Both the position numbers and the translations under genes were made by a program. DNA of 64,000 nucleotides, taken from Planotetraspora phitsanulokensis. Its GTDB lineage: Bacteria; Actinomycetota; Actinomycetes; Streptosporangiales; Streptosporangiaceae. The stretch is taken from NCBI RefSeq assembly GCF_016863295.1, contig NZ_BOOP01000023.1:62001-126000 (forward strand), written 5' to 3'. This document shows positions 1 through 64,000 of this stretch, one piece after another. The first letter of the stretch is position 1; the number at the start of each line of letters is the position of its first letter. The notes beneath the pieces were generated by a model. The model was given only the letters and a program-made list of their open reading frames with translations, did not search any database and had not been told where the DNA came from.

Positions 1-332
1 ACGGACACGAGTTGTCAGGCGGCCAGTGGCAGCGGATCGCCGTCGCCCGGGGGTTCTACCGGGACGCGCCCCTGCTGATCTGCGACGAGCCGACGGCCGC
101 GCTGGACGCCCGGGCCGAGCACGCGCTGTTCGAGCGGATCAGGCGGCACGCCGACGGCCGGACGGTCGTGCTGATCACACATCGGCTGGCGAGCGTCCGC
201 TATGCCGACCGGATCTACGTCCTCGACCACGGCAAGGTCGTGGAGCAGGGCACCCACGAGGACCTCATGACCCTCGACGGTCTCTACGCCGACCTCTACA
301 ACCTGCAGGCCGACGCCTACCGCGACTCCTGA
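1..332 (+). CDS. ABC transporter ATP-binding protein, C-terminal part
   Basis: This is the 3' end of an ABC transporter gene that enters from the left edge; the reading frame is open from base 3. It shows the ABC signature ELSGGQWQR, a Walker B with D-loop (LLICDEPTAALD) and the H-loop histidine in ITHR. The tail (VVEQGTHEDLM, then GLYADLYNLQA) is typical of exporter-type half transporters with fused membrane and ATPase domains, so the missing part probably carries the membrane segments; that is inference. ATP hydrolysis here would drive export at the membrane. The stop lies one base from the end of the convergent MerR gene. The substrate cannot be judged. Confidence 0.9.
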   Translation, partial: GHELSGGQWQRIAVARGFYRDAPLLICDEPTAALDARAEHALFERIRRHADGRTVVLITHRLASVRYADRIYVLDHGKVVEQGTHEDLMTLDGLYADLYNLQADAYRDS

Positions 333-333
333 G

Positions 334-738
334 TCACAGCGCCTGCTGACCCTGGGCGTCGTAGACGCCGTCGGGGATGGACATGACGTCCTTGTAGTAA
401 TGGATCTTGCGCTGGAGCGCCTCCTGCTTGTCCCGCAGGTCCGCGAGTTGCTCCTCGACTCTCCGGTCATGCGCCTCCAGCACCTCGACGCGCTCCGGGA
501 TGGTCTGGTCGCCCGCCCGCACCAGTTCGGCGAAGCGCACCATCTCGGCGATCGGCATGCCGGTGTCCCGCAGGCAGCGGACCATGCCGAGCCAGCTGAC
601 GTCTCCCTCAGTGAATCTCCGCTGGCCCGACGCGTTGCGCCCGATCGGCTCCAGCAGCCCGATGCGCTCGTAGTAACGAAGGGTGTCGAGGCTGAACCCC
701 GTCTCCTCGACGACCTGTCCGGGGGTGTAGGCGACCAC
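334..738 (-). CDS. MerR family transcriptional regulator
   Basis: A 134-residue regulator starting at GTG 738. The N-terminus (YTPGQVVEETGFSLDTLRYYERIGLL) is the MerR winged helix, followed by the usual RRFTEGDV strand and a dimerising coiled coil (about residues 75-115, with KQEALQRKIHYYK). Members of this aldo/keto-reductase-linked subgroup act as redox or electrophile sensors, but no cysteine cluster for metal binding is visible, so the signal is unknown. It is divergent from the aldo/keto reductase at 835, and an 18-bp palindrome set in a 19-bp promoter spacer lies between them, the standard MerR arrangement. It most likely activates the reductase by untwisting that promoter. Confidence 0.9.
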   Translation of the reverse strand: MVAYTPGQVVEETGFSLDTLRYYERIGLLEPIGRNASGQRRFTEGDVSWLGMVRCLRDTGMPIAEMVRFAELVRAGDQTIPERVEVLEAHDRRVEEQLADLRDKQEALQRKIHYYKDVMSIPDGVYDAQGQQAL

Positions 739-796
739 GTCCTCGATCCTGGCACGCGTTCCGCGCGAGCGCGGCGCCCGTCTTCCCCTGAGGGTC

Positions 797-834
797 TTGC
801 GCTGGAGTGCACTCCAGCTTGCAGGGTGGGCGGC
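797..834 (+). promoter_or_regulatory. MerR-type promoter with operator palindrome
   Basis: A -35-like TTGCGC (797-802) and a -10-like CAGGGT (822-827) are separated by 19 bp. The spacer region carries a perfect 18-bp palindrome, GCTGGAGTGCACTCCAGC (801-818). An over-long 19-bp spacer filled by a dyad is the hallmark of promoters remodelled by MerR proteins. The predicted start of transcription falls at about 834-835, which is the ATG of the reductase, so the transcript is probably leaderless. Confidence 0.75.
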
Positions 835-1746
835 ATGACGATCGCATTGGGGACCATCCCCTTCGGGACCACCGTCGACGAGGAGACCTCCTTCGCCATC
901 CTCGACCGATTCGTCGAGGGCGGGGGAACGCTCATCGACACCGCGAACAACTATCCCTTCTGGCTCCCGGGCTCGACCGGCGACGAGAGCGAGACCACGA
1001 TCGGCCGGTGGCTCGCCTCCAGGAACAACCGGGACCAGGTTGTCGTGAGCACCAAGTGCGGGGGCCGCCCGACGGTCCCCGGGGACCTGACGCTCGACTC
1101 CGCCGAGGGGCTGTCCGCCCGGGTGATCCGGGACGCGGCCGAGGGCAGCCTGCGGCGGCTCGGCGTCGACCACATCGACGTGTACTGGGCCCACATCGAG
1201 GACCGGTCCGTGCCGCTGGAGGAGACCGTCGGGGCCTTCGGCGATCTGGTGGCGTCCGGCAAGGTCAAGGAGATCGGCGCGAGCAACCACGCCACGTGGC
1301 GTCTGGAGCGGGCCAGGTCGCTGGCCGCCGCACTCGGATGGGCGCCGTACACCCATGTGCAGCTCCGCCACTCCTACCTGCGCCCGCGCCCCGGCGTGCG
1401 GCTGCCCGAGGGAGGGCACGTGCAGGTCAGTGAGGAGACGCTCGACTACGTGCGCTCCGGACCCGGGCTGACCCTCTGGGTCTACTCGTCGCTGCTCTCG
1501 GGCGCGTACACGAGCAAGCCGCTCCCTGAGACCTACGACCATCCCGGCACGGCCAGACGGCTCGCCGTGCTCGACGAGGTCGCGGGAGAGCTGGGCGCGA
1601 CCAGGAACCAGGTGGTGCTCGCCTGGCTTCAGGCGCAGGGCCTCGTCCCGATCGTCGGGGTCAGTTCGCTCGCCCAGCTTGAGGAACTGCTCGCCGACGT
1701 CAAGCTCGACGACGACCTGCGGGCGCGGCTCGACCTCCCCGCCTGA
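835..1746 (+). CDS. Aldo/keto reductase
   Basis: A 303-residue cytosolic (beta/alpha)8 oxidoreductase. The catalytic tetrad can be read: Asp and Tyr in DTANNY, Lys in STKCGG, His in YWAHIED. The C-terminal part carries the NADPH-contacting region around VGVSSLAQLEELL. It starts at ATG 835 with no ribosome-binding site, consistent with the leaderless promoter just upstream. The family reduces aldehydes and ketones with NADPH; the exact substrate is unknown. Its divergent MerR neighbour and the operator between them suggest induction by a small reactive molecule. Confidence 0.92.
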   Translation: MTIALGTIPFGTTVDEETSFAILDRFVEGGGTLIDTANNYPFWLPGSTGDESETTIGRWLASRNNRDQVVVSTKCGGRPTVPGDLTLDSAEGLSARVIRDAAEGSLRRLGVDHIDVYWAHIEDRSVPLEETVGAFGDLVASGKVKEIGASNHATWRLERARSLAAALGWAPYTHVQLRHSYLRPRPGVRLPEGGHVQVSEETLDYVRSGPGLTLWVYSSLLSGAYTSKPLPETYDHPGTARRLAVLDEVAGELGATRNQVVLAWLQAQGLVPIVGVSSLAQLEELLADVKLDDDLRARLDLPA

Positions 1747-1758
1747 TCACGACACGGG

Positions 1759-2451
1759 CTACATGAGGTGGTCGGCCAGATAACGGCGGACCAGGCGCTT
1801 GCACTCGGCGATCAGGTCCGGGTCGCCGTCGGGGTGGGCACGGAACGCGAGCTTCAGGACCGCGTCCGCCGCCTCGACGGCAACCAGGAACGCCCGCGCC
1901 GTGTCCTCGCCCCGCGGCAGGCCGAGCACGTCGGTGGTGAGCGAGCGCAGCCGGTCGGCCACGATGACGTTGTTCTCCAGCGCCGCGTCCAGCATCCGCT
2001 GGGTGCCGGGCAGGCCCGGACCGCCGGGAGTCGGCTGCACCTCGCCGAAGTCGACGACGCCGAACCCGGGGACCGTCCGCTTCATCCGCACGAACTCGTC
2101 GATGCCCAGGTCGACCACCTCGGTCCAGCCCGAGGGGGCCGCGGCCGCCAGCCGGGTGGCCACGCTGTCGAGGAAGGCGTCGAGGTTGCGCAGCGCGAGG
2201 GCCTTGACCAAGCCCTGCTTGTCGGAGAAGAACTGGTAGAAGGTCCCGATCGGCACCTCGGCCCGGCGCGCGACCTCCTTGGTGGTCAGCGCCTCGTACC
2301 CCGCCTCGTCGAGCAGCCGGGCGCACTCGTCCAGCATCCGCTCGACTCGCTCCTGACTTCGACGCTGGGCCGGCCGGCGACGCAGTGTTCCACCCGTGGC
2401 GTCCGTCATTCCGTCATTGTCTCCCGATCCGGCGGCCGGCGGGTTTAACAT
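1759..2451 (-). CDS. TetR family transcriptional regulator
   Basis: A 230-residue repressor. The N-terminal helix-turn-helix reads LTTKEVARRAEVPIGTFYQFFSDKQGLVKAL (about residues 55-85); the rest is the helical ligand-binding domain. Two starts are possible: ATG 2451, which overlaps the palindrome at 2450-2464, and ATG 2409, which has a GGGAG 11 bases upstream and would give 216 residues. The gene is divergent from the GH1 beta-glucosidase, and the shared intergenic palindrome makes that gene the likely target, with autoregulation. The ligand is unknown; a sugar or glycoside is only a guess from the neighbour. Confidence 0.9.
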   Translation of the reverse strand: MLNPPAAGSGDNDGMTDATGGTLRRRPAQRRSQERVERMLDECARLLDEAGYEALTTKEVARRAEVPIGTFYQFFSDKQGLVKALALRNLDAFLDSVATRLAAAAPSGWTEVVDLGIDEFVRMKRTVPGFGVVDFGEVQPTPGGPGLPGTQRMLDAALENNVIVADRLRSLTTDVLGLPRGEDTARAFLVAVEAADAVLKLAFRAHPDGDPDLIAECKRLVRRYLADHLM

Positions 2452-2464
2452 GAGCTGTACTCAT
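2450..2464. promoter_or_regulatory. Candidate TetR operator between tetR and GH1 gene
   Basis: ATGAGCTGTACTCAT has perfect 5-bp inverted arms (ATGAG/CTCAT). It sits at the only AT-rich spot of the divergent intergenic region, next to a -10-like TATAAA (2464-2469) facing the beta-glucosidase and over the upstream start codon of the regulator. Binding here could control both genes. Confidence 0.5.
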
Positions 2465-2486
2465 ATAAAAGCGAGCTGGAGGCGGC

Positions 2487-3773
2487 ATGTTCCTCTGGGG
2501 TACGGCTACCGCGTCCTACCAGATCGAAGGGGCCGCCCACGAGGACGGCAAGGGCCAATCGATCTGGGACACCTTCTCCCATGAGCCCGGCCGGATCCGC
2601 GACGGCCACACCGGCGACGTCGCCTGTGACCACTATCACCGGTGGCCCGAGGACGTGGCGCTGATGGCGGAGGCGGGCCTGAACGCCTATCGCTTCTCCA
2701 TCTCCTGGCCGCGCGTCCAGCCGACCGGGCGCGGCGCGGTCAACCCGGCCGGCCTCGACTTCTACGACCGCCTCGTGGACGCGCTGTGCGAGAAGGGCAT
2801 CGCACCCACGCCCACGCTCTTCCACTGGGACCTCCCCCAGGCCCTGGAGGACGAGGGCGGCTGGCTCAATCGCGATATTTCCGCACACTTCGCGGACTAC
2901 GCCGCCATCGTGGCCGACCGCCTCTCCGACCGCGTCACGACGTGGACCACGCTCAACGAGCCCTTCATCCACATGGTGTTCGGCTACGGCCTCGGCATCC
3001 ACGCCCCCGGCAAGGCCCTGTTCCTCGACGCTCTGCCCGCGGCCCACCACCAACTGCTCGCGCACGGCCTGGCCGTACAGGCACTGCGCGACGGCGGCGC
3101 CGAACGCGTGCTGATCGCCAACAACTGCACGCCGGTGTGGCCCGCCTCGGACTCCGCCGAGGACCTGGCCGCCGCCGAGGCCTACGACACCCTGCACAAC
3201 CGGCTGTTCAACGACCCCCTCTTCCTGGGCGCATATCCCGATTTTTCGGCGTACGGCATAGCTGAGCTGGACTTCGTCCGTACCGGGGACCTGGAGACCA
3301 TCGCCCAGCCGCTCGACGGCCTGGGGATCAACTACTACAACCCCACCAGGATCGCGGGACCGGGCTCCGACGGCCTGCCGTTCACCGACGCGGGCATCAC
3401 CGGCCATCCGACGACGGCCTTCGGCTGGCCCGTGGTCCCCGACGGTCTGCGCGAGCTCCTCGTCACGTTCAAGGCGCGGTACGGCACGGCGCTCCCGCCC
3501 GTCTACGTCACCGAGAACGGCTGCTCCTACGAGGGCGTCGACGACCAGGAGCGGATCGACTTCCTCGACGGCCACATCGCCGCCATGCGGCAGGCCCAGG
3601 CGGAGGGCGTGGACGTCCGGGGCTACTTCGTGTGGTCGCTGCTCGACAACTTCGAGTGGGCCGAGGGCTACCACCAGCGGTTCGGCCTGGTGCACGTCGA
3701 CTTCGACACCCAGGTGCGCACGCCGAAGGCGTCCTACCACTGGCTCAGGGAGTTCCTCGCGAAGCAGGGCTGA
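2487..3773 (+). CDS. GH1 family beta-glucosidase
   Basis: A 428-residue glycoside hydrolase of family 1. The family N-terminus (FLWGTATASYQIEGA) is at the very start, the acid/base glutamate lies in TLNEP (about residue 158) and the nucleophile in VTENG (about residue 340); the C-terminal GYFVWSLLDNFEWAEGY is also typical. No signal peptide is present, so it acts in the cytoplasm on imported beta-glucosides. ATG 2487 is supported by GGAGG four bases upstream. It is slightly shorter than the usual 440-470 residues, mainly at the N-terminus. It is divergent from a TetR gene that probably represses it. Confidence 0.95.
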   Translation: MFLWGTATASYQIEGAAHEDGKGQSIWDTFSHEPGRIRDGHTGDVACDHYHRWPEDVALMAEAGLNAYRFSISWPRVQPTGRGAVNPAGLDFYDRLVDALCEKGIAPTPTLFHWDLPQALEDEGGWLNRDISAHFADYAAIVADRLSDRVTTWTTLNEPFIHMVFGYGLGIHAPGKALFLDALPAAHHQLLAHGLAVQALRDGGAERVLIANNCTPVWPASDSAEDLAAAEAYDTLHNRLFNDPLFLGAYPDFSAYGIAELDFVRTGDLETIAQPLDGLGINYYNPTRIAGPGSDGLPFTDAGITGHPTTAFGWPVVPDGLRELLVTFKARYGTALPPVYVTENGCSYEGVDDQERIDFLDGHIAAMRQAQAEGVDVRGYFVWSLLDNFEWAEGYHQRFGLVHVDFDTQVRTPKASYHWLREFLAKQG

Positions 3774-3796
3774 CGGCCCTCGACCTCGGAGCGGCC

Positions 3797-4684
3797 TCAG
3801 AGCACCGAGACGTGCACGTGGTCGTAGTGGTTGGCCGTGGTGCCGCCGCGGTCCTCCATCATCTTCCAGCCGCCGCCGGTGCGCATGTCGTAGATGCGCT
3901 GCTGCCAGATGATGTACATGATCCCGTACTGGTCGGCGTGGCTGATGCACCACTGGGCCAGGGCGTCGCCGCGCTCCTTGGCCACGGCGTCCGGCATGCG
4001 GCCGCCGGAGCTCATCATGAAGTCGCAGGCGCGGCCCTTGCCGTGCTCGCCCGGGTCGCCGACTCGCAGGCATCCCACGCCGAACGGCATGGGGAACTGC
4101 GACATGATCGCGGCCCGTACGTTGACCAGGCGGGCGGTCAGGCCCGACGCCGAGCCGGGCTGCTGAATGCCGAACTTGGCCATGCGCCGCTCGACGTCAC
4201 GCCGCTGGGCCTCGAGCTCCTTGATGTTCTTCCGCAGCTTGGCGATCTCCTCGTCAGCGTCCTCGGTGGCCTTCTTGTGCTCGGCGATGAGTCGCTTGAC
4301 GGTGTTGAGCTGCTCGGACGTCTGGTCGGAGAGATACGACATCGTGGAGACGGTGCCGGGGTCGATGTTCATGCTGAACAGCTGCGAGTCGTCCAGCCCG
4401 CCGCCCATGTACGACGTCTGGGCGAACTCGGCCACCCGCTCCTCGGCCGTGCGGAGTTGCCCCTTGAGCTTCTTGGCCCGGGACGACGCCTTCTTGACGG
4501 AGGTCTGCGAGTCCTCGAGGCTGGCGATCTCACCGCGATAGGCCTTGGTGAGCTTGGCGGCCTGCTTGGTCAGCTCGGCGAGCGTCGCCTGCTCGTCCGG
4601 CGCGGCCTGCGCGGAGGGCACCGCGAACGTCCCGAGTAACGCGGTGATCACTACCGCCAGCCCAATCAGGCGCCTCGGTCGCAC
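3797..4684 (-). CDS. Secreted coiled-coil protein with ARB-07466-like C-terminal domain
   Basis: A 295-residue exported protein. The signal peptide (RRLIGLAVVITALLGTFAVPSAQA) ends near residue 27. Residues 30-165 form two long heptad-rich stretches like the regulatory coiled coils of RipA-type cell-wall hydrolases. The C-terminal domain (GVGCLRVGDPGEHGKGRACDF to HYDHVHVSV) resembles the ARB-07466-like/M15-type fold, with His and Asp in GEHGKGRACD and His in DHVHV as probable zinc ligands. It could be a peptidoglycan peptidase or an inactive binder; enzymatic activity is inference. GTG 4684 has GGAGG four bases upstream, and a TATAGT -10 lies at 4712-4717. It is divergent from the M14 peptidase. 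Confidence 0.8.
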   Translation of the reverse strand: MRPRRLIGLAVVITALLGTFAVPSAQAAPDEQATLAELTKQAAKLTKAYRGEIASLEDSQTSVKKASSRAKKLKGQLRTAEERVAEFAQTSYMGGGLDDSQLFSMNIDPGTVSTMSYLSDQTSEQLNTVKRLIAEHKKATEDADEEIAKLRKNIKELEAQRRDVERRMAKFGIQQPGSASGLTARLVNVRAAIMSQFPMPFGVGCLRVGDPGEHGKGRACDFMMSSGGRMPDAVAKERGDALAQWCISHADQYGIMYIIWQQRIYDMRTGGGWKMMEDRGGTTANHYDHVHVSVL

Positions 4685-4921
4685 GCGGCCTCCAATCCCA
4701 TTCGGACCGAAACTATAGAAGGCGATCTTTATGCCTGCTACCGGAACGGGAGAAACTCATGCCCCATTAAGGAGGAATCTCCCACTTTTTCGTGATTTGT
4801 GAGGATCTTCCATTGAGCAAGCCGTGATCAATTCGTGACTTACACGAGTCCCGGCATGACTTGCAGGCGATCTGACCGCAGGCGAGATTCGGGTGATCGT
4901 TCCCTACGAAGGGCCGTATCC
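4685..4921. promoter_or_regulatory. Divergent AT-rich promoter region
   Basis: This 237-bp gap between two secreted-protein genes is far less GC-rich than its surroundings. On the minus strand a TATAGT -10 (4712-4717) stands about 28 bp from the coiled-coil gene start. For the M14 gene I see no clear consensus pair; TTGAGC (near 4813) could be a -35. I searched by eye for a c-di-AMP riboswitch, which often precedes actinobacterial wall hydrolases, and found none. Confidence 0.4.
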
Positions 4922-7900
4922 ATGTCCCGAAGGCTGATCTTGTCAGTCCTTGCGGCCGGCGCACTGCTCGTGCCCCTCATGCCGACCGCCGGTGCGCAGG
5001 CCGTCACCGCCGACCCCCTCCCACCCACGGACCAGATAGAGCTTTACGAGCTGGACAGCCCCGCCGGGACCGGCGGCACGCTGGCCCAGAAGGGCTTCGA
5101 CATCGTTCAGCAGAAGGCCGAGGGCGACACCGAGCACATCGAGCTCACCGCCACCCCGGCCGAGCTGAAGAAGCTGCAGATCCTCGGCTACCGGCCGCAA
5201 CCCGTCCGCAACCCCCAGGGCCAGACCCAGTTGCAGGCCGCCCGGGCCCAGGCCGCCGGCGGGTACACCGTGTGGCGCTCGTACTCGGAGAAGGGCGGCA
5301 TCGCCGACCAGCTCCGCGCGATCGCCGACGCCAACAAGGACATCGCGAAGCTCCAGTCGATCGGCAAGACCGTCCAGGGCAAGGACATCCTCGCCGTCAA
5401 GCTGACCCAGCTCGCCCGGGTTCTCCCGGACGGGACCAGGCCTGCGGTGCTCTACTCCGCGACCCAGCACGCACGTGAGTGGATCTCCACCGAGGTCGAC
5501 ATGCGCCTGCTGAAGTACCTGGTGGCCAACAAGTCCAAGCCGGAGGTCGGCAAGCTGCTCTCCTCGACCGAGGTGTGGTTCGTCCCGGTGGCCAACCCGG
5601 ACGGCTACGACTTCACCTTCACCGAGGGCAACCGCCTGTGGCGCAAGAACCTGCGCGACAACGACGGCGACAAGGAGATCACCGGCAACGACGGCGTCGA
5701 CCCCAACCGGAACTACCCGACCAAGTGGGGCTACGACGAGGAAGGCTCGTCCAGCGTCTTCAGCAGCGAGACCTACCGAGGCAAGGCGCCGGCCTCCGAG
5801 CCGGAGACCAGGGCCATGGACGGGCTGCTCAAGCGGCTGAAGCCCAAGGCCCAGGTCAACTACCACTCCTACGGCCCGCTGCTGCTCTACCCCCAGGGCT
5901 GGCAGGTCGCCACCAAGACCGCCGACGACCCGATCTACCTGGCGCTGACCGGAACGGACGAGAACCCGGCCGTCCCCGGCTTCGACCCCGGCGTGGGCGC
6001 CGAGCTGTACACGACCAACGGCGAGACCACCGACCACGCGCACTCGAAGTACGGCACGCTCGCGTGGACCCCTGAGCTCGAGGAGGGGTGTGAGGGCTGC
6101 GGCTTCGTCTTCCCCGACGACGAGGCGCTGGTTCAGGCCGAGTTCGAGAAGCAGCTGCCCTTCGCGCTCGACATCCTCAAGTCGGCGCCGAACCTGACCA
6201 AGCCGGTCAGCCACCTCGCCAACACCGTCCCCGACTTCGTGGTCGACAAGTTCGGCGTGAGCTACGGCAAGGACCAGGTCGTCCAGGTGAACGCCCAGCG
6301 CAGGCTCGGCCCCGTCCTGCTCCGGTACCAGATCAACGGCGGGAGCCCGCGCGTCGCCTCCACGTCCGAATGGAAGGGCGGCGAGCGCTACGGCGACGGC
6401 TACGACACCTACTTCCACCAGCTCCGCGGCACGGTCAAGGGCGCCAAGCCCGGCGACACCGTGAAGGTGTGGTTCACCTCGCTCACCAGCAAGAGCGAGT
6501 CCTTCACCTACAAGGTGTCCGGCGACATCGGCGGCAAGGTGCTCATCGTCGCGGCGGAGGACGTCACCGGCGCGAGCCCGGCCCAGGGTGTGACCGAGGC
6601 CAAGTACGCCGACGACTACGCCATGGCGCTGTCGAAGGCCGGCTACAGCTCCGACGTCTACGACGTCGACAAGAACGGCCGCACCGCGCCGCACCCGCTG
6701 GGCGTGCTCAGCCACTACAAGGCCGTCGTCTGGGAGACGGGCGACGACATCATCCCGCGCGCGGCCGGCCAGCCCGGCGGCACCGCCGCGAACCTCGCGG
6801 AGGCGCTCGAACTGGCCTTCCGCGACTACCTCAACGAGGGCGGCAAGCTCCTCGCCACCGGTAAGTACGCCCTGTACCCGCAGAACGTGAACGGCGCGTA
6901 CTGGTACGAGCCCGACTTCCCAGGCCAGCCCGAGTGCACCACGGGCACCAAGCCGCCGTGTCTCGCGCTGAGCAACGACTTCGTGCAGTACTACCTGGGC
7001 GCCTACACCTTCGTGGACGGCGGCGGCCAGGACGCCGACGGCAACGCGCTTGCGCTGAAGGGCACGAGCGGCGCGTTCTCCGGCTTCCTCGGCAGGCTCA
7101 ACGGCGGGGACTCGGCGAACAACCAGGACCACACCTCGACGTTCGTGACGACCTCCTCGGTGTTGTCGCCGAAGACGTTCCCGCAGTTCGCCAGCTCGGC
7201 ACCGCTGAAGTGGCAGTACAGCGCGGGAGCACCCTTCAGTCCGCACACCGGCGCGTGGGACGTGCAGAGCGGCCAGGCCGACGTGTCCTGGAAGCGGCTG
7301 ACCCGCACGATCGACCTGACCGGCAAGACCAGCGGGAACCTGTCGTTCTGGACGTCGTACAACACCGAGCCGAACTGGGACTTCCTGACCGTCGAGGCGC
7401 ACACCGTGGGCCAGGACGACTGGACGACCCTGCCCGACGCCAACGGGCACACCTCGGACGAGACCGGCGACAGCTGCGCCAGCGGCTGGGCGACCATCCA
7501 TCCGTCCACCGCGCACTACCAGACCTTCGACGGCGCGCACTCGTGCACCGCCACCGGCACCACCGGTTCGTGGCACGCGGCCTCCGGCTCGTCGAACGGC
7601 TGGCAGCAGTGGTCGATGGACCTGACCGGGTACGCGGGCAAGCAGGTCGAGGTGTCGATCTCCTACATCAGCGACTGGGGCACCCAGGGCCTCGGCGTCT
7701 GGCTCGACGACGCGACGGTCACGGCTGACGGCGCGGCCGTCTCCGAGACCTCCTTCGAGGGCGACCTCGGCGGGTGGACGGTCGCGGGACCGCCCGCCGA
7801 CTCGGCCGAGGCTCCCAACGACTGGGCGCGCAGCGACCAGTCACTCGAGGACGGCGCGGGCGTCACCACGAAGGACACGGTCTACTTCGGCTTCGGCGCC

Positions 7901-7981
7901 GAAGGGGCGACCACCCAGGCGATGCGGACCGACCTGGTGAAGCGCTCGATGAAACACCTGCTCAACCCCACCCTCCCGTAG
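4922..7981 (+). CDS. Secreted M14 zinc carboxypeptidase with InhA-like C-terminal domain
   Basis: A 1019-residue exported metallopeptidase. ATG 4922 is preceded by GAAGG and followed by a signal peptide (MSRRLILSVLAAGALL, cleavage near residue 29). The M14 domain spans about residues 115-440: zinc ligands H183 and E186 in HAREW, third ligand His in NYHSYG, catalytic Glu in WTPELEEG. After a beta-rich middle and a glutamine-amidotransferase-like stretch (KVLIVAAEDVTG onward) comes a C-terminal region like the MAM/VEG domains of immune inhibitor A peptidases. It probably removes C-terminal residues from extracellular peptides as a scavenging enzyme. A strong terminator follows directly. Confidence 0.92.
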   Translation: MSRRLILSVLAAGALLVPLMPTAGAQAVTADPLPPTDQIELYELDSPAGTGGTLAQKGFDIVQQKAEGDTEHIELTATPAELKKLQILGYRPQPVRNPQGQTQLQAARAQAAGGYTVWRSYSEKGGIADQLRAIADANKDIAKLQSIGKTVQGKDILAVKLTQLARVLPDGTRPAVLYSATQHAREWISTEVDMRLLKYLVANKSKPEVGKLLSSTEVWFVPVANPDGYDFTFTEGNRLWRKNLRDNDGDKEITGNDGVDPNRNYPTKWGYDEEGSSSVFSSETYRGKAPASEPETRAMDGLLKRLKPKAQVNYHSYGPLLLYPQGWQVATKTADDPIYLALTGTDENPAVPGFDPGVGAELYTTNGETTDHAHSKYGTLAWTPELEEGCEGCGFVFPDDEALVQAEFEKQLPFALDILKSAPNLTKPVSHLANTVPDFVVDKFGVSYGKDQVVQVNAQRRLGPVLLRYQINGGSPRVASTSEWKGGERYGDGYDTYFHQLRGTVKGAKPGDTVKVWFTSLTSKSESFTYKVSGDIGGKVLIVAAEDVTGASPAQGVTEAKYADDYAMALSKAGYSSDVYDVDKNGRTAPHPLGVLSHYKAVVWETGDDIIPRAAGQPGGTAANLAEALELAFRDYLNEGGKLLATGKYALYPQNVNGAYWYEPDFPGQPECTTGTKPPCLALSNDFVQYYLGAYTFVDGGGQDADGNALALKGTSGAFSGFLGRLNGGDSANNQDHTSTFVTTSSVLSPKTFPQFASSAPLKWQYSAGAPFSPHTGAWDVQSGQADVSWKRLTRTIDLTGKTSGNLSFWTSYNTEPNWDFLTVEAHTVGQDDWTTLPDANGHTSDETGDSCASGWATIHPSTAHYQTFDGAHSCTATGTTGSWHAASGSSNGWQQWSMDLTGYAGKQVEVSISYISDWGTQGLGVWLDDATVTADGAAVSETSFEGDLGGWTVAGPPADSAEAPNDWARSDQSLEDGAGVTTKDTVYFGFGAEGATTQAMRTDLVKRSMKHLLNPTLP

Positions 7982-7990
7982 TCCCGCACA

Positions 7991-8028
7991 CGTACGGCTC
8001 CCGCTCCTTCGGGGGCGGGAGCCGTACG
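7991..8028 (+). terminator. Rho-independent-type terminator after the M14 gene
   Basis: A perfect 14-bp stem, CGTACGGCTCCCGC (7991-8004) with its complement at 8015-8028, and a 10-base loop. It begins 10 bases after the stop codon. A T-run is lacking, as is common in actinobacteria. Confidence 0.85.
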
Positions 8029-8224
8029 GCCCCGCGGGGTGATCGACCCGCGGTGCGCCGGCCGCTCCAAGCCCCCTCCGGCGGGGTATTGCCAACGTGC
8101 GACAGAACATGATTCGGTCTCACTGAGCGCGCGGGGACTTGTTACGTCCGGCGCGCGAGAACAGACTTGTCCAAGCAAGCGTTCGCTCAAATTCGTGAGG
8201 CGCGCCCGACCAGGAGGCAGGGAC

Positions 8225-9661
8225 ATGCTTCAGCACGACACGCTATTCATCGGGGGCGACTGGGTGGCCCCCGCGGGCACCGGCACCATCGACGTCATCT
8301 CTCCCCACACCGAAGAGGTCGTCGGACGCGTGCCGGACGGCACCCCCGCCGACATGGACCGGGCGGTGGCCGCCGCACGCGAGGCCTTCGACAACGGACC
8401 CTGGCCGCGCATGAGCATGGCCGAGCGCGCCGCGGTCGTGGGCAGGCTCGCGGAGATCTACGCGTCGCGGCAGGCGGAGCTCGCCGACGTCATCACCCTC
8501 GAGATGGGCTCCCCGATCACGTTCTCGCAGCTCGCGCAGGCCCCCCAGCCGCTCGGCATGCTGCAGTACTTCGCCGGGCTCGGCGCCACGTTCCCCGAGG
8601 AGGAGGAGCGGCCCGGGGCGTTCGGGCCGGTCACCATCCGCCGCGAGCCCGTCGGCGTCGTCGCCGCGATCGTGCCGTGGAACGTCCCGCAGTTCGTGAT
8701 CATGACCAAGCTGGCCCCCGCGCTCGTCGCGGGCTGCACGGTCGTGATCAAGCCGGCCCCGGAGACCCCGCTCGACTCCTACCTCCTCGGCGAGATGATC
8801 AAGGAGGCGGGGATCCCGGCGGGCGTGGTCAACATCGTCGCCGCGGGCCGCGAAGCCGGCGAGCACCTGGTCTCCCACCCGGGCGTCGACAAGATCGCCT
8901 TCACCGGCTCGACCGCCGCCGGCCGCCGCATCGCCGCGATCTGCGGTGAGCAGCTCAAGCGCTGCACGCTGGAGCTGGGCGGGAAGTCGGCCGCGATCAT
9001 CCTCGACGACTGCGACCTGCCCTCGGCGATGGGCTTCCTGTCGATCGCCTCCCTCATGAACAACGGCCAGGCCTGCGTCGCCCAGACCCGCATCCTGGCC
9101 TCACGGCACCGGTACGACGAGGTCGTCCAGGCCGTGGCCGACATGGTGACGGGCCAGGCCGTCGGCGACCCGGCGGACCCGGCGACCGGGATCGGCCCCC
9201 TGGTCGCCAAGCGCCAGCAGGACCGCGTCGAGGGCTACATCCGCTCCGGCCTCGACGAGGGGGCCAAGGCCGTGATCGGCGGACTCGAGCGGCCGTTCGA
9301 CCGGGGATGGTACGTCGCGCCGACCGTGTTCGCGAACGCGACGAACGACATGCGCATCGCCCGCGAGGAGATTTTCGGCCCGGTCCTCACCGTGATCCCC
9401 TACGAGGACGAGGGTGACGCGATCAGGATCGCCAACGACAGCGACTACGGCCTGTCCGGCACGGTGTGGACGGCGGACTCCGACCACGGCCTGGACGTCG
9501 CCCGGCAGGTCCGCACCGGGACCTACGGCGTCAACATGATGAACACCATGGACCCGAACACGCCGTTCGGCGGCTACAAGGCCAGCGGGCTCGGCCGTGA
9601 GCTCGGCCCCGAGGGCCTGTCGGCGTACCTGGAGTACAAGTCGATCGCCCGCCTGGGCTGA
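8225..9661 (+). CDS. NAD(P)-dependent aldehyde dehydrogenase
   Basis: A 478-residue aldehyde dehydrogenase. The family signature LELGGKSAAIIL carries the catalytic glutamate and NNGQACVAQTRI the nucleophilic cysteine; IVPWNVP and FTGST are the usual cofactor-binding segments, and EEIFGPVLTVIPY is present. ATG 8225 has AGGAGG seven bases upstream. The reaction is oxidation of an aldehyde to the acid in the cytosol; the substrate is not predictable. About 40 bp upstream (8171-8190) is a partly symmetrical AAGCAAGCGTTCGCT, reminiscent of sites for TetR-type regulators of fatty-acid and aldehyde catabolism, but no regulator gene is adjacent. Confidence 0.93.
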   Translation: MLQHDTLFIGGDWVAPAGTGTIDVISPHTEEVVGRVPDGTPADMDRAVAAAREAFDNGPWPRMSMAERAAVVGRLAEIYASRQAELADVITLEMGSPITFSQLAQAPQPLGMLQYFAGLGATFPEEEERPGAFGPVTIRREPVGVVAAIVPWNVPQFVIMTKLAPALVAGCTVVIKPAPETPLDSYLLGEMIKEAGIPAGVVNIVAAGREAGEHLVSHPGVDKIAFTGSTAAGRRIAAICGEQLKRCTLELGGKSAAIILDDCDLPSAMGFLSIASLMNNGQACVAQTRILASRHRYDEVVQAVADMVTGQAVGDPADPATGIGPLVAKRQQDRVEGYIRSGLDEGAKAVIGGLERPFDRGWYVAPTVFANATNDMRIAREEIFGPVLTVIPYEDEGDAIRIANDSDYGLSGTVWTADSDHGLDVARQVRTGTYGVNMMNTMDPNTPFGGYKASGLGRELGPEGLSAYLEYKSIARLG

Positions 9662-9669
9662 GATGTGCC

Positions 9670-9709
9670 CTTCCCGGTCCTGGACGGCGAGCCGTACAGG
9701 ACCGGGAAG
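9670..9709 (+). terminator. Terminator after the aldehyde dehydrogenase
   Basis: A perfect 13-bp stem, CTTCCCGGTCCTG (9670-9682) with its complement at 9697-9709, around a 14-base loop, starting 8 bases after the stop. It may also serve the convergent hydrolase gene. Confidence 0.8.
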
Positions 9710-9820
9710 ATCGCCCAGCGCGCCCCCGCGTCGCTGGGCCACACCCGAAGGTGTGCGCCGACCCCCCTTGACCGGCGGTCAGGATCCTCCGAGGAATCCG
9801 TACGTTCTAGTAGACGACCC

Positions 9821-10576
9821 TTATTGGGATTTGGTTCGCGAAATCCACCGGCCAATTTTCCGGATCAGCTCGGGCGTCGCCGCCGCCTCGGCATGGCCGT
9901 ACCCCGGCTCGATCCACAACTCCTTGGGATCCTTGGCGCCCTCGTACAACTGGTGGGCGTGCTCCAGCGGGAAGAACGCGTCGGCGTCCCCGTGGACGAT
10001 CAGCAGGGGCGTCGGCGCGATCAGCCCGGCGGCCTCGTGGGGCGGCAGCGGGACGGGATCCCACGTGCCGTTCGAGATCCGGGTGCGCTTGGCCAGCCGG
10101 GCCGCGAGCCGTCCCGACCACCGCTCGATCGCCCAGTGCACCTGCCGCATCGGGCGGGTCCCCCGGTAGTACCAGCGGGCCGGGCCGCTCACCGCCACCA
10201 CCGCGTCCACTCCCCTGTACAGGCCCGCGTGCCGTACGGCGACGGCGGCCCCCATGGAGAAGCCCACAGTCACGACCCGCCGGTAGCCGATCGAACGGGC
10301 GTGCTTCACCGCCGCGTCGAGGTCGAGCACCTCCAGATCGCCGACGGTGGAGACGCCGCCGGACCGCCCATGCCCCCGGAAGTCGAACGAGATCACACCG
10401 CCGAACCCGGACAGGACATGGACGATGCGCCGCGTGGGACGCTCCCGCCAGGACCCCGTGAACCCGTGGGCCACGACTACGCCGAGGTCGAGCGAACCGT
10501 TGGGCGTGTGCGACGCGTCGATCCTGATCCCGTCGGCCGTCCGCAACATCGCCCCGAAGGCAGGAGCAAAACCCAT
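9821..10576 (-). CDS. Alpha/beta hydrolase
   Basis: A 251-residue alpha/beta-hydrolase fold protein. Visible are the oxyanion region AHGFTGS, the nucleophile elbow GFSMGA, the acid in HGDADAFF and the catalytic His in GYGHAEA. There is no signal peptide. I chose ATG 10576 (MGFAPAFGAM) because it is preceded by AAGG at 8 bases; an in-frame ATG 78 bases upstream would add a low-complexity, charged extension. Substrate unknown: an ester or a small lipid. It is convergent with the dehydrogenase and divergent from typA. Confidence 0.88.
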   Translation of the reverse strand: MGFAPAFGAMLRTADGIRIDASHTPNGSLDLGVVVAHGFTGSWRERPTRRIVHVLSGFGGVISFDFRGHGRSGGVSTVGDLEVLDLDAAVKHARSIGYRRVVTVGFSMGAAVAVRHAGLYRGVDAVVAVSGPARWYYRGTRPMRQVHWAIERWSGRLAARLAKRTRISNGTWDPVPLPPHEAAGLIAPTPLLIVHGDADAFFPLEHAHQLYEGAKDPKELWIEPGYGHAEAAATPELIRKIGRWISRTKSQ

Positions 10577-10829
10577 GCCGCCGACCTTATTTCCTCCCTG
10601 TGCCGATCTCGGAGGCCACCCCCGCTCTTTGCCGGTGCCCATGGGCCGGATCACACCCGTAGAGGTTTCATCATGAAAACGGTAGATCGTCGTGGTTTGC
10701 GGCTCCAGGGCACATGGCGGTAATGGGGATCAACTAAAATCGAGTGGCCGCACATCCGCGGCGGATGTCCGTCTCGCCGAAATCCCGGGACGCGGACGAC
10801 ACCCCGACGAATCAGAGCGAGACTCCACT

Positions 10830-12683
10830 ATGCCTTTGAACAGCCGCGACGACCTGCGGAACATCGCGATCATCGCGCACGTCGACCATGGCAAGACCAC
10901 GTTGGTGGACGCCATGTTGTGGCAGTCCGGGGCGTTCCGCGCCAACCAGGACGTCGACGAGCGCGTCATGGACTCCAACGACCTCGAGCGCGAGAAGGGC
11001 ATCACCATTCTCGCGAAGAACACCGCGGTCAAGCACGGCGGAATGACCCTCAACATCATCGACACCCCCGGCCACGCCGACTTCGGCGGAGAGGTCGAGC
11101 GCGGCCTGTCCATGGTCGACGGGGTCGTCCTCCTGGTGGACGCCTCCGAGGGTCCGCTGCCCCAGACGCGCTTCGTGCTGCGCAAGGCCTTCGCCGCCAA
11201 GCTCCCGGTGATCCTGTGCATCAACAAGGTGGACCGGCCCGACGCCCGGATCGCCGAGGTCGTCGACGAGGTCTACGAGCTCTTCCTCGACCTCGACGCC
11301 ACCGAGGAGCAGATCGACTTCCCGATCGTCTACGCCTCCGCCAAGGCCGGACGGGCCTCGCTCAACCGGCCCCAGGACGGCGGCATGCCGGACTCCGACA
11401 ACCTCGAGCCGCTGTTCGAGACGATCACCAAGACGATCCCCGCCCCGCTCTACGACCCGAGCGCCCCGCTCCAGGCGCACGTCACCAACCTCGACGCCTC
11501 CAGCTACCTGGGCCGGATCGCGCTCTGCCGCGTTCACCAAGGCACGATCAAGAAGGGGCAGCAGGTCGCCTGGTGCCGCACCGACGGCTCGATCCAGCGG
11601 GTCAAGATCTCCGAGCTGCTGATGACCGAGGCGCTGGAGCGCAAGCCCGCCGAGGAGGCGGGACCTGGTGACATTATCGCCATCGCCGGCATCCCCGACA
11701 TCATGATCGGCGAGACGCTGGCCGACCCGGACGACCCGCGGCCCCTGCCGCTGATCACGGTCGACGAGCCGGCGATCTCGATGACCATCGGCACCAACAC
11801 CAGCCCGCTCGTGGGCAAGGTGAAGGGCTCCAAGGTCACCGCGCGCATGGTCAAGGACCGGCTCGAGAAGGAACTGGTCGGCAACGTCTCCCTGCGCGTG
11901 CTCCCCACCGAGCGGCCCGACCAGTGGGAGGTCCAGGGCCGCGGTGAGCTCGCGCTGGCCATCCTGGTCGAGCAGATGCGCCGCGAGGGGTACGAACTGA
12001 CCGTCGGAAAGCCGCAGGTCGTGACCAAGCTCGTCGACGGCAAGGTGCACGAGCCGGTCGAGCGGCTCACCGTCGACTGCCCCGAGGAGTACCTGGGCGC
12101 CGTGACCCAGCTGCTGGCCGTGCGCAAGGGCCGCATGGAGCACATGACGAACCATGGCACCGGCTGGATCCGCATGGAGTTCGTGGTTCCCGCACGTGGC
12201 CTGATCGGCTTCCGTACGGAGTTCCTCACCGAGACCCGGGGAACCGGCCTGGTCCACCACGTGTTCGACGCCTACGAGCCGTGGTTCGGCGAACTGCGGA
12301 CCCGCAACAACGGCTCTCTCGTCGCGGACAGGTCCGGGCCCGTCACCCCCTTCGCGATGTTGAACCTGCAGGAGCGTGGGACGTTGTTCGTCGCTCCCAC
12401 CACCGAGGTCTACGAGGGCATGATCGTCGGCGAGAACTCGCGCTCCGACGACATGGACGTGAACATCACCAAGGAGAAGAAGCTCACGAACATGCGCTCG
12501 TCCACCAGCGACGAGACGGAGAAGGTGATCCCGCCGCGTGCTCTGTCCTTGGAGCAGGCGCTCGAGTTCATCCGTGACGACGAGTGCGTCGAGATCACGC
12601 CGGAGACCGTCCGCATCCGCAAGGTCGTGCTCGACGCGGCCAGCCGCGGCCGCGCGACCGCGCGGGCCAAGCGCACCAACTGA
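10830..12683 (+). CDS. typA: Translational GTPase TypA/BipA
   Basis: A 617-residue ribosome-binding GTPase related to EF-G and LepA. The G motifs are clear: [10 protein letters not shown] (G1), the G2 threonine in [14 protein letters not shown] (G3), NKVD (G4) and the G5 SAK-type segment (YASAKAG). Domain II, the EF-G III/V-like domains and the TypA-specific C-terminal domain follow, with full family length. It assists 50S subunit assembly and stress and cold growth. ATG 10830 was chosen because [18 protein letters not shown] follows directly, as in homologues. It is closed by a terminator with a T-run. Confidence 0.96.
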
Positions 12684-13063
12684 CCCCCGGACGACCGACT
12701 CCGCACGGCGGGGCCTCAGGCCGGCTCCGCCGTACTGGCGTCGGGCCGCGTCAAAACCTGCCGGTCACGACTCCGGCGACGTGAAGTGTGACGACGCCCC
12801 TCGTGGACATGCCATCGTGCATGACCACGAGGGGCGTTTTCGCTGATCAGGCGACCTTTCATCTAATCTGTGCATGATCACGGGCGACGTTCGCCCAGGT
12901 CCGCGGCCGATTACCCGAACCTGTGCATGATCACGCCCGGGAGGGGCGGGAGTCGGCAAGGTGGGGGCAAACTGCGCTCCACGAGCGGCGTTTCCCCGTC
13001 CCTCCCCCGCTGTGGGCCGTGCTCTCCTGTGCCAGGTCACGAGCGCACACGAAGGAGCCGTCC
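12684..13063. other. Intergenic region with terminator and paired TGATCA motifs
   Basis: No gene is supported in this 380-bp gap. It contains the typA terminator (12794-12840) and then two copies of CTGTGCATGATCACG, starting at about 12867 and 12920, about 53 bp apart. Between them are small inverted repeats (GGGCGACGTTCGCCC at 12882-12896). The superoxide dismutase ribosome-binding site lies at the right end. Related TGATCA pairs occur in other gaps of this window. Confidence 0.5.
12794..12840 (+). terminator. Rho-independent terminator after typA
   Basis: A perfect 13-bp stem, ACGCCCCTCGTGG (12794-12806) with its complement at 12825-12837, an 18-base loop, and four T residues at the end. 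It is one of the most canonical terminators in the window. Confidence 0.88.
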
Positions 13064-13684
13064 ATGCCGTCCATGATTCGGAAGACCCATCTCGCCCTGG
13101 CCGCGAACCTCGTCATCTGCGTCGGCACAGGTGTCCTGGCCCAATCGGAACCGGCTCGTCCCCCAGCGGGCCCGTCGGCCATCGCCGTGATCAAGGACAC
13201 CGCCGGGACCGCGCTCGGCACCCTGCGCATCGAGCGTTACGACATGACCAAGTCGCGGGTCACGGTCAACATCCGCGGCCTCGCCCCCGGATTCCACGGT
13301 CTCCACATCCACACCGCGGGAGTGTGCGACCCGAGTTCGGTGGACGCGGCCACGGGCAGCCCGTTCTCCAGCGCGGGCGGCCACCTCGACCCGAGCGCCG
13401 GCTCGTACGGCATGGCGGCCGGCAACCTGCCCTCCCTGCTCGTGGCGGGCGACGGGACCGCCAACGCGTCCTTCGTGACCGACCGGTTCGCCATCCCGCA
13501 ACTGGCGGACACCGACGGCAGCGCGGTCGTCGTGCACGCCAAGGCCGACAACTTCGCCAACATCCCCACGCGTTACACGCACCCCTCCGACGCGACGGGC
13601 ACCATGGGGCCGGACTCGGCCACGCTCAAGTCCGGGGACGCGGGCGACCGGGTCGGGTGCGGCGTGATCAGAGTCCTCACCTGA
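13064..13684 (+). CDS. Secreted Cu/Zn superoxide dismutase
   Basis: A 206-residue exported enzyme that dismutates superoxide outside the cytoplasm. After a signal sequence (IRKTHLALAANLVICVGTGVLA) the Cu/Zn fold shows copper ligands in GLHIHTAG, the bridging and zinc His region in SAGGHLDP, and a further copper His in VVVHAKAD; cysteines for the conserved disulphide lie in AGVCD and near the end (RVGCGVIRV). ATG 13064 has GAAGGAG six bases upstream; a second ATG at 13073 would also be in frame. The stop is 3 bp from the convergent DUF2461 gene. Confidence 0.92.
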   Translation: MPSMIRKTHLALAANLVICVGTGVLAQSEPARPPAGPSAIAVIKDTAGTALGTLRIERYDMTKSRVTVNIRGLAPGFHGLHIHTAGVCDPSSVDAATGSPFSSAGGHLDPSAGSYGMAAGNLPSLLVAGDGTANASFVTDRFAIPQLADTDGSAVVVHAKADNFANIPTRYTHPSDATGTMGPDSATLKSGDAGDRVGCGVIRVLT

Positions 13685-13687
13685 CGT

Positions 13688-14314
13688 TCAGCCGAGGTGG
13701 ATCCTCAGCCAGTCGACCAGCGGGGTCAGCGACCGCCAGGTGGCGCGGACCCGGTCGAGGGCCTCCGGAGTGTTCAGCCACAACTCCGGCTCGAAGCGGC
13801 GGCCGGCGTGCAGCGACTTGTGCCGGAGCAGCTCCAGTCGCGGGTGGTCCTCCGGCGCGCCACGCGGCCGGGTCTTGAGGCGGTCGCCCCCGACGGTCAG
13901 CTCCGGCGGCAGTGACGCGAGCGCGGACTCGAGCCCGCCGCCCGCCACGTCGTCGTCGAGAGCGTCCCGGAAGCGGACGATCTGGTCTCCCCCCGCCCAC
14001 CAGCCGCCGGCCACGTAGAGCCCCTCGGCGTCGAGCTGGACGTAGTAGCCGACGCCGTCGACGCCCACCTGCACGTACGCACCCTGATGGGTCTTGTAGG
14101 GCGACTTGTCCTTCGCGAAGCGCACATCCCGATTGGGCCGGAACAGGTGTGGCGTACCGAACTCGGGGGCCAGCTCGTCCATCAGCGCGAGCATCGGCGC
14201 CTTCACCGCGTTGTCGTAGAGCTCTTTGTTGGCCGCCCAGTACGACTTGGAGTTGTCGGCCACGAGGCCCTCGTAGAAGATGAGCGCCTCGTCAGGAAAC
14301 CCGCTGAATCCCAT
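13688..14314 (-). CDS. DUF2461 family protein
   Basis: A 208-residue protein of the DUF2461 (TIGR02453) family. Diagnostic segments are FYEGLVADNSKSYW near the N-terminus, FRPNRDVRFAKDKSPYKTHQGA in the middle and YYVQLDAEGLYVAGGWW. ATG 14314 has GAAGG at 8 bases. The biochemical role of the family is not known. The gene is convergent with the dismutase and lies in the same direction as the HerA-like gene's neighbour set but with its own spacing; no functional link is evident. Confidence 0.88.
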   Translation of the reverse strand: MGFSGFPDEALIFYEGLVADNSKSYWAANKELYDNAVKAPMLALMDELAPEFGTPHLFRPNRDVRFAKDKSPYKTHQGAYVQVGVDGVGYYVQLDAEGLYVAGGWWAGGDQIVRFRDALDDDVAGGGLESALASLPPELTVGGDRLKTRPRGAPEDHPRLELLRHKSLHAGRRFEPELWLNTPEALDRVRATWRSLTPLVDWLRIHLG

Positions 14315-14370
14315 GGCACCCACCTTCGCACGCCCCGCCGACAACGACGCCGCCGAAGGGGCGTGCGCGG

Positions 14371-15879
14371 TCAGCGCCGCCGTCTCGCGGTGCCGAAGAT
14401 CGAGCGGGTGATCTCCCGGCCCAGCGCCGACGCGGCGGAGCGGGCGAGCGACCTGAACTCCGACGAGCCGAGGACGCCTTCGAGCACCGACTTCTTGCGT
14501 TCCTCGCGCTGCCGTCGCTCCGGCTCCCGGGGAGGAGCGCCGTAGGTGTCGGTGGAGGCGGGCACGGCCAGGCGGGAGCTGAGCATCTCGTAGGCCGACT
14601 CACGATCGATCGCCGTGCCGTACTTGGCGAGGAGCGCAGAGGCCCCGACGACCCCGCGGACCACGGCGGGGTCCGAGGGCGCCATCAGCGACTGCGGGGC
14701 GCACAGACGGGTCCAGGCGACCGGTGTGGGGGCTCCCGTCTCCGAGAGCACGGTCACGACCGCCTCCCCGATGCCAAGCTCCGTCAGCAGCCGCTGCAGG
14801 TCATACGCCGACTCGGGGAAGGTCGAGACGGTCGCCTTCAGCGCCTTGGCGTCCTGCGGGGTGAAGGCCCGCAGGGCGTGCTGCACCCGGGCGCCGAGTT
14901 GGGCCAGCACGTCGGCCGGCACGTCCTTGGGCGTCTGGGTGACGAGGAAGACGCCGACGCCCTTCGAGCGGATCAGCCGCACGGTCTGCGTGATCGACTC
15001 CAGGAACGCCTTGGAGGCGTCGCTGAACAGCAGGTGGGCCTCGTCGAAGAAGAACACGAGCTTGGGCTTGTCGGGATCGCCCACCTCGGGCAGCGCCTCG
15101 AACAGATCGGCGAGCAGCCACATCAGGAACGTGGAGAACAGCCGGGGCCGGTCCTGTACGGCGGGCAGCTCCAGGATGGAGACGACTCCGCGGCCGTCCG
15201 GCGCCTGCCGCAGCAGGTCGCGGGCGTCGAACTCGGGCTCGCCGAAGAACGCGTCGGCGCCCTGCGCCTGGAAGTTGACCACCGCGCGCAGGATGACCCC
15301 CGCCGTCGCCGGCGACAGGCCGCCGATGCCCTTCAGCGCCTCGGGCGTGTCGGTCAGATAGGTGATGACCGCGATGAGGTCCTTCAGGTCGAGCAGCGGC
15401 ATGCCGTGCTGGTCGGCGAAGTAGAAGACCAGGCCGAGCGACGACTCCTGGGTCTCGTTGAGTCCGAGGACCTTGGAGAGCAGCGTGGGCCCGAAGGCCG
15501 TCATGGTGGCGCGAAGCGGGATGCCCTCCCCCATGCCGCCAAGGGAGAAGAACTCGACGGGGCATGCCACGCCCGTCCAGGACTGACCCACCTCGGCCGC
15601 CCGCTGCGCGGTGCGATCGGAGGGGACGCCCGGCGAGGCCATGCCGGACAGGTCGCCCTTCACGTCGGCGAGGAAGACCGGGACGCCCTGGGCGGACAGT
15701 TGCTCGGCCATGAGCTGGAGCGTCTTGGTCTTGCCCGTGCCGGTCGCCCCGGCGACGAGCCCGTGCCGGTTCATCATCGCGAGCGGGATCCGGATCGGCG
15801 ACGACGGGTCGGCCGTGCCGTCGTCTTTCACCAGCGCCCCCAGCTCAAGGGCGGGCCCCGGGAAGTCGTAGCCCTTCAT
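14371..15879 (-). CDS. HerA-like ATPase (DUF853)
   Basis: A 502-residue ATPase of the DUF853/HerA-C group. Walker A is GATGTGKT (about residues 43-50), Walker B is LVFFFDEAHLLF, and a sensor/arginine region follows in VTQTPKDVPADVLAQLGARVQHALRAFTP. The C-terminal tail (REPERRQREERKKSVLEGVLG, then SIFGTARRRR) is basic. Related HerA proteins are hexameric DNA translocases, but stand-alone DUF853 proteins have no clear job, and no NurA nuclease or Sir2-like partner lies nearby. Its ATG overlaps the stop of the upstream deacetylase gene by four bases (ATGA), implying translational coupling. Confidence 0.9.
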   Translation of the reverse strand: MKGYDFPGPALELGALVKDDGTADPSSPIRIPLAMMNRHGLVAGATGTGKTKTLQLMAEQLSAQGVPVFLADVKGDLSGMASPGVPSDRTAQRAAEVGQSWTGVACPVEFFSLGGMGEGIPLRATMTAFGPTLLSKVLGLNETQESSLGLVFYFADQHGMPLLDLKDLIAVITYLTDTPEALKGIGGLSPATAGVILRAVVNFQAQGADAFFGEPEFDARDLLRQAPDGRGVVSILELPAVQDRPRLFSTFLMWLLADLFEALPEVGDPDKPKLVFFFDEAHLLFSDASKAFLESITQTVRLIRSKGVGVFLVTQTPKDVPADVLAQLGARVQHALRAFTPQDAKALKATVSTFPESAYDLQRLLTELGIGEAVVTVLSETGAPTPVAWTRLCAPQSLMAPSDPAVVRGVVGASALLAKYGTAIDRESAYEMLSSRLAVPASTDTYGAPPREPERRQREERKKSVLEGVLGSSEFRSLARSAASALGREITRSIFGTARRRR

Positions 15880-16691
15880 TCCTTGTGGTACGCCTTTCCG
15901 GGAGTGGGGCTGCCGATGAGCTCGGAGACCGTCACGTACGTGAAGTGCTTGCGATCCAGCTCGTCGAGCAGGCGAGGCAGCGCCTCGACCGTGGTCGGGT
16001 GGATGTCGTGCATCAGGACGATGTCGCCGGGTTTCGCCTCACCGGACCGCTTGGCCACCAGGGCGGCGTTGCGGTCCCTCCAGTCGAGCGTGTCGAGGTC
16101 CCACAGGATCTGGGCGAGCCCCTCCTCCCTCGTCGCGTCCTCCACGCGCTTGTCGGTCGACCCGTACGGCGGGCGCATCAGGCGCATCCTGACGCCGGCG
16201 ACCTGCTGCACCACGTCCTGTGTGCGCTGGAGCTCGCGCCGCAGCGCCTCCGGCGACAGGCCCACGAGGGAGGGGTGGTCCCACGAGTGGTTGCCCAGCT
16301 CGTGTCCCTCGGAGACCATCCGGCGCACGAAGCCGCGGGTCTCGTCGGTGACCATCTGGCCGAGCATGAAGAACGTCGCGCGGGCGCGGTGGGCGGCCAG
16401 GGTGTCCAGCACGGCGTCCGTTCGGTCGCCCGGTCCGTCGTCGAAGGTCAGCGCCACACATTTGAGCTGTTTGCAGTCGATCTTCCTGGGCGGCGGGGCA
16501 ACCGGCATGCGTGGGCCCGGCCAGCCGCGCTGCCTGCCCGCCAGCCGGTTGCCGAAGACCTGGGCGTCGAACTGGGCGCCCGCGCGGAACGCGTGATGGG
16601 ACTTCGAGGACGGACTCGGGACCGCGGACGACCTTGCCTCACCACAGCCCGCGGCGAGCAGCAATGACAACAGCAGCAGTCCGACCCGCAT
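15876..16691 (-). CDS. Polysaccharide deacetylase lipoprotein
   Basis: A 271-residue lipoprotein: signal peptide with lipobox LLAAGC (Cys16). The NodB domain begins at VALTFDDGPG (catalytic Asp and metal Asp) and carries the metal-binding HSWDHPSL (HXXXH), the RPPYG motif and the final catalytic VLMHDIH. It removes acetyl groups from a surface glycan, possibly peptidoglycan or chitin-like polymer, on the outer face of the membrane. A GGGGGG-TCGT precedes ATG 16691. It forms a two-gene unit with the HerA-like gene (ATGA overlap). Confidence 0.93.
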   Translation of the reverse strand: MRVGLLLLSLLLAAGCGEARSSAVPSPSSKSHHAFRAGAQFDAQVFGNRLAGRQRGWPGPRMPVAPPPRKIDCKQLKCVALTFDDGPGDRTDAVLDTLAAHRARATFFMLGQMVTDETRGFVRRMVSEGHELGNHSWDHPSLVGLSPEALRRELQRTQDVVQQVAGVRMRLMRPPYGSTDKRVEDATREEGLAQILWDLDTLDWRDRNAALVAKRSGEAKPGDIVLMHDIHPTTVEALPRLLDELDRKHFTYVTVSELIGSPTPGKAYHKE

Positions 16692-16695
16692 ACGA

Positions 16696-16716
16696 CCCCC
16701 CGGAGAGCTCGGGGGG
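16696..16716 (-). terminator. Small hairpin between the 101-residue gene and the deacetylase
   Basis: CCCCCCG (16696-16702) pairs with CGGGGGG (16710-16716) around a 7-base loop, just after the stop of the 101-residue gene. The right-to-left reading also places its G-run as the ribosome-binding site of the deacetylase, so it could attenuate either transcription or translation. Confidence 0.45.
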
Positions 16717-16724
16717 CGCGGAAT

Positions 16725-17030
16725 CTACGGATGCTCCTTGACCCCTTCCCCCCTGAGAACCTTGGCCAGGTCTTCCCACCAGGGCGGCTCGTGTGCCTTG
16801 AGCTCGGCATACCGCCGGGCGACCCGGATGGCGCATCCGACAGGATCCGTACCCAGGTGCCGGCATTTCACGGCACCCTCGCGCCAACGGTAAAGACCCT
16901 CCCGGAAGCTGACGACCAGGCCGATCCAGACCGAGAGGGTGACTTCGTCCCCGATCTCGTACGCGTCGGGAACCCCGAGCACGGCGAGCTCCGCGCGGAG
17001 TTTCTCCAGCGCGGCCTGCGAATCACTCAC
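16725..17030 (-). CDS. Conserved hypothetical protein, 101 residues
   Basis: A small soluble protein with an N-terminal helix (SDSQAALEKLRAELAVLG), a central beta-like stretch (VTLSVWIGLVVSFREGLYRWREG) and a tryptophan-containing end (PPWWEDLAKVL). I do not recognise a named domain; it looks like actinomycete-specific small proteins of unknown role. The start is GTG 17030 with only a weak GCGGGTGG upstream. It lies in the same direction as, and 34 bp from, the deacetylase gene. A toxin or regulator role has no support. Confidence 0.7.
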   Translation of the reverse strand: MSDSQAALEKLRAELAVLGVPDAYEIGDEVTLSVWIGLVVSFREGLYRWREGAVKCRHLGTDPVGCAIRVARRYAELKAHEPPWWEDLAKVLRGEGVKEHP

Positions 17031-17172
17031 CCGCCACCACCCGCTGATGGACGCTCACGATCCGTCGCCGAAGAGAGGCACACAAAAAGGGATGTACCCA
17101 ACCTTGAGCCGGCCCTCGCACACTCATGGAGTAATCATGAGACTCCGGAGCGTCACCGCGCAGCCGTACCCG

Positions 17173-17751
17173 TCAGTCATCAAGCCGTTCGGCGGGTTCG
17201 GTGACCACCATGACGAACCGGAGCGGGACGTCGCCCTCGTTGGCGTAGCGGTGCGGGCGGTCGGCGCTGAAGACGACCGCGTCGCCCGTCCCCACGACAT
17301 GGCTCTTGCCGTACAGGCTGAGCGTGAGCTCACCCTCGAGAACCGTGATCATTTCTCGCGTCCCGGCGGGGTGCGCGTCGCCGTCGTGAAGCTCACCGGG
17401 CCCGAGCTGCCAGTCCCACAACTCGAGGATCGCGGGGGCGTCGGTGCCGACGAGCAGCCGCGCCGAGCCGCCCCCGCCGTGCTCGAACGTCACGATGTCG
17501 GCCGCGTGGACGATCCGCACCACGGGGGTGTCCGAGACCTCGACCAGCCGTCCGACGGTCACGCCGAGCGCGTCGCCGATCCGGCTGAGGGTGTTCACGC
17601 TGGGGTTGGTCCTGCCCTGCTCGATCTGGATGAGCATGCCGCGGCTCACGTTCGATCGTGCGGCGAGTTCGTCGAGCGTCATCCCGCGGTGGGCTCGCTG
17701 CCCTCGGACGTTGGCCGCGATGGCGGCGGCGAGGGTCTCCGGATCCGGCAT
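17173..17751 (-). CDS. XRE family regulator with cupin domain
   Basis: A 192-residue two-domain regulator. The XRE helix-turn-helix (GMTLDELAARSNVSRGMLIQIEQGRTNPSVNTLSRI) occupies about residues 23-60 and a RmlC-like cupin the C-terminal half (LHDGDAHPAGTREMITVLEGELTLSLYGKSHVVGTGDAVVFSADRPHRYAN, with His residues that could hold a ligand or metal). Such proteins sense small polar molecules such as amino acids or polyamines. ATG 17751 is probably leaderless (-10 TAGACT six bases upstream). It is divergent from a DMT-type exporter, its likely target. Confidence 0.92.
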   Translation of the reverse strand: MPDPETLAAAIAANVRGQRAHRGMTLDELAARSNVSRGMLIQIEQGRTNPSVNTLSRIGDALGVTVGRLVEVSDTPVVRIVHAADIVTFEHGGGGSARLLVGTDAPAILELWDWQLGPGELHDGDAHPAGTREMITVLEGELTLSLYGKSHVVGTGDAVVFSADRPHRYANEGDVPLRFVMVVTEPAERLDD

Positions 17752-17757
17752 GAGTAC

Positions 17758-17781
17758 AGTCTAGTGATTCACATATACAAT
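17758..17781. promoter_or_regulatory. Divergent promoters with a GTGATTCAC palindrome
   Basis: Minus strand: TAGACT (17758-17763) lies six bases before ATG 17751, a leaderless layout. Plus strand: TACAAT (17776-17781) would start transcription near 17787 for the exporter. The 9-bp palindrome GTGATTCAC (17764-17772) sits exactly between the two -10 elements, where a repressor could block both. Confidence 0.5.
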
Positions 17782-17819
17782 CCATTGCACTCTCATGAAT
17801 GTCGATTGGATGGCGATCA

Positions 17820-18656
17820 GTGACAGCGGCTGTACTGGCGACCGCATGCGCGGTGATCTTCGGGACGGCCGACTTCTTCGGAGGTCTCGCCACCAGGCGC
17901 TCGCGCGTGCTCGCGGTCGTCGTGTTCTCCCAGATCGGGGGGCTGCTGCTGATCGTGCCGCTGCTCGCCTTCCTGCCGGGGTCCCCGAGCCCGGCGGCCC
18001 TGCTGTGGGGAATGGCCTCGGGTGTGGCCGGCGCCTGCGGAATCGTGATGTTCTACCGGGGTCTGGCCACCGGTGTGATGTCGGTGGTCGCCCCCACCAC
18101 CGCCACCGCCTCGATGGCGGTGCCGGTGATCTTCGGCCTGATCACCGGAGAGCGTCCGTCGTCACTGGCGCTCGTGGGGGTGGTTCTCGGCCTGTTCGCC
18201 GTGACCCTGGTCAGCCGGTCGCCGAACGACCCGGCGCACGGTTCCCGGATCGGCTCGATCCTCAACGCCCTCGCCTCCGGCGCGGGGTTCGGCGGCTTCT
18301 TCATCCTCTTGAAGCTGGCCCCGGAGGATTCGGGCGTGTGGCCGCTCCTCGGCGCCCGTATCGCGTCGATCGCGCTGGTCGCGCTGCTCGCGGTCGCGAC
18401 GCGCAGGAGCCTGCGCCCCATCCCGGGGACGCTGCGGGTGACCTTCGCCGCCGGGCTGCTCGACATGGCCGCCAACGTGCTCTATCTCCTCGCCGCCCAG
18501 CGCGGCCTGCTGAGCCTGATCGCCGTCCTGGTGTCGCTCTACCCCGCGAGCACCCTGCTGCTGGCGCGGTACGTCCTCGGTGAACGGCTGAGCCCGGTGC
18601 AGATCACCGGGGTCGGCTTCGCGCTGGGGGCCATCGCTCTCATCGCCGCCGCCTGA
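17820..18656 (+). CDS. DMT superfamily (EamA) transporter
   Basis: A 278-residue integral membrane protein with about ten predicted hydrophobic segments and the two EamA halves (for example GTADFFGGLATRRSR early and LVSLYPASTLLLARYVLGERLSPVQ in the second half). Such proteins export amino acids, metabolites or drugs. GTG 17820 is preferred: it is preceded by GGATGG and leaves only a few residues before the first helix, as in homologues; ATG 17799 would add seven residues. The divergent XRE-cupin gene probably controls it. A terminator hairpin follows. Confidence 0.9.
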   Translation: MTAAVLATACAVIFGTADFFGGLATRRSRVLAVVVFSQIGGLLLIVPLLAFLPGSPSPAALLWGMASGVAGACGIVMFYRGLATGVMSVVAPTTATASMAVPVIFGLITGERPSSLALVGVVLGLFAVTLVSRSPNDPAHGSRIGSILNALASGAGFGGFFILLKLAPEDSGVWPLLGARIASIALVALLAVATRRSLRPIPGTLRVTFAAGLLDMAANVLYLLAAQRGLLSLIAVLVSLYPASTLLLARYVLGERLSPVQITGVGFALGAIALIAAA

Positions 18657-18669
18657 CCCCGGACACACA

Positions 18670-18700
18670 GGTACGGCTGCCGCGATGCGACAGCCGTACC
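18670..18700. terminator. Bidirectional terminator between the DMT gene and sigR
   Basis: A perfect 10-bp stem, GGTACGGCTG (18670-18679) with its complement at 18691-18700, and an 11-base loop, between two convergent genes. Confidence 0.8.
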
Positions 18701-18727
18701 AGGGGAACCGCGAGGAAGAGGTTGATC

Positions 18728-19324
18728 TCAGGCGGCCACAGCGGGCTCGGGTACTCGGACCACGCCCTCTTCACGCGCGTAGCCCTCGAGCATTCCGCGA
18801 AGCTGCCGGCGGCCGCGGTGGAGCCGGGACATCACCGTGCCGATGGGCGTGCCCATGCGGTCGGCGATCTCCTTGTAGGCGAACCCCTCGACGTCGGCCA
18901 GGTAGACGGCCATGCGGAACTCCTCCGGAAGGGAGCGCAGGGCGTCCATCACGACGCTGTCGGGCAGCTGGTCGAGCGCCTCGTTCTCCGCCGAGCGCAG
19001 CCCGGTCGAGGTGTGGGACTCGGCGGCGGCGAGCTGCCAGTCCTCGATGTCCTCAGCCGTGGACAGCTTCGGCGAGCGCTGCTTCTTCCGGTAGTCGTTG
19101 ATGAAGTTGTTGGTGAGGATGCGGTGCAGCCACGCCTTGAGGTTCGTGCCCTCACGGAACTGGTGGTAGGAGGTGTAGGCCTTCGCCACGGTCTCCTGGA
19201 CCAGGTCCTCCGCGTCGGCCGGGTTACGGGTGAGCCGCATGGCGGACGCGTAGAGCTGACCGGTAACCGGGACGACGTCGCGCTCGAACCACGCGTGTCG
19301 CTGCTCTTCAGTCATCGAGATCAT
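18728..19324 (-). CDS. sigR: ECF RNA polymerase sigma factor, SigR/SigH type
   Basis: A 198-residue ECF sigma factor. Region 2 ([20 protein letters not shown], then [22 protein letters not shown]) and region 4 ([32 protein letters not shown]) match the SigR of Streptomyces and SigH of Mycobacterium closely, including the C-terminal [11 protein letters not shown]. That group directs the thiol-oxidative stress regulon and is normally held by a redox-sensing anti-sigma factor (RsrA/RshA) encoded just downstream. Here the downstream neighbour is the convergent exporter, so no anti-sigma gene is adjacent. ATG 19324 has GGGGG five bases upstream. It is divergent from a Cds1-like gene. Confidence 0.92.
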
Positions 19325-19586
19325 CTCTTCCCCCTACGGAACTTCTCCCCCGTTACCCGTCCGGCATCGACCCATGCGAGGAGGCCTGGTTCATTTGCGG
19401 TCCCGGGACATCGTCCCAGCCGAACCCTAAGAATGGTGTTAAATGTTTCACCTGTTCAGCGGGGTCGCTCAGGCCAGGCGCCCGGCACGGGCAGATCACG
19501 TGCGGGCCGGACGAATCTCAGTAGCGTAACACTCCAGCCTCAATCCGGAGTAAAGTGTGGCAAACCTCACTCGCTAAAGTATCGGC
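19325..19586. promoter_or_regulatory. Divergent region between sigR and the Cds1-like gene
   Basis: No gene is supported in these 262 bp. I see a 13-bp inverted repeat GGGACATCGTCCC (19405-19417) and, near the right end, TAAAGT (19575-19580) exactly six bases before ATG 19587, a leaderless -10 for the Cds1-like gene; an identical TAAAGT lies at 19551-19556. ACACTCC and GGAGTAAAGTGT (19530-19558) can fold into an imperfect stem. No convincing SigR promoter (GGGAAT with GTT) was found on either strand by eye. Confidence 0.45.
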
Positions 19587-20660
19587 ATGAAACACGTGAA
19601 CCGGCATGATCCCGTCACGCGGGCCTGGGCCGCCGACGCCATCTTGGCCGTGGAAGCCGACGCGAACCGCAGTTGTGACACGCACCTGCATGTGTTCCCC
19701 CTCCCCTCTCACTGGGGCGTGGACCTCTACTTGAAAGACGAGTCGGTGCACCCGACCGGTTCACTCAAACACCGGCTCGCCCGCTCACTTTTCCTGTACG
19801 GCCTGGCCAACGGGTGGATCGGCCCCACGACCACGATCATCGAGGCGTCCAGCGGATCGACCGCGGTCAGCGAGGCCTACTTCGCCCGGCTCCTGGGACT
19901 GCCGTTCATCGCCGTGATCCCGACCACCACCTCACCGGAGAAGCGGGAGATCATCGAGTTCTACGGCGGCAAATGCCACCTCGTCGACGACCCCGGGGCG
20001 ATCTACGAGGAGTCCAGGAAGCTCGCCTGGGTGACAGGTGGCCACTACATGGACCAGTTCACCTACGCGGAGCGGGCGACCGACTGGCGGGGCAACAACA
20101 ACATCGCCGAGAGCATCTTCCAGCAGATGACCCATGAGCGGCACCCGGAGCCCGCGTGGATCGTGGTGGGAGCGGGCACCGGAGGCACGTCCGCGACGAT
20201 CGGGCGCTACATCAGGTACCGCCGCCACGCGACCCAGCTGTGCGTCGCCGATCCCGAAGGCTCGGCGTTCTTCCCCTCGTGGATCTCGGGAGACGACCTC
20301 GCCACCGGCCCAGGATCCCGGATCGAGGGGATCGGACGGCCCCGCGTCGAGCCGTCGTTCCTGCCCACCGTGATCGACCGGATGACCCACGTGCCCGATG
20401 CCGTGTCGATCGCCGCCATGCACTGGGTGAAGGAGGTCACGCGGCGGGACGTCGGCGGCTCGACGGGCACCAACGTCGCGGCGGCGGTGGAGATCGTCAA
20501 GGAGATGCGGGCCCGGGGAGAAAAGGGCAGCGTCGTCACGTTGATCTGCGACGGCGGCGAGCGTTACCGGGACACCTACGGCGACGACCAATGGCTGGCC
20601 GACAAGGGCATCGACATCGAGCCCCACCTCGCCGACCTCCGCCAGTTCCTGCGGAGCTGA
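19587..20660 (+). CDS. PLP-dependent cysteine synthase family protein, Cds1-like cysteine desulfhydrase
   Basis: A 357-residue fold-type II PLP enzyme. The PLP lysine lies in [11 protein letters not shown], the substrate-loop in [13 protein letters not shown] and the phosphate-binding glycines in [14 protein letters not shown]. Length and sequence resemble mycobacterial Cds1, which breaks cysteine down to hydrogen sulfide, ammonia and pyruvate; a cysteine synthase role is the alternative. The start ATG 19587 appears leaderless. Its position divergent from the thiol-stress sigma factor fits a role in cysteine and sulfide homeostasis (inference). A terminator follows the stop. Confidence 0.85.
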
Positions 20661-20671
20661 ACCCCTCCCGT

Positions 20672-20694
20672 CGCGGGGCCGCTCAGGCCCCGCG
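20672..20694. terminator. Terminator between the Cds1-like gene and ftsY
   Basis: CGCGGGGCC (20672-20680) pairs perfectly with GGCCCCGCG (20686-20694) around GCTCA; outer bases CTC and GAG extend it with a bulge. It serves two convergent genes. Confidence 0.8.
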
Positions 20695-20707
20695 GCGAGG
20701 GTCGCCG

Positions 20708-21883
20708 TCAGTCGCCGAGGATGGCGTCGACGAACACCTCGGGGTCGAACGGGGCCAGGTCGTCGGGACCCTCCCCGAGCCCCACAAGCTTGACCGGTAC
20801 GCCCAGCTCACGCTGGACCGAGATCACGATGCCGCCCTTGGCGGTGCCGTCGAGCTTGGTCAGCGCGATGCCTGTGATGTTGACCACCTCGGCGAACACC
20901 TGGGCCTGGCGCATGCCGTTCTGGCCCGTGGTCGCATCGAGGACCAGGAGCACCTCGTCGACCAGCGCCCGCTTCTCGATCACTCGCTTGACCTTGCCGA
21001 GCTCGTCCATCAGGCCGGTCTTGGTGTGCAGACGACCGGCCGTGTCGACGATGACGGTGTCCACATGGTCCTCGAAGCCCTTGGCCACGGCGTCGAATGC
21101 CACGGACGCGGGGTCGCCGCCCTCCGGCCCCCGGACCACGGCCGCACCCACCCGGTCACCCCAGGTCTGGAGCTGGTCCGCCGCCGCCGCGCGGAACGTG
21201 TCGGCGGCGCCGAGGACGACCTTGTTCCCGTCGCCGATCAGCACCCGGGCGAGCTTGCCCGACGTGGTGGTCTTGCCGGTGCCGTTGACCCCCACGATCA
21301 GGACCACCGCAGGGCGCTCGCCGTGCGGCCGGACGTGCAGGGTGCGGTCGAGCTCGGGGGCGATCTGGGTGAGCAGCTCCTCGCGCAACATCGCCCTGAC
21401 CTCGACCGGCGTGCGGGTGCCGAGGACCTTCACCTTCGTACGGAGATCCTCGACGATGGCCCGGGTCGGGGCCACGCCGACGTCGGCGGTGATCAGGTTC
21501 TCCTCGATCTCGTCCCAGACCTCGTCGTCGAGCCGGTCCCGCGAGAGCAGTTCGAGCAGTCCCCTGCCGAACGCGCTCTGCGAACGGGCCAGGCGCCCGC
21601 GCAGCCGGACCATTCTGCCCGCGGACGGCGGCGGGATCTCGATCTCCGGCGCCTTGACGAGCTCCTCGGCGGGCGCCGGCGGGGGCAGCGTCGTGGTCAC
21701 GCCGCCTTCCTGGTCGCCACGACCGCCGGCTTGCGGCTCTTCGACGCCCGGGGCGCGCGGCGCCGGAGGCGCCTCCACCGTGGGGCGGTCCTTGGCCTTG
21801 GGCCGGAAGTAGAGGAACAGGCCACCGACCGCCAGTACGGCGACGACGGCCACGATCACGATGACGCCGAGGTAACCATCCAC
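20708..21883 (-). CDS. ftsY: Signal recognition particle receptor FtsY
   Basis: A 391-residue SRP GTPase that receives ribosome-SRP complexes at the membrane. An N-terminal membrane helix (LGVIVIVAVVAVLAVGGLFLYF) is followed by a proline- and acid-rich linker and then the NG domain with GVNGTGKTTT (G1), DTFRAAA, DTAGRL (G3) and TKLDGTAKGG (G4). GTG 21883 gives MDGYLGV at the start; an upstream ATG at 21925 is possible but lacks a ribosome-binding site. It follows smc in the same direction, the arrangement conserved across actinobacteria. Confidence 0.95.
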   Translation of the reverse strand: MDGYLGVIVIVAVVAVLAVGGLFLYFRPKAKDRPTVEAPPAPRAPGVEEPQAGGRGDQEGGVTTTLPPPAPAEELVKAPEIEIPPPSAGRMVRLRGRLARSQSAFGRGLLELLSRDRLDDEVWDEIEENLITADVGVAPTRAIVEDLRTKVKVLGTRTPVEVRAMLREELLTQIAPELDRTLHVRPHGERPAVVLIVGVNGTGKTTTSGKLARVLIGDGNKVVLGAADTFRAAAADQLQTWGDRVGAAVVRGPEGGDPASVAFDAVAKGFEDHVDTVIVDTAGRLHTKTGLMDELGKVKRVIEKRALVDEVLLVLDATTGQNGMRQAQVFAEVVNITGIALTKLDGTAKGGIVISVQRELGVPVKLVGLGEGPDDLAPFDPEVFVDAILGD

Positions 21884-22139
21884 AAATGCAGTTTCCCAGA
21901 CACACCGCACTGCTCCGGTCACCAAACCTCGTCACACGGCCATATCCGGCCCGACTCTCCACCCGAATGACGTGCACAGGCATCACCGCGAGGGGCGCGG
22001 CGGTGTCTGGACTGAGGAGAGAGTGGGGAGCGAGGAACGAGCGACCCCGAGCGACGAGGGAAGACATCGCCTCCGGGCGCCCCGAGCCCGCCTCTCCGAA
22101 GGAGAGGCCATCAAACACAGAGCGGAGCGAGCGCCAATG
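21884..22139. other. Intergenic region between smc and ftsY
   Basis: This 256-bp gap holds the smc terminator and two short stretches of GAGCGA-type repeats (about 22028-22062 and 22122-22136). I see no credible gene. Confidence 0.4.
22090..22108 (-). terminator. Hairpin after smc
   Basis: GCCTCTCC (22090-22097) pairs perfectly with GGAGAGGC (22101-22108) around a three-base loop, 32 bases beyond the smc stop on the minus strand. Confidence 0.6.
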
Positions 22140-25100
22140 TCACGCGTGCTCGCGCAGGCGCTGGCTCACCACCTGGGTGACGCCGTCGCCGCGCATGGAG
22201 ACTCCGTACAGCGCGTCGGCGATCTCCATCGTCCGCTTCTGGTGCGTGATGACGATGAGCTGCGAACTCTGGCGCAGTTCCTCGAAGAGGGTCAGCAGCC
22301 GCTGGGTGTTGGTATCGTCGAGGGCGGCCTCGACCTCGTCCATCACGTAGAACGGCGACGGGCGGGCCTTGAAGATGGAGATGAGGAACGCCACGGCGGT
22401 CAGGGACCGCTCACCGCCGGACAGCAGCGACAGCCGCTTGACCTTCTTGCCCGGTGGCCGGGCCTCGACCTCGACTCCCGTGGTGAGCATGTCGGACGGG
22501 TCGGTCAGCAGCAGACGCCCGTCGCCGCCGGGGAAGACCCGCTCGAAGATCTGGGAGAACTCCCTGGCCACGTCCTCGTAGGCGGCGGAGAAGACCTGTT
22601 CGACCCGGTCGTCGACCTCCTTGACGACGAGCAGGAGGTCCCTGCGGGTCTTCTTGAGGTCTTCGAGCTGCGAGCTGAGGAAGGCGTGCCGTTCCTCGAG
22701 CGCGGCGAACTCCTCGAGCGCGAGCGGGTTGACCTTGCCCAGCTGGGTCATCTGCTTGTCGGCCGTTCTCGCCCGCTTCTCCTGCTCCTCGCGGACGTAC
22801 GGCACCGGCGGGTCGCCGGGCACCGGGACGCTCGGCCCGTACTCGGAGATGAGGGGCTCCAGCTCGACGCCGTACTCCTCCAGCGCCCGCTCTTCCATCT
22901 GCTCGAGCCGCAGGCGCTGCTCGGTCCTGGCCATCTCGCTGCCGTGAGCGCGGTTGACCAGGGTGTCCAGCTCCGAGCTGAGGGCGCGGACGCGGAGCCG
23001 TACGGCCTTGAGCTCGGCGTCGATCTCGCCGCGTGCCCGCTCCGCCTCGTCGCGCTCTTCCGCGGCCCGCGTGAGCGAGGAATCCAGCGCCTTCAGCGCG
23101 ATCTGCGCTGCGCCGACCACGCCGGCGGCGACCTCGGCCTGCCTGCGGCGCCGCTCCCGTTGCGCAGCCGCACGCGCGCGGTCGTCCCGTTCCCGCCGGG
23201 CCGCGCGCATCAGCCCGTCGGCCCGGCCGGCTATGCCCCTGACGCGTTCCTCGGACGTCCTGACGGTGAGCCTGGACTCCATCTCGGCCTGGCGCGTCAC
23301 CCCTACGGCGGCGGCGAGCTCGTCACGCGTGTCGGTGGTCGGCTCGGCCTCCAGCTCCTGGGCGTACTCCGCCTCGGCCAGCTGCTCCTCCAGCTCGACG
23401 ACCGCCGCCTGGGCCAGCTCACGGGCCTGTTCGCCGTCCTGTACGGCTTTCGCCAGCCGGGCGGCCTCGTCCTGGGCCGCCTTAACGGCCGCTTCGAGCC
23501 GGGCGAGCTCCTTGGCGGCCGCGGCCGCCTTCTGGTCGGCGTCCCGCTGACGGCCCCGCAGCCGGTCGAGCACGGACTGGGCCGCGTTCAGCCCGGTCTG
23601 CGCGCTGTTGATGCCGTTCTGCGCCATGGTGAGACCGTTTTGCGCCTCGCCGACGCGCGCCTGCGCCGCGTCGAGCGCGAGCTGGGTCTCCTCCTCGGCC
23701 GCCGCGGCCTCTTCGAGGGCGAGCGCGTGGGTCTCCGCGGCTGTCTCGGCGGTGGCGAGGTCGGCGGCCGCCTCGTCGAGCGCGGCCCGCACCTGTAGCG
23801 GCGAGGCCACACTTCCGGAACCGCCATGCGCCGAGTGTGCCCCGAGGACGTCCCCCGAACGGGTTACGGCCCGCAGGCTCGGCTCGGCCTCCACGACCTT
23901 CCGCGCCGAGGCGAGATCGTCGACGACCACCACGTCCGCCAGAAGGGCGTCGACGGTGGTCCGGAGCGCCTCCGGCACGGTGACCAGGTCGGCGGCCCAT
24001 TCCGCACCGTCGACGGCCGCCCGCGCCGGGACGGCCTGGCCGTCGCCGGCGATCAGCAGTGCCGTCCTGCCTCCGTCGGCGACCCGCAGGTGCTCCAGGG
24101 CGGCCACGGCGGCGTTCAGGGAGTCGACGGTGACGGCGTCGGCCGTCAGGACCGCGGCGACGGCCGCCTCGGCCCCCGGCCGGACGGCGAGCATGGTGGC
24201 GATCGGGCCGAGGACGCCGGGGAGGTCGGCGCCGAGCAGGGCGGCTGCCCCGTCGACGCCTCCGGCGAGACTCATCTCCAGCGCCTCGCGGCGTGCCCGG
24301 AGCGCGGCGACGGCACGCTGCGACTCCTGGTCGGCGGCCTGTGCCGCCCCGACGGCCGATTTGGCGGCGCCGAGCGCCTCGCGCGGCGCGGAGGCGGCGG
24401 CCTTGGCCTGCTCCACGGCGGTCTCGGCCTGTTCGGCCACGCCCCGTGCCACCTCGACGGCGGCCCTGGCTAGGTCGACGCCCTCCTGGGCCGCCTCGAA
24501 CTCGGCGGCCAGCTCCGGATCGGCCACGGGCTCGCCGAGCTCGTGCGCGTCGCAGTCGGACTGCGCCCGCTCGGCCCGGTGGTGTGCGTCCTCGACGGCC
24601 TTGGTCAGGCGGCCGATCTCGTCACTCGCGGCGCGGGCGCGGCTCCTGGCGGACTCGACCTGGCCCCGGAGCCTGGCGAGCGCCTCACGCCTGTCGGCGG
24701 CCGCGCGGGCCGCGACGGACAGGCGGCGTTCCTCGGCGGCGAGCGCCTCCTCCGCCTCGGCACGGATCTCCACGGCCGCTTCCAGCCGGTCGCGTGCCTC
24801 GTCGAGCTCGTCGGACAGCGCCTGTTCCTGCTCCCTCACCTCGGCGGCCTCGCGCTCGAGGTCTTCCGGGTCGCGGCCGCGACGTTCGATCGAGGCGGCG
24901 TCCGCGGCGTGCCGTCCCCGTTCGGCCGCGAGGCTCTCCACGCCGCGGAGCCTCTCCTTGAGGGCCGACAGGCGGTAGAAGGTCTCCTGGACGGCCTTCA
25001 GGCGGGGCTGGGCGTCGTTCTCCGCCGCCTCCAGCTCGGCCTCCCGTCGCTGGCCGTCGGCCAGCTCGGTCTCGACCTGGGTGCGCCGGGCGAGGACGGC

Positions 25101-25847
25101 CGCCTCGTCGGCCGCCTCCCGCTGCAGGACCTCCCGCAGGTTCACGACGTCGTCGGCGAGCAGGCGCAGCCGGGCGTCGCGCAGGTCGGCCTGGATGACG
25201 GCGGCCTTGCGGGCGATCTCCGCCTGCCGTCCCAGTGGTTTGAGCTGGCGCCGAAGCTCGGTGGCCAGGTCCTGCACGCGGGTGAGGTTGGCCTGCATCG
25301 CGTCGAGCTTGCGAAGCGCCTTCTCCTTGCGCTTGCGGTGCTTGAGGACGCCGGCGGCCTCCTCGATGAACGCGCGGCGCTCCTCCGGGCCTGCGTGGAG
25401 CACCTGGTCGAGCTGGCCCTGGCCGACGATGACGTGCATCTCGCGGCCGATGCCGGAGTCGGACAGGAGTTCCTGGATGTCGAGCAGGCGGCAGGTGTCG
25501 CCGTTGATGGCGTACTCGCTCTGCCCCGACCGGAACATCAGCCGGCTGATCGTCACCTCGGTGTAGTCGATCGGCAGCGCGCCATCGGAGTTGTCGATGG
25601 TCAGCGTCACCTCGGCACGGCCGAGCGGCGGGCGACTCGAAGTGCCCGCGAAGATCACGTCCTCCATCTTGCCGCCGCGCAGCGACTTGGCGCTGTGCTC
25701 GCCCATGACCCAGGCGAGGGCGTCGACGACGTTGGACTTTCCTGAGCCGTTGGGGCCGACCACACAGGTGATGCCGGGCTCGAAACGCAGGGACGTGGCT
25801 GAGGCGAAGGATTTGAAGCCGCGCAGGGTGAGCGTCTTCAGATACAC
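22140..25847 (-). CDS. smc: Chromosome segregation protein SMC
   Basis: A 1235-residue condensin subunit. Walker A is GPNGSGKS (about residues 32-39), the signature LLSGGERSLTA and Walker B VMDEVEAALDD are at the C-terminal head, and two long alanine- and glutamate-rich coiled-coil arms flank a hinge domain (about residues 505-660, with ADLPGVLGPIATML and SGDVLGAH). With kleisin partners it compacts and segregates the chromosome. GTG 25847 was chosen because YLKTLTLRGFKSF follows and GGGAGG is seven bases upstream. It is a little longer than the usual 1180-1200 residues, mainly in the arms. Confidence 0.96.
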   Translation of the reverse strand: MYLKTLTLRGFKSFASATSLRFEPGITCVVGPNGSGKSNVVDALAWVMGEHSAKSLRGGKMEDVIFAGTSSRPPLGRAEVTLTIDNSDGALPIDYTEVTISRLMFRSGQSEYAINGDTCRLLDIQELLSDSGIGREMHVIVGQGQLDQVLHAGPEERRAFIEEAAGVLKHRKRKEKALRKLDAMQANLTRVQDLATELRRQLKPLGRQAEIARKAAVIQADLRDARLRLLADDVVNLREVLQREAADEAAVLARRTQVETELADGQRREAELEAAENDAQPRLKAVQETFYRLSALKERLRGVESLAAERGRHAADAASIERRGRDPEDLEREAAEVREQEQALSDELDEARDRLEAAVEIRAEAEEALAAEERRLSVAARAAADRREALARLRGQVESARSRARAASDEIGRLTKAVEDAHHRAERAQSDCDAHELGEPVADPELAAEFEAAQEGVDLARAAVEVARGVAEQAETAVEQAKAAASAPREALGAAKSAVGAAQAADQESQRAVAALRARREALEMSLAGGVDGAAALLGADLPGVLGPIATMLAVRPGAEAAVAAVLTADAVTVDSLNAAVAALEHLRVADGGRTALLIAGDGQAVPARAAVDGAEWAADLVTVPEALRTTVDALLADVVVVDDLASARKVVEAEPSLRAVTRSGDVLGAHSAHGGSGSVASPLQVRAALDEAAADLATAETAAETHALALEEAAAAEEETQLALDAAQARVGEAQNGLTMAQNGINSAQTGLNAAQSVLDRLRGRQRDADQKAAAAAKELARLEAAVKAAQDEAARLAKAVQDGEQARELAQAAVVELEEQLAEAEYAQELEAEPTTDTRDELAAAVGVTRQAEMESRLTVRTSEERVRGIAGRADGLMRAARRERDDRARAAAQRERRRRQAEVAAGVVGAAQIALKALDSSLTRAAEERDEAERARGEIDAELKAVRLRVRALSSELDTLVNRAHGSEMARTEQRLRLEQMEERALEEYGVELEPLISEYGPSVPVPGDPPVPYVREEQEKRARTADKQMTQLGKVNPLALEEFAALEERHAFLSSQLEDLKKTRRDLLLVVKEVDDRVEQVFSAAYEDVAREFSQIFERVFPGGDGRLLLTDPSDMLTTGVEVEARPPGKKVKRLSLLSGGERSLTAVAFLISIFKARPSPFYVMDEVEAALDDTNTQRLLTLFEELRQSSQLIVITHQKRTMEIADALYGVSMRGDGVTQVVSQRLREHA

Positions 25848-26220
25848 GCGGCCCCCTCCCTGACGCAAGACTTATCGGGGAAGACTACCGGTCCCGGCAG
25901 TGCCGAGACGTCGGATAGACCCCATGACACCGGTTCCGGCGACGTGGTCCCCGGCAACGGGGCATACTGCCCCCGCGAAAGCCGATCAGGCCTGTGAAGG
26001 TCGCGCGGATCCGCCGAGCCGGTCGCCGACGAGGACGGCCCAGGCAGTTCACGAAACACCGGATGTCAACGACAAATCACCGATGGAACTACCAGCCAGT
26101 ACGAAAATGGACTTTGCGGACACTTGACCGGCGAGTGAATGGCGGTCGAACGGTTTCCACAAATGACAAGGGACGCCTTTGCGGGCGTCCCTGACAATCC
26201 TTCCTTTTTGGGCCGGTCTC
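25848..26220. other. Intergenic region upstream of smc
   Basis: These 373 bp hold no supported gene. A terminator for the 64-residue gene lies at 26169-26192. On the minus strand a TTGACA (26069-26064) could be a -35 for smc but a matching -10 is weak (TGCCTG). Base composition from about 26050 to 26170 is AT-richer than the flanks. Confidence 0.4.
26169..26192 (-). terminator. Terminator after the 64-residue gene
   Basis: AGGGACGCC (26169-26177) pairs perfectly with GGCGTCCCT (26184-26192) around a six-base loop, about 30 bp beyond the stop on the minus strand. Confidence 0.8.
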
Positions 26221-26415
26221 TCAAGTGAGAGCCGGCTCGCGATCCTGCAGCCGGACCAGGGTCTCTTCACGAGTTTGCGCCGACAGCGCGTCGTTCTGTG
26301 CCTGGAGCCGGGTTAGTTCTGCCTCCAGATCCCGGATGCGCTGCTGGAGACGGCGCATTTCCGAGACCATCCGAGGGTCAGGACCGCCGACGTGGCCGAG
26401 TAGAGCCTTCGCCAT
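26221..26415 (-). CDS. Small conserved coiled-coil protein
   Basis: A 64-residue protein with a conserved N-terminus (MAKALLGHVGGPDPR) and then one continuous heptad-rich helix (EMRRLQQRIRDLEAELTRLQ). I recall similar small proteins in actinomycetes near smc, but no function is known to me. GGAGG lies ten bases before ATG 26415. A TATATT -10 candidate is seen on the minus strand at 26577-26572, giving a leader of roughly 150 bases. It has its own terminator, so it is probably transcribed apart from smc. Confidence 0.75.
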   Translation of the reverse strand: MAKALLGHVGGPDPRMVSEMRRLQQRIRDLEAELTRLQAQNDALSAQTREETLVRLQDREPALT

Positions 26416-26604
26416 AGTAAAGGGTCCTCCACGCTGAGTGACCAGACTGGTTCGCGCACTTCATTGCCGCGGGAGGGGTGCGCGTGGTTCCTCTCAAGAG
26501 TCGCACCGGCAATGGAGGCGGTCAAGCTGAACGCTCCGTACGGATCCGCCGGTGGGCACTCTCGGTAGGTAAATATACCGCATTTGGGTGGTTTGAGGGA
26601 AGCC

Positions 26605-26880
26605 CTATCGCTCTACAAACCCCGCCATACTTCCCTTGGCGTCGCTCCAGCGCTCCACCACCCCCTCCACCTGACCTGGCGTGTCGGTCCCGCGCAGCAG
26701 CTCCAGAAGCCTCTCGCACGACTCCCGGGGCCCTTCCGCCACGACCTCGACTCTGCCGTCGGCGAGATTGGCCGCCCAGCCCACCAGGCCGAGCTCCAGC
26801 GCCCTCGCGCGGGTCCACCATCGGAAGCCGACCCCCTGCACCCGGCCCCGGACCCACGCCGTCAACCTCACCACGTTCAC
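26605..26880 (-). CDS. acyP: Acylphosphatase
   Basis: A 91-residue acylphosphatase, the usual family size. The phosphate-binding loop [11 protein letters not shown] carries the catalytic Arg, and [14 protein letters not shown] the catalytic Asn region. It hydrolyses acyl phosphates such as acetyl phosphate in the cytosol. GTG 26880 was preferred because it gives the standard length and leaves 40 bp to mutM; an ATG at 26934 would overlap mutM by 14 bases. The position between mutM and smc is the conserved actinobacterial order. Confidence 0.93.
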
Positions 26881-26920
26881 AGTAGCTGGCCGATCCCGGC
26901 TGCCCTTCGGCGGGGACCTG

Positions 26921-27838
26921 TCATGGCCTGGCATTTCGCGGCGTCGGCTGGCACTTCGGGCAGCTGTAGGACGACCTGTTCATGAACGCCTCCCGCCGCA
27001 CCGGAGTCCCGCATCGGGGACACGGCTCGTCCCGCCTGCCGTACACGGCGAGTGACCGGTCGAAGTAGCCGCTCTCGCCGTTGACGTTCACGTAGAGGCT
27101 GTCGAAGGACGTGCCGCCCTGGCCGAGCGCCTCGGACATGACCTCGCGGACGGCCGACAACAACTCCGCGATCGCCGGGCGGGAGAGCGTCTCCGTAGGA
27201 CGCGCCCAGTGCAGCCGCGCGCGCCACAACGCCTCGTCCGCGTAGATGTTGCCGACCCCGCTGATCAGCGACTGGTCGAGCAGCGCCCTCTTGATCCCGG
27301 TACGGCGCCGCCGGAGCCGGGCCGCGAACTCCGCGTCGTCGAAGGCGCTCTCGAGGGGGTCGGCGGCGATGTGCGTGATCGGCTCGGGGACTGGCCTCGG
27401 CGACCGGTGGACCATGGGGGCGACCAGGACGTGGCCGAACGTCCGCTGGTCCACGAACCGGAGGTCGGGTCCCCCGTCGGTGAAGCCGAGCCGCACGCGC
27501 AGGTGCTTCTCCAGAGGCGCGAGAGAGTCCACCACGAGCAGTTGGCCGCTCATGCCGAGATGCGCCAGCAGCGCCTCGGCGGCCACAGGCGGCTCAGTGG
27601 CCTCACCTTCCACGGCACGACCCTCATCCGCAGCCGTGCCGTCGTGCAGCGGCAGCCAGAGATACTTGCCGCGGCGCTCCGCGGACAGGATGGTCCGGCC
27701 CTTGAGCTGATCGGGAAGCTCTCCCGCGTTCCGCCGGACCGCGCGGGGATGCAGGACCTCCGCCGACGCGATGGTCCGGCCGGCGACCCAGCGGTCCAGG
27801 CCGCGCCGGACGACTTCCACCTCGGGCAGTTCGGGCAT
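26921..27838 (-). CDS. mutM: Formamidopyrimidine-DNA glycosylase
   Basis: A 305-residue base-excision repair enzyme. The N-terminus MPELPEVE supplies the catalytic Pro2 and Glu3; [17 protein letters not shown] and the C-terminal zinc finger (CPRCGTPV ... CPKC) are all present. It removes 8-oxoguanine and ring-opened purines and nicks the strand. A short acidic insert ([18 protein letters not shown]) near residue 70 is a local oddity. It lies downstream of rnc in the same direction. Confidence 0.96.
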
Positions 27839-27904
27839 CCCGCTCCTCCCCTCGTGCCGAGCCCGGATCCTTGTCGGTCCCGGGCGACGATCTTCGGCGA
27901 GCCG

Positions 27905-28654
27905 TCAGGACTGGCCGAGCCCCGCGCCCTCGCGGGCGTCCCTGAGCGCGCGGATCGCCGTCCAGGCCGCCTCCGCCGCCTGCTGCTCGGCCTCCTTCTT
28001 GCTGCGCCCGGCGCCCGTGCCGTACTGCCGGCCGCCCACGCGCACCGCCGCCACGAACGACTTGGCGTGGTCGGGCCCGCTCTCGTCGACGTGGTACTCC
28101 GGGACGCCGAGCATCTCGGCGGCGGTCAGCTCCTGCAGCGAGGTCTTCCAGTCGAGCCCGGCGCCCAGCGACGCCGACCGGGTGATCAGCGGGTCGAAGA
28201 GCAGGTGGACGACGCGGAACGCCTCATCCAGGCCCTTGTCGACGTAGACGGTGCCGATGAGGGCCTCCAGCGTGTCGGCCAGGATCGACGACTTGTCACG
28301 TCCGCCGGTGCCCTCCTCGCCGCGCCCGAGCCGGAGGTACTTGCCGAGGCCGAGGGTCCGCGCCACGTCGGCGAGCGCCCGCATGTTCACGACCGCGGCG
28401 CGCAGCTTCGCGAGCTGCCCCTCCGGCAGGTCGGGGTGGCCTCGGTAAAGGGTGTCGGTGACCACCAGGCCCAGCACCGAGTCGCCGAGGAACTCCAGGC
28501 GCTCGTTGGTGGGCAGACCGCCGTTCTCGTAGGCGTAGGAGCGGTGCGTCAGCGCACGCTCAAGGATGGGATTGCTGAGCCGTACCTCGATGACCTGGTA
28601 AAGCTCGTCTCTGGCGACCTCCACGGCCACCGGCTTTCCCGATGGTGCAGCCAC
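27905..28654 (-). CDS. rnc: Ribonuclease III
   Basis: A 249-residue double-strand-specific endoribonuclease for rRNA and mRNA processing. The RNase III signature [16 protein letters not shown] and the second catalytic acidic patch ([16 protein letters not shown]) are intact, followed by a double-stranded-RNA-binding domain ([12 protein letters not shown] to [15 protein letters not shown]). GTG 28654 has AGGAGG six bases upstream. A 16-bp perfect hairpin in the leader (28725-28773) is a plausible self-cleavage target. Confidence 0.96.
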
Positions 28655-28724
28655 TTGTGTCCTCCTGACTCATGCATGGCAGAGCCGAGCACGGAGGCAA
28701 GTGGATCGATGTGAGGCCCGAGGG

Positions 28725-28773
28725 CGTGGTGGACGCCGGGCCACCGAAGTCGGGGGCCCCGGCGTCCACCACG
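28725..28773 (-). promoter_or_regulatory. Long hairpin in the rnc leader
   Basis: CGTGGTGGACGCCGGG (28725-28740) pairs perfectly over 16 bp with 28758-28773; the 17-base loop can add a few more pairs. It lies 71 bases before the rnc start on the transcribed strand. RNase III genes in other bacteria control themselves by cleaving their own leader, so this may be a self-processing site; a terminator between rpmF and rnc is the alternative. Confidence 0.6.
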
Positions 28774-28838
28774 GCCGCGGGCACGTTAATGCCGGTTTTT
28801 CGCTCCAACCGCCACCGCACGCGCCTCTAAGCAAGGTA

Positions 28839-28873
28839 ACGCCGGCCGGGTCGTTTGACGATCCGGCCGGCGT
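28839..28873 (-). terminator. Terminator after rpmF
   Basis: ACGCCGGCCGGGTCG (28839-28853) pairs with 28859-28873 over 15 bp with one G-T pair, around a five-base loop TTTGA. It begins 21 bases beyond the rpmF stop on the minus strand. Confidence 0.8.
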
Positions 28874-28894
28874 CCCGATCCGCTCAGCGCGCGA

Positions 28895-29074
28895 TCAGGC
28901 CGACGGCTCGATGACCTGACGGCGGTTGTAGGTGCCACATGTGGGGCACGCCACGTGCGGGCGCTTCGGCGAGCGGCACTGGGGGCAGCTCACGAGTGAC
29001 ACCGCAGCGGCCTTCCACTGGGCCCTGCGGGCGCGGGTGTTGCTCCGCGACATCTTCCGCTTGGGGACGGCCAC
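28895..29074 (-). CDS. rpmF: 50S ribosomal protein bL32, zinc-binding form
   Basis: A 59-residue ribosomal protein. The N-terminus [20 protein letters not shown] is diagnostic and a CPQC ... CPTC zinc ribbon marks the cysteine-containing form. GTG 29074 has AGGAGGG five bases upstream and starts one base after the stop of the DUF177 gene, so the two are surely co-transcribed, as in most bacteria. Confidence 0.96.
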
Positions 29075-29075
29075 G

Positions 29076-29648
29076 TCAACCCTCCTGATCGTCTTCGTTG
29101 TCCACAACCAAACCCTGCAGCGACGCCCAGCGTGGATCGAGCTTCTCGTGACCGTGGTCAGGGCCGGCCTCCGCCAGCTTGACCCCGCATACCGTGCACA
29201 GTCCGGCGCAGTCATCGCTGCAGACCGGGCTCAGCGGCAGTGCGAGCACCACCGCGTCACGGAATACCGGCTCGAGATCGAGCAACTCACCATCGAGGAA
29301 GAGGTCGTCCTCTCCCCCCGCGCTTCCAAGAAGCGCGTCGTCCGCCGAGTAATAGAAGAGCTCCTGGAAGTCGACCTCGATCTCCGAGGTCAACGGGTCC
29401 AGGCAGCGCGAGCATTCTCCGTGGAGCGGAGCCCGCGCCGTGCCCGTGACGAGCACGCCCTCCATCACCGCCTCGAGCCGGATGTCCAGCTCGACGTCGG
29501 CGTCCTTGGGGACGCCGATCATTCCGACCGCGAGATCCACCGGCGCCGGGAGAACGGGAGTCATCTTGCGCATCGACCCCGGTCGTCGTCCCAGATCATG
29601 AGTGGAGATCACCCAAGGGGCTCGGGGGTCGAGGCTGCGCTGAGTCAT
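29076..29648 (-). CDS. DUF177 (YceD) family protein
   Basis: A 190-residue YceD-like protein. The conserved segment [18 protein letters not shown] and the cysteine motifs ([17 protein letters not shown]) identify it. The family is involved in 23S rRNA accumulation and is almost always encoded just upstream of rpmF, as here. ATG 29648 ([14 protein letters not shown]) was chosen over an upstream start that would add a cysteine-rich, poorly conserved extension. Confidence 0.92.
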
Positions 29649-29719
29649 CCTGCTCTCGTTTAGGCATGGCGAACAACCGCCGTCGTGCAAGGCTGAAAGG
29701 AAAGAATACCAGCCCGCTG

Positions 29720-30196
29720 TCAGCCTCTGAGCCGCTCCACGAGCAGCTCCTTCACCAGGTCGGGAACCAGCCCGGAGACGTCGCCGCCGTAGCGGGCGAT
29801 CTCCTTCAGCCTGCTCGACGACAGGAACGAGTACTCCGGGTTGGTCGACATGAACAGCGTCTCCACACCCGACATGCGGTAGTTCAGCTGGGCCATCTGC
29901 AACTCGTAGTCGAAGTCGCTGATCGCCCGCAGTCCCTTGACGATCGCCGGGATGCCCTGCTGCTTGCAGAAGTCGACCAGAAGTCCGTGGAACTTCTCCA
30001 CACGGACGTTGCCGTACTCCTTGGTCACCGCCGTGAGCATCTCGATGCGCTCGTCGACGGTGAACAGGCTCTTCTTCTCGACGTTGATCAGCACGGCGAC
30101 GACGACCTCGTCATAGAGCCGTGACGTCCGGCCGATGATGTCCAGATGTCCGTTGGTCACGGGGTCGAACGACCCCGGACAGACGACGCGACGCAA
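29720..30196 (-). CDS. coaD: Phosphopantetheine adenylyltransferase
   Basis: A 158-residue enzyme of coenzyme A synthesis that joins 4'-phosphopantetheine to AMP from ATP. The nucleotidyltransferase motif GSFDPVTNGHLD and the C-terminal FLSSSRLKEIARYGGDV are standard, and the length is typical. The start is the rare TTG 30196: no ATG or GTG lies in frame near the conserved RRVVCPGSFDP, and a GGGGGTG stands about seven bases upstream. It follows rsmD closely (17 bp), a conserved pair. Confidence 0.95.
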   Translation of the reverse strand: MRRVVCPGSFDPVTNGHLDIIGRTSRLYDEVVVAVLINVEKKSLFTVDERIEMLTAVTKEYGNVRVEKFHGLLVDFCKQQGIPAIVKGLRAISDFDYELQMAQLNYRMSGVETLFMSTNPEYSFLSSSRLKEIARYGGDVSGLVPDLVKELLVERLRG

Positions 30197-30213
30197 AGGC
30201 GCACCCCCACGGT

Positions 30214-30783
30214 TTACGGGTTCCCGGCGGCGCGACCGTACCAAACGGACGCTTCGCCGTACCGACGGACCCTGTCTTCTTCGAACCCACGCGGCCACAC
30301 CAGGTCCTTCCCCCTGGATTCCCGCTCCACCGCCACAAGTGCGTCCCCGGCCAGCCAGCCGTTGTCCCTGAGCGCCTCGAGCAGCCTGGTGACCGCCTCG
30401 TCCGTCACGGCGTAGGGCGGATCGGCGAAGACGAAGTCGTACGGCTCCTCGCAGGGGCGGCCCACCACCCGCTCGGCCTTCTCCGGCGCGAGCACGGCGC
30501 CCGGCAGGCCGAGGGAGGCGATGTTCCCCCTGATCGTCCGTACGGCTCTCGCGTCCGACTCGACGAGCAGCGCGTGCACGGCGCCCCGGCTGAGCGCCTC
30601 GAGACCGACGGCCCCCGACCCCGCGTAGAGGTCGAGCACCCGCAGCCCCTCGAGCGAGCCGAACATCGATCCCACCGTGGAGAACAGGCCTTCCCTGGCC
30701 CGGTCACTGGTGGGCCTGGTCGCGCCACCTGGGGGAACGGCGAGCCGGCGGCCTCCGGCGGTCCCTGCGATCACCCGCGTCAT
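30214..30783 (-). CDS. rsmD: 16S rRNA (guanine(966)-N(2))-methyltransferase RsmD
   Basis: A 189-residue SAM-dependent methyltransferase. TRVIAGTAGGRRLAVPPG at the N-terminus, VLDLYAGSGAVGLEALSRGA (SAM binding) and the catalytic FADPPYA motif are all present. It modifies G966 of 16S rRNA in the 30S head. ATG 30783 is the family start. The gene is 17 bp upstream of coaD and probably forms one unit with it. Confidence 0.95.
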   Translation of the reverse strand: MTRVIAGTAGGRRLAVPPGGATRPTSDRAREGLFSTVGSMFGSLEGLRVLDLYAGSGAVGLEALSRGAVHALLVESDARAVRTIRGNIASLGLPGAVLAPEKAERVVGRPCEEPYDFVFADPPYAVTDEAVTRLLEALRDNGWLAGDALVAVERESRGKDLVWPRGFEEDRVRRYGEASVWYGRAAGNP

Positions 30784-31164
30784 CCGTTCATTGTCCCGTC
30801 CGGCCCGGCCGTCCCGCTCCGCGGCCCGGATCCCGCGGAGATCGTCTTTGGTCAAGAGTGGGCAAGAGGGAGCGAGGAATGAGTAAGAGCGGTATCGCGA
30901 GGCCTGCGGCATCCGCATGATGAGTTCTGCGGCCTTCAGGTGACCCAGGGGAAGGCCGGCCGACGTGATCGTGAGCCCTTCCGCACGTCGGCGCCCTCGG
31001 CACCTGACCCGAGGGTGGGCCCAGCCGGGGACGGCATTCGGGGGGAGGCCGTCCCATGGCTGGGCCCTGGGTCATTTAAGCGCTCGCGCTGTCGGCGCGT
31101 CAGCGTCTGGCAGCTATTTGCGGCCTTTCCGAGATCTTCCGCCTTTGAGCGGGTCTTGCAGGGT
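30784..31164. other. Intergenic region between recG and rsmD
   Basis: No coding gene is supported in these 381 bp. The centre (30937-31074) is strongly structured and is listed as a repeat. The left part contains AGGGAGCGAGGAATGAG (about 30867-30883), similar in composition to a stretch between smc and ftsY. The right part (31075-31164) shows nothing clear. Confidence 0.4.
30941..31074. repeat. 134-bp element with 10-bp perfect terminal inverted repeats
   Basis: TGACCCAGGG (30941-30950) is inverted as CCCTGGGTCA (31065-31074). Inside are two hairpins: CCGACGTG (30960-30967) with CACGTCGG (30984-30991), nested in CAGGTG/CACCTG (30937-30942, 31001-31006); and GGGCCCAGCC plus GGGACGGC (31017-31035) with GCCGTCCC and GGCTGGGCCC (31048-31067). 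A third TGACCC copy is at 31005-31010. It could be a small non-autonomous mobile element or a structured RNA or terminator pair. Confidence 0.5.
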
Positions 31165-33336
31165 TCATGCCTTTTCCAGGTATTCCGCCTTCTCATCGGC
31201 CACCATCGCGTCGAGCTCCGACCGCAGGGCCGGATGGGAGTCCAGTTCGGGATCGCCCACCAGCACGGTCGTCGCCTCCGCCCGGGCGGCCTCGATCACG
31301 TCCTCATCCCTGAGCAGCTGCAACATCTTCAGCGACGACTTGCGGCCGGACTGTGCGGCGCCGAGGACGTCGCCCTCACGGCGCTGCTCCAGGTCCACCC
31401 GCGACAGCTCGAACCCGTCCAGCGTGCCCGCCACCGCGTCCAGCCGGGCCCGCGCTGGGGTTCCCTCCGGAGCCTCGCTCACCAGCAGGCACAGCCCCGG
31501 CAGGCCGCCCCGGCCGACGCGGCCGCGCAGCTGGTGGAGCTGCGATACGCCGAAACGGTCGGCGTCCATGATGATCATCACGGACGAGTTCGGCACGTCG
31601 ACGCCCACCTCGATGACCGTGGTCGCCACCAGGACGTCGACCTCCCCGCGGCTGAACGCCGTCATCACCGCGTCCTTCTCCTCGGGTGGCAGCTTGCCGT
31701 GCAGCACCTTGATCCGCAGGCCCTGGAGAGGGCCGGCGGTGAGCGCCTCGGCGACGTCCAGGACCGCCAGCGGGGGCCTGCGCTCCTCCTCGGAGCCGGG
31801 CTTGTCGAGATCCCCCTCGTCGCCCTCCTGGTCGCCGATGCGGGGGCAGACGACGTAGGCCTGCCGGCCGAGGCCGACCTCCTCGCGTACCCGCTCCCAC
31901 GTGCGGTCGAGGAAGCGCGGCTTCTCGGCCGCGGGCACCACGTGCGTCGAGATCGGCGCCCGGCCGGAGGGCAGCTGGGTGAGCGTGGAGACCTCCAGGT
32001 CGCCGAAGACGGTCATCGCGACCGTCCGGGGAATGGGCGTCGCGGTCATCACCAGGACGTGCGGCCTGCCCCCGCCGCCCTTCTCGCGCAGGGCGTCGCG
32101 CTGCTCCACGCCGAACCGGTGCTGCTCGTCGACCACGACCAGGCCGAGATCGGCGAACTGGACATGCTCCTGGAGCAGCGCGTGGGTGCCGACCACGATG
32201 CCGGCGTTGCCCGAGGCGGCGTCCAGCAGGGCGCTCCTGCGTCCCCCCGCGCCCATCGAGCCGGTGAGCAGGGCGACCATCGTGCCGCCGAACATGCCGC
32301 CGGTGGCGAGGTCGCCGAGCATCTTCACGATCGACCTGTGGTGCTGCTGGGCGAGCACCTCCGTGGGGGCGAGCAGCACGGCCTGACCGCCGGAGTCGAC
32401 GACCTGCAGCATGGCCCGCAGCGCCACCACGGTCTTGCCCGCGCCCACCTCGCCCTGGAGGAGCCGGTGCATGGGGTGTTCCAGCGAGAGGTCCGCGGCG
32501 ATCTCTTCGCCGACCGCCAGCTGCCCCTCGGTCAGCTGGAACGGCAGCCGCCCCTCGAACGCCCGCAGGAGCCCGTCGTCGGCACCCGGCCGCGGCCTGG
32601 CCGGCCAGGCGGACGCGGCGAGCCTGCGCCGCACCAGCACCGCCTGCAGGACGAACGCCTCGTCGAACTTCAGGCGGCGCCGCGCCTTGGAGACCTCCCC
32701 CATGTCACGCGGGCGGTGGATCTGCCGCAGCGCGGCCTCCAGTGGGGACAGCCCGTGCCGTTCGCGGACCTCGGCGGGCAGCGGGTCCTCCAGGCTCAGC
32801 ACGTCGATCACGGTGCGGACGGCCCGGCGGATCTTCCAGGTGGCCAGGCCCTGCGCGGAGGGATAGATCGGCACAGGCGCGGTCGCGAACTCCTCCGCGG
32901 TCTCCGGCGTCTCGTCGAACGACTCGTAGTCGGGATGCGTGAGCGACACCCGCCGCGTCTTCCCGCTCGCGAAGATGTTGACCTTGCCGGAGAACATGGC
33001 CTCGGTGCCCGGCGTCAGCCGCTGCTCCGCGACGTACGCCCCCTTGCCGAAGAACGCCAGATGCAGCTTGTCCCTGCCGTCGGTGACCTGGACGTCGAGC
33101 CAGGTGCCCTGCCGGTTCTTCATCGGGCGGCGCATCGCGGCCGACACCTTGCCGACGACGGTCGCGTGCTCGTCGTGCTCGAGCGACGCGATCGGGGTCA
33201 GCTCGCCGCGCTGCGCATACCGCCTCGGGTAGTGCCGCAGCAGCTCACCGACCGTGGCGATGCCCAGCGCGCTCTCCAGTGGAGCGGCCGTCTTGTCGCC
33301 GAGGGCCTTCTTCAGCGGCTCGTCGAACCTTGTCAC
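31165..33336 (-). CDS. recG: ATP-dependent DNA helicase RecG
   Basis: A 723-residue branch-migrating helicase that processes stalled forks and Holliday junctions. An OB-type wedge domain (ATVVGKVSAAMRRPMKNRQGTWL) precedes the helicase core: LQGEVGAGKTVVALRAM (motif I), VVDEQHRFGV (motif II), VMTATPIPRT (motif III), the RecG-specific QLHQLRGRVGRG. GTG 33336 is used. An acidic insert (QEGDEGDLDKPGSEEERRPP) near residue 505 is longer than usual. It is divergently placed from nothing and follows the DAK2 gene, as in other actinobacteria. Confidence 0.96.
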   Translation of the reverse strand: MTRFDEPLKKALGDKTAAPLESALGIATVGELLRHYPRRYAQRGELTPIASLEHDEHATVVGKVSAAMRRPMKNRQGTWLDVQVTDGRDKLHLAFFGKGAYVAEQRLTPGTEAMFSGKVNIFASGKTRRVSLTHPDYESFDETPETAEEFATAPVPIYPSAQGLATWKIRRAVRTVIDVLSLEDPLPAEVRERHGLSPLEAALRQIHRPRDMGEVSKARRRLKFDEAFVLQAVLVRRRLAASAWPARPRPGADDGLLRAFEGRLPFQLTEGQLAVGEEIAADLSLEHPMHRLLQGEVGAGKTVVALRAMLQVVDSGGQAVLLAPTEVLAQQHHRSIVKMLGDLATGGMFGGTMVALLTGSMGAGGRRSALLDAASGNAGIVVGTHALLQEHVQFADLGLVVVDEQHRFGVEQRDALREKGGGGRPHVLVMTATPIPRTVAMTVFGDLEVSTLTQLPSGRAPISTHVVPAAEKPRFLDRTWERVREEVGLGRQAYVVCPRIGDQEGDEGDLDKPGSEEERRPPLAVLDVAEALTAGPLQGLRIKVLHGKLPPEEKDAVMTAFSRGEVDVLVATTVIEVGVDVPNSSVMIIMDADRFGVSQLHQLRGRVGRGGLPGLCLLVSEAPEGTPARARLDAVAGTLDGFELSRVDLEQRREGDVLGAAQSGRKSSLKMLQLLRDEDVIEAARAEATTVLVGDPELDSHPALRSELDAMVADEKAEYLEKA

Positions 33337-33373
33337 GGCACCAGTTTCTACCCCCGACCACCGACAATGCGGC

Positions 33374-34933
33374 TCACTCGACGCCGATGAGTAGCGGATA
33401 ACCGCCCTGACCTCCCGCGAGGACGGTCACCTCGACGTCCGGCCGGGCGCGTTCCAGATGGTCCTGGACGGCCCGCAGGACGTCGTCGGGGGCGTCCTCG
33501 CCCGTCACGAGCGTCACGAGCTCACTGCCTCCCGACAGCAGGCGACGGGCCACCTCGACGGCCGTGCTCGCGAGGGCGGCGCCGATGAGGGCGGCTTCAC
33601 CGTCGACGACCCCGAGCACGTCCCCGGGGCCGCAGAGCCCCGCGCTGGTCATCACCTCGCGGTCGGCGACCCACACGTGACCGTGACGGGTGTGGCCCGC
33701 CGCGTCGGTCATCGCGACGACGTCGTCGTCGAAGCGCCGGAGGGGGTCGTGCACGGCCAGGGCCGCGAGCCCCTGGACCGACGCCTTCGTGGGCAGCACG
33801 CTGACCGTGACGCCCTCCTCGCGCGCCACCTCCGCGGCGGCGGCCGCGACGGCCTGCACGCCGCCGTCGTTGGGCAGGACCACGACCTCGGTCCCGGCCT
33901 CCCTGATCGCCTGCAGCACGGCCGCCAGGGGCGGCGTCGAGCCGGGGTCGCGCCGCACGACGACGGCCCCCGCCTGGCGGAACAGCGCGGTCAGGCCGTC
34001 GCCCGCCGCGACCGCCACCACGCCCCGCCCGTGGCTCGGCTCGTGCGTGCGGGCGCCGAGGTAGGTGACGCGGATGCGGTGCGGTCGCCCCACGCCCAGC
34101 GCGGCCTCGATCGCGACGCCCGCGTCGTCCACATGGACGTGGACGTTCCACAGGCCGTCTCCCCCGACGATCACCAGAGAGTCGCCCAGTGCGTCGAGCA
34201 CGCCTGTGAGCCGGTCGACGTCGGCCTGTTCGGCGTCGAGGAGGTACATGACCTCGTAGCCCGCCCCCGTGTCCGCCACGGCGGTGATCTTCTCGGTCGG
34301 CGCCGGCACCTCGTGCCTGTCGCTGTAGGCCTCGGAGACCACCTCGGTCAGGCTCTCCAGGATGATCGCCAGCCCGGCGGCTCCCGCGTCCACCACGCCG
34401 TTGCGCGCCAGCACCTCCAGCTGCCCGGTGGTCCTGCGCAGGGCCCTGCGCGCCTCCTCCGCCGCCCGCCTCGCCACCTCGGCGAGGTCGTCGGGGGCGT
34501 CCCGTACGGCTCCCGCCACCGCGGACAGGACGCTGAGCAGCGTGCCCTCGACGGGGCGGACGACTGCGGCCCTCGCCAGCTCCGCCGCCTTGACCAGGCC
34601 GTCGCGGAGATCGGCTCCGCGGCCCTCGGCCTGCCTGAGCACCTCGGCCAGGCCCCTGATGGCCTGGCTGACGATCACGCCGGAGTTGCCCCTGGCCCCG
34701 AGCAGAGCGCCGCGGGCGAGCGTCTGCCAGGTGCTGTCGCTGCCCGCGTCGCCAGGCAGGCCGTCCAGCGCCTCGGCGGCCGAGAGCAGCGTGAGATGCA
34801 GGTTCGTTCCGGTGTCGCCGTCCGGCACGGGGAACACGTTGAGGGCGTCGATCTCCGCCCTGGCCTTGCCGAGTGCGTCCGCGCAGTGCCGGAACCAGCG
34901 CCGCACGGCAGGGGGGTCGAGCACGTCCAGCAT
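33374..34933 (-). CDS. DAK2 domain protein, YloV/FakA-like
   Basis: A 519-residue protein. The N-terminal DAK2 kinase domain shows the nucleotide- and metal-binding FPVPDGDTGTNLHLTL and GARGNSGVIVSQ; the middle and C-terminal parts match the DegV-like and FakA-C regions (VLPNDGGVQAVAAAAAEV). In Firmicutes FakA phosphorylates fatty acids bound to FakB; no FakB gene is near, so that role is inference. ATG 34933 is preceded by GGAAGGA at seven bases. It lies just upstream of recG and divergent from rpmB, the conserved arrangement. Confidence 0.92.
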   Translation of the reverse strand: MLDVLDPPAVRRWFRHCADALGKARAEIDALNVFPVPDGDTGTNLHLTLLSAAEALDGLPGDAGSDSTWQTLARGALLGARGNSGVIVSQAIRGLAEVLRQAEGRGADLRDGLVKAAELARAAVVRPVEGTLLSVLSAVAGAVRDAPDDLAEVARRAAEEARRALRRTTGQLEVLARNGVVDAGAAGLAIILESLTEVVSEAYSDRHEVPAPTEKITAVADTGAGYEVMYLLDAEQADVDRLTGVLDALGDSLVIVGGDGLWNVHVHVDDAGVAIEAALGVGRPHRIRVTYLGARTHEPSHGRGVVAVAAGDGLTALFRQAGAVVVRRDPGSTPPLAAVLQAIREAGTEVVVLPNDGGVQAVAAAAAEVAREEGVTVSVLPTKASVQGLAALAVHDPLRRFDDDVVAMTDAAGHTRHGHVWVADREVMTSAGLCGPGDVLGVVDGEAALIGAALASTAVEVARRLLSGGSELVTLVTGEDAPDDVLRAVQDHLERARPDVEVTVLAGGQGGYPLLIGVE

Positions 34934-35144
34934 CCCGCTGTCCTTCCTTCCAGGCGCGCTCCTCCCCCAATGCGCTACCGTTGGCGGATACGAGATTATC
35001 CCCGTTCGCCGGGATCTCCGTTTGGTGTGCAGCGGCTGACATCGGATATCCTCGTCTGGCCAGCCGGTTGTCCCGGCATTGCTCGGATGGGCCGCTCTCG
35101 ACGCGGACCGGGCCGATCGACTGATTTTGAAGGAGCGATTCACC

Positions 35145-35330
35145 GTGGCTTCCGTCTGCGACATCTGCGCCAAGAAGCCGATCTTCGGCAACAACGTCTC
35201 CCACTCGCACCGCCGTACTCGCCGCCGCTGGAACCCGAACATCCAGACTGTGCGCGCGGTGGTCGACGGGACGCCGAAGCGGCTCAACGTCTGCACCTCC
35301 TGCATCAAGGCAGGAAAGGTCACCCGCTGA
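35145..35330 (+). CDS. rpmB: 50S ribosomal protein bL28, zinc-binding form
   Basis: A 61-residue ribosomal protein with the typical SVCDICAKKPIFGNNVSHS start and CTSC end; the two CXXC pairs mark the zinc form. GTG 35145 has GAAGGAG nine bases upstream. A promoter candidate is TTGGTG (35022-35027) with TATCCT (35047-35052). A hairpin with a GCGA loop and T-run closes the gene. Confidence 0.96.
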   Translation: MASVCDICAKKPIFGNNVSHSHRRTRRRWNPNIQTVRAVVDGTPKRLNVCTSCIKAGKVTR

Positions 35331-35345
35331 CCTGAGGTACCGCCG

Positions 35346-35371
35346 AGCCCGTCACCGCGAGGTGGCGGGCT
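35346..35371 (+). terminator. Rho-independent terminator after rpmB
   Basis: AGCCCGTCACC (35346-35356) pairs with 35361-35371 over 11 bp (one G-T) around a GCGA tetraloop and runs into TTT. Confidence 0.82.
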
Positions 35372-35425
35372 TTCGCGTTGCCTGCTGTTTCCGCGACGAA
35401 CGCTCCGCCGCGCGAGGGCCGCGGT

Positions 35426-35438
35426 TAGCATCCGAACT
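35426..35438 (+). promoter_or_regulatory. Leaderless-type -10 before GTG 35439
   Basis: TAGCAT (35426-35431) lies seven bases before the GTG start of the membrane protein, and no ribosome-binding site is present in between. Confidence 0.5.
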
Positions 35439-36077
35439 GTGATCACTCGGATAAGCGTTCACGCGACCAGGGGGCAGAAGATCGCCGCCTCGGTCTTCGG
35501 GATCTTCTTCCTCGGCATCCTCGCGGGCGTCGTAGGCGTCGGCGCCCTCGTGGCGTCCGCCTTCTTCGCGGTCGACGCCGAAACCGGCCTGTCCGACTCG
35601 ATCGACAACGGAGGCATCCTCTACGGAGGAGCCGTCCTGTTCGCCGCCTTCTTCGCGCTGATCGCGATGATCGCCGCGGCGGCCGTGGTCACATTCCTGT
35701 TGCAGACGTTCCGGAGCCGCGCCACGTTGTCGGGATCGACGCTCGAGCTCACGGGCGCGCTCTCCACCCGGCGCGCCGATCTGGCGAGCGCGCCGGTGCG
35801 GATCGACACCGTCCCGGAGTACGTCCGGGATCCGCACGACCGGGTGGTGCCCACGGGTCGCAGGATCCCCCGGCTGATCGCCGTGGACCCTTCGGGCCGG
35901 CCCGTACGGCTGCGGCTGCACGGCAGGGACCGCGGCCTCCTGCCATCGGCCGAGCTGAACGCCCTCGCCGACGCGATCGAGTCGGGCACGCGCCCGGAGC
36001 CCGACGCCGCACACGCCACCCAGACCGCCGCGATCCTCCGCCGCCTCGCGACCGACCCGCTCGCCCGCCTGATCTGA
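35439..36077 (+). CDS. Membrane protein of unknown function, 212 residues
   Basis: Two long hydrophobic segments (about residues 14-45, IAASVFGIFFLGILAGVVGV, and 60-90, ILYGGAVLFAAFFALIAMI) are followed by a soluble domain of about 120 residues. The pattern RATLSGSTLELTGALSTRRADLASA looks like the PH-like fold that follows paired helices in several actinobacterial membrane proteins; that is a weak inference. It begins at GTG 35439, probably leaderless. No named family was recognised. Confidence 0.75.
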   Translation: MITRISVHATRGQKIAASVFGIFFLGILAGVVGVGALVASAFFAVDAETGLSDSIDNGGILYGGAVLFAAFFALIAMIAAAAVVTFLLQTFRSRATLSGSTLELTGALSTRRADLASAPVRIDTVPEYVRDPHDRVVPTGRRIPRLIAVDPSGRPVRLRLHGRDRGLLPSAELNALADAIESGTRPEPDAAHATQTAAILRRLATDPLARLI

Positions 36078-36084
36078 GCCCGGG

Positions 36085-36876
<792 letters not shown>

Positions 36877-36913
36877 GCCCCCATCAAACCAGGACCCGCA
36901 GGCAGGGCCCGCC

Positions 36914-37894
36914 TCACCTGCTGGTGCTGGATACGGTGCACTCGCCTCCCGCGAGGGTGCAGCCGCCGGGGGCCTGGAAGCGGCCGCGGAAGGTGAGGCT
37001 CACCGTGGTGTCGCGTCCGCTCCGCAGCTTCCGGTCGGAGCCGATCGACAGCGTGTTCCCGTTCTGATCCCAGTGGTCCGCCCCCACCTGCACTGCCGAG
37101 CCTTCGAGGGGGAGGCCGACCGTCCAGGAGGAGAGGTCGTCGGCCTCGTTGTGCACGGTGACCTTCGCGCCGTACCAGCCTCCGGCCTGCCAGTCGAGCC
37201 GGACGCTCACCCGCACCCGGTCCGAGGCGGCCGGCTGGGTGGTCTCGGGCTCGGACTGCCCGTCGTCCGAAGGCGGAGGGGGAGGAGGGGCGGCGACGAC
37301 CGGCGCCGAGGCGCTCGGCGGCGTCTCGGGCGACTGCGTGGTGACGTCACGGGTGGGCGAGTCCCCCGGCCCGGTCGCCGGGGTGGTGCCCGGAGTGGCC
37401 GAGGCGGTCGTGCCGGCTGTGACGCTGGGGGTGGAGCCGGGCGTGGCGCTGCGCGAGCCGGGCGGCGTCCGTCCCGCCGAGGCGCTGGGGGTGGAGGACG
37501 CCGATCCGTCTCCGGTCTGGTGATCATCCGTGGGGGCCGAGTCCGCCGTCCGCTCGGTGTCGCACTGGCCGGGCGCCGCGCAATTCGTGCCCAGCGACTG
37601 GACGGTGAGCTCGGTGCGCCCGGATAACACCTGCACGCCGCCGACGATCAGACCCAGGGTCAGCACGACCGAGACGCCCGACACGAGGGCAAGCCTGCGC
37701 AGCCCCTTCGAGGAGTCGTCGCCGGGGCTGGGGGCGCTGCTCAGCCCAGAGCCGAGGAACCCGCTCCGGCGAGCCTCGTCACCCTCCTGCCGCCGCGCCG
37801 CCAGATCGCCAGGCCGGACGACCGTGTTCGCTCCTTCGTCCGGGAGCTGCGGTTGTCCCGTTCCAGCCGGATGTTCTGCCGCGTGGCGGCCCAT
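36914..37894 (-). CDS. Membrane-anchored protein with C-terminal CBM2-like domain
   Basis: A 326-residue protein with a cytoplasmic N-terminus, one membrane helix (about residues 66-90, [20 protein letters not shown]), a Ser/Thr/Pro-rich extracellular linker of about 100 residues with a polyproline run, and a beta-sandwich end. The last 95 residues ([20 protein letters not shown] ... [13 protein letters not shown]) resemble family 2 carbohydrate-binding modules, with spaced tryptophans. No enzyme domain is attached. It may tether the cell to a polysaccharide; that is inference. AAAGGA precedes ATG 37894. Confidence 0.78.
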
Positions 37895-37964
37895 GAGGGT
37901 CCTTTCCTGTTGGTACCGCCCTACTTAATAACAGAGCCAATTAATCGTTGTCACAAAATTCCCC

Positions 37965-38948
37965 TCATTCTCGGAAGTGATCCCAGCCACCTGAGGTCTC
38001 GGCACGTCCGCTGACCTCGGCCTTCGCCTCTCCCTCCGCGTCGGAGACCTGCCCGACGACACGCCAGGAAGGCGGCAGCGAAACGTCCCGGGGGAAGGTG
38101 GCGGCGAGCGCGTGGTCCTCGCCGCCGGTGAGGACCCAGGTCAGCGGGTCGGCGTCCAGCTCGGCGGCGAGCCGGGCCATCGCCTCGGGCACGGGCAGCG
38201 CTGCGGGGTCGAGGACGATCCGCACCCCACTGGCGGTCGCGACGTGGCCGAGATCCTGCAACAGCCCGTCGCTGACGTCGAGCATGGCCGTGGCGCCGAG
38301 CCCGGCCGCCTCCGGCCCGCACGCGTACGGCGGCTCCGGCCTGCGGTGGGCGGCGACGAACTCCTCCGCGAAGTCCGGGACCTCGGTGGTCCCCCGCTCC
38401 GCCGAGAGGAGGGCGAGGCCGGCGGCCGCGTATCCGAGCCGACCGGCCACCGCGACCACGTCGCCGGGACGCGCGCCCGACCTGGTCACCGGCGTCCGCC
38501 CGCCGAGATCACCGAGCGCGGTCACCCCGATCACCACGATGTCCGAGCGCGCGATGTCTCCCCCGGCTACCGTGGCGCCGACCAGGGCGCATTCGTCCCT
38601 GAAGCCGTCGGTCAGGGCGTCGAGCCACTCGGCCGACGCCTCACCGGGCAGGCCCAGGCCGACCACGATCGCCGTGGGGTCGGCCCCCATGGCAACGATG
38701 TCGGAAAGATTCTGTGCTGCGGCTTTTCTGCCTATGTCGTACCCACTGGACCAATCGCGGCGGAAGTGCCTACCCTCAATCAGGAGATCGGTACTGACCA
38801 CGACCCGTCCGTCAGGTGCTTCCAGGATCGCGGCGTCGTCGCCGGGGCCCAGGATCACCCCCGACCCTTGGGGCAGGCGTCCCGAAATCCGCCTGATCAC
38901 ACCGAATTCACCAAGATCTCCGACTCTGATGACACACCCCTTGTGCAT
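37965..38948 (-). CDS. thiL: Thiamine-monophosphate kinase
   Basis: A 327-residue PurM-like kinase that makes thiamine diphosphate from the monophosphate. GPGDDAAIL, STDLLIEGRHF and NLSDIVAMGADP are the ATP- and substrate-binding motifs, and MLDVSDGLLQDLGH the second conserved stretch. It is divergent from the AsnC-like gene (47 bp), an order kept in actinobacteria. The start is ATG 38948; the leader is short. Confidence 0.95.
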   Translation of the reverse strand: MHKGCVIRVGDLGEFGVIRRISGRLPQGSGVILGPGDDAAILEAPDGRVVVSTDLLIEGRHFRRDWSSGYDIGRKAAAQNLSDIVAMGADPTAIVVGLGLPGEASAEWLDALTDGFRDECALVGATVAGGDIARSDIVVIGVTALGDLGGRTPVTRSGARPGDVVAVAGRLGYAAAGLALLSAERGTTEVPDFAEEFVAAHRRPEPPYACGPEAAGLGATAMLDVSDGLLQDLGHVATASGVRIVLDPAALPVPEAMARLAAELDADPLTWVLTGGEDHALAATFPRDVSLPPSWRVVGQVSDAEGEAKAEVSGRAETSGGWDHFRE

Positions 38949-38995
38949 TCGAGGTACGGTTACGCTCCGGCACTGATCTCTATCCGGAGGACGCG

Positions 38996-39229
38996 ATGGT
39001 GCAGGCCTACATCCTTATCCAGACCGAGGTCGGCAGGGCCGCCGATGTGGCCGGGCAGATCGCGTCGATCACGGGCGTCACACAGGCCGAGGATGTCACC
39101 GGCCCCTATGACGTGATCGTCCGGGCCGAGGCCCACAACGTCGACGAACTCGGCAAGCTCGTCGTGGCCCAGATTCAGGCTGTGAAGGGCATCACGCGTA
39201 CGCTTACGTGTCCCATAGTCCACATCTAG
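38996..39229 (+). CDS. Stand-alone AsnC/Lrp ligand-binding domain protein
   Basis: A 77-residue protein consisting only of the RAM (AsnC_trans_reg) ligand-binding domain: QAYILIQTEVGRAADVAGQI, then VTGPYDVIVRAEA and a final LTCPIV. It lacks a DNA-binding helix-turn-helix. Such proteins form dimers and octamers that bind amino acids, and may modulate full-length Lrp proteins. GGAGG stands five bases before ATG 38996. It sits between thiL and the DUF3515 gene as in many actinobacteria. Confidence 0.93.
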   Translation: MVQAYILIQTEVGRAADVAGQIASITGVTQAEDVTGPYDVIVRAEAHNVDELGKLVVAQIQAVKGITRTLTCPIVHI

Positions 39230-39278
39230 TCCGGCACGGCGGGCGTCGACTGCCACCGGACAGCCGATCTGGAAGACG

Positions 39279-39725
39279 ATGCCCAAAACAGCCCTGCCCG
39301 CCGGAGCGGCAGCCGCCTTCGTGGCCCTGACCGTCCTCGCCGGATGCTCCGGCGTCGTGCGCGTCGAGCCGCCCACTCCCACGGGAGCGGCCGCGGCCGC
39401 ATGCCGGAAACTCGCCGGCGCGCTCCCCCACACGCTCGACGGGCTCGACCGCGTCGCGTCCGAGCCCGCCTCGCCGTACGTGGCCGTCTGGGGTGAAGGT
39501 GAGATCGCCCTGCGCTGCGGCGTCGAACGGCCCGCCGCGATGCCCGCCACCGCCGAGGTCTCGGACGTCGACGGCGTCGGCTGGTTCAACGATCCGCAGC
39601 GGCCCGCGCTGTACACCGCCGTCAACCGCGAGGCGTACGTCGAGCTGACGATCTCCCCCGAGCACAGGCCGGCGGAGATCCAGGTCGATCTCGCCGGGCC
39701 CATCAAGACCAACATTCCGCAGTGA
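39279..39725 (+). CDS. DUF3515 family lipoprotein
   Basis: A 148-residue lipoprotein with lipobox VLAGC (Cys23). The conserved part runs from CRKLAGALPHTLDGLDR through VAVWGEGEIALRCGV to WFNDPQRPALYTAVNREAYVEL, which identifies DUF3515. It is anchored to the outer face of the membrane; function unknown. It ends one base from the convergent ddl, a fixed partnership in actinobacteria that hints at a cell-wall role (inference). Confidence 0.9.
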   Translation: MPKTALPAGAAAAFVALTVLAGCSGVVRVEPPTPTGAAAAACRKLAGALPHTLDGLDRVASEPASPYVAVWGEGEIALRCGVERPAAMPATAEVSDVDGVGWFNDPQRPALYTAVNREAYVELTISPEHRPAEIQVDLAGPIKTNIPQ

Positions 39726-39726
39726 G

Positions 39727-40842
39727 TTAGCGCAGCCCCGCCGGCCTGTTGTACGCGAGCTGGATCAGCCGGTCGACGAGATCGGCGTATGACAGCCCGC
39801 TGGCGGCCCACAACTGCGGGGCCACAGAGAGGGACGTGAAGCCGGGCATCGTGTTGATCTCGTTGAGGATCAGCTCGCCCGACGGCGTGTAGAAGAAGTC
39901 GACCCGGGACAGGCCCTCGCAGCCCAGCGCCTCGAAGGCCTGTACGGCCATGCCGCGCAGCGCCTCGATCGCCTCCGCGGGGATGTCGGCGGGCACGTCG
40001 AGCGCCATCTGGTCGGGGTAGTACTTGGCCTCGAAGTCGAAGAACTCGTGCTCGCCCCTGACCAGCACCTCGCCGGGCATGCTCGCCTCCGCCGGAGCGT
40101 CCCCGAGCGACTCGAGAACGGCGCACTCGATCTCCCGGCCGACGATCGCGGCCTCGACCAGCACCTTGGGGTCGTGGGCGCGGGCGAACTCGACCGCCGC
40201 CTCGAGAGACTCCACGTCGTGGGCCTTGGAGATGCCCTGGGACGACCCCGCGCGGGCAGGTTTCACGAACACCGGCCAGCCCAGCTCCTCGACCTCCTTG
40301 AGCACCCTCGCCCGGTCGATGCGCCAGTCGCGGTCGGTGACGGTGACGAACGGCCCCACGGGCAGCCCCGCCGCCCGCAGAACGAGCTTCATGTACGCCT
40401 TGTCCATGCCGACGGCGCTGGCCAGCACCCCGGACCCCACGTAGCGGACCCCGGCCATCTCCAGCAGTCCCTGGATCGTGCCGTCCTCGCCGAAGGGACC
40501 GTGCATGACGGGGAAGACGACGTCGACCTCACCGAGGGTCCTCGGGATCTGCCCGGGCTCGAGGGCCACCAGCGAGCCCGACTCGGACGGCAGTGCGAGA
40601 GCCGTACCGGACTCGTCGACGGAGGGCAGGCGGCCCCCCTCGATCGCATAACTCTGGCTGCCGGGGACCAGCACCCAACGCCCGTCCTGGGCGATGCCGA
40701 TGGGGAACACCTCGTACTTTGAGCGGTCGATCGCCTCAAGCACGCTTCCGGCGCCCATAAGAGAGACGGCGTGCTCGGAGTTGCGTCCTCCGAAGACCAC
40801 CGCCACACGTATACGCGACCGTGACTCGCGAACCTCATTCAT
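39727..40842 (-). CDS. ddl: D-alanine--D-alanine ligase
   Basis: A 371-residue ATP-grasp ligase that makes the D-Ala-D-Ala dipeptide for peptidoglycan. RVAVVFGGRNSEHAVSL at the N-terminus, VFPVMHGPFGEDGTIQG, WPVFVKPARAGSSQGI and LILNEINTMPGFT are the standard motifs. ATG 40842 (MNEVRESRSRI) is eight bases from a TAGATT -10 (40851-40856), so it may be leaderless. The Mycobacterium order ddl-gpsA is interrupted here by a cystathionine lyase-type gene. Confidence 0.96.
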   Translation of the reverse strand: MNEVRESRSRIRVAVVFGGRNSEHAVSLMGAGSVLEAIDRSKYEVFPIGIAQDGRWVLVPGSQSYAIEGGRLPSVDESGTALALPSESGSLVALEPGQIPRTLGEVDVVFPVMHGPFGEDGTIQGLLEMAGVRYVGSGVLASAVGMDKAYMKLVLRAAGLPVGPFVTVTDRDWRIDRARVLKEVEELGWPVFVKPARAGSSQGISKAHDVESLEAAVEFARAHDPKVLVEAAIVGREIECAVLESLGDAPAEASMPGEVLVRGEHEFFDFEAKYYPDQMALDVPADIPAEAIEALRGMAVQAFEALGCEGLSRVDFFYTPSGELILNEINTMPGFTSLSVAPQLWAASGLSYADLVDRLIQLAYNRPAGLR

Positions 40843-40882
40843 GATGCCCGAATCTACCGCGTCTGGGAGGCAAAACGGCTTG

Positions 40883-42121
40883 TCAGCCGCGCGCCGTACT
40901 GGTTGAACCCAGAGCGTCGAGCGCCTGGGTGACGTCCATGATGAGGTCCTCGGCGTCCTCGAGGCCGATCGAGAAGCGGACGGCTCCCGCGTCGACACCG
41001 GAAAGCGCCTCGTCGGAACGGGCCACCGAGGCGAGATGCGTCACCTTGGTGTGGGTGCCGCCGACGGAGGACGCGATGCCGGCCAGGCGCAGGCCGTCCG
41101 CCAGGGTCATGCCCGCCGTGTACCCCCCGTGAGGGATTACGGTCAGGCACGCGCCGAACCTGGTGCCCTCGGGACCGGAGTCGAAGACGAGCCGGGCGAG
41201 TTGGTGTGCGGGGTGGCCCGGCAGGCCCGGATAGTCGACCCGGCGCACGGCCGGGTGCTTGGCCACGGCGGCGGCGACCTCCATCGCCGTCGCGCACATC
41301 CGCCGCACGCGCAGGGTCAGCGTCTCGAGCCCCCTGTGCAGGAGGAACGCGTCGTCCGGCGAGAGCGTGCCGCCCGTGGCGACCCGGACCTCCCTGATCT
41401 GGGCCATCAGGTCGCGCCGCCCCACCACCACTCCGCCGGTGCTGTCGTCGTGGCCGCCGAGATACTTGGTGGCCGAATGGACGACCAGGTCGGCGCCGTG
41501 CTCGAGCGGGCGGCACACGACCGGGGTGGCGGTGGAGGAGTCGACGACGAGCAGGGCTCCCGCCTCGCGGGCTATCCGGTAGAGCCCGCGGATGTCGGCC
41601 ACCATCATCGACGGGTGCGCCAGCGCCTCCGCGTACACGATCTTCGTCGTCGACCGCATCGCGGCGTGGACCCGGCGCAGGTCGGAGTAGTCGACGAAGT
41701 CCACGGTCACTCCGAACCGGGACAACACGTCGGTCAGCAGCGCGTACGTCCCGCCGTGGACGGGAGCGGGCGCGACGACGTGCGCGCCCGCGCGCAGGAA
41801 GCTCAGGAAGACCGTGTTGATCGCGGCCATCCCCGACGGGAACGCCTCACCTGCCACGTCGTCGGGCGCGGCCGCACCCTCGAGGGCGGCCACCCCGGCG
41901 GCGAAGGCGGCGACGGTCGGGTTGTCGATGCGGCTGTAGGCGAAGCCCGGCATGCGCCCCGACAGGACGTCGCCGTACTCACCGGACGACTCGAACTCCC
42001 ACGTGGCGGTCCGCCACACGGGAAGGCCGATCGGGACCTGCCGGGGCAGCGGAGGCGAGGGCAGATGGACGGCCCGGGTGTTCTCCCCGGGCCGCTTCCG
42101 CGATCGCCTCATGGAGTTCAC
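40883..42121 (-). CDS. Cystathionine gamma-lyase/gamma-synthase family PLP enzyme
   Basis: A 412-residue Cys/Met-metabolism PLP enzyme. The PLP lysine is in [10 protein letters not shown], the aspartate in [11 protein letters not shown], and the N-terminal [23 protein letters not shown] is typical. It could cleave or form cystathionine, or act as a methionine gamma-lyase; sequence alone does not decide. GTG 42121 overlaps the gpsA stop by four bases (GTGA); ATG 42112 is an alternative start. The overlap implies coupling with gpsA, although the two pathways are unrelated. Confidence 0.9.
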
Positions 42122-43125
42122 AGACCGTATCGCTCCGGTTTGGGAGTTCGGTTCATCAGCAGGAGCGCGGCCTCACCGGGCGACAGACCGTCGTGGACCA
42201 CTCCCACGACCACCTCGGTGATGGGCATCTCCACGTCGTGTTTCCTGGCCAGCTCGAGCACGGACTCGCAGGACTTGACGCCCTCGGCCGTCTGCTTGGT
42301 CGCGGCCACGACCTCGGCCAGGGTCATGCCGCGGCCGAGGTTCTCCCCGAAGGTGCGGTTCCTGGACAGAGGCGACGTGCAGGTCGCGATCAGGTCGCCC
42401 ATCCCCGCGAGGCCCGCGAACGTGTGCTGGTCGGCGCCCAGGGCCGCGCCCAGCCGGGCGATCTCGGCGAGCCCGCGGGTGATCAGCGTGGCCCGGATGT
42501 TGTCGCCGAGGCCCATGCCCGCCGCGACGCCCACGGCCAGCGCGATGACGTTCTTGACCGCGCCGCCGAGCTCGACTCCGACGACGTCGGCGTTCGTGTA
42601 GGTGCGGAACCACGGCAGGTGGCAGGCGTCCTGGAGCCTGCCGGCCACCTCGTCGTCCGTGCAGGCGACGACGGCCGCGGCCGGCTGCCTCCGGGCCAGC
42701 TCGGGGACCAGGTTGGGTCCGGAGACCACCGCCACGCGGCTCTCCGGCACCTCGGCCACCTCGCAGATGACCTCGCTCATCCGCTTGCCGGTGCCCAGCT
42801 CGACGCCCTTCATCAGGCTGACCAGCACGGCGCCGGGCGGGATGGCGTCCTTCCACTCGGCGAGGTTGCCGCGCAACGTCTGCGCGGGGACGGCGAGGAC
42901 GACGAAGTCCGCCCCGTCCATGGCCGCGACGTGGTCGGTAGTGGCGCTCAGCGTCTCGGGCAGCTTCACGCCGGGAAGGTACTCGGGGTTCTCGTGGCGA
43001 TCGTTGATCGCGTCGACGACCTCCGCCCGCCTGCCCCACAACGTCGTGTCGGTACCCGCCTCAGCGAGGATCATCGCGAACGTGGTGCCCCACGAGCCCG
43101 TACCGAAGACGACCGCCTTACTCAC
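42118..43125 (-). CDS. gpsA: Glycerol-3-phosphate dehydrogenase [NAD(P)+]
   Basis: A 335-residue enzyme that makes glycerol-3-phosphate for phospholipids. The Rossmann motif [11 protein letters not shown], the [10 protein letters not shown] segment, the catalytic lysine in [13 protein letters not shown] and GMGDLIATC are present. GTG 43125 has GGTGAG six bases upstream; an ATG 21 bases earlier is less likely. It follows plsC, which uses its product downstream in lipid synthesis, so the order is functionally sensible. Confidence 0.95.
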
Positions 43126-43191
43126 TGGTCGCTCACCACTCCTCATCGCCCAGGCTCGCGGTCACGTGCCATTCCCTACCGTACGTCGTGC

Positions 43192-43980
43192 TCAGTCCTG
43201 CGCAGCGTTTTTCGGGTCATACGGGACTTCAGGCGCCTTCTCATCCCGGATCTCGGCGAGCAGTCCGGTGACCGCCGCCATGATGTCGGCCGTCGCGTCA
43301 CGCAGGACCGATCCGCGCATCGGCTGGCCGGCGTACTTCGACAGGTCGACCGGCGGCCCGGCGAGCACGTGGAAGGTCTTGCGGGGGAACAGCCGCGGCT
43401 TCTTCTCGCCGTACGGCAGGAGCTCCTGGGCGCCCCAGTGGGCGATCGGGACCACCGGCACACCTGTCGCGAGGGCGAGCCGGGCCGCACCCGTCTTGGC
43501 CGCCATCGGCCACAACTCGGGGTCGCGGGTGATCGTGCCCTCCGGGTAGAAGAGGATGGCGCCGCCCGCCCTGAGCCGCTCCTCGGCGGTTTTGAGCGAC
43601 TGCGTCGCCTCGGTGCTCCCGCGCTGGACCGGGATGGCCCGCAGCTGGGAGACCGCGTGACCGAGGAACGGGACCTTGAAGATCCCCGACTTGGCCAAAA
43701 TGATCGGCCAGCGGCCGGTGTTGTACAGGTAGTGCGAGAGCAGCACCGGATCCGACCAGGACAGATGGTTGGCCGCGATGATCAGGCCGCCCTTGCGCGG
43801 GATGTTTTCTCCCCCACGCCATCTCCGCCTGACGAACAGCAGCGACAGCGGCTTCACGATCAGGACGGCGAGGAACTCCCAGAAGCGCGGCGGGCGTGAG
43901 CTGCGCCTCGAAGCGGGTGTCCGAGCCTCGCCGGACGGCGACTGCTCCACCTCGCCGGTGGGCTCGCTGGGCTGGCTCAC
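43192..43980 (-). CDS. 1-acyl-sn-glycerol-3-phosphate acyltransferase
   Basis: A 262-residue PlsC-type acyltransferase. NHLSWSDP (HX4D) and FYPEGTITRD are the catalytic and phosphate-binding motifs; a membrane-associating helix (FWEFLAVLIVKPLSLLFV) precedes them. It acylates lysophosphatidate on the cytosolic face of the membrane. GTG 43980 has GGAGGAG directly upstream. The first 30 residues are Ser/Pro/Glu-rich and probably disordered. It lies 66 bp before gpsA in the same direction. Confidence 0.93.
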   Translation of the reverse strand: MSQPSEPTGEVEQSPSGEARTPASRRSSRPPRFWEFLAVLIVKPLSLLFVRRRWRGGENIPRKGGLIIAANHLSWSDPVLLSHYLYNTGRWPIILAKSGIFKVPFLGHAVSQLRAIPVQRGSTEATQSLKTAEERLRAGGAILFYPEGTITRDPELWPMAAKTGAARLALATGVPVVPIAHWGAQELLPYGEKKPRLFPRKTFHVLAGPPVDLSKYAGQPMRGSVLRDATADIMAAVTGLLAEIRDEKAPEVPYDPKNAAQD

Positions 43981-44117
43981 TTCTCCTCCTTCACGGCCGC
44001 GTTTCCAACGGCCGCTGAATCAACGTGTGTCGCGTCGCCGCGCCCCGGCGACCTGGCCTCCAGGTCACCGTGCGCGGCTCAAGTCTCCCGGCTGCGTCGC
44101 CGGAATGTCGAGGCGGG

Positions 44118-44765
44118 ATGCTTAAGGTTATGCAGCTCGCTCGATGGTCCATCGTGGTGCCGGTCAAGACTCTCATCCGGGCCAAGACACGGCTTGCCGG
44201 AGCGGCCGGGCCGTACCGGGCCGATCTGGCCGTGGCCGTCGCGAGCGACACGGTGGCGGCCGCGCTGGCGTGCCCCCTCGTGGCGCGCGTCGTGGTGGTG
44301 ACCGCCGACCCGGTGCCGGCGGAACGGCTCGCCGCGCTCGGCGCGCATGTGGTGAACGACCCGGACAGGGGGCTCAACGCCGCGTTACGTGTGGGCGCGG
44401 CGGAGGCGGTACAGCTGGCGGCGGGCGACGCCGTGGGCGCCCTTCAGGCGGATCTGCCGGCGTTGCGCCCACGGGAGCTGGAGAGGGTGCTGACGGCGGC
44501 GCTGGAGTTCGACGAGTCCTTCGTCCCGGACGCCGCCGAGGTGGGGACCACCTTCTACGGCGTGCGACCGGGAATCGCGTTCCGGCCGCGGTTCGGGGGC
44601 GAGTCGAGGGCCAGGCATCTGTCGGGCGGCGCGAAGGAGTTGGCGCTGGAGGCGATCCCCTCGGTCAGGCGGGACGTCGACACGGTCGAGGACCTCAAGG
44701 AAGCCGAGGCCCTCGGCCTGGGCCCCGCCACCATCCAGATCGCCCCCCACATCCTCCGTGCGTGA
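44118..44765 (+). CDS. cofC: Phospholactate/phosphoenolpyruvate guanylyltransferase
   Basis: A 215-residue nucleotidyltransferase of coenzyme F420 synthesis (CofC/FbiD), which activates phosphoenolpyruvate or 2-phospholactate with GTP. The sequence shows VVPVKTLIRAKTRLAGA, VTADPVPAERLAALGAHVV and a LQADLPALRP metal-binding stretch, then RHLSGGAKEL. ATG 44118 has GAGG four bases upstream; a second ATG at 44130 is possible. In mycobacteria fbiD also lies next to gpsA. The other F420 genes are not in this window. Confidence 0.92.
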   Translation: MLKVMQLARWSIVVPVKTLIRAKTRLAGAAGPYRADLAVAVASDTVAAALACPLVARVVVVTADPVPAERLAALGAHVVNDPDRGLNAALRVGAAEAVQLAAGDAVGALQADLPALRPRELERVLTAALEFDESFVPDAAEVGTTFYGVRPGIAFRPRFGGESRARHLSGGAKELALEAIPSVRRDVDTVEDLKEAEALGLGPATIQIAPHILRA

Positions 44766-44802
44766 TCACGCCCCCGCCTCTCCCGCGTGATCACGCCCGA
44801 GG
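44764..44802. repeat. Paired GTGATCACGCCC motifs
   Basis: CGTGATCACGCCC occurs twice in tandem orientation (about 44763-44775 and 44790-44802) in the 45-bp gap between cofC and the convergent MFS gene; each contains the palindrome CGTGATCACG. The first copy overlaps the cofC stop codon. Confidence 0.55.
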
Positions 44803-44810
44803 GGTTGGGG

Positions 44811-46289
44811 TCAGGCGGGGGTCTCTTCTCTGGCTTGTTTGGGGAGGAGGAAGGCCACCGCGTAGGTCACGATGAGCATTCCGGCCACCACCCAGAGGGT
44901 GACCTTCATGGCGTGGTCGAAGGTCGCGCCGCTGGGGATGGAGCCCAGCAGGTCGAAGAAGACCGTGCCGAGCAGCGCCACACCGAAAGCGTTGCCCAAC
45001 TGCTGGACGGCCGTGAGCGTGCCCGACGCCGATCCGGTCTCGTGCTGCTCCACTCCCGCGAGGACGATGTCGAAGAAGGGCGCCATCAGCAGGCCCATTC
45101 CCACACCGCTCACCACCAGAGCCGGCACGAGCTGCCACGGGGTGACCTCGAGCCCGGCGGAGTTCACGGTGAACAGCACCGCGATCACGCCGACGGTCAT
45201 GATCAAGGTGCCTCCGTGCAGCACCTTGCGCCCGAACCTCTGTACGACCTGGGCGAGCCCGAAGCCGACGATCATGCCGGCCGACCAGGGCACCATCGTC
45301 AGGCCGGCCTTCAGGGTGGAGTAGCCCAGCCCGATCTGGGTGTAGAGGTTGAAGACCAGCATGAAGCCGGCCATGCCCGAGAAGAAGACCATGCCCGTGA
45401 GCAGACCACCGGTGAAGGCCCGCTTGCGGAACAGGCTGGGCACGATCAGCGGGTCGCCGCCCTGACGGCTCTTACGCGACTCGAACCAGCCGAACGCCGC
45501 GAAGACGACGGCCGAGGCGGCGAGCATGACGAACGTCCACGCGGGCCAGTCGCTCTCGCGCCCCTGGACCAGCGGGTAGATCACCAGGAATCCGCCGAGC
45601 GAGGCGAGGATGATCCCGGGGAAGTCGAGCCTGAGGGGATGCGGCGATCTCGACTCGGGCAGGAACCGCGCACCGGCGAGCAACGCGGCGGCGCCGAGAG
45701 GCAGGTTGATGAGGAAGATCATGCGCCAGCCGGTGCCGAAGTAGTCGGCCTCGACCAGCCAGCCCGCCAGGATCGGACCGCCCACGGCGGAAAGACCCAT
45801 GATCGGGCCGAACATCCCGAAGGCCGCCTGCATCTCCTTCGGCGGGAACATCTCCTTGATCATCCCCAGCCCCTGGGGAAGCATCACCGCGCCGAACAGG
45901 CCCTGCATGACGCGGGCGCCGATCAGAATCTCCGGCGACTGCGCGACGGCACAGGCCAGCGACCCCAGGGTGAAGCCCGCGGCGCCGATCAGGAACATCC
46001 GCTTGCGCCCGAAGATGTCGCCCAGCCGGCCTCCGGTGATCAAGCCAACGGCCATCGACAACGTGTACGCGGCGCCCAGCCACTGGATCGTCGCGGGGGT
46101 GCCACCGAGGTCGGCGCGCATGGTGGGTGCGGCGATGTTGGTGACCATGGCGTCGAGCAGGTCCATGACCTCCGCGGCCAGGATCACGAACAGAGCCGCC
46201 CAGCGCCACCTGTACGGCGCGGCCTCACCGGCCGGAGCCACCGGAGCCGCTGAAGCCCCGGAGGCCGTCACATCGGCGGAATTGACCAT
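44811..46289 (-). CDS. DHA2 family MFS multidrug exporter
   Basis: A 492-residue membrane protein with about 14 hydrophobic segments. The DHA2 (EmrB/QacA) signatures are LDAMVTNIAAPTM in helix 1, GRLGDIFGRKRMFL in the loop between helices 2 and 3, and ARVMQGLFGAVMLPQGLGMI with the antiporter motif GPILAGWLVE. It would expel drugs using the proton gradient. ATG 46289 has AGGAGG four bases upstream; a GTG 27 bases earlier lies next to an operator-like palindrome. The divergent TetR gene is its probable repressor. Confidence 0.94.
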   Translation of the reverse strand: MVNSADVTASGASAAPVAPAGEAAPYRWRWAALFVILAAEVMDLLDAMVTNIAAPTMRADLGGTPATIQWLGAAYTLSMAVGLITGGRLGDIFGRKRMFLIGAAGFTLGSLACAVAQSPEILIGARVMQGLFGAVMLPQGLGMIKEMFPPKEMQAAFGMFGPIMGLSAVGGPILAGWLVEADYFGTGWRMIFLINLPLGAAALLAGARFLPESRSPHPLRLDFPGIILASLGGFLVIYPLVQGRESDWPAWTFVMLAASAVVFAAFGWFESRKSRQGGDPLIVPSLFRKRAFTGGLLTGMVFFSGMAGFMLVFNLYTQIGLGYSTLKAGLTMVPWSAGMIVGFGLAQVVQRFGRKVLHGGTLIMTVGVIAVLFTVNSAGLEVTPWQLVPALVVSGVGMGLLMAPFFDIVLAGVEQHETGSASGTLTAVQQLGNAFGVALLGTVFFDLLGSIPSGATFDHAMKVTLWVVAGMLIVTYAVAFLLPKQAREETPA

Positions 46290-46310
46290 CACTCCTCCTG
46301 GAAGCGAGAA

Positions 46311-46321
46311 GAACACTGTTC
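46311..46321. promoter_or_regulatory. Secondary operator-like palindrome
   Basis: GAACACTGTTC is an 11-bp palindrome sharing GAACA(C/G)TG with the main operator 9 bp away. It may be an accessory TetR site close to the MFS start. Confidence 0.5.
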
Positions 46322-46329
46322 ACAGATTG

Positions 46330-46362
46330 ATGAGCACTGTTCTACTATCGAACAGTGCTCAT
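46330..46362. promoter_or_regulatory. TetR operator between MFS and tetR genes
   Basis: A perfect inverted repeat with 13-bp arms, ATGAGCACTGTTC (46330-46342) and its complement (46350-46362), and a seven-base spacer TACTATC. TACTAT also resembles a -10, so binding would block a promoter. This is the best operator in the window. Confidence 0.75.
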
Positions 46363-46383
46363 TCACAAGTTCAGCGTTCTCAC

Positions 46384-46422
46384 GATATATCTCAACTCAA
46401 GGCAAGACAAGATATATCTCAA
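46384..46422. repeat. Two GATATATCTCAA direct repeats
   Basis: GATATATCTCAA occurs at 46384-46395 and 46411-46422, 27 bp apart. Each core GATATATC is a palindrome (AGATATATCT in the second copy). They lie 67-105 bp upstream of the TetR gene and are distinct from its own operator. Motifs of this kind often accompany PadR-type regulators, but none is adjacent. Confidence 0.55.
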
Positions 46423-46488
46423 ACTGGGTCGCTGTTCGCCGACGCCGAGCGCCATTCCCTACGATGGGCGCGAAAGCGGGAGGACCTC

Positions 46489-47226
46489 ATGAGCCAGCAG
46501 GACGACGTGCCCACAGCGCCGTGGGAGCGTCCGCGCAAACGCCAGGCTCCGGCCAGGATCCCTCTCACCAGGGAGCGGATCGTCGAAGCCGCGTTCGTCG
46601 TCCTCGACCGGGACGGTTACGACAAGCTGAGCATGCGCCAGGTGGCGGCGGAGCTCGGCGTCGCCGTGTCGGCGCTGTACGTCCACGTCGACGACAAGGA
46701 CGAGCTGCTCCAGCTGATGTACAACCGCCTGTTCGACGACGTGGAGCTGCCGGAGCCCGATCCGGAGACGTGGCAGGAGCAGATCAAGGACTTCGCGCGG
46801 GACGGCCGTCAGCGCCTGCTGCGCCACCGCGACATGGCCAGGATCTCGATGCAGCATGTCCCGTTCACCGCGGAGCTGCTCCCGCACGTGGAGAGACTCT
46901 TCGGCATCCTGCGGGCGGGCGGCCTGCCCGACCGGGTGACGGCGATCGCGGGCGACCTGCTCTCGACGTACATGGAGGGCTTCACCCTCGAGGAGAGCAT
47001 GTGGCAGGACCGCATGAAGGACTCCTCGTGGACGGTGATCGGCAGCCGGCTGGAGAACTACTTCGCCTCGCTGCCGCCTGACCGTTTCCCGAACCTGGTC
47101 GCCCTCGCCGACCTGATGGTGGGCGAGACCAACGACTACCGGTTCGAGCTGGGCCTCGACATCATCGTCCGGGGCCTCGCGTCGTACGGCACGCACTCCG
47201 ACTCCGACCAGGACGAGGCCTCCTGA
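46489..47226 (+). CDS. TetR family regulator (TetR-C type)
   Basis: A 245-residue repressor. The helix-turn-helix is LTRERIVEAAFVVLDRDGYDKLSMRQVAAELGVAVSALYVHVDDKDELLQLM (about residues 24-75); the C-terminal domain is like that of tetracycline-type TetR proteins. ATG 46489 is supported by GGGAGGA four bases upstream and a TACGAT -10 at 46460-46465. The divergent exporter and the 13-bp-arm operator suggest drug-inducible control of export. Confidence 0.92.
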   Translation: MSQQDDVPTAPWERPRKRQAPARIPLTRERIVEAAFVVLDRDGYDKLSMRQVAAELGVAVSALYVHVDDKDELLQLMYNRLFDDVELPEPDPETWQEQIKDFARDGRQRLLRHRDMARISMQHVPFTAELLPHVERLFGILRAGGLPDRVTAIAGDLLSTYMEGFTLEESMWQDRMKDSSWTVIGSRLENYFASLPPDRFPNLVALADLMVGETNDYRFELGLDIIVRGLASYGTHSDSDQDEAS

Positions 47227-47258
47227 CCGAGCCGTGCTGACAGGCGAGGCATCGTGAG

Positions 47259-47270
47259 TAGTCTGATCAT
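47259..47270 (+). promoter_or_regulatory. Leaderless-type -10 before GTG 47271
   Basis: TAGTCT (47259-47264) is exactly six bases before the GTG start of the 73-residue protein, without a ribosome-binding site. Confidence 0.5.
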
Positions 47271-47492
47271 GTGCAGGCCACAGTGAAAACCTTCGACGGC
47301 GCCACCCGTTCGGGATCGGTTTTCCTCGACGACGGAACGGAGATCCCGTTCGACGCCGCCGCGTTCGACGCCGGACCGCTGCGGCACCTGCGGTCCGGGC
47401 AGCGGGTCAACATCGTCATGACCGGCGAGCGGATCACCTACGTGACGCTCTCCACGTTCCCGGTCCCCCAGCCCGGCCCCGACTCGGCCTGA
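47271..47492 (+). CDS. Small conserved actinobacterial protein, OB-fold-like
   Basis: A 73-residue protein beginning QATVKTFDGATRSGSVFLDDGTEIPFDAAAFD and ending in a Pro-rich tail. The alternating strands and the GSVFLDDG pattern resemble a cold-shock or OB fold, and similar small proteins are common in actinomycetes, but no function is established. GTG 47271 appears leaderless. It is convergent with hup across a shared terminator. Confidence 0.72.
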   Translation: MQATVKTFDGATRSGSVFLDDGTEIPFDAAAFDAGPLRHLRSGQRVNIVMTGERITYVTLSTFPVPQPGPDSA

Positions 47493-47522
47493 GCATCCGG
47501 GGGCGATCCCGAAACGGCCCCG

Positions 47523-47550
47523 GACGACTCCGACAAGACGACTCCGACAA
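47523..47550. repeat. 14-bp tandem duplication
   Basis: GACGACTCCGACAA is present twice in direct tandem (47523-47536, 47537-47550) in the gap before the hup terminator. It looks like a recent slippage duplication. Confidence 0.7.
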
Positions 47551-47553
47551 GCG

Positions 47554-47586
47554 GAAACGGCGCCCGGGATGGCCGGACGCCGTTTC
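47554..47586. terminator. Bidirectional terminator near hup
   Basis: GAAACGGCG (47554-47562) pairs perfectly with CGCCGTTTC (47578-47586) around a 15-base loop; A and T runs at the ends suit both directions. Confidence 0.75.
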
Positions 47587-47611
47587 ATGGCTCTGATGAT
47601 GGTTCCGCCGG

Positions 47612-47911
47612 TTACTTCCTCTTCGAGGACGCCTTGCCGCCGGCGTTGACCTGGTCGCGGAAGTCCGCACCTGGGCGGAACTTCGGCGCCCAGCTCTCCG
47701 CCACCTTGATCGGGTCACCGGTCGAAGGGTTGCGCGCCGTGCGGGCGGGCTTGTGCACCATCTCAAAAGCGCCGAAGCCGGTGATCGAAACCTTGTCACC
47801 ACTTGCGACGGCCTGCTGGATCGCCTCGAGCACCGCGTTGACGGCCTCCGTGGCCGTCTTCCGGTCACCTACACGGTCGATGATCGCGTCGACGAGTTCT
47901 TTTTTGTTCAT
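47612..47911 (-). CDS. hup: DNA-binding protein HU
   Basis: A 99-residue histone-like protein. MNKKELVDAIIDRV, the ITGFGAFEMVHKPAR core and the arm segment RNPSTGDPIKV are diagnostic. It ends after a short lysine-rich tail (GGKASSKRK), so it is the short HU type and not the long lysine-repeat form. It bends and coats chromosomal DNA. GGGGGAGG lies five bases before ATG 47911. It sits downstream of leuD, the conserved actinobacterial order. Confidence 0.96.
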   Translation of the reverse strand: MNKKELVDAIIDRVGDRKTATEAVNAVLEAIQQAVASGDKVSITGFGAFEMVHKPARTARNPSTGDPIKVAESWAPKFRPGADFRDQVNAGGKASSKRK

Positions 47912-48198
47912 TGGTTCCTCCCCCTTACGCGCTTGAAATTAGGGGACGAGGGCGCGGGACTCAATCACCGGGGGGCATGTTTCGCCTGCTCGGCGTGTCG
48001 AATGCGCCGTCCAGACAGGCGATGAAGGCGTCCGGCCGGGCGGGCCGCATGAGCTATGTCCCGATTTGCCACGTCACAGATGGCGAGCACCATCGAGTCG
48101 GGCGCACCGCTTCTCCTGTGGTAAGGCTAACGCGCCGGCACGGCCCCGCGCATCACGCAGTGGCCGTGCCAGCAGGCAATATGCGACTTGGAGATCGT
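47912..48198. other. Intergenic region between hup and leuD
   Basis: These 287 bp contain the hup promoter region at the left and the leuD terminator at 48137-48170. I see no gene. Confidence 0.4.
48137..48170 (-). terminator. Terminator after leuD
   Basis: GGCACGGCC (48137-48145) pairs perfectly with GGCCGTGCC (48162-48170) around a 16-base loop, 29 bp beyond the leuD stop on the minus strand. Confidence 0.75.
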
Positions 48199-48786
48199 TC
48201 AGACGGTCGTCGGCAGCCACGGCTGGCGGCCACTCTCGTACGCCGCGATGTCGTCCTTGTGACGCAAGGTGAGCCCGATGTCGTCCAGGCCCTCCATCAG
48301 GCGCCACCGCGTGTAGTCGTCGATCTCGAAATCCGCCACCAGGTCGCCGAGCCGTACCTGCCGCTCGACGAGGTCCACGGTCACCTCGGCTGCCTGGTCC
48401 GCCTCGACAGCGGCCTGGATGCGCTCGACGACGTCGGCGGGGAGCACGACCGGCAGCAGGCCCATCTTCGTGGAGTTGTTCCGGAAGATGTCGCCGAACC
48501 TCGCGGAGATGACGACGCGGAAGCCGTACTGCTGAAGCGCCCAGACCGCGTGCTCACGGGAGGAGCCGGTGCCGAAGTCGGGGCCGGAGACGAGGATCGA
48601 GGCGCCCTCGTACGCGGGGTCGTTCAGGACGAAGGCCGGGTCCTCCCGCCAGGCGGAGAACAGGCCCTTCTCGAAGCCGGTACGGCTGACCTGCTTGAGC
48701 CAGACGGCCGGGATGATCTGGTCGGTGTCGACGTTGCTGCGGCGCAGCGGCACGGCCCGGCCGGTGTGGGTGGTGAAGGCGTCCAT
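48199..48786 (-). CDS. leuD: 3-isopropylmalate dehydratase small subunit
   Basis: A 195-residue subunit of isopropylmalate isomerase in leucine synthesis. [17 protein letters not shown] near the start and the catalytic serine segment [17 protein letters not shown] are diagnostic. AGGAGAG precedes ATG 48786. It follows leuC by 28 bp and is surely co-transcribed with it. Confidence 0.96.
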
Positions 48787-48814
48787 GGGTGATCTCTCCT
48801 GGAAACGGGCCTGA

Positions 48815-50200
48815 TCAGAGGTCGGCGGGGGCGGTGAGCCTGCCGGTGACGGCGGTCGCGGCGGCGACCTGCGGCGACACCAGGTGGGTGCGTCCGCCCT
48901 TGCCCTGGCGGCCCTCGAAGTTGCGGTTCGAGGTCGAGGCGCTGCGCTCTCCCGGCTGGAGCGTGTCGGGGTTCATGCCGAGGCACATCGAGCAGCCCGC
49001 CTCACGCCACTCGGCGCCGGCGGCCTTGAACACCTCGTGCAGGCCTTCCTCCTCGGCGGCCTTCTTGACCTGCATCGACCCCGGGACGATCAGCGTGCGG
49101 GTCACCACCGTACGGCCGCGCAGGATCTCGGCAGCGGCCCGGAGGTCCTCGATCCGGCCGTTGGTGCAGGACCCGACGAAGACGGTGTCCACCTCGACGT
49201 CCCGGAGCGGCGTGCCGGCGGCCAGCCCCATGTACTCCAGCGCCCGCTCCGCCGCGGACCGCTGAACCGGGTCCGTGAAGTCCTCTGGCGAGGGTACGGC
49301 GGAGCCGATCGGCGCCCCCTGGCCGGGGTTGGTCCCCCACGTGACGAAGGGCGTCAGCGTCGAGGCGTCGATGTGCACGACCTTGTCGAACTCGGCGTCG
49401 TCGTCGCTGCGCAGGCTCTTCCAGTACTCGACGGCCTCGTCCCACGCCTCTCCCGTGGGGGCGTGCGGACGGCCGCGCAGGTACTCGAACGTCGTCTCGT
49501 CCGGCGCGATCATCCCGGCCCTGGCCCCGGCCTCGATCGACATGTTGCAGACCGTCATCCGGCCCTCCATCGAGAGCTTGCGGACGGCCTCGCCGCGGTA
49601 CTCCACGATGTAGCCCTGACCGCCGCCCGTGCCGATCTGGGCGATGATGGCGAGGATCAGGTCCTTGGCCGTCACGCCGACCGGCAGCTCGCCGGAGACC
49701 TCGATCGCCATCGTCTTGGGACGGTAGGCGGGCAGGGTCTGGGTGGCCAGCACGTGCTCCACCTCGGAGGTGCCGATGCCGAAGGCCAGCGCCCCGAAGG
49801 CGCCGTGCGTGGAGGTGTGGGAGTCGCCGCAGACGACCGTCATGCCCGGCTGCGTGAGGCCGAACTGCGGGCCGATGATGTGCACGACGCCCTGGCCCGC
49901 GTCCCCCATGGGGTGGAGCCGGATGCCGAACTCGGCGGTGTTCTTGCGCAGGGTCTCGACCTGGGTGCGGGAGACCACGTCGGCGATGGGACCGAGCACG
50001 GTCGGGACGTTGTGGTCCTCGGTGGCGATCGTGAGGTCGGGGCGGCGCACCGTCCGGCCGCTGAGACGCAGGCCGTCGAAGGCCTGCGGGCTGGTCACCT
50101 CGTGGATGAGGTGCAGGTCGATGTAGAGCACGTCGGGCTCGCCCTCCGCATGGCGGACGACATGCTTCTCCCAGACTTTCTCAGCCAGTGTGCGGCCCAT
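48815..50200 (-). CDS. leuC: 3-isopropylmalate dehydratase large subunit
   Basis: A 461-residue aconitase-fold subunit that binds a 4Fe-4S cluster. The cluster cysteines lie in VGSCTNGR and [10 protein letters not shown], and [19 protein letters not shown] is the conserved core. ATG 50200 ([15 protein letters not shown]) is the family start; AAGGAGG is eleven bases upstream. It is divergent from ndgR, whose product in Streptomyces controls this operon; twin repeats in the gap are candidate sites. Confidence 0.96.
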
Positions 50201-50245
50201 GATTGTGATCGCCTCCTTGCGCTCGCCCCCGAAATCTCTGATGAT

Positions 50246-50271
50246 GAGACGGAAATATCGGGATATGGACA
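50246..50271. repeat. Copy 1 of a 26-bp direct repeat between leuC and ndgR
   Basis: This 26-bp stretch, running from GAGACGGAAATATC to GGACA, recurs at 50316-50341 with only three differences, exactly 70 bp away. This copy contains the perfect inverted repeat ATATC-GG-GATAT. It lies in the leuC leader or promoter and may bind NdgR. Confidence 0.65.
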
Positions 50272-50315
50272 CTGTACCCGCTGCGTTCCCGTATTGGGTT
50301 TGCATCTCGGATAGC

Positions 50316-50341
50316 GAGACGGCAGTATCGGGGTATGGACA
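50316..50341. repeat. Copy 2 of the 26-bp repeat, overlapping the ndgR start
   Basis: The second copy carries the ATG of ndgR (50335) in its final third; CAGTAT, a possible -10, is six bases before that ATG, so the regulator could sit directly on its own leaderless promoter. Confidence 0.65.
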
Positions 50342-51051
50342 ACTCTAGCGGGGTCGGAGTACTCGACAAGGCGGTTCTGGTACTCAACGCGCTGGAGGCG
50401 GGCCCCGCTTCCCTCGCACAACTGGTCCAGGCGACCGGCCTGGCAAGGCCCACGGCCCACCGGCTCGCGGTGGCGCTCGAACACCATCGCATCGTCTCCC
50501 GCGACACTCAGGGCCGGTTCGTTCTGGGACCGCGGTTGTCGGAGTTGTCCACCGCCGCGGGCGAGGACCGGCTGCTCGCGGTCGCCGGCCCCGTCCTCAT
50601 CCACCTCCGCGATCTCACCGGGGAGAGCGCCCAGCTCTACCGCCGCCAGGGCGACGAGCGCGTCTGCGTCGCCGCCGCCGAGCGGGCGAGCGGCCTGCGG
50701 GACACGGTTCCCGTGGGGTCGGCGCTGCCGATGACCGCCGGATCCGCGGCGCAGATTCTGCTCGCCTGGGAGGAGCCCGACCGCCTGCACCGCGGGCTGC
50801 GCGGAGCCAAGTTCACCGCCGCGACCCTCGCGAGCGTGCGCAGGCGTGGCTGGGCCCACAGTGTCGGCGAGCGCGAGCAGGGCGTGGCCAGCGTCTCCGC
50901 CCCCATCCGCGGCGCCGGCGGCAAGGTGATCGCGGCCGTGTCGGTCTCGGGACCGATCGAGCGCCTCACCCGCACGCCCGGCCGCATGCACGCCGCCCCC
51001 GTCGTGGCCGCGGCGGAGAGGATCACCGAGGCGATGCGGCGGGCCAACTGA
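50335..51051 (+). CDS. ndgR: IclR family regulator NdgR
   Basis: A 238-residue IclR-type regulator. The winged helix ([30 protein letters not shown]) is followed by the IclR ligand domain ([32 protein letters not shown] and [25 protein letters not shown]). It matches Streptomyces NdgR and Corynebacterium LtbR, which govern leuCD and amino-acid metabolism. ATG 50335 lies inside the second 26-bp repeat, suggesting autoregulation. Confidence 0.95.
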
Positions 51052-51075
51052 TTAGAGAGCTGGGGCCGTTGGCCC

Positions 51076-51087
51076 TAGGCTGGCGGG
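51076..51087 (+). promoter_or_regulatory. Leaderless-type promoter before GTG 51088
   Basis: TAGGCT (51076-51081) is exactly six bases before GTG 51088, and TTAGAG (51052-51057) lies 18 bp upstream as a possible -35. The -35 touches the ndgR stop codon. Confidence 0.55.
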
Positions 51088-52782
51088 GTGACAGATCGCA
51101 TCGAGGCAGCCGCCGCTGAACTGCGTCCCCTGCTCCAAGAATTCATCCTCTGGGCGCCGGCCAACGCACCGGACAGCGACCCTGACCTCGTGGGCCCGGC
51201 AGCGTTGTGGCACCGCCTTGACGTCAAGGGCGACGTAGGACTGTGGAAGCGGCAGGATCTGCGCAACCTGCTTCTGGAGCGGATGCCCCAGGCGGTCGAG
51301 GATCCCGACGCCGCCGCCGACGGCATGGTGCCCGCCATCCGGGCGTACCTGACCTTCCTGTCCTCGACCGGCCGCCTGTCGGCCGGCTCCGACCCGCTCG
51401 AGAGCCTGCTCGAGGAGCTCGACGAACTCGAGGACGACTTCGTCGACGCGATGGAGGACGCGCTGGCCGAGCGCGACTGGGACGAGGAGGAGGACGAGCT
51501 CGACGAGGACGAGAGCCTCGGCGACTTCGAGCCGTTCGCCGACGAGATCTCCGACCTTCCCACCATCAGGCTGCGGCCCGACTCCGAGCTGGCCGCGGCC
51601 GCCCGCCAGGTCCCGCTCGTCGGCCAGGCCCGCGATCTGGCGCTGTGGGTCGGCACGGGCCGCAAGGTGGGCGAGGAGACCCTGCTCAGCGATGAGGAGG
51701 TCCGTGACGCCGTCAAGGCGCTCGGCCTGGCCGAGCCGCAGGCCCTCTGGAACATCTGGAACCTCGCCATCGACCTGGAGTTCCTCGCCCCCGACGGCGA
51801 CGACACCGTGAGCGTCGACTCCGACACCGCCGCCTGGCCGTTCGAGGACGACGAGGACGCGCTGGACGTCTGGACGCTGGGTCTCCACTCGATCGACTAC
51901 GGCGACCCCGAGCTCGACGACGACGACCTGACGCTGGCGCTGTCCGGGCTCACCCGGGCGCTGCTGATCAGGGTCCTGGTCAACGGCGGCAGCCGTTCAC
52001 TCGACGAGCTGCGGGGCGAGCTGGCCGAGGCGACGGCGGAGTACGACGATCTCGGCGCGGACGCCTGGGCCGCCGCCGTCGATCCGCTCGCCCCGGTCAT
52101 CGCCTGGCTCACCGGCTACGGAATGGTCACCGTCGCCGACGGCGAGGTCACGCTGACGCCGCTCGGCACCGAGGGCGTCGTCCACATGATCGACGAGGCG
52201 GACATCGAGGTCGACGCCCGTCCGGCGATCGACGCGATGACGGCCCTCGATCTGCTGTCGTTCAGCGCCGACCTGCCGGAAGACGAGGCCGACGCCGAGT
52301 TCGCCGCCTGGATGGCCCTCCGCGACCCCGGCCGCGCGGCCTCCGAGCTGCTCGAGGCGGCCGCGGAGGACGAGGCCGACGCCCTCATCCGGGTCCAGGC
52401 CGCCAGCCTGGTGGGCTCCCTCGGCGAGGTGGCCGTGCCGGCCTGGCGCGAGGCGCTCGAGGAGGCGTCGCTCCGGCCGTACGCCGCGACCCACCTCGCC
52501 CAGTTGGACGCCGAGGACGCCCTCGAGCCCACCCAGGCGGACACGCACTGGTTGATCCTCGACATGTGGACGATCTCGGCGGGTCTCGGCCGCAGCGAGT
52601 TCGTGAGCAGCCTGCACGACATCGGCCCGGCGCAGACGATCATCGGGCTGCTCGACGTGATCTGGAAGGTCCGTCACCCCCACCTGGAGGAGCTGCTGGA
52701 GGCCGTGGGCGACGCCCACCCGGACCCGCAGGTGGGCAAGGCCGCCAAGCGCGCCCTGTTCAAGGCGCGATCGGGAAGATAG
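51088..52782 (+). CDS. Acidic protein of unknown function, 564 residues
   Basis: A large, soluble and very acidic protein. Residues about 105-160 form an Asp/Glu run (LLEELDELEDDFVDAMEDAL, then DEEEDELDEDE). Two stretches look like winged helices (LSDEEVRDAVKALGLAEPQALWNIWNLAIDLEFLAP and SLDELRGELAEATAEYDD with VTLTPLGTEGV), and the C-terminal 150 residues look HEAT-like (VQAASLVGSLGEVAVPAWREALEEASLRPYAATHLAQL). I know no named family. It starts leaderless and ends 23 bp inside the convergent thioesterase gene. Confidence 0.8.
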   Translation: MTDRIEAAAAELRPLLQEFILWAPANAPDSDPDLVGPAALWHRLDVKGDVGLWKRQDLRNLLLERMPQAVEDPDAAADGMVPAIRAYLTFLSSTGRLSAGSDPLESLLEELDELEDDFVDAMEDALAERDWDEEEDELDEDESLGDFEPFADEISDLPTIRLRPDSELAAAARQVPLVGQARDLALWVGTGRKVGEETLLSDEEVRDAVKALGLAEPQALWNIWNLAIDLEFLAPDGDDTVSVDSDTAAWPFEDDEDALDVWTLGLHSIDYGDPELDDDDLTLALSGLTRALLIRVLVNGGSRSLDELRGELAEATAEYDDLGADAWAAAVDPLAPVIAWLTGYGMVTVADGEVTLTPLGTEGVVHMIDEADIEVDARPAIDAMTALDLLSFSADLPEDEADAEFAAWMALRDPGRAASELLEAAAEDEADALIRVQAASLVGSLGEVAVPAWREALEEASLRPYAATHLAQLDAEDALEPTQADTHWLILDMWTISAGLGRSEFVSSLHDIGPAQTIIGLLDVIWKVRHPHLEELLEAVGDAHPDPQVGKAAKRALFKARSGR

Positions 52783-53254
52783 CGCAGGCCGTCGTGCCGT
52801 GGGCGTAGAGCTTGCCGTCGTTCACGCCCACGAGCCGGGCCTCCGCGGTGGCGGTCGTCCGTCCGACGTGCACGGTGTTCGCCTCGCAGCGGAGGGTTCC
52901 GGTGTGGGCGAAGGCGGGCCGGGTCATGTGAACCCCCAGCTGCGTGGTGGTGTAGCCGAACCCCGCCGTCAGGCGGGTCATCACCGCGCAGCCGAGGGCC
53001 GAGTCGAGCAGGGTGGCGTAGTAGCCGCCGTGGATCGAGCCCAGCGGGTTGTACAGGTGCTCACCGGTCTCCCCTTCGAAGACCGCCTTGCCCGGCTCCA
53101 CGTGAACCAGGGTGAAACCGAGGGTGCCCGCGATCGGCGGGGGCGCGATCTCCCCGTCCATCAGGGCCCGGAGGAACTCCAGCCCGCTCAGCTCTCCGGT
53201 GGGCGGGGTCGGGGGAAGCCAAGAGTGGGTGCGCGAGTTGATCGTCGTCGTCAT
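52760..53254 (-). CDS. PaaI family hotdog thioesterase
   Basis: A 164-residue hotdog-fold protein. NPLGSIHGGYYATLLDSALGCAV is the PaaI catalytic helix with its His-Gly-Gly motif, and TTTQLGVHMTRPA the following strand. It would hydrolyse acyl-CoA thioesters in the cytosol; the substrate is unknown. ATG 53254 (MTTTINSRTHSWLPP) was chosen over an upstream start that would add an unconserved, Arg-rich extension. Its 3' end overlaps that of the acidic-protein gene by 23 bp. Confidence 0.9.
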   Translation of the reverse strand: MTTTINSRTHSWLPPTPPTGELSGLEFLRALMDGEIAPPPIAGTLGFTLVHVEPGKAVFEGETGEHLYNPLGSIHGGYYATLLDSALGCAVMTRLTAGFGYTTTQLGVHMTRPAFAHTGTLRCEANTVHVGRTTATAEARLVGVNDGKLYAHGTTACAIFPIAP

Positions 53255-53309
53255 GAGTATGATTTTGGAACTCAGATGACGCCGAACGCAAATCTTGCAC
53301 GGAGGGCGG

Positions 53310-54317
53310 TTAGGCGCCCGCCTCCGCGGCCTGCGCCCCTCTCGACCAGTCGGGCAGCGGGCGGTAGAGGGGGACCCCTCCGGCCTCCAGTTCGTCCCTG
53401 AGCCTGAAGTACTCGTCACCGAAGGGGTCGACGCCGCTCAGCGGCATCAGGCTCCTCCGGACGGCCACATCGTGCGGAGCGAGCTCCGCCGCCTTCCGGG
53501 CATGTCCCCGCGCGGGAGCGGTACGGCCGCGGCGGAACAGCCACGCGGCGAGCCGCGCGTGCAGCCGCGCGCGGCGCTCCTCCTCCGTCGGGATCCGCAG
53601 ATGCTCCCGTACGGCCTCCGGCGTCAGGCCCGACTCCCCGTCGAGGACCCATCTCCGGAGGGCGTTCTTGGCGTCCTCGGAGGACAGGCCGTTCATCTCA
53701 CGGAAGGTGTCGGTCGCGGTCATGGTGTCCTGCGGCCGGGCGATCCGGCCCTCCTCATCGATCCACACGACGGTCGGCACGTTGACGACGTTGTACAGCT
53801 CCGCCACCGAGCCCTCGGCGTCGATCAGCGACGGATGCCCCAGTCCTTCGATCCACGGCCGGGCGTCCCCGGGATCGCGGTCGAGGGAGACGCTGACGAC
53901 GGTGAGCCCGCCCGGCGAGAGCTCGTCGTGGAGCTCGTCCCACGCGGCCAGGTCGTAGCGGCAACCGCACCAGGAGGCCCAGAAGACGAGCGCGATCTTG
54001 CTGCCTCGCGCCTCGCGGAGGGAGAAGCCGTCGAGCGTGAAATCCGGCGCCTCGTCCGGGCCGAGCCTCTGGGCGTCGCCCACCGCGATCAGGCGCTCGT
54101 CCGGGTCGACGACCGCCACCCTGCCGAGCAACCCGGCGAACCCGGCGAGATCGACGCCGTCCGGCGTCTCCGCCTCGGCCGCGCGGAAGCCCGGGATGCA
54201 CGCGTCGCCCCGGCACCAGCCGTGCGGCTTGCGCTCCCATCCGAAGATCGGCCGGCCGTGGCGAACCACCGGCCCCTCGACCTGTTCCTCCCGGCCGTCC
54301 ATCAGCAACGTGTACAT
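53310..54317 (-). CDS. TlpA-like thioredoxin-fold protein with a CGC active site
   Basis: A 335-residue protein with no signal peptide. Residues about 95-230 are a TlpA/ResA-type thioredoxin fold (APDFTLDGFSLREARGSKIALVFWASWCGCRYD). The active site reads WCGCR, one residue shorter than the usual WCXXCR, giving a CXC. A cysteine-containing N-terminal domain (HGWCRGDACIPGF) and a TPR-like helical end (ARGHARKAAELAPHDVAVRRSL) flank it. GGAGG precedes ATG 54317 at five bases. A 19-bp operator-like palindrome lies upstream. It may be a cytosolic disulfide reductase or isomerase; that is inference. Confidence 0.8.
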   Translation of the reverse strand: MYTLLMDGREEQVEGPVVRHGRPIFGWERKPHGWCRGDACIPGFRAAEAETPDGVDLAGFAGLLGRVAVVDPDERLIAVGDAQRLGPDEAPDFTLDGFSLREARGSKIALVFWASWCGCRYDLAAWDELHDELSPGGLTVVSVSLDRDPGDARPWIEGLGHPSLIDAEGSVAELYNVVNVPTVVWIDEEGRIARPQDTMTATDTFREMNGLSSEDAKNALRRWVLDGESGLTPEAVREHLRIPTEEERRARLHARLAAWLFRRGRTAPARGHARKAAELAPHDVAVRRSLMPLSGVDPFGDEYFRLRDELEAGGVPLYRPLPDWSRGAQAAEAGA

Positions 54318-54341
54318 GGGCACCTCCGTTGGATAGTTACG

Positions 54342-54360
54342 CTCTCCAATTATTGGATAG
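54342..54360. promoter_or_regulatory. Operator-like palindrome upstream of the TlpA-like gene
   Basis: CTCTCCAATTATTGGATAG is a 19-bp inverted repeat with one mismatch (core TCCAAT-T-ATTGGA). TTGGATAG is repeated at 54329-54336, 24 bp from the second copy at 54353-54360. The AT-rich core in this GC-rich setting is striking. The regulator is unknown. Confidence 0.55.
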
Positions 54361-54440
54361 CGCTGCTGTCCAGTCAATCGGGAAGGGTGGAGAAATCTCG
54401 CAAGGCGTGGAGGGACTCCGGGAAACCCCCGGAAACGGCG

Positions 54441-54472
54441 AAAACCCTCGGACGAGAGTGTCCGAGGGTTTT
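54441..54472 (-). terminator. Terminator of the tRNA cluster
   Basis: A perfect 13-bp stem with AAAA and TTTT ends: AAAACCCTCGGAC (54441-54453) with 54460-54472 around GAGAGT. It ends the tRNA transcript on the minus strand and could work in both directions. Confidence 0.88.
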
Positions 54473-54483
54473 ACCCGAGTTTG

Positions 54484-54556
54484 TAGCCCCGACCGGATTC
54501 GAACCGGCGCTACCGCCTTGAGAGGGCGGCGTCCTAGGCCACTAGACGACGGAGCC
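54484..54556 (-). tRNA. tRNA-Glu (anticodon CTC)
   Basis: A 73-base cloverleaf: acceptor GGCTCCG with CGGGGCT, anticodon stem CCGCC/GGCGG with loop CTCTCAA (CTC), T-arm GCCGG-TTCGAAT-CCGGT, discriminator A. CCA is not encoded. It is the last gene of a three-tRNA unit. Confidence 0.93.
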
Positions 54557-54568
54557 TTGCGCAGTGAG

Positions 54569-54641
54569 TAGTCCCGAGCGGATTCGAACCGCCGCTACCG
54601 CCTTGAGAGGGCGGCGTCCTGGGCCACTAGACGACGGGACC
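54569..54641 (-). tRNA. tRNA-Glu (anticodon CTC), second copy
   Basis: A 73-base cloverleaf: acceptor GGTCCCG with CGGGACT, the same anticodon arm (CTC), T-arm GGCGG-TTCGAAT-CCGCT, discriminator A, no CCA. It lies 12 bp before the other copy and differs from it in acceptor, D-loop and T-stem. Confidence 0.93.
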
Positions 54642-54688
54642 TTCGCACTGCACTTCTATCCAGCAGAATCCCATACGGGGGGATCCAG

Positions 54689-54760
54689 CTGGGGTACCAG
54701 GACTCGAACCTAGACTAGCTGAACCAGAATCAGCCGGGCTGCCAATTACCCCATACCCCA
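54689..54760 (-). tRNA. tRNA-Gln (anticodon CTG)
   Basis: A 72-base cloverleaf: acceptor TGGGGTA with TACCCCA, anticodon stem GCTGA/TCAGC with loop TTCTGGT (CTG), T-loop TTCGAGT, discriminator G, no CCA. It is first in the minus-strand tRNA unit. Confidence 0.93.
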
Positions 54761-54798
54761 TCTGCTCACGAACCCCGGGGGCCGCTTGCGACTCCGAA

Positions 54799-54828
54799 AG
54801 AATAGCCCAGCTTCGGACCCATCACCAA
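54799..54828 (-). promoter_or_regulatory. Promoter of the tRNA cluster
   Basis: On the minus strand TTGGTG (54828-54823) and TATTCT (54804-54799) are 18 bp apart, 39 bp before tRNA-Gln. Confidence 0.6.
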
Positions 54829-54919
54829 AACGATTCTCGCGCGTCCCGCGATCACGGCCTGAGCTTGACGTATGCGAGGCTGGGACCACACGTCAGCACC
54901 ATGTGAGGAGTCGTCACCG

Positions 54920-56899
54920 ATGACGCCGGACGCCAACCCCTTTCTGAGCGCCAGCCCACTCCCCTACCGGTTGCCTCCGTTCCAGGAGATCAAGGAGGAG
55001 CACTACGCGCCGGCGTTCGAGCAGGGCATGGCCGAACATCTCGCGGAGGTGGCGGCGATCGCGGACGATCCGGAGCCGCCGACGTTCGAGAACACCATCG
55101 AGGCCCTGGAGAGGTCAGGAGAGCTCCTGGACCGCGTCTCGACGGTCTTCTTCAACCAGGCGTCCTCGGACGCGACTCCGGGCGTCCAGGAGATCCAGAA
55201 GGACATCACGCCCAAGCTGGCCGCGCACGCCGACGCCGTCCACCTCGACGCGAAGCTCTTCGCCCGCATCCAGGCGGTCGAGACGGCCGACGAGGACCAG
55301 CGCTGGCTTCTCGATCGTTATCTCACGGACTTCACGCGGGCGGGAGCCGTACTCGGCCAGGAGGACCAGGAGCGCCTCAGGCGGCTCAACGAGCGGCTCT
55401 CCACGCTGGCGACGACGTTCCAGCAGAACCTGCTCGCCGACACCAACGCGAGGGCCGTGATCGTCGACGACGTCTCCGAGCTCGACGGGCTGTCGGCCGA
55501 CGCGGTTCAGGGGCTCCAGGAGACCGCGAAGGAGCGCGGCCTCGACGGCAAGTACCTGGTGACGCTCGTGCTGCCGACGAGCCAGCCGTCCCTCACGGAG
55601 CTGACCGACCGGGCGCTGCGGCAGCGGATCCACGAGGCGTCCACCGGACGCGGCGCCCCGAACGCCGAGCTGATCACCGAGATCGCCGCCCTGCGGCAGG
55701 AGCGGGCGACCCTGCTCGGCTACCGGAACCACGCGGAGTACGTCCTGGCCGACCAGACGGCCAAGACCACCCAGGCCGTCACGGACATGCTCGACCGGCT
55801 CGTCCCCCCGGCCGTCTCGAACGCCCGCAAGGAGCAGGCGGATCTCGAGGAGATCGCCGGACACGCCGTCCAGCCGTGGGACTGGCCGTTCTACGCCGAG
55901 AAGGTCAGGAAGGGGCGCTACGACATCGACAGCGCCCGCATGCGGCCGTATTTCGAGCTGAACACCGTCCTGGAGAAGGGCGTCTTCCACGCGGCGACGC
56001 GCCTGTACGGCATCACCTTCACCGAGCGGCCCGATCTGCACGGGTACCACCCCGACGTCCGGGTCTTCGAGGTCTTCAACGAGGACGGCACGCCGCTCGG
56101 CCTCTTCCTCGGCGACTTCCACTCCAGGGCGTCCAAGCGGGGCGGGGCGTGGATGAACAGCCTGGTCACGCAGTCGACGCTGCTCGGCACCGGGCCCGTC
56201 GTGGTCAACAACCTCAACATCGTCAAGGGTGAGCCCACCCTGATGACGTTCGACGAGGTCAACACGATGTTCCACGAGTTCGGGCACGCCCTGCACGCCC
56301 TGTTCTCCGACGTCCGCTTCCCCCGCTTCTCGGGGACGGCGGTGCCGCGCGACTTCGTGGAGTACCCGTCGCAGGTCAACGAGATGTGGGCGACCGACCC
56401 GGAGATCCTGGCGAACTACGCGAAGCACTACGAGACCGGCGAGCCGATGCCGCAGGAGCTCGTGGACCGCATGCTCGAGGCGCAGAAGTTCAACCAGGGG
56501 TTCGCCACCGTGGAATACCTGGCCGCCACCCTGCTCGACTGGGCCTGGCACACGGAGTACGCGGGCGGCGAGGCGGAGCGGTTCGAGGAGGAGGCGCTGA
56601 AGCGCGCCGGAGTGGACCTCGCGGCCGTGCCGCCCCGCTACCGGAGCACCTACTTCGCCCACATCTGGGCGAGCGGCTACAGCGCCGGCTACTACTCCTA
56701 CATCTGGAGCGAGGTCCTCGACGCCGACACGGTGGAGTGGTTCAAGGAGAACGGCGGCCTGCGGCGCGAGAACGGCGACGCGTTCCGGCGGGAGCTGCTC
56801 TCGAAGGGCGGCAGCGTCGACGCGCTCACGGCCTTCCGCAACTTCCGCGGCCGGGATCCGGAGATCACTCCTCTCCTCACCCGCCGCGGCCTCCTCTAG
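54920..56899 (+). CDS. M3 family peptidyl-dipeptidase (Dcp type)
   Basis: A 659-residue zinc metallopeptidase of family M3. The active site HEFGHALHALF (HEXXH at about residues 452-456) and the substrate-binding SGYSAGYYSYIWSEVLDAD near the C-terminus are typical of Dcp. No signal peptide is seen, so it trims cytosolic peptides by removing C-terminal dipeptides. ATG 54920 has GAGGAG nine bases upstream. A strong terminator follows. It lies between the tRNA genes and gltX, outside the usual conserved order. Confidence 0.94.
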   Translation: MTPDANPFLSASPLPYRLPPFQEIKEEHYAPAFEQGMAEHLAEVAAIADDPEPPTFENTIEALERSGELLDRVSTVFFNQASSDATPGVQEIQKDITPKLAAHADAVHLDAKLFARIQAVETADEDQRWLLDRYLTDFTRAGAVLGQEDQERLRRLNERLSTLATTFQQNLLADTNARAVIVDDVSELDGLSADAVQGLQETAKERGLDGKYLVTLVLPTSQPSLTELTDRALRQRIHEASTGRGAPNAELITEIAALRQERATLLGYRNHAEYVLADQTAKTTQAVTDMLDRLVPPAVSNARKEQADLEEIAGHAVQPWDWPFYAEKVRKGRYDIDSARMRPYFELNTVLEKGVFHAATRLYGITFTERPDLHGYHPDVRVFEVFNEDGTPLGLFLGDFHSRASKRGGAWMNSLVTQSTLLGTGPVVVNNLNIVKGEPTLMTFDEVNTMFHEFGHALHALFSDVRFPRFSGTAVPRDFVEYPSQVNEMWATDPEILANYAKHYETGEPMPQELVDRMLEAQKFNQGFATVEYLAATLLDWAWHTEYAGGEAERFEEEALKRAGVDLAAVPPRYRSTYFAHIWASGYSAGYYSYIWSEVLDADTVEWFKENGGLRRENGDAFRRELLSKGGSVDALTAFRNFRGRDPEITPLLTRRGLL

Positions 56900-56901
56900 C
56901 C

Positions 56902-56935
56902 CCTGTGGGGCGCCCTGCGAGGGGCGCCCCACAGG
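56902..56935. terminator. Terminator after the Dcp-type peptidase gene
   Basis: CCTGTGGGGCGCCC (56902-56915) pairs perfectly over 14 bp with 56922-56935 around a six-base loop. It separates two convergent genes. Confidence 0.85.
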
Positions 56936-56943
56936 CGGTGGGC

Positions 56944-58020
56944 CTATGCTCCGCCTTCGTAGGCGACGTCGACCTCCTCGTCCTTCTCGGCGGACCGGTA
57001 GAGCGCGTCGATCACGATCGACCGCCGGAGGCCCTCGACCCCGCGATGCGCCGCCCACTCGCCCGACCTGACCGCCGCCACGAACTTCGCGACGACGTCG
57101 GCGTGGCCGCCGCCGCGCGGGACCACGGGGAAGGTCTCCGCCGGTCTCCCGGCCACGTCCGTCGAGATCTGCAGGACGCCGGCGGGGGCGTAGTCCTTGA
57201 TCAGGAGGGTGGCGGCCCCCTTCGTCCCGTGCAGGCTCACCGTCATCTCGTTGCCGGAGACCGGTGCGTGCAACGCCCAGCTGGCCTCGAGATAGACGCT
57301 CGCCCCCTCCTGGGTCCGCAACGTGCCGCCGCCCAGGTCCTCCACCTCGAATCCCGCAGGGTCCCCGCCTGCCGCCGCGATCGAGGCGGGCACCAGCTCG
57401 GCGTGCGTGAACCCGGACGCGCGCGTCACGACCGGCTCGTCCATCAGGTGGAGGACCAGGTCGAGCATGTGCACCCCGAGATCGATGAGCGGCCCGCCAC
57501 CTGACCGGTCCTTGCGGGTGAACCACGTGTCGCCGGTCGTGTGCCGCCGCCGGGTCCAGGACGCCTTGACGTGGTAGATCCGCCCGAGGCCGCCTTCGTC
57601 GACGAAGCGCCTGAGCGTGCGGACGTCGCCGCGCTCCCTGTGGTTGAACACCGTCCAGAGCACACGATCGGCGGCCACGGCGGCGTCGACCATGCTCCGC
57701 GCACGCACCGCGTCCAGAGCCAGCGGCTTCTCGCACAACACGTGCTTGCCCGCCTCCAGCGCGGCGACGGCGACCCGGTCGTGCAGCCAGTTGGGGGCGG
57801 CGACGCTGACGACGTCGAGGTCGTCACGCGCGACCAGATCCTCCCAGGCCGTGTGGCGATGCGGGACGTCGAGCCGGTCGCCGACGGTCGCCAGCCGCTC
57901 CGGCTCCTGAGCCGCGAGAGCGTGCACCTCGACGCCGGGAAGCAGCGCGTAGGCGTCGGCGTGGGTGACTCCGGCCCAGCCGAGCCCCACGACGCCCACG
58001 CGAAGGGTGGCGTCGCTCAT
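56944..58020 (-). CDS. Gfo/Idh/MocA family oxidoreductase
   Basis: A 358-residue NAD(P)-dependent oxidoreductase. The Rossmann motif VGVVGLGWAG, the conserved CEKPLALD and the C-terminal domain motif DLGVHMLDLVLHLM are present. Such enzymes act on sugars and polyols. Its ATG (58020) overlaps the stop of the ThuA-like gene by four bases (ATGA), so the pair is translationally coupled; ThuA-type and Gfo/Idh genes are often partners (ThuAB) in sugar use. Confidence 0.93.
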   Translation of the reverse strand: MSDATLRVGVVGLGWAGVTHADAYALLPGVEVHALAAQEPERLATVGDRLDVPHRHTAWEDLVARDDLDVVSVAAPNWLHDRVAVAALEAGKHVLCEKPLALDAVRARSMVDAAVAADRVLWTVFNHRERGDVRTLRRFVDEGGLGRIYHVKASWTRRRHTTGDTWFTRKDRSGGGPLIDLGVHMLDLVLHLMDEPVVTRASGFTHAELVPASIAAAGGDPAGFEVEDLGGGTLRTQEGASVYLEASWALHAPVSGNEMTVSLHGTKGAATLLIKDYAPAGVLQISTDVAGRPAETFPVVPRGGGHADVVAKFVAAVRSGEWAAHRGVEGLRRSIVIDALYRSAEKDEEVDVAYEGGA

Positions 58021-58841
58021 CGCGCACCCTCTTTCGCCTCCGCGGCGAGCGCCTCGGCCTGGGCCGCCCCCTGCCTCGCGATCTCCTCGTCGTACCAGCC
58101 GGTCTCGCACAGCTCCGGCGCGTACTCGCCGTCGAGCACGCCGGCCGTCGGCGCCGCCCACTCCACCCCGTTCGCGAGGACGCGGCCGACCGCGGGATGG
58201 TGGTAGACGGGGTACTCCTGGTCGCCCGGGCTGAAGTAGAAGATCCTCCCGTGCCCCCGGTAGAAGCAGCAGCCGCTCCGGAAGACCTCGCCGCCGCTGA
58301 ACGAGCTGATGAAGACGAGCTCGTCGGGCGCCGGGATGTCGAAGAACTCGCCGTACATCTCCTGCTCGGGGATCACGATCGGGACGGGCACGCCTCGCGC
58401 GATCGGATGCGCCGGGTTCACACTCCACACCAGCTCACGGTCGTCCGCGTTTCGCCAGCGCAGCCGGCAACTCGTGCCCATCAGCGTGCGGAACACCTTG
58501 GAGAAGTGCGCGGAGTGCAACACCACCAGGCCCATCCCGCGGCGCACCCGGTCGACGACCTTGGCGACGATCTCGTCGGAGACGTCCTGGTGGGCCCGGT
58601 GCCCCCACCAGGTGAGCACGTCGGTCTCCTCGAGCACGTCGTCGGTCAGGCCGTGCTCGGGCATGTCGAGCGTCGCGTGCCGTACCGTGACGCGCGCTCC
58701 CAGTTCGCGCTCGAGGGCGTCGCCGATCACCGCGTGCATGCCCCGGGGATAGATGGCTCGCACGGACTCGTCGCGACGCTCGTGGATGAACTCGTTCCAG
58801 ATCGTGACGCGGATCGGGTGCTCCGCTGGACGTTCAGACAA
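58017..58841 (-). CDS. ThuA-like trehalose utilization protein
   Basis: A 274-residue ThuA-domain protein with a class I glutamine-amidotransferase-like fold. RVTIWNEFIHERRDESVRAIYP, LTWWGHRAHQDVSDEIV and GLVVLHSAHFSKVFRTLMGTSCRLRWR are typical. In rhizobia ThuA works with ThuB in conversion of trehalose or sucrose to 3-keto sugars; the exact substrate here is unknown. The start is TTG 58841, with AAAGGA seven bases upstream and no ATG or GTG close by in frame. Confidence 0.92.
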   Translation of the reverse strand: MSERPAEHPIRVTIWNEFIHERRDESVRAIYPRGMHAVIGDALERELGARVTVRHATLDMPEHGLTDDVLEETDVLTWWGHRAHQDVSDEIVAKVVDRVRRGMGLVVLHSAHFSKVFRTLMGTSCRLRWRNADDRELVWSVNPAHPIARGVPVPIVIPEQEMYGEFFDIPAPDELVFISSFSGGEVFRSGCCFYRGHGRIFYFSPGDQEYPVYHHPAVGRVLANGVEWAAPTAGVLDGEYAPELCETGWYDEEIARQGAAQAEALAAEAKEGAR

Positions 58842-59016
58842 GAGGGCGTCCTTTCACCGGTGGGGACGGGCGACGGTCACCAGGTCATGCTCCCCGGGAC
58901 ACATGATCACAGCCCGCCCGAAGGGTCCACCACCGGCCCGGGTCCCGGCGATCGATGAGATCACGCGGGAACGTCCCCGGCCCGCGACGCGGACCGGGGA
59001 CGCCCGGCGATCGGCG
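58842..59016. other. Intergenic region with terminator and one TGATCA motif
   Basis: This 175-bp gap holds the subtilase terminator (58972-59002), an ACATGATCACAGCCCG motif (58901-58916) of the same type as the paired TGATCA motifs, and the promoter region of the ThuA-like gene. Confidence 0.4.
58972..59002 (-). terminator. Terminator after the subtilase gene
   Basis: CGTCCCCGG (58972-58980) pairs perfectly with CCGGGGACG (58994-59002) around a 13-base loop, 15 bp beyond the stop on the minus strand. Confidence 0.75.
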
Positions 59017-62000
59017 CTACTTCAGGCCGATGGCACGGACAACCGTCTGTTCGACGCTGTTGCCGTACGTGTCCTCTGCCGTGGCGCGCAGGGTGAGGTG
59101 CTCGGCATCGGCCGGGGCGTGCAGCCTGGTCACCCAGCCGTCCCGCGTCCGGTCGAGGCGCTGCCTGTGCCAGGTGGCGCCGTCGTCGTAGGAGACGTCG
59201 AGCCCGGCTGAGCGGATCCTGCCGGAGTCCGGGCCCCCTGGCAGGTGGGACGGCGTCAGCGTGAGCCTGGCCGACCGGTCCGCACTCCCTCCGGCGTCGG
59301 TGTCCACGCCGTAGTCGAGCTGGATCAGCGGCAACTGGGCGGCCCTTTCCGGGTCGGCGGTCGCCGAGGTGAAGCGCCACCTGGTCGTCGTCCTGAGCGA
59401 GAGCGGATAGACCGCCGCGTCGCGCTCCGTCGTCGCGACCAGCGTGTACGGACGCCGGCCCGGAGGCACGTCCGCGTAGAGGAACCCTCCCTCCGTCTGG
59501 GTGACGAGGGTGTCCCCCTGGTAGAGGGCGAGCGACTGGGCGAGCTGGCCGGGCACGGCGAGCCCGGCGTGGTTCGCACCCGAGTCACCCCAGCCCGGCA
59601 CCTCGACCTGCACGGCGTCACCGGTACGCCGGGGAAGGCCGACGGCGTCGTTGATCCTCGGCCGCTGGATGGGGCCGAACCACTCCTCGTGGGCGGTCGA
59701 CCCGGCACGGTAGGACACGCTTCCGCCGTACTGGATCGACTCTCTGGGGACCTCCGCCTCGCTCATCCAGCGGGCGTCCGCGGTGACCCAGTCGGTGCGG
59801 TGGCCCTGGGCCCGGCTCAGCATCGTGGCGCCGACCTTGGCGCTCAGGCCGGGAGACAGGTCGTAGCGGTACTCGTCGACCTCGTCGGCCGGGTCGTTGC
59901 GGAAGTCGACCTCCACCCTGGCCAGGTCGTCCTGCTTCGGCTTGTACGTGACGTCCTTCGGCACAGCCCCCCTCCACGTACGGACGAAGTCGTAGAGGTA
60001 CTCGGTGGCGGGGTGCGAGGTCACATGGAGCCGTACCGGGCCCTCCTTCAGCCGGGCGATGAGCTGCTCGCCCGCGTCCTTGGTCAGGGACGCCACGGTG
60101 AGCGGGGTACGGCGGAGCGGCTCGCGGAGCCGTCCGGCCTCGTCGTTGACGATCAGCAGCAGCTTCACGCCCGCCGCGACGGCGGCCGGCACCTGCTTGT
60201 CGGTGTCGCCGTAACGGATGACCGCGACCTTCCCCTTGGCGTCGATGCCGGCGTAGTCGGCCGCGGATCCGCCGCCCGCGAAGACCGCGTCCACGTCCGA
60301 CGTGCCCTCGGGCAGCAGTCCGCCTCCGGGCAGCACCCACAGGTCGTCGTAGGACTGCCTGCCGTTCTCCACCGACAGCAGCGGCTGGATCTTGCGCCAG
60401 CGCGCGGTGACGGACAGTTCGCCCTTGGCCGGCTTCTGCGTGGAGTTCGTCCAGACGCTGTCGAAGGTGGTACTGAGCGTGTAGGAGTCGGTGATGGAGG
60501 CCGTGTCGCCGAGGGTGCGGTGGTAGTCGACGCGGACGGCGGCGTCGGCCGCCTCCTTGGGCGTGACGGCCTTGATCTCGTGCGCCGTGGACGCGTCCAG
60601 CTTCAGCGTGGCGTCGCCGTCCAGGACGACCATGGGCGCGCTCATGAGCGCCATTCCGCGGGAGTTGGGGCCGTGGGTGCCCTCCACCTGCCCCCACATC
60701 CACACCGAGTACGTGCCGTTGGGAAGCAGCGCGTTCACGTAGCCGGACGTGGTGACGAAGGAGTAGTACAGGCCCGCGGGGTCGCCCTCGCGCATCATGT
60801 TGACCAGGCCGGGCATCGGCTCGCCGTCCCTGCCTGTGGCGGTGACGACGAGACGGCTGGGCTTCTCCCCGGTGCTGACGCCGACGACGGTGTGCGCGAG
60901 CACCGTGCCGTCGGCTCCGGTGGCGAGCACCTGACCGCTGTAGCTGAACTGGGGCTCGGCGCGGGACAGGTCGGCGGAGAGCGTCACCGTGCTCTGCCCG
61001 TGCGCGGGCACCACGACCTGCGAGGCGGACAGGGACCACATGTCGTCGGGGAGGTCCGAGTCGTCGAACGACAGGTCGAGGGTGACGGGGGCGTCTCCCA
61101 TGTTGGTGTAGGTCAGGGTCCGCTCAGGCTTGGCGTCCGGCTCCTTGCTCGGCGAGTGGATGCCCAGGTAGGCGCTGGCGGTGGCGAAGACGGTGCCCTT
61201 CGTGGCCGCGGCGACGTCGACGCGCCCGCTGCCGGCCTCGTAGGGCCCGTAGTCCGGTGTGAGCTTCGCCGTGCTCACCAGGGCGTCCTTGAGCTGAGCG
61301 CCGGTCCAGCCGGGATGCTCGGCGGCCAGCAGGGCGGCGGCTCCCGCGACGTGCGGGGTGGCCATCGAGGTGCCGCTCATGGTCCTGTACGGCCCCTCGC
61401 CCGGGGTGTACTGCGAACGGGCGGCGAGCACGTCGACGCCGGGCGCGGTGATCTCGGGCTTGAGCGCGTCGTCGACCAGGCGGGGGCCGCGGCTGGAGAA
61501 GTCGGCCAGCCTGTCCGCGCCGTCCACCGCTCCCACGGTGAGCGCCGCGTCGGCGGCTCCCGGGCTGCCGATCGTACGGTCGCCGCTCTGGCCGGAGTTG
61601 CCGGCGGCGATGACGAACAGTGCTCCCGTCTCGGCGGTGAGAGCGTTCACAGCCTGGCTCATCGGGTCGGTGCCGTCGGCGGGCGCGTCGGTGCCGAGGC
61701 TCATGCTGACGACCTTGGCGTGCTCGTCCCTGGCCGCCCACTCCATGCCGGCGATGATCCAGGAGTCCTGGCCCTGGCCCGAGTCGCTCAGGACCTTGCC
61801 GATGTGCAGATCGGCGCCAGGGGCGACGCCTTTCTCCTTGCCATCGGAAGCGGCGCCTGTTCCTGCGACGGTGGACGCGACATGGGTGCCGTGCCCGTGC
61901 CGGTCGGTGACGTCCTCGCCGGGCACGAAGCTGGCGCTGTCCTCGATCCGGCCCGCCAGGTCGGGATGCGTGGCGTCCACCCCGGTGTCGAGCACGGCGA

Positions 62001-62712
62001 CGTCCACGCCCTCGCCGGTGTCGCCGCCGGCCCACACCTCGGGCGCACCGATCTGCGACACCGTGTCGCTCAGGTCGGCCTTGACCTTGCCGTCCAGCCA
62101 CACCTTGGCGACACCGGCCGCGAACGAGGGCGCGGTGTCCTGTGCGCGGGCCTGCGGGGCGGCGGCGCCTCCAGCGGTGAGGGACTCCCAGAAGTCCGCC
62201 GACCGGTCGGCGGCCACCGCCGCCCCCTGGATGCTGTCGAGCGTGCGCACCGTCGTGGCCCCCTCAGGCACCCGCTGGGCGCGCAACTGGACGGCGGCCT
62301 TGTACGTGACGATCAGGGGGAGGTGGTCGACGTGGGCGTCGTCGTAGCCGTCGGCCAGTAACAGGGTGATGTTGAACAGCCGCCTGTCGAGCACCCCGGC
62401 GGAGACGTACGGCAGCGCGCTCTCCGGGTAGACGTAGGTGTCCGTGCCGACGGTGGTGACGTGGGCGGCGACGGGTTCGCCGTCCGCACCGAGCACCGAG
62501 ACGGTGCCGGCAGGCCCGGCGACGACCTTGTCACCGGTGATCAGGGTGATGGTGTGCGATCCGCCGGTGGCGGTCGGCTGGGCGTCTGCGGCGGTTACCT
62601 GGGTTCGTGCGGAGGGTTGGGTGGCGGCGTACGTGGGCGGGGTCACCGCGAACAACGCCATGGCCACCGCGGCGGCGAGTAGCCGCGACCCGCGGGAGGG
62701 CATGAGTGCCAC
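59017..62712 (-). CDS. Large secreted S8 family serine peptidase (subtilase)
   Basis: A 1231-residue exported protease. A signal peptide (RLLAAAVAMALFAVTPPTYA) leads into a propeptide-like region and the S8 domain, with Asp in VLDTGVDATHPDL (about residue 242), His in RHGHGTHVA (about 274), the oxyanion Asn in AAGNSGQ and Ser in GTSMATPH (about 450). About 750 further residues are beta-rich; one part (YAGIDAKGKVAVIRYGDTD) resembles a PA domain placed after the catalytic domain. GTG 62712 has AAGGA seven bases upstream; ATG 62703 is also possible. It likely degrades extracellular protein for nutrition. Confidence 0.92.
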   Translation of the reverse strand: MALMPSRGSRLLAAAVAMALFAVTPPTYAATQPSARTQVTAADAQPTATGGSHTITLITGDKVVAGPAGTVSVLGADGEPVAAHVTTVGTDTYVYPESALPYVSAGVLDRRLFNITLLLADGYDDAHVDHLPLIVTYKAAVQLRAQRVPEGATTVRTLDSIQGAAVAADRSADFWESLTAGGAAAPQARAQDTAPSFAAGVAKVWLDGKVKADLSDTVSQIGAPEVWAGGDTGEGVDVAVLDTGVDATHPDLAGRIEDSASFVPGEDVTDRHGHGTHVASTVAGTGAASDGKEKGVAPGADLHIGKVLSDSGQGQDSWIIAGMEWAARDEHAKVVSMSLGTDAPADGTDPMSQAVNALTAETGALFVIAAGNSGQSGDRTIGSPGAADAALTVGAVDGADRLADFSSRGPRLVDDALKPEITAPGVDVLAARSQYTPGEGPYRTMSGTSMATPHVAGAAALLAAEHPGWTGAQLKDALVSTAKLTPDYGPYEAGSGRVDVAAATKGTVFATASAYLGIHSPSKEPDAKPERTLTYTNMGDAPVTLDLSFDDSDLPDDMWSLSASQVVVPAHGQSTVTLSADLSRAEPQFSYSGQVLATGADGTVLAHTVVGVSTGEKPSRLVVTATGRDGEPMPGLVNMMREGDPAGLYYSFVTTSGYVNALLPNGTYSVWMWGQVEGTHGPNSRGMALMSAPMVVLDGDATLKLDASTAHEIKAVTPKEAADAAVRVDYHRTLGDTASITDSYTLSTTFDSVWTNSTQKPAKGELSVTARWRKIQPLLSVENGRQSYDDLWVLPGGGLLPEGTSDVDAVFAGGGSAADYAGIDAKGKVAVIRYGDTDKQVPAAVAAGVKLLLIVNDEAGRLREPLRRTPLTVASLTKDAGEQLIARLKEGPVRLHVTSHPATEYLYDFVRTWRGAVPKDVTYKPKQDDLARVEVDFRNDPADEVDEYRYDLSPGLSAKVGATMLSRAQGHRTDWVTADARWMSEAEVPRESIQYGGSVSYRAGSTAHEEWFGPIQRPRINDAVGLPRRTGDAVQVEVPGWGDSGANHAGLAVPGQLAQSLALYQGDTLVTQTEGGFLYADVPPGRRPYTLVATTERDAAVYPLSLRTTTRWRFTSATADPERAAQLPLIQLDYGVDTDAGGSADRSARLTLTPSHLPGGPDSGRIRSAGLDVSYDDGATWHRQRLDRTRDGWVTRLHAPADAEHLTLRATAEDTYGNSVEQTVVRAIGLK

Positions 62713-63076
62713 GAGCACTTCCTTGACTCAGGTCTTACAGGGGGTACGGCGACGTCACCGGCGGTGAGGGGTTCGAGCGGCCGGGACCGTCCCGGCTCTG
62801 AACCGGCTGATTTCGCCACAGGCCAATCTGAAGATCTTGATTTGTGGTGTCAAGGAGATGAATGTTGCCTGCGTGTGACATGAACGCACATGTGGCACTA
62901 AACGGGCATAGATCGCACAATAACCGGACAAGAATTTTTGACTGCCGGCAAGTCCCCGAGTCGGGGGTGCACGCCGTACGACTCTCGACGGCGCGAAAGG
63001 GCGCGCATGATCACCTCCGTGTGAGCAGAGGGCTCACACGAAGGTGCGCGTGATCAGATGAGAGCGCCGAGTGCGC
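62713..63076. other. Intergenic region between gltX and the subtilase gene
   Basis: No gene is supported in these 364 bp. The left half (62820-62945) is AT-rich and is probably the subtilase promoter region. The right half contains a hairpin (63018-63040) flanked by two TGATCA motifs. I looked for a riboswitch upstream of the subtilase and did not recognise one. Confidence 0.4.
63018..63040 (-). terminator. Terminator after gltX, flanked by TGATCA motifs
   Basis: CGTGTGAGC (63018-63026) pairs perfectly with GCTCACACG (63032-63040) around AGAGG. GCGCATGATCACC (63003-63015) and GCGCGTGATCAG (63046-63057) lie either side. Confidence 0.7.
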
Positions 63077-64000
63077 TCAGGCCAGCTTGGCCAGGGCGGT
63101 GCGGAGACGGTCGAGGGCGCGTGCCCGGCCGAGGACCTCGATGGACTCGAACAGCGGCAGGCCCACCGTCCGGCCGGTGATCGAGACCCGAACCGGGGCC
63201 TGGGCCTTGCCCAGCTTGAGCCCGTGCTCGGCGCCGACCTCCTCGAGGGCGGTCTTGAGCGACTCCGCGTCCCAGTTGACCGACTCGAGCCGTTCGGCGT
63301 AGCCGGAGATGATCCCCGCCGCGCCCGGCTTCATCGCCTTGTCCCAGGACGCCTGGTCGAAGACGGGCTCCTCGAGGAAGAGGAAGTCGACGTTCGCCGT
63401 GACCTCCGAAAGCACCGCGATCCGGGTCTGGGCCAACTCCGCCACCTTGCCGAACACGCCCCGGTCCCAGGACGGGTCCAGCCACGGCTCACAGCGGGCG
63501 ACGAACACGTCGAGCGGCAACGCCCGGATGTACTCGCCGTTGAAGGCGCGCAGCTTCTTCTCGTCGAAGAACGCCGGCGACTGGTTGACGTCCTCCAGGC
63601 GGAACAGCGGCATCATCTCCGACCAGGGCAGGATCTCCCGGTCGTCGCCGGGGCTCCAGCCGAGCAGCATGAGGTAGTTGACCATCGCCTCCGCGAGGTA
63701 GCCCTCGTCCCGGTAGGACTCCAGGGCGACCTTGTCGCGGCGCTTGGACAACTTCTGCCGCTTCTCGTTGACGATCACCGGCACGTGCGCCCACTGGGGC
63801 GGCTCGGCCCCGAGCGCCTCCCAGAGGAGCTGCTGCTTGGGCGTGTTCGACAGGTGCTCCTCGGCCCGGATCACGCTGTCGATCCGCATCTCCATGTCGT
63901 CGACCACGTTCGCGAGGACGAACAGCGGTGAGCCGTCGCCGCGGACGATCACGAAGTCCTCCATCGCCGAGTTCGGGAACTCGACCCGGCCGCGGACCCT
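63077..64000 (-). CDS. gltX: Glutamyl-tRNA synthetase, C-terminal part
   Basis: The last 308 codons of a class I synthetase gene; its 5' end lies beyond the right edge. [25 protein letters not shown] carries the KMSKS-equivalent KLSKR, and [23 protein letters not shown] is the conserved catalytic-domain stretch. The C-terminal anticodon-binding region ends in [14 protein letters not shown]. Without GlnRS in most actinobacteria, this enzyme charges tRNA-Glu and mischarges tRNA-Gln for GatCAB to convert. The three Glu/Gln tRNA genes lie 8 kb away on the same strand. Confidence 0.95.

Follow-up and report, generated by a model that had tools for sequence, protein, structure and literature searches.

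A probable stand-alone small RNA gene between rsmD and recG in the Streptosporangiaceae

The space between rsmD and recG in Planotetraspora phitsanulokensis very likely holds a stand-alone small RNA (sRNA) gene of the Streptosporangiaceae, a judgement that covers the gene and not the mechanism of its product. The conserved unit is the whole block at 30850-31077 of the window (the 64,000-nucleotide stretch of DNA that was analysed), which is present in single copy between rsmD and recG across the NCBI Streptosporangiaceae. The best reading of the predicted RNA is a new trans-acting sRNA family. Rightward transcription would be driven by a promoter at about 30850-30921, which a putative regulator bound to the phased CAAG repeats probably activates, and would yield a compact product of about 145 nt (approximately 30928-31077), almost without single-stranded tails. 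This product is predicted to fold into hairpins P1, P2 and P3 followed by a long P4/P5 hairpin that doubles as the transcript end, and to act in trans via its invariant loops.

The Streptosporangiaceae are soil bacteria and a family with many antibiotic producers (Nonomuraea, Streptosporangium, Microbispora, Planotetraspora), and to our knowledge post-transcriptional control has been little studied in these organisms. A near-invariant RNA kept through the whole family implies a strong selected role, and this one is absent from public RNA-family libraries. The invariant loops, the single datable origin and the existence of natural variants that differ in their number of G-loop hairpins (one, two or three) make its function directly testable.

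Structure and strand of the predicted RNA

A sequence-only reading of this region had described a 134-bp element bounded by perfect terminal inverted repeats, and an exact 10-bp pair, TGACCCAGGG and its inverse CCCTGGGTCA, does span 134 bp (the P0 arms of Table 1). The repeat taken alone is weak evidence, because such pairs are common in this GC-rich window: exact 10-bp inverted pairs within a span of 140 bp number 88, whereas five order-1 Markov versions of it have 16-47. The complete fold is better than expected by chance: the plus strand folds at -92.5 kcal/mol (z -5.2, a value that none of 200 shuffles reached), and the minus strand gives a z of -4.7 in the shuffle comparison. The two inner hairpins of the sequence-only reading correspond to P2 and the long P4 hairpin, and its third copy of TGACCC is present at 31005 but belongs to the P3 loop, not to the junction where it had been placed. 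Overlooked were P1 and P3, with the DNA stems GGCCTTC/GAAGGCC and CCCTCGG/CCGAGGG, respectively.

Table 1. Features of the rsmD-recG region, in window coordinates.
Feature	Position	Strand	Remarks
rsmD	30214..30783	-	Pfam PF03602, 161.9 bits; diverges from the RNA gene
Upstream box, GGTCAAGAGTGGGCAAG...GTAAG..., with CAAG repeats	30850..30896	+	Probable activator site
-10-like CATGAT (family consensus CAnnAT)	30916..30921	+	Putative -10 element
Predicted small RNA	30928..31077	+	Ends predicted
Hairpin P1, CGGCCTTC/GAAGGCCG, loop with GGUGACCCA	30930..30958	+	Helix 1: 3 double-change pairs, 100% paired
P0 5' arm (left terminal repeat)	30941..30950	+	Sits inside P1 loop and 3' strand
Hairpin P2, loop RUCGUGAGCCCUUCCG	30959..30992	+	Helix 2: 4 double-change pairs, 99.2% paired
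Hairpin P3, loop CACCUGAC	30994..31015	+	Helix 3: 3 double-change pairs, 100% paired
Long hairpin P4 with P5 cap	31017..31067	+	Helices 4 and 5: 3 + 3 double-change pairs; terminator-like
P5 G-rich loop, AUUCGGGGGGAG	31036..31047	+	Identical in 94/94 homologues reaching that position
P0 3' arm (right terminal repeat)	31065..31074	+	Present in 28/90 loci
recG	31165..33336	-	Pfam RecG_wedge and helicase domains; converges on the RNA gene

The structural model comprises four hairpins, five helices and 41 base pairs, and was examined in 95 homologues (93 distinct). In the alignment of these sequences, which was fitted to the model so that the counts lean towards it, 98.8% of cells are paired, compared with 35-52% when partners are slid by 1-3 columns; 16 of the 41 pairs have changed on both sides and 73 cells show such double changes, where shuffles lead one to expect 5.4 and 14, respectively; every helix contains at least three covarying pairs. 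The same picture emerges from an independent MAFFT alignment with 13 members, in which 98.3% is paired and seven pairs have double changes. Read on the plus strand the helices contain 138 G-U and 6 A-C pairs, and the RNA is therefore the plus strand. The conserved pairing, covariation and strand signal strongly support the structured RNA that had been put forward as one explanation of the repeat.

The loops of P2, P3 and P5 are nearly or fully invariant: the P2 loop RTCGTGAGCCCTTCCG, which includes an anti-Shine-Dalgarno-like CCCUUCC, and the P3 loop are each found in 94 of the 95 homologues, and the P5 loop (UUCGGGGGGAGG), with its invariant six-G run, is the most conserved part of the RNA. 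Contacts between loops were also considered. A kissing interaction of the P1 and P3 loops (AGGUG:CACCU) was rejected because several genera lack it; in a candidate GGAAGG:CCUUCC pseudoknot the bases barely vary. Protein coding is unlikely and was likewise rejected, as length differences among homologues do not respect multiples of three and the codon phases take roughly similar shares of the substitutions (96/78/69).

The terminal arms of the inverted repeat are not transposon ends. Of 90 loci, 27 have the perfect pair, 17 have just the left arm, one has just the right, and 45 have neither; imperfect forms are present in early-branching genera. The best interpretation of the arms is an optional closing helix, P0, which certain genera have retained and the Nonomuraea and Streptosporangium lines have lost.

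Flanking genes and transcription signals

Pfam matches identify the genes on both sides, which confirms the location between rsmD and recG. The longest rsmD open reading frame (window 30784-30918, minus strand) extends 45 codons past the conserved start and overlaps the predicted RNA promoter. The PF03602 match begins at residue 47 of this frame; the extension to 30918 is alignable only within the genus, and most other loci align from residue 39-46. Protein alignments and the Pfam match thus place the start of rsmD probably at 30783 (about MTRVIAG) and not at 30918, leaving an intergenic space of approximately 380 bp. Automatic annotation may miscall this start and so hide the RNA gene. The RNA lies on the plus strand, pointing away from rsmD and towards recG, and is therefore the leader of neither gene.

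Upstream of the RNA is a conserved block of 47 bp (GGTCAAGAGTGGnCAAGtgtcgGCgacGAatgcGcAAGGGTggTtccc), the upstream box of Table 1, which is the only perfect match in its genome. Mean pairwise identity is 0.40 upstream of the box, 0.74 in the box (89 loci), 0.43 in the spacer that follows, 0.80 in the gcCAnnATG region, 0.92 in the RNA (95 homologues) and 0.31 downstream of it. The distance from the start of the box to the -10-like motif is exactly 65 bp in all 79 measurable loci, and this constant geometry despite a drifting spacer indicates constraint at the level of the DNA. The CAAG repeats are separated by about one or two helical turns, a spacing that suggests a putative regulator binding direct repeats. 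Since no -35 hexamer is recognisable upstream of the -10-like motif, promoter strength would depend on this assumed activator. Initiation 7 nt after CATGAT probably places the 5' end of the predicted transcript at P1.

At the other end, P4/P5 and the T tract that follows would probably end the transcript. The T tract is weak in Planotetraspora and stronger in some relatives, among them some Nonomuraea (for example GGGCCTTTTACAT in locus L115). The element thus has the makings of a trans-acting sRNA gene, namely a conserved, structured intergenic RNA with promoter- and terminator-like signals of its own, the T tract being variable. The region between the RNA and recG has additional features in certain genomes. 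Four Microbispora loci (L138, L143, L162, L189) carry a further conserved hairpin, AACGGGCGTCGTGTTCACACGGCGCCCGTTT, after P4, which is probably a terminator of recG or a second terminator of the RNA. A long low-complexity tandem repeat lies between the RNA and recG at L027:1850-2370; it is open in several frames, with repeated CRVVP/ARHHT-like translations.

Distribution, descent and rival explanations

The Planotetraspora genome has a single copy of the element, further matches of 16-40 bp being attributable to chance in GC-rich DNA. A BLAST search of 37 GTDB-family genomes found it in 16, at 88-100% identity and in every case between recG and rsmD. A covariance model with E up to 0.1 has matches in 129 of 297 genomes of the GTDB family, representing 26 of 68 genera. 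About 126 of these score 139-186 bits; only weak matches are found in the other three (G138, G247, G308). The G247 match (L104, 27 bits) covers the last part of a lipoprotein-like gene together with its terminator and was discarded as chance, and another weak match, in L246, scores 14.5 bits. Outside the family, the model found just three matches, of 23-24 bits, in 395 genomes of the class. An exact-pattern scan returned 113 stretches, and the genus names rest on the 80 of these that were listed: among the matches listed, all names are those of NCBI Streptosporangiaceae genera, an unclassified family member, or the misnamed [Actinomadura] parvosata. The genera are Nonomuraea, Streptosporangium, Microbispora, Microtetraspora, Planotetraspora, Planobispora, Planomonospora, Herbidospora, Sphaerisporangium, Sphaerimonospora, Acrocarpospora, Spongiactinospora, Sinosporangium, Thermoactinospora, Bailinhaonella and Rhizohabitans.

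Outside the NCBI Streptosporangiaceae the relatives lack the element. The 25 non-carriers with recG and rsmD on one retrieved stretch have no clear homologue there, and in most of them the gap between the two genes is below 160 bp. A tree built from 55 recG sequences has its 28 carriers as one side of one branch (support 95/84), and 0 of 500 shuffles are as clustered. This pattern fits one gain followed by vertical descent. The sequence-only reading had proposed a search for other copies and empty sites; empty sites were found in many relatives, and nearly every carrier has a single copy. Second copies away from recG occur in two Nonomuraea genomes. In G274 (SYSU D8015) a diverged copy at L100:1509-1658 (minus strand, 66 bits) has altered loops in P3 and P5 and still shows a trace of the box, and in G314 a weaker copy at L102:1567-1721 (minus strand, 37 bits) retains P3 and P4/P5.

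These data bear on the suggestion that the stretch is a miniature inverted-repeat element, or some other mobile element bounded by TGACCCAGGG repeats. The perfect 10-bp arms in the Planotetraspora genome and the many sites without the element speak for this explanation, but it is extremely improbable given that neither conserved terminal repeats nor several copies at varied sites were found: the arms are not conserved as a pair, the 3' repeat being absent from most homologues, and the element has one copy per genome with rare exceptions, at a fixed place where checked, in sampled carriers that form one clade. Moreover, the conserved promoter-like box lies outside the arms, and phages lack the element, the sole match to a plasmid record being a Nonomuraea entry whose length, 11.9 Mb, marks it as a chromosome. 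A very unlikely alternative is that the stretch acts in the minus-strand transcript, as a bidirectional terminator or cis-acting recG-rsmD spacer. The element does lie at the 3' end of recG and its minus-strand fold is also stable, but the excess of G-U over A-C pairs favours the plus strand, the invariant loops and a box at fixed spacing to a plus-strand -10 would be superfluous for a terminator, and relatives manage without the element, often with a shorter gap. What survives of the earlier proposal of a terminator for rsmD or recG is that the last hairpin may terminate its own RNA.

Two further explanations accept a plus-strand RNA and give it a local role. As the RNA is opposite to both genes it would be antisense to any recG-rsmD co-transcript, but a cis-antisense RNA acting on that transcript only would need neither a conserved secondary structure nor invariant loops, and the sequence right after P4, towards the 3' end of recG, is unconserved; we regard this as decidedly improbable. 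The terminator-like last hairpin and invariant loops also resemble those of a riboswitch or leader of a small downstream plus-strand gene. This possibility has almost nothing to recommend it when set against the distance of only about 90 bp from the RNA end to the recG stop in this genome, the absence of a conserved plus-strand open reading frame and the lack of conservation downstream.

Possible function and comparison with known RNAs

Because the loops of the predicted trans-acting sRNA are invariant, no covariation can name its partner. The most likely mechanism, to be held tentatively, is titration, in which the UUCGGGGGGAGG loop, resembling a ribosome-binding site (RBS), would sequester a partner able to recognise such sites, be it an sRNA with C-rich loops, such as 6C RNA, or a protein. 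Titration of a partner is suggested by the recurrence of the G loop on new stems in two early-branching genera. Bailinhaonella (L146) has two G-loop hairpins in all and Rhizohabitans (L173) three, with the loop GGGGGGAGG; the extra hairpins lie in tandem downstream of the RNA core on unrelated stems, and the third Rhizohabitans loop is slightly changed. A unit multiplied on changing stems is typical of partner-soaking RNAs. Nearly as likely, and hence itself doubtful, is that the CCCUUCC loop of P2 pairs directly with the Shine-Dalgarno sequences of target mRNAs. Both mechanisms may operate.

With regard to a candidate partner, 6C RNA was found in every one of 17 genomes searched, whether or not they carry the element, and in the carriers its loops have six to eight Cs. 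In mycobacteria, the C-rich loops of 6C RNA are reported to pair at ribosome-binding sites and thereby repress genes, and a six-G tract in a 5' UTR of Mycobacterium abscessus is a candidate 6C partner (PMC10470900). The G6 loop of the element, which ends in GGAGG, could be a decoy for 6C RNA. A more specific proposal, which we consider unlikely, is a '6G' counterpart in which the decoy-RBS loop GGGGGGAGG would capture 6C loops and so free 6C-repressed mRNAs, under a lineage-specific regulator. The second 6C loop UCUCCCCCC could pair with GGGGGGAGG over 9 bp, including one G-U, in 9 of 12 carrier genomes (10 of 13 with L290 added; 7 bp in the Planotetraspora genome). Computed pairing of the G loop is -13.5 kcal/mol with the 16S anti-Shine-Dalgarno sequence and about -16 kcal/mol with 6C loops, base composition alone making both easy, and the G6:C6 complementarity is short and easily due to chance in a GC-rich genome.

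The element is, in kind, a bacterial sRNA, and as a family it appears to be new. A homologue (L028) had no match in Rfam 15 at the gathering score, and the window region had only sub-threshold matches, the best with an E of 0.37. A description of a recG-rsmD RNA was not found in the open-access literature, and the text of a Streptosporangiaceae transcriptome paper (PMC5431353) does not mention small or noncoding RNAs. The highest-scoring Rfam match over the element, Scr3202 (RF02833), reaches 22.6 bits (E 1.1), below its 52-bit cut-off, and lies on the other strand. Ms1 RNA is similarly a conserved actinobacterial sRNA in a conserved gene neighbourhood, but its gene adjoins a HAD hydrolase gene (PMC9130861), whereas the flanks of the element are recG and rsmD, and identity with Ms1 was rejected.

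6C RNA (RF01066, B11 in mycobacteria) is likewise a stand-alone actinobacterial sRNA with tandem hairpins, a homopolymer-rich loop and one copy per genome. It differs in that its loops are C-rich while that of the element is G-rich, and the element has no RF01066 match. The two are not the same RNA, as the Planotetraspora genome has a separate 6C gene, its sole RF01066 match, at G000:C11:213898-213973 (L265:1501-1576, minus strand), with the loops ACCCCCCC and UCCCCCCC. The titrating RNAs of the CsrB/RsmZ type display the same G-rich loop on repeated hairpins, as do Bailinhaonella and Rhizohabitans with their two to three copies; most members of the element, in contrast, have only one such hairpin.
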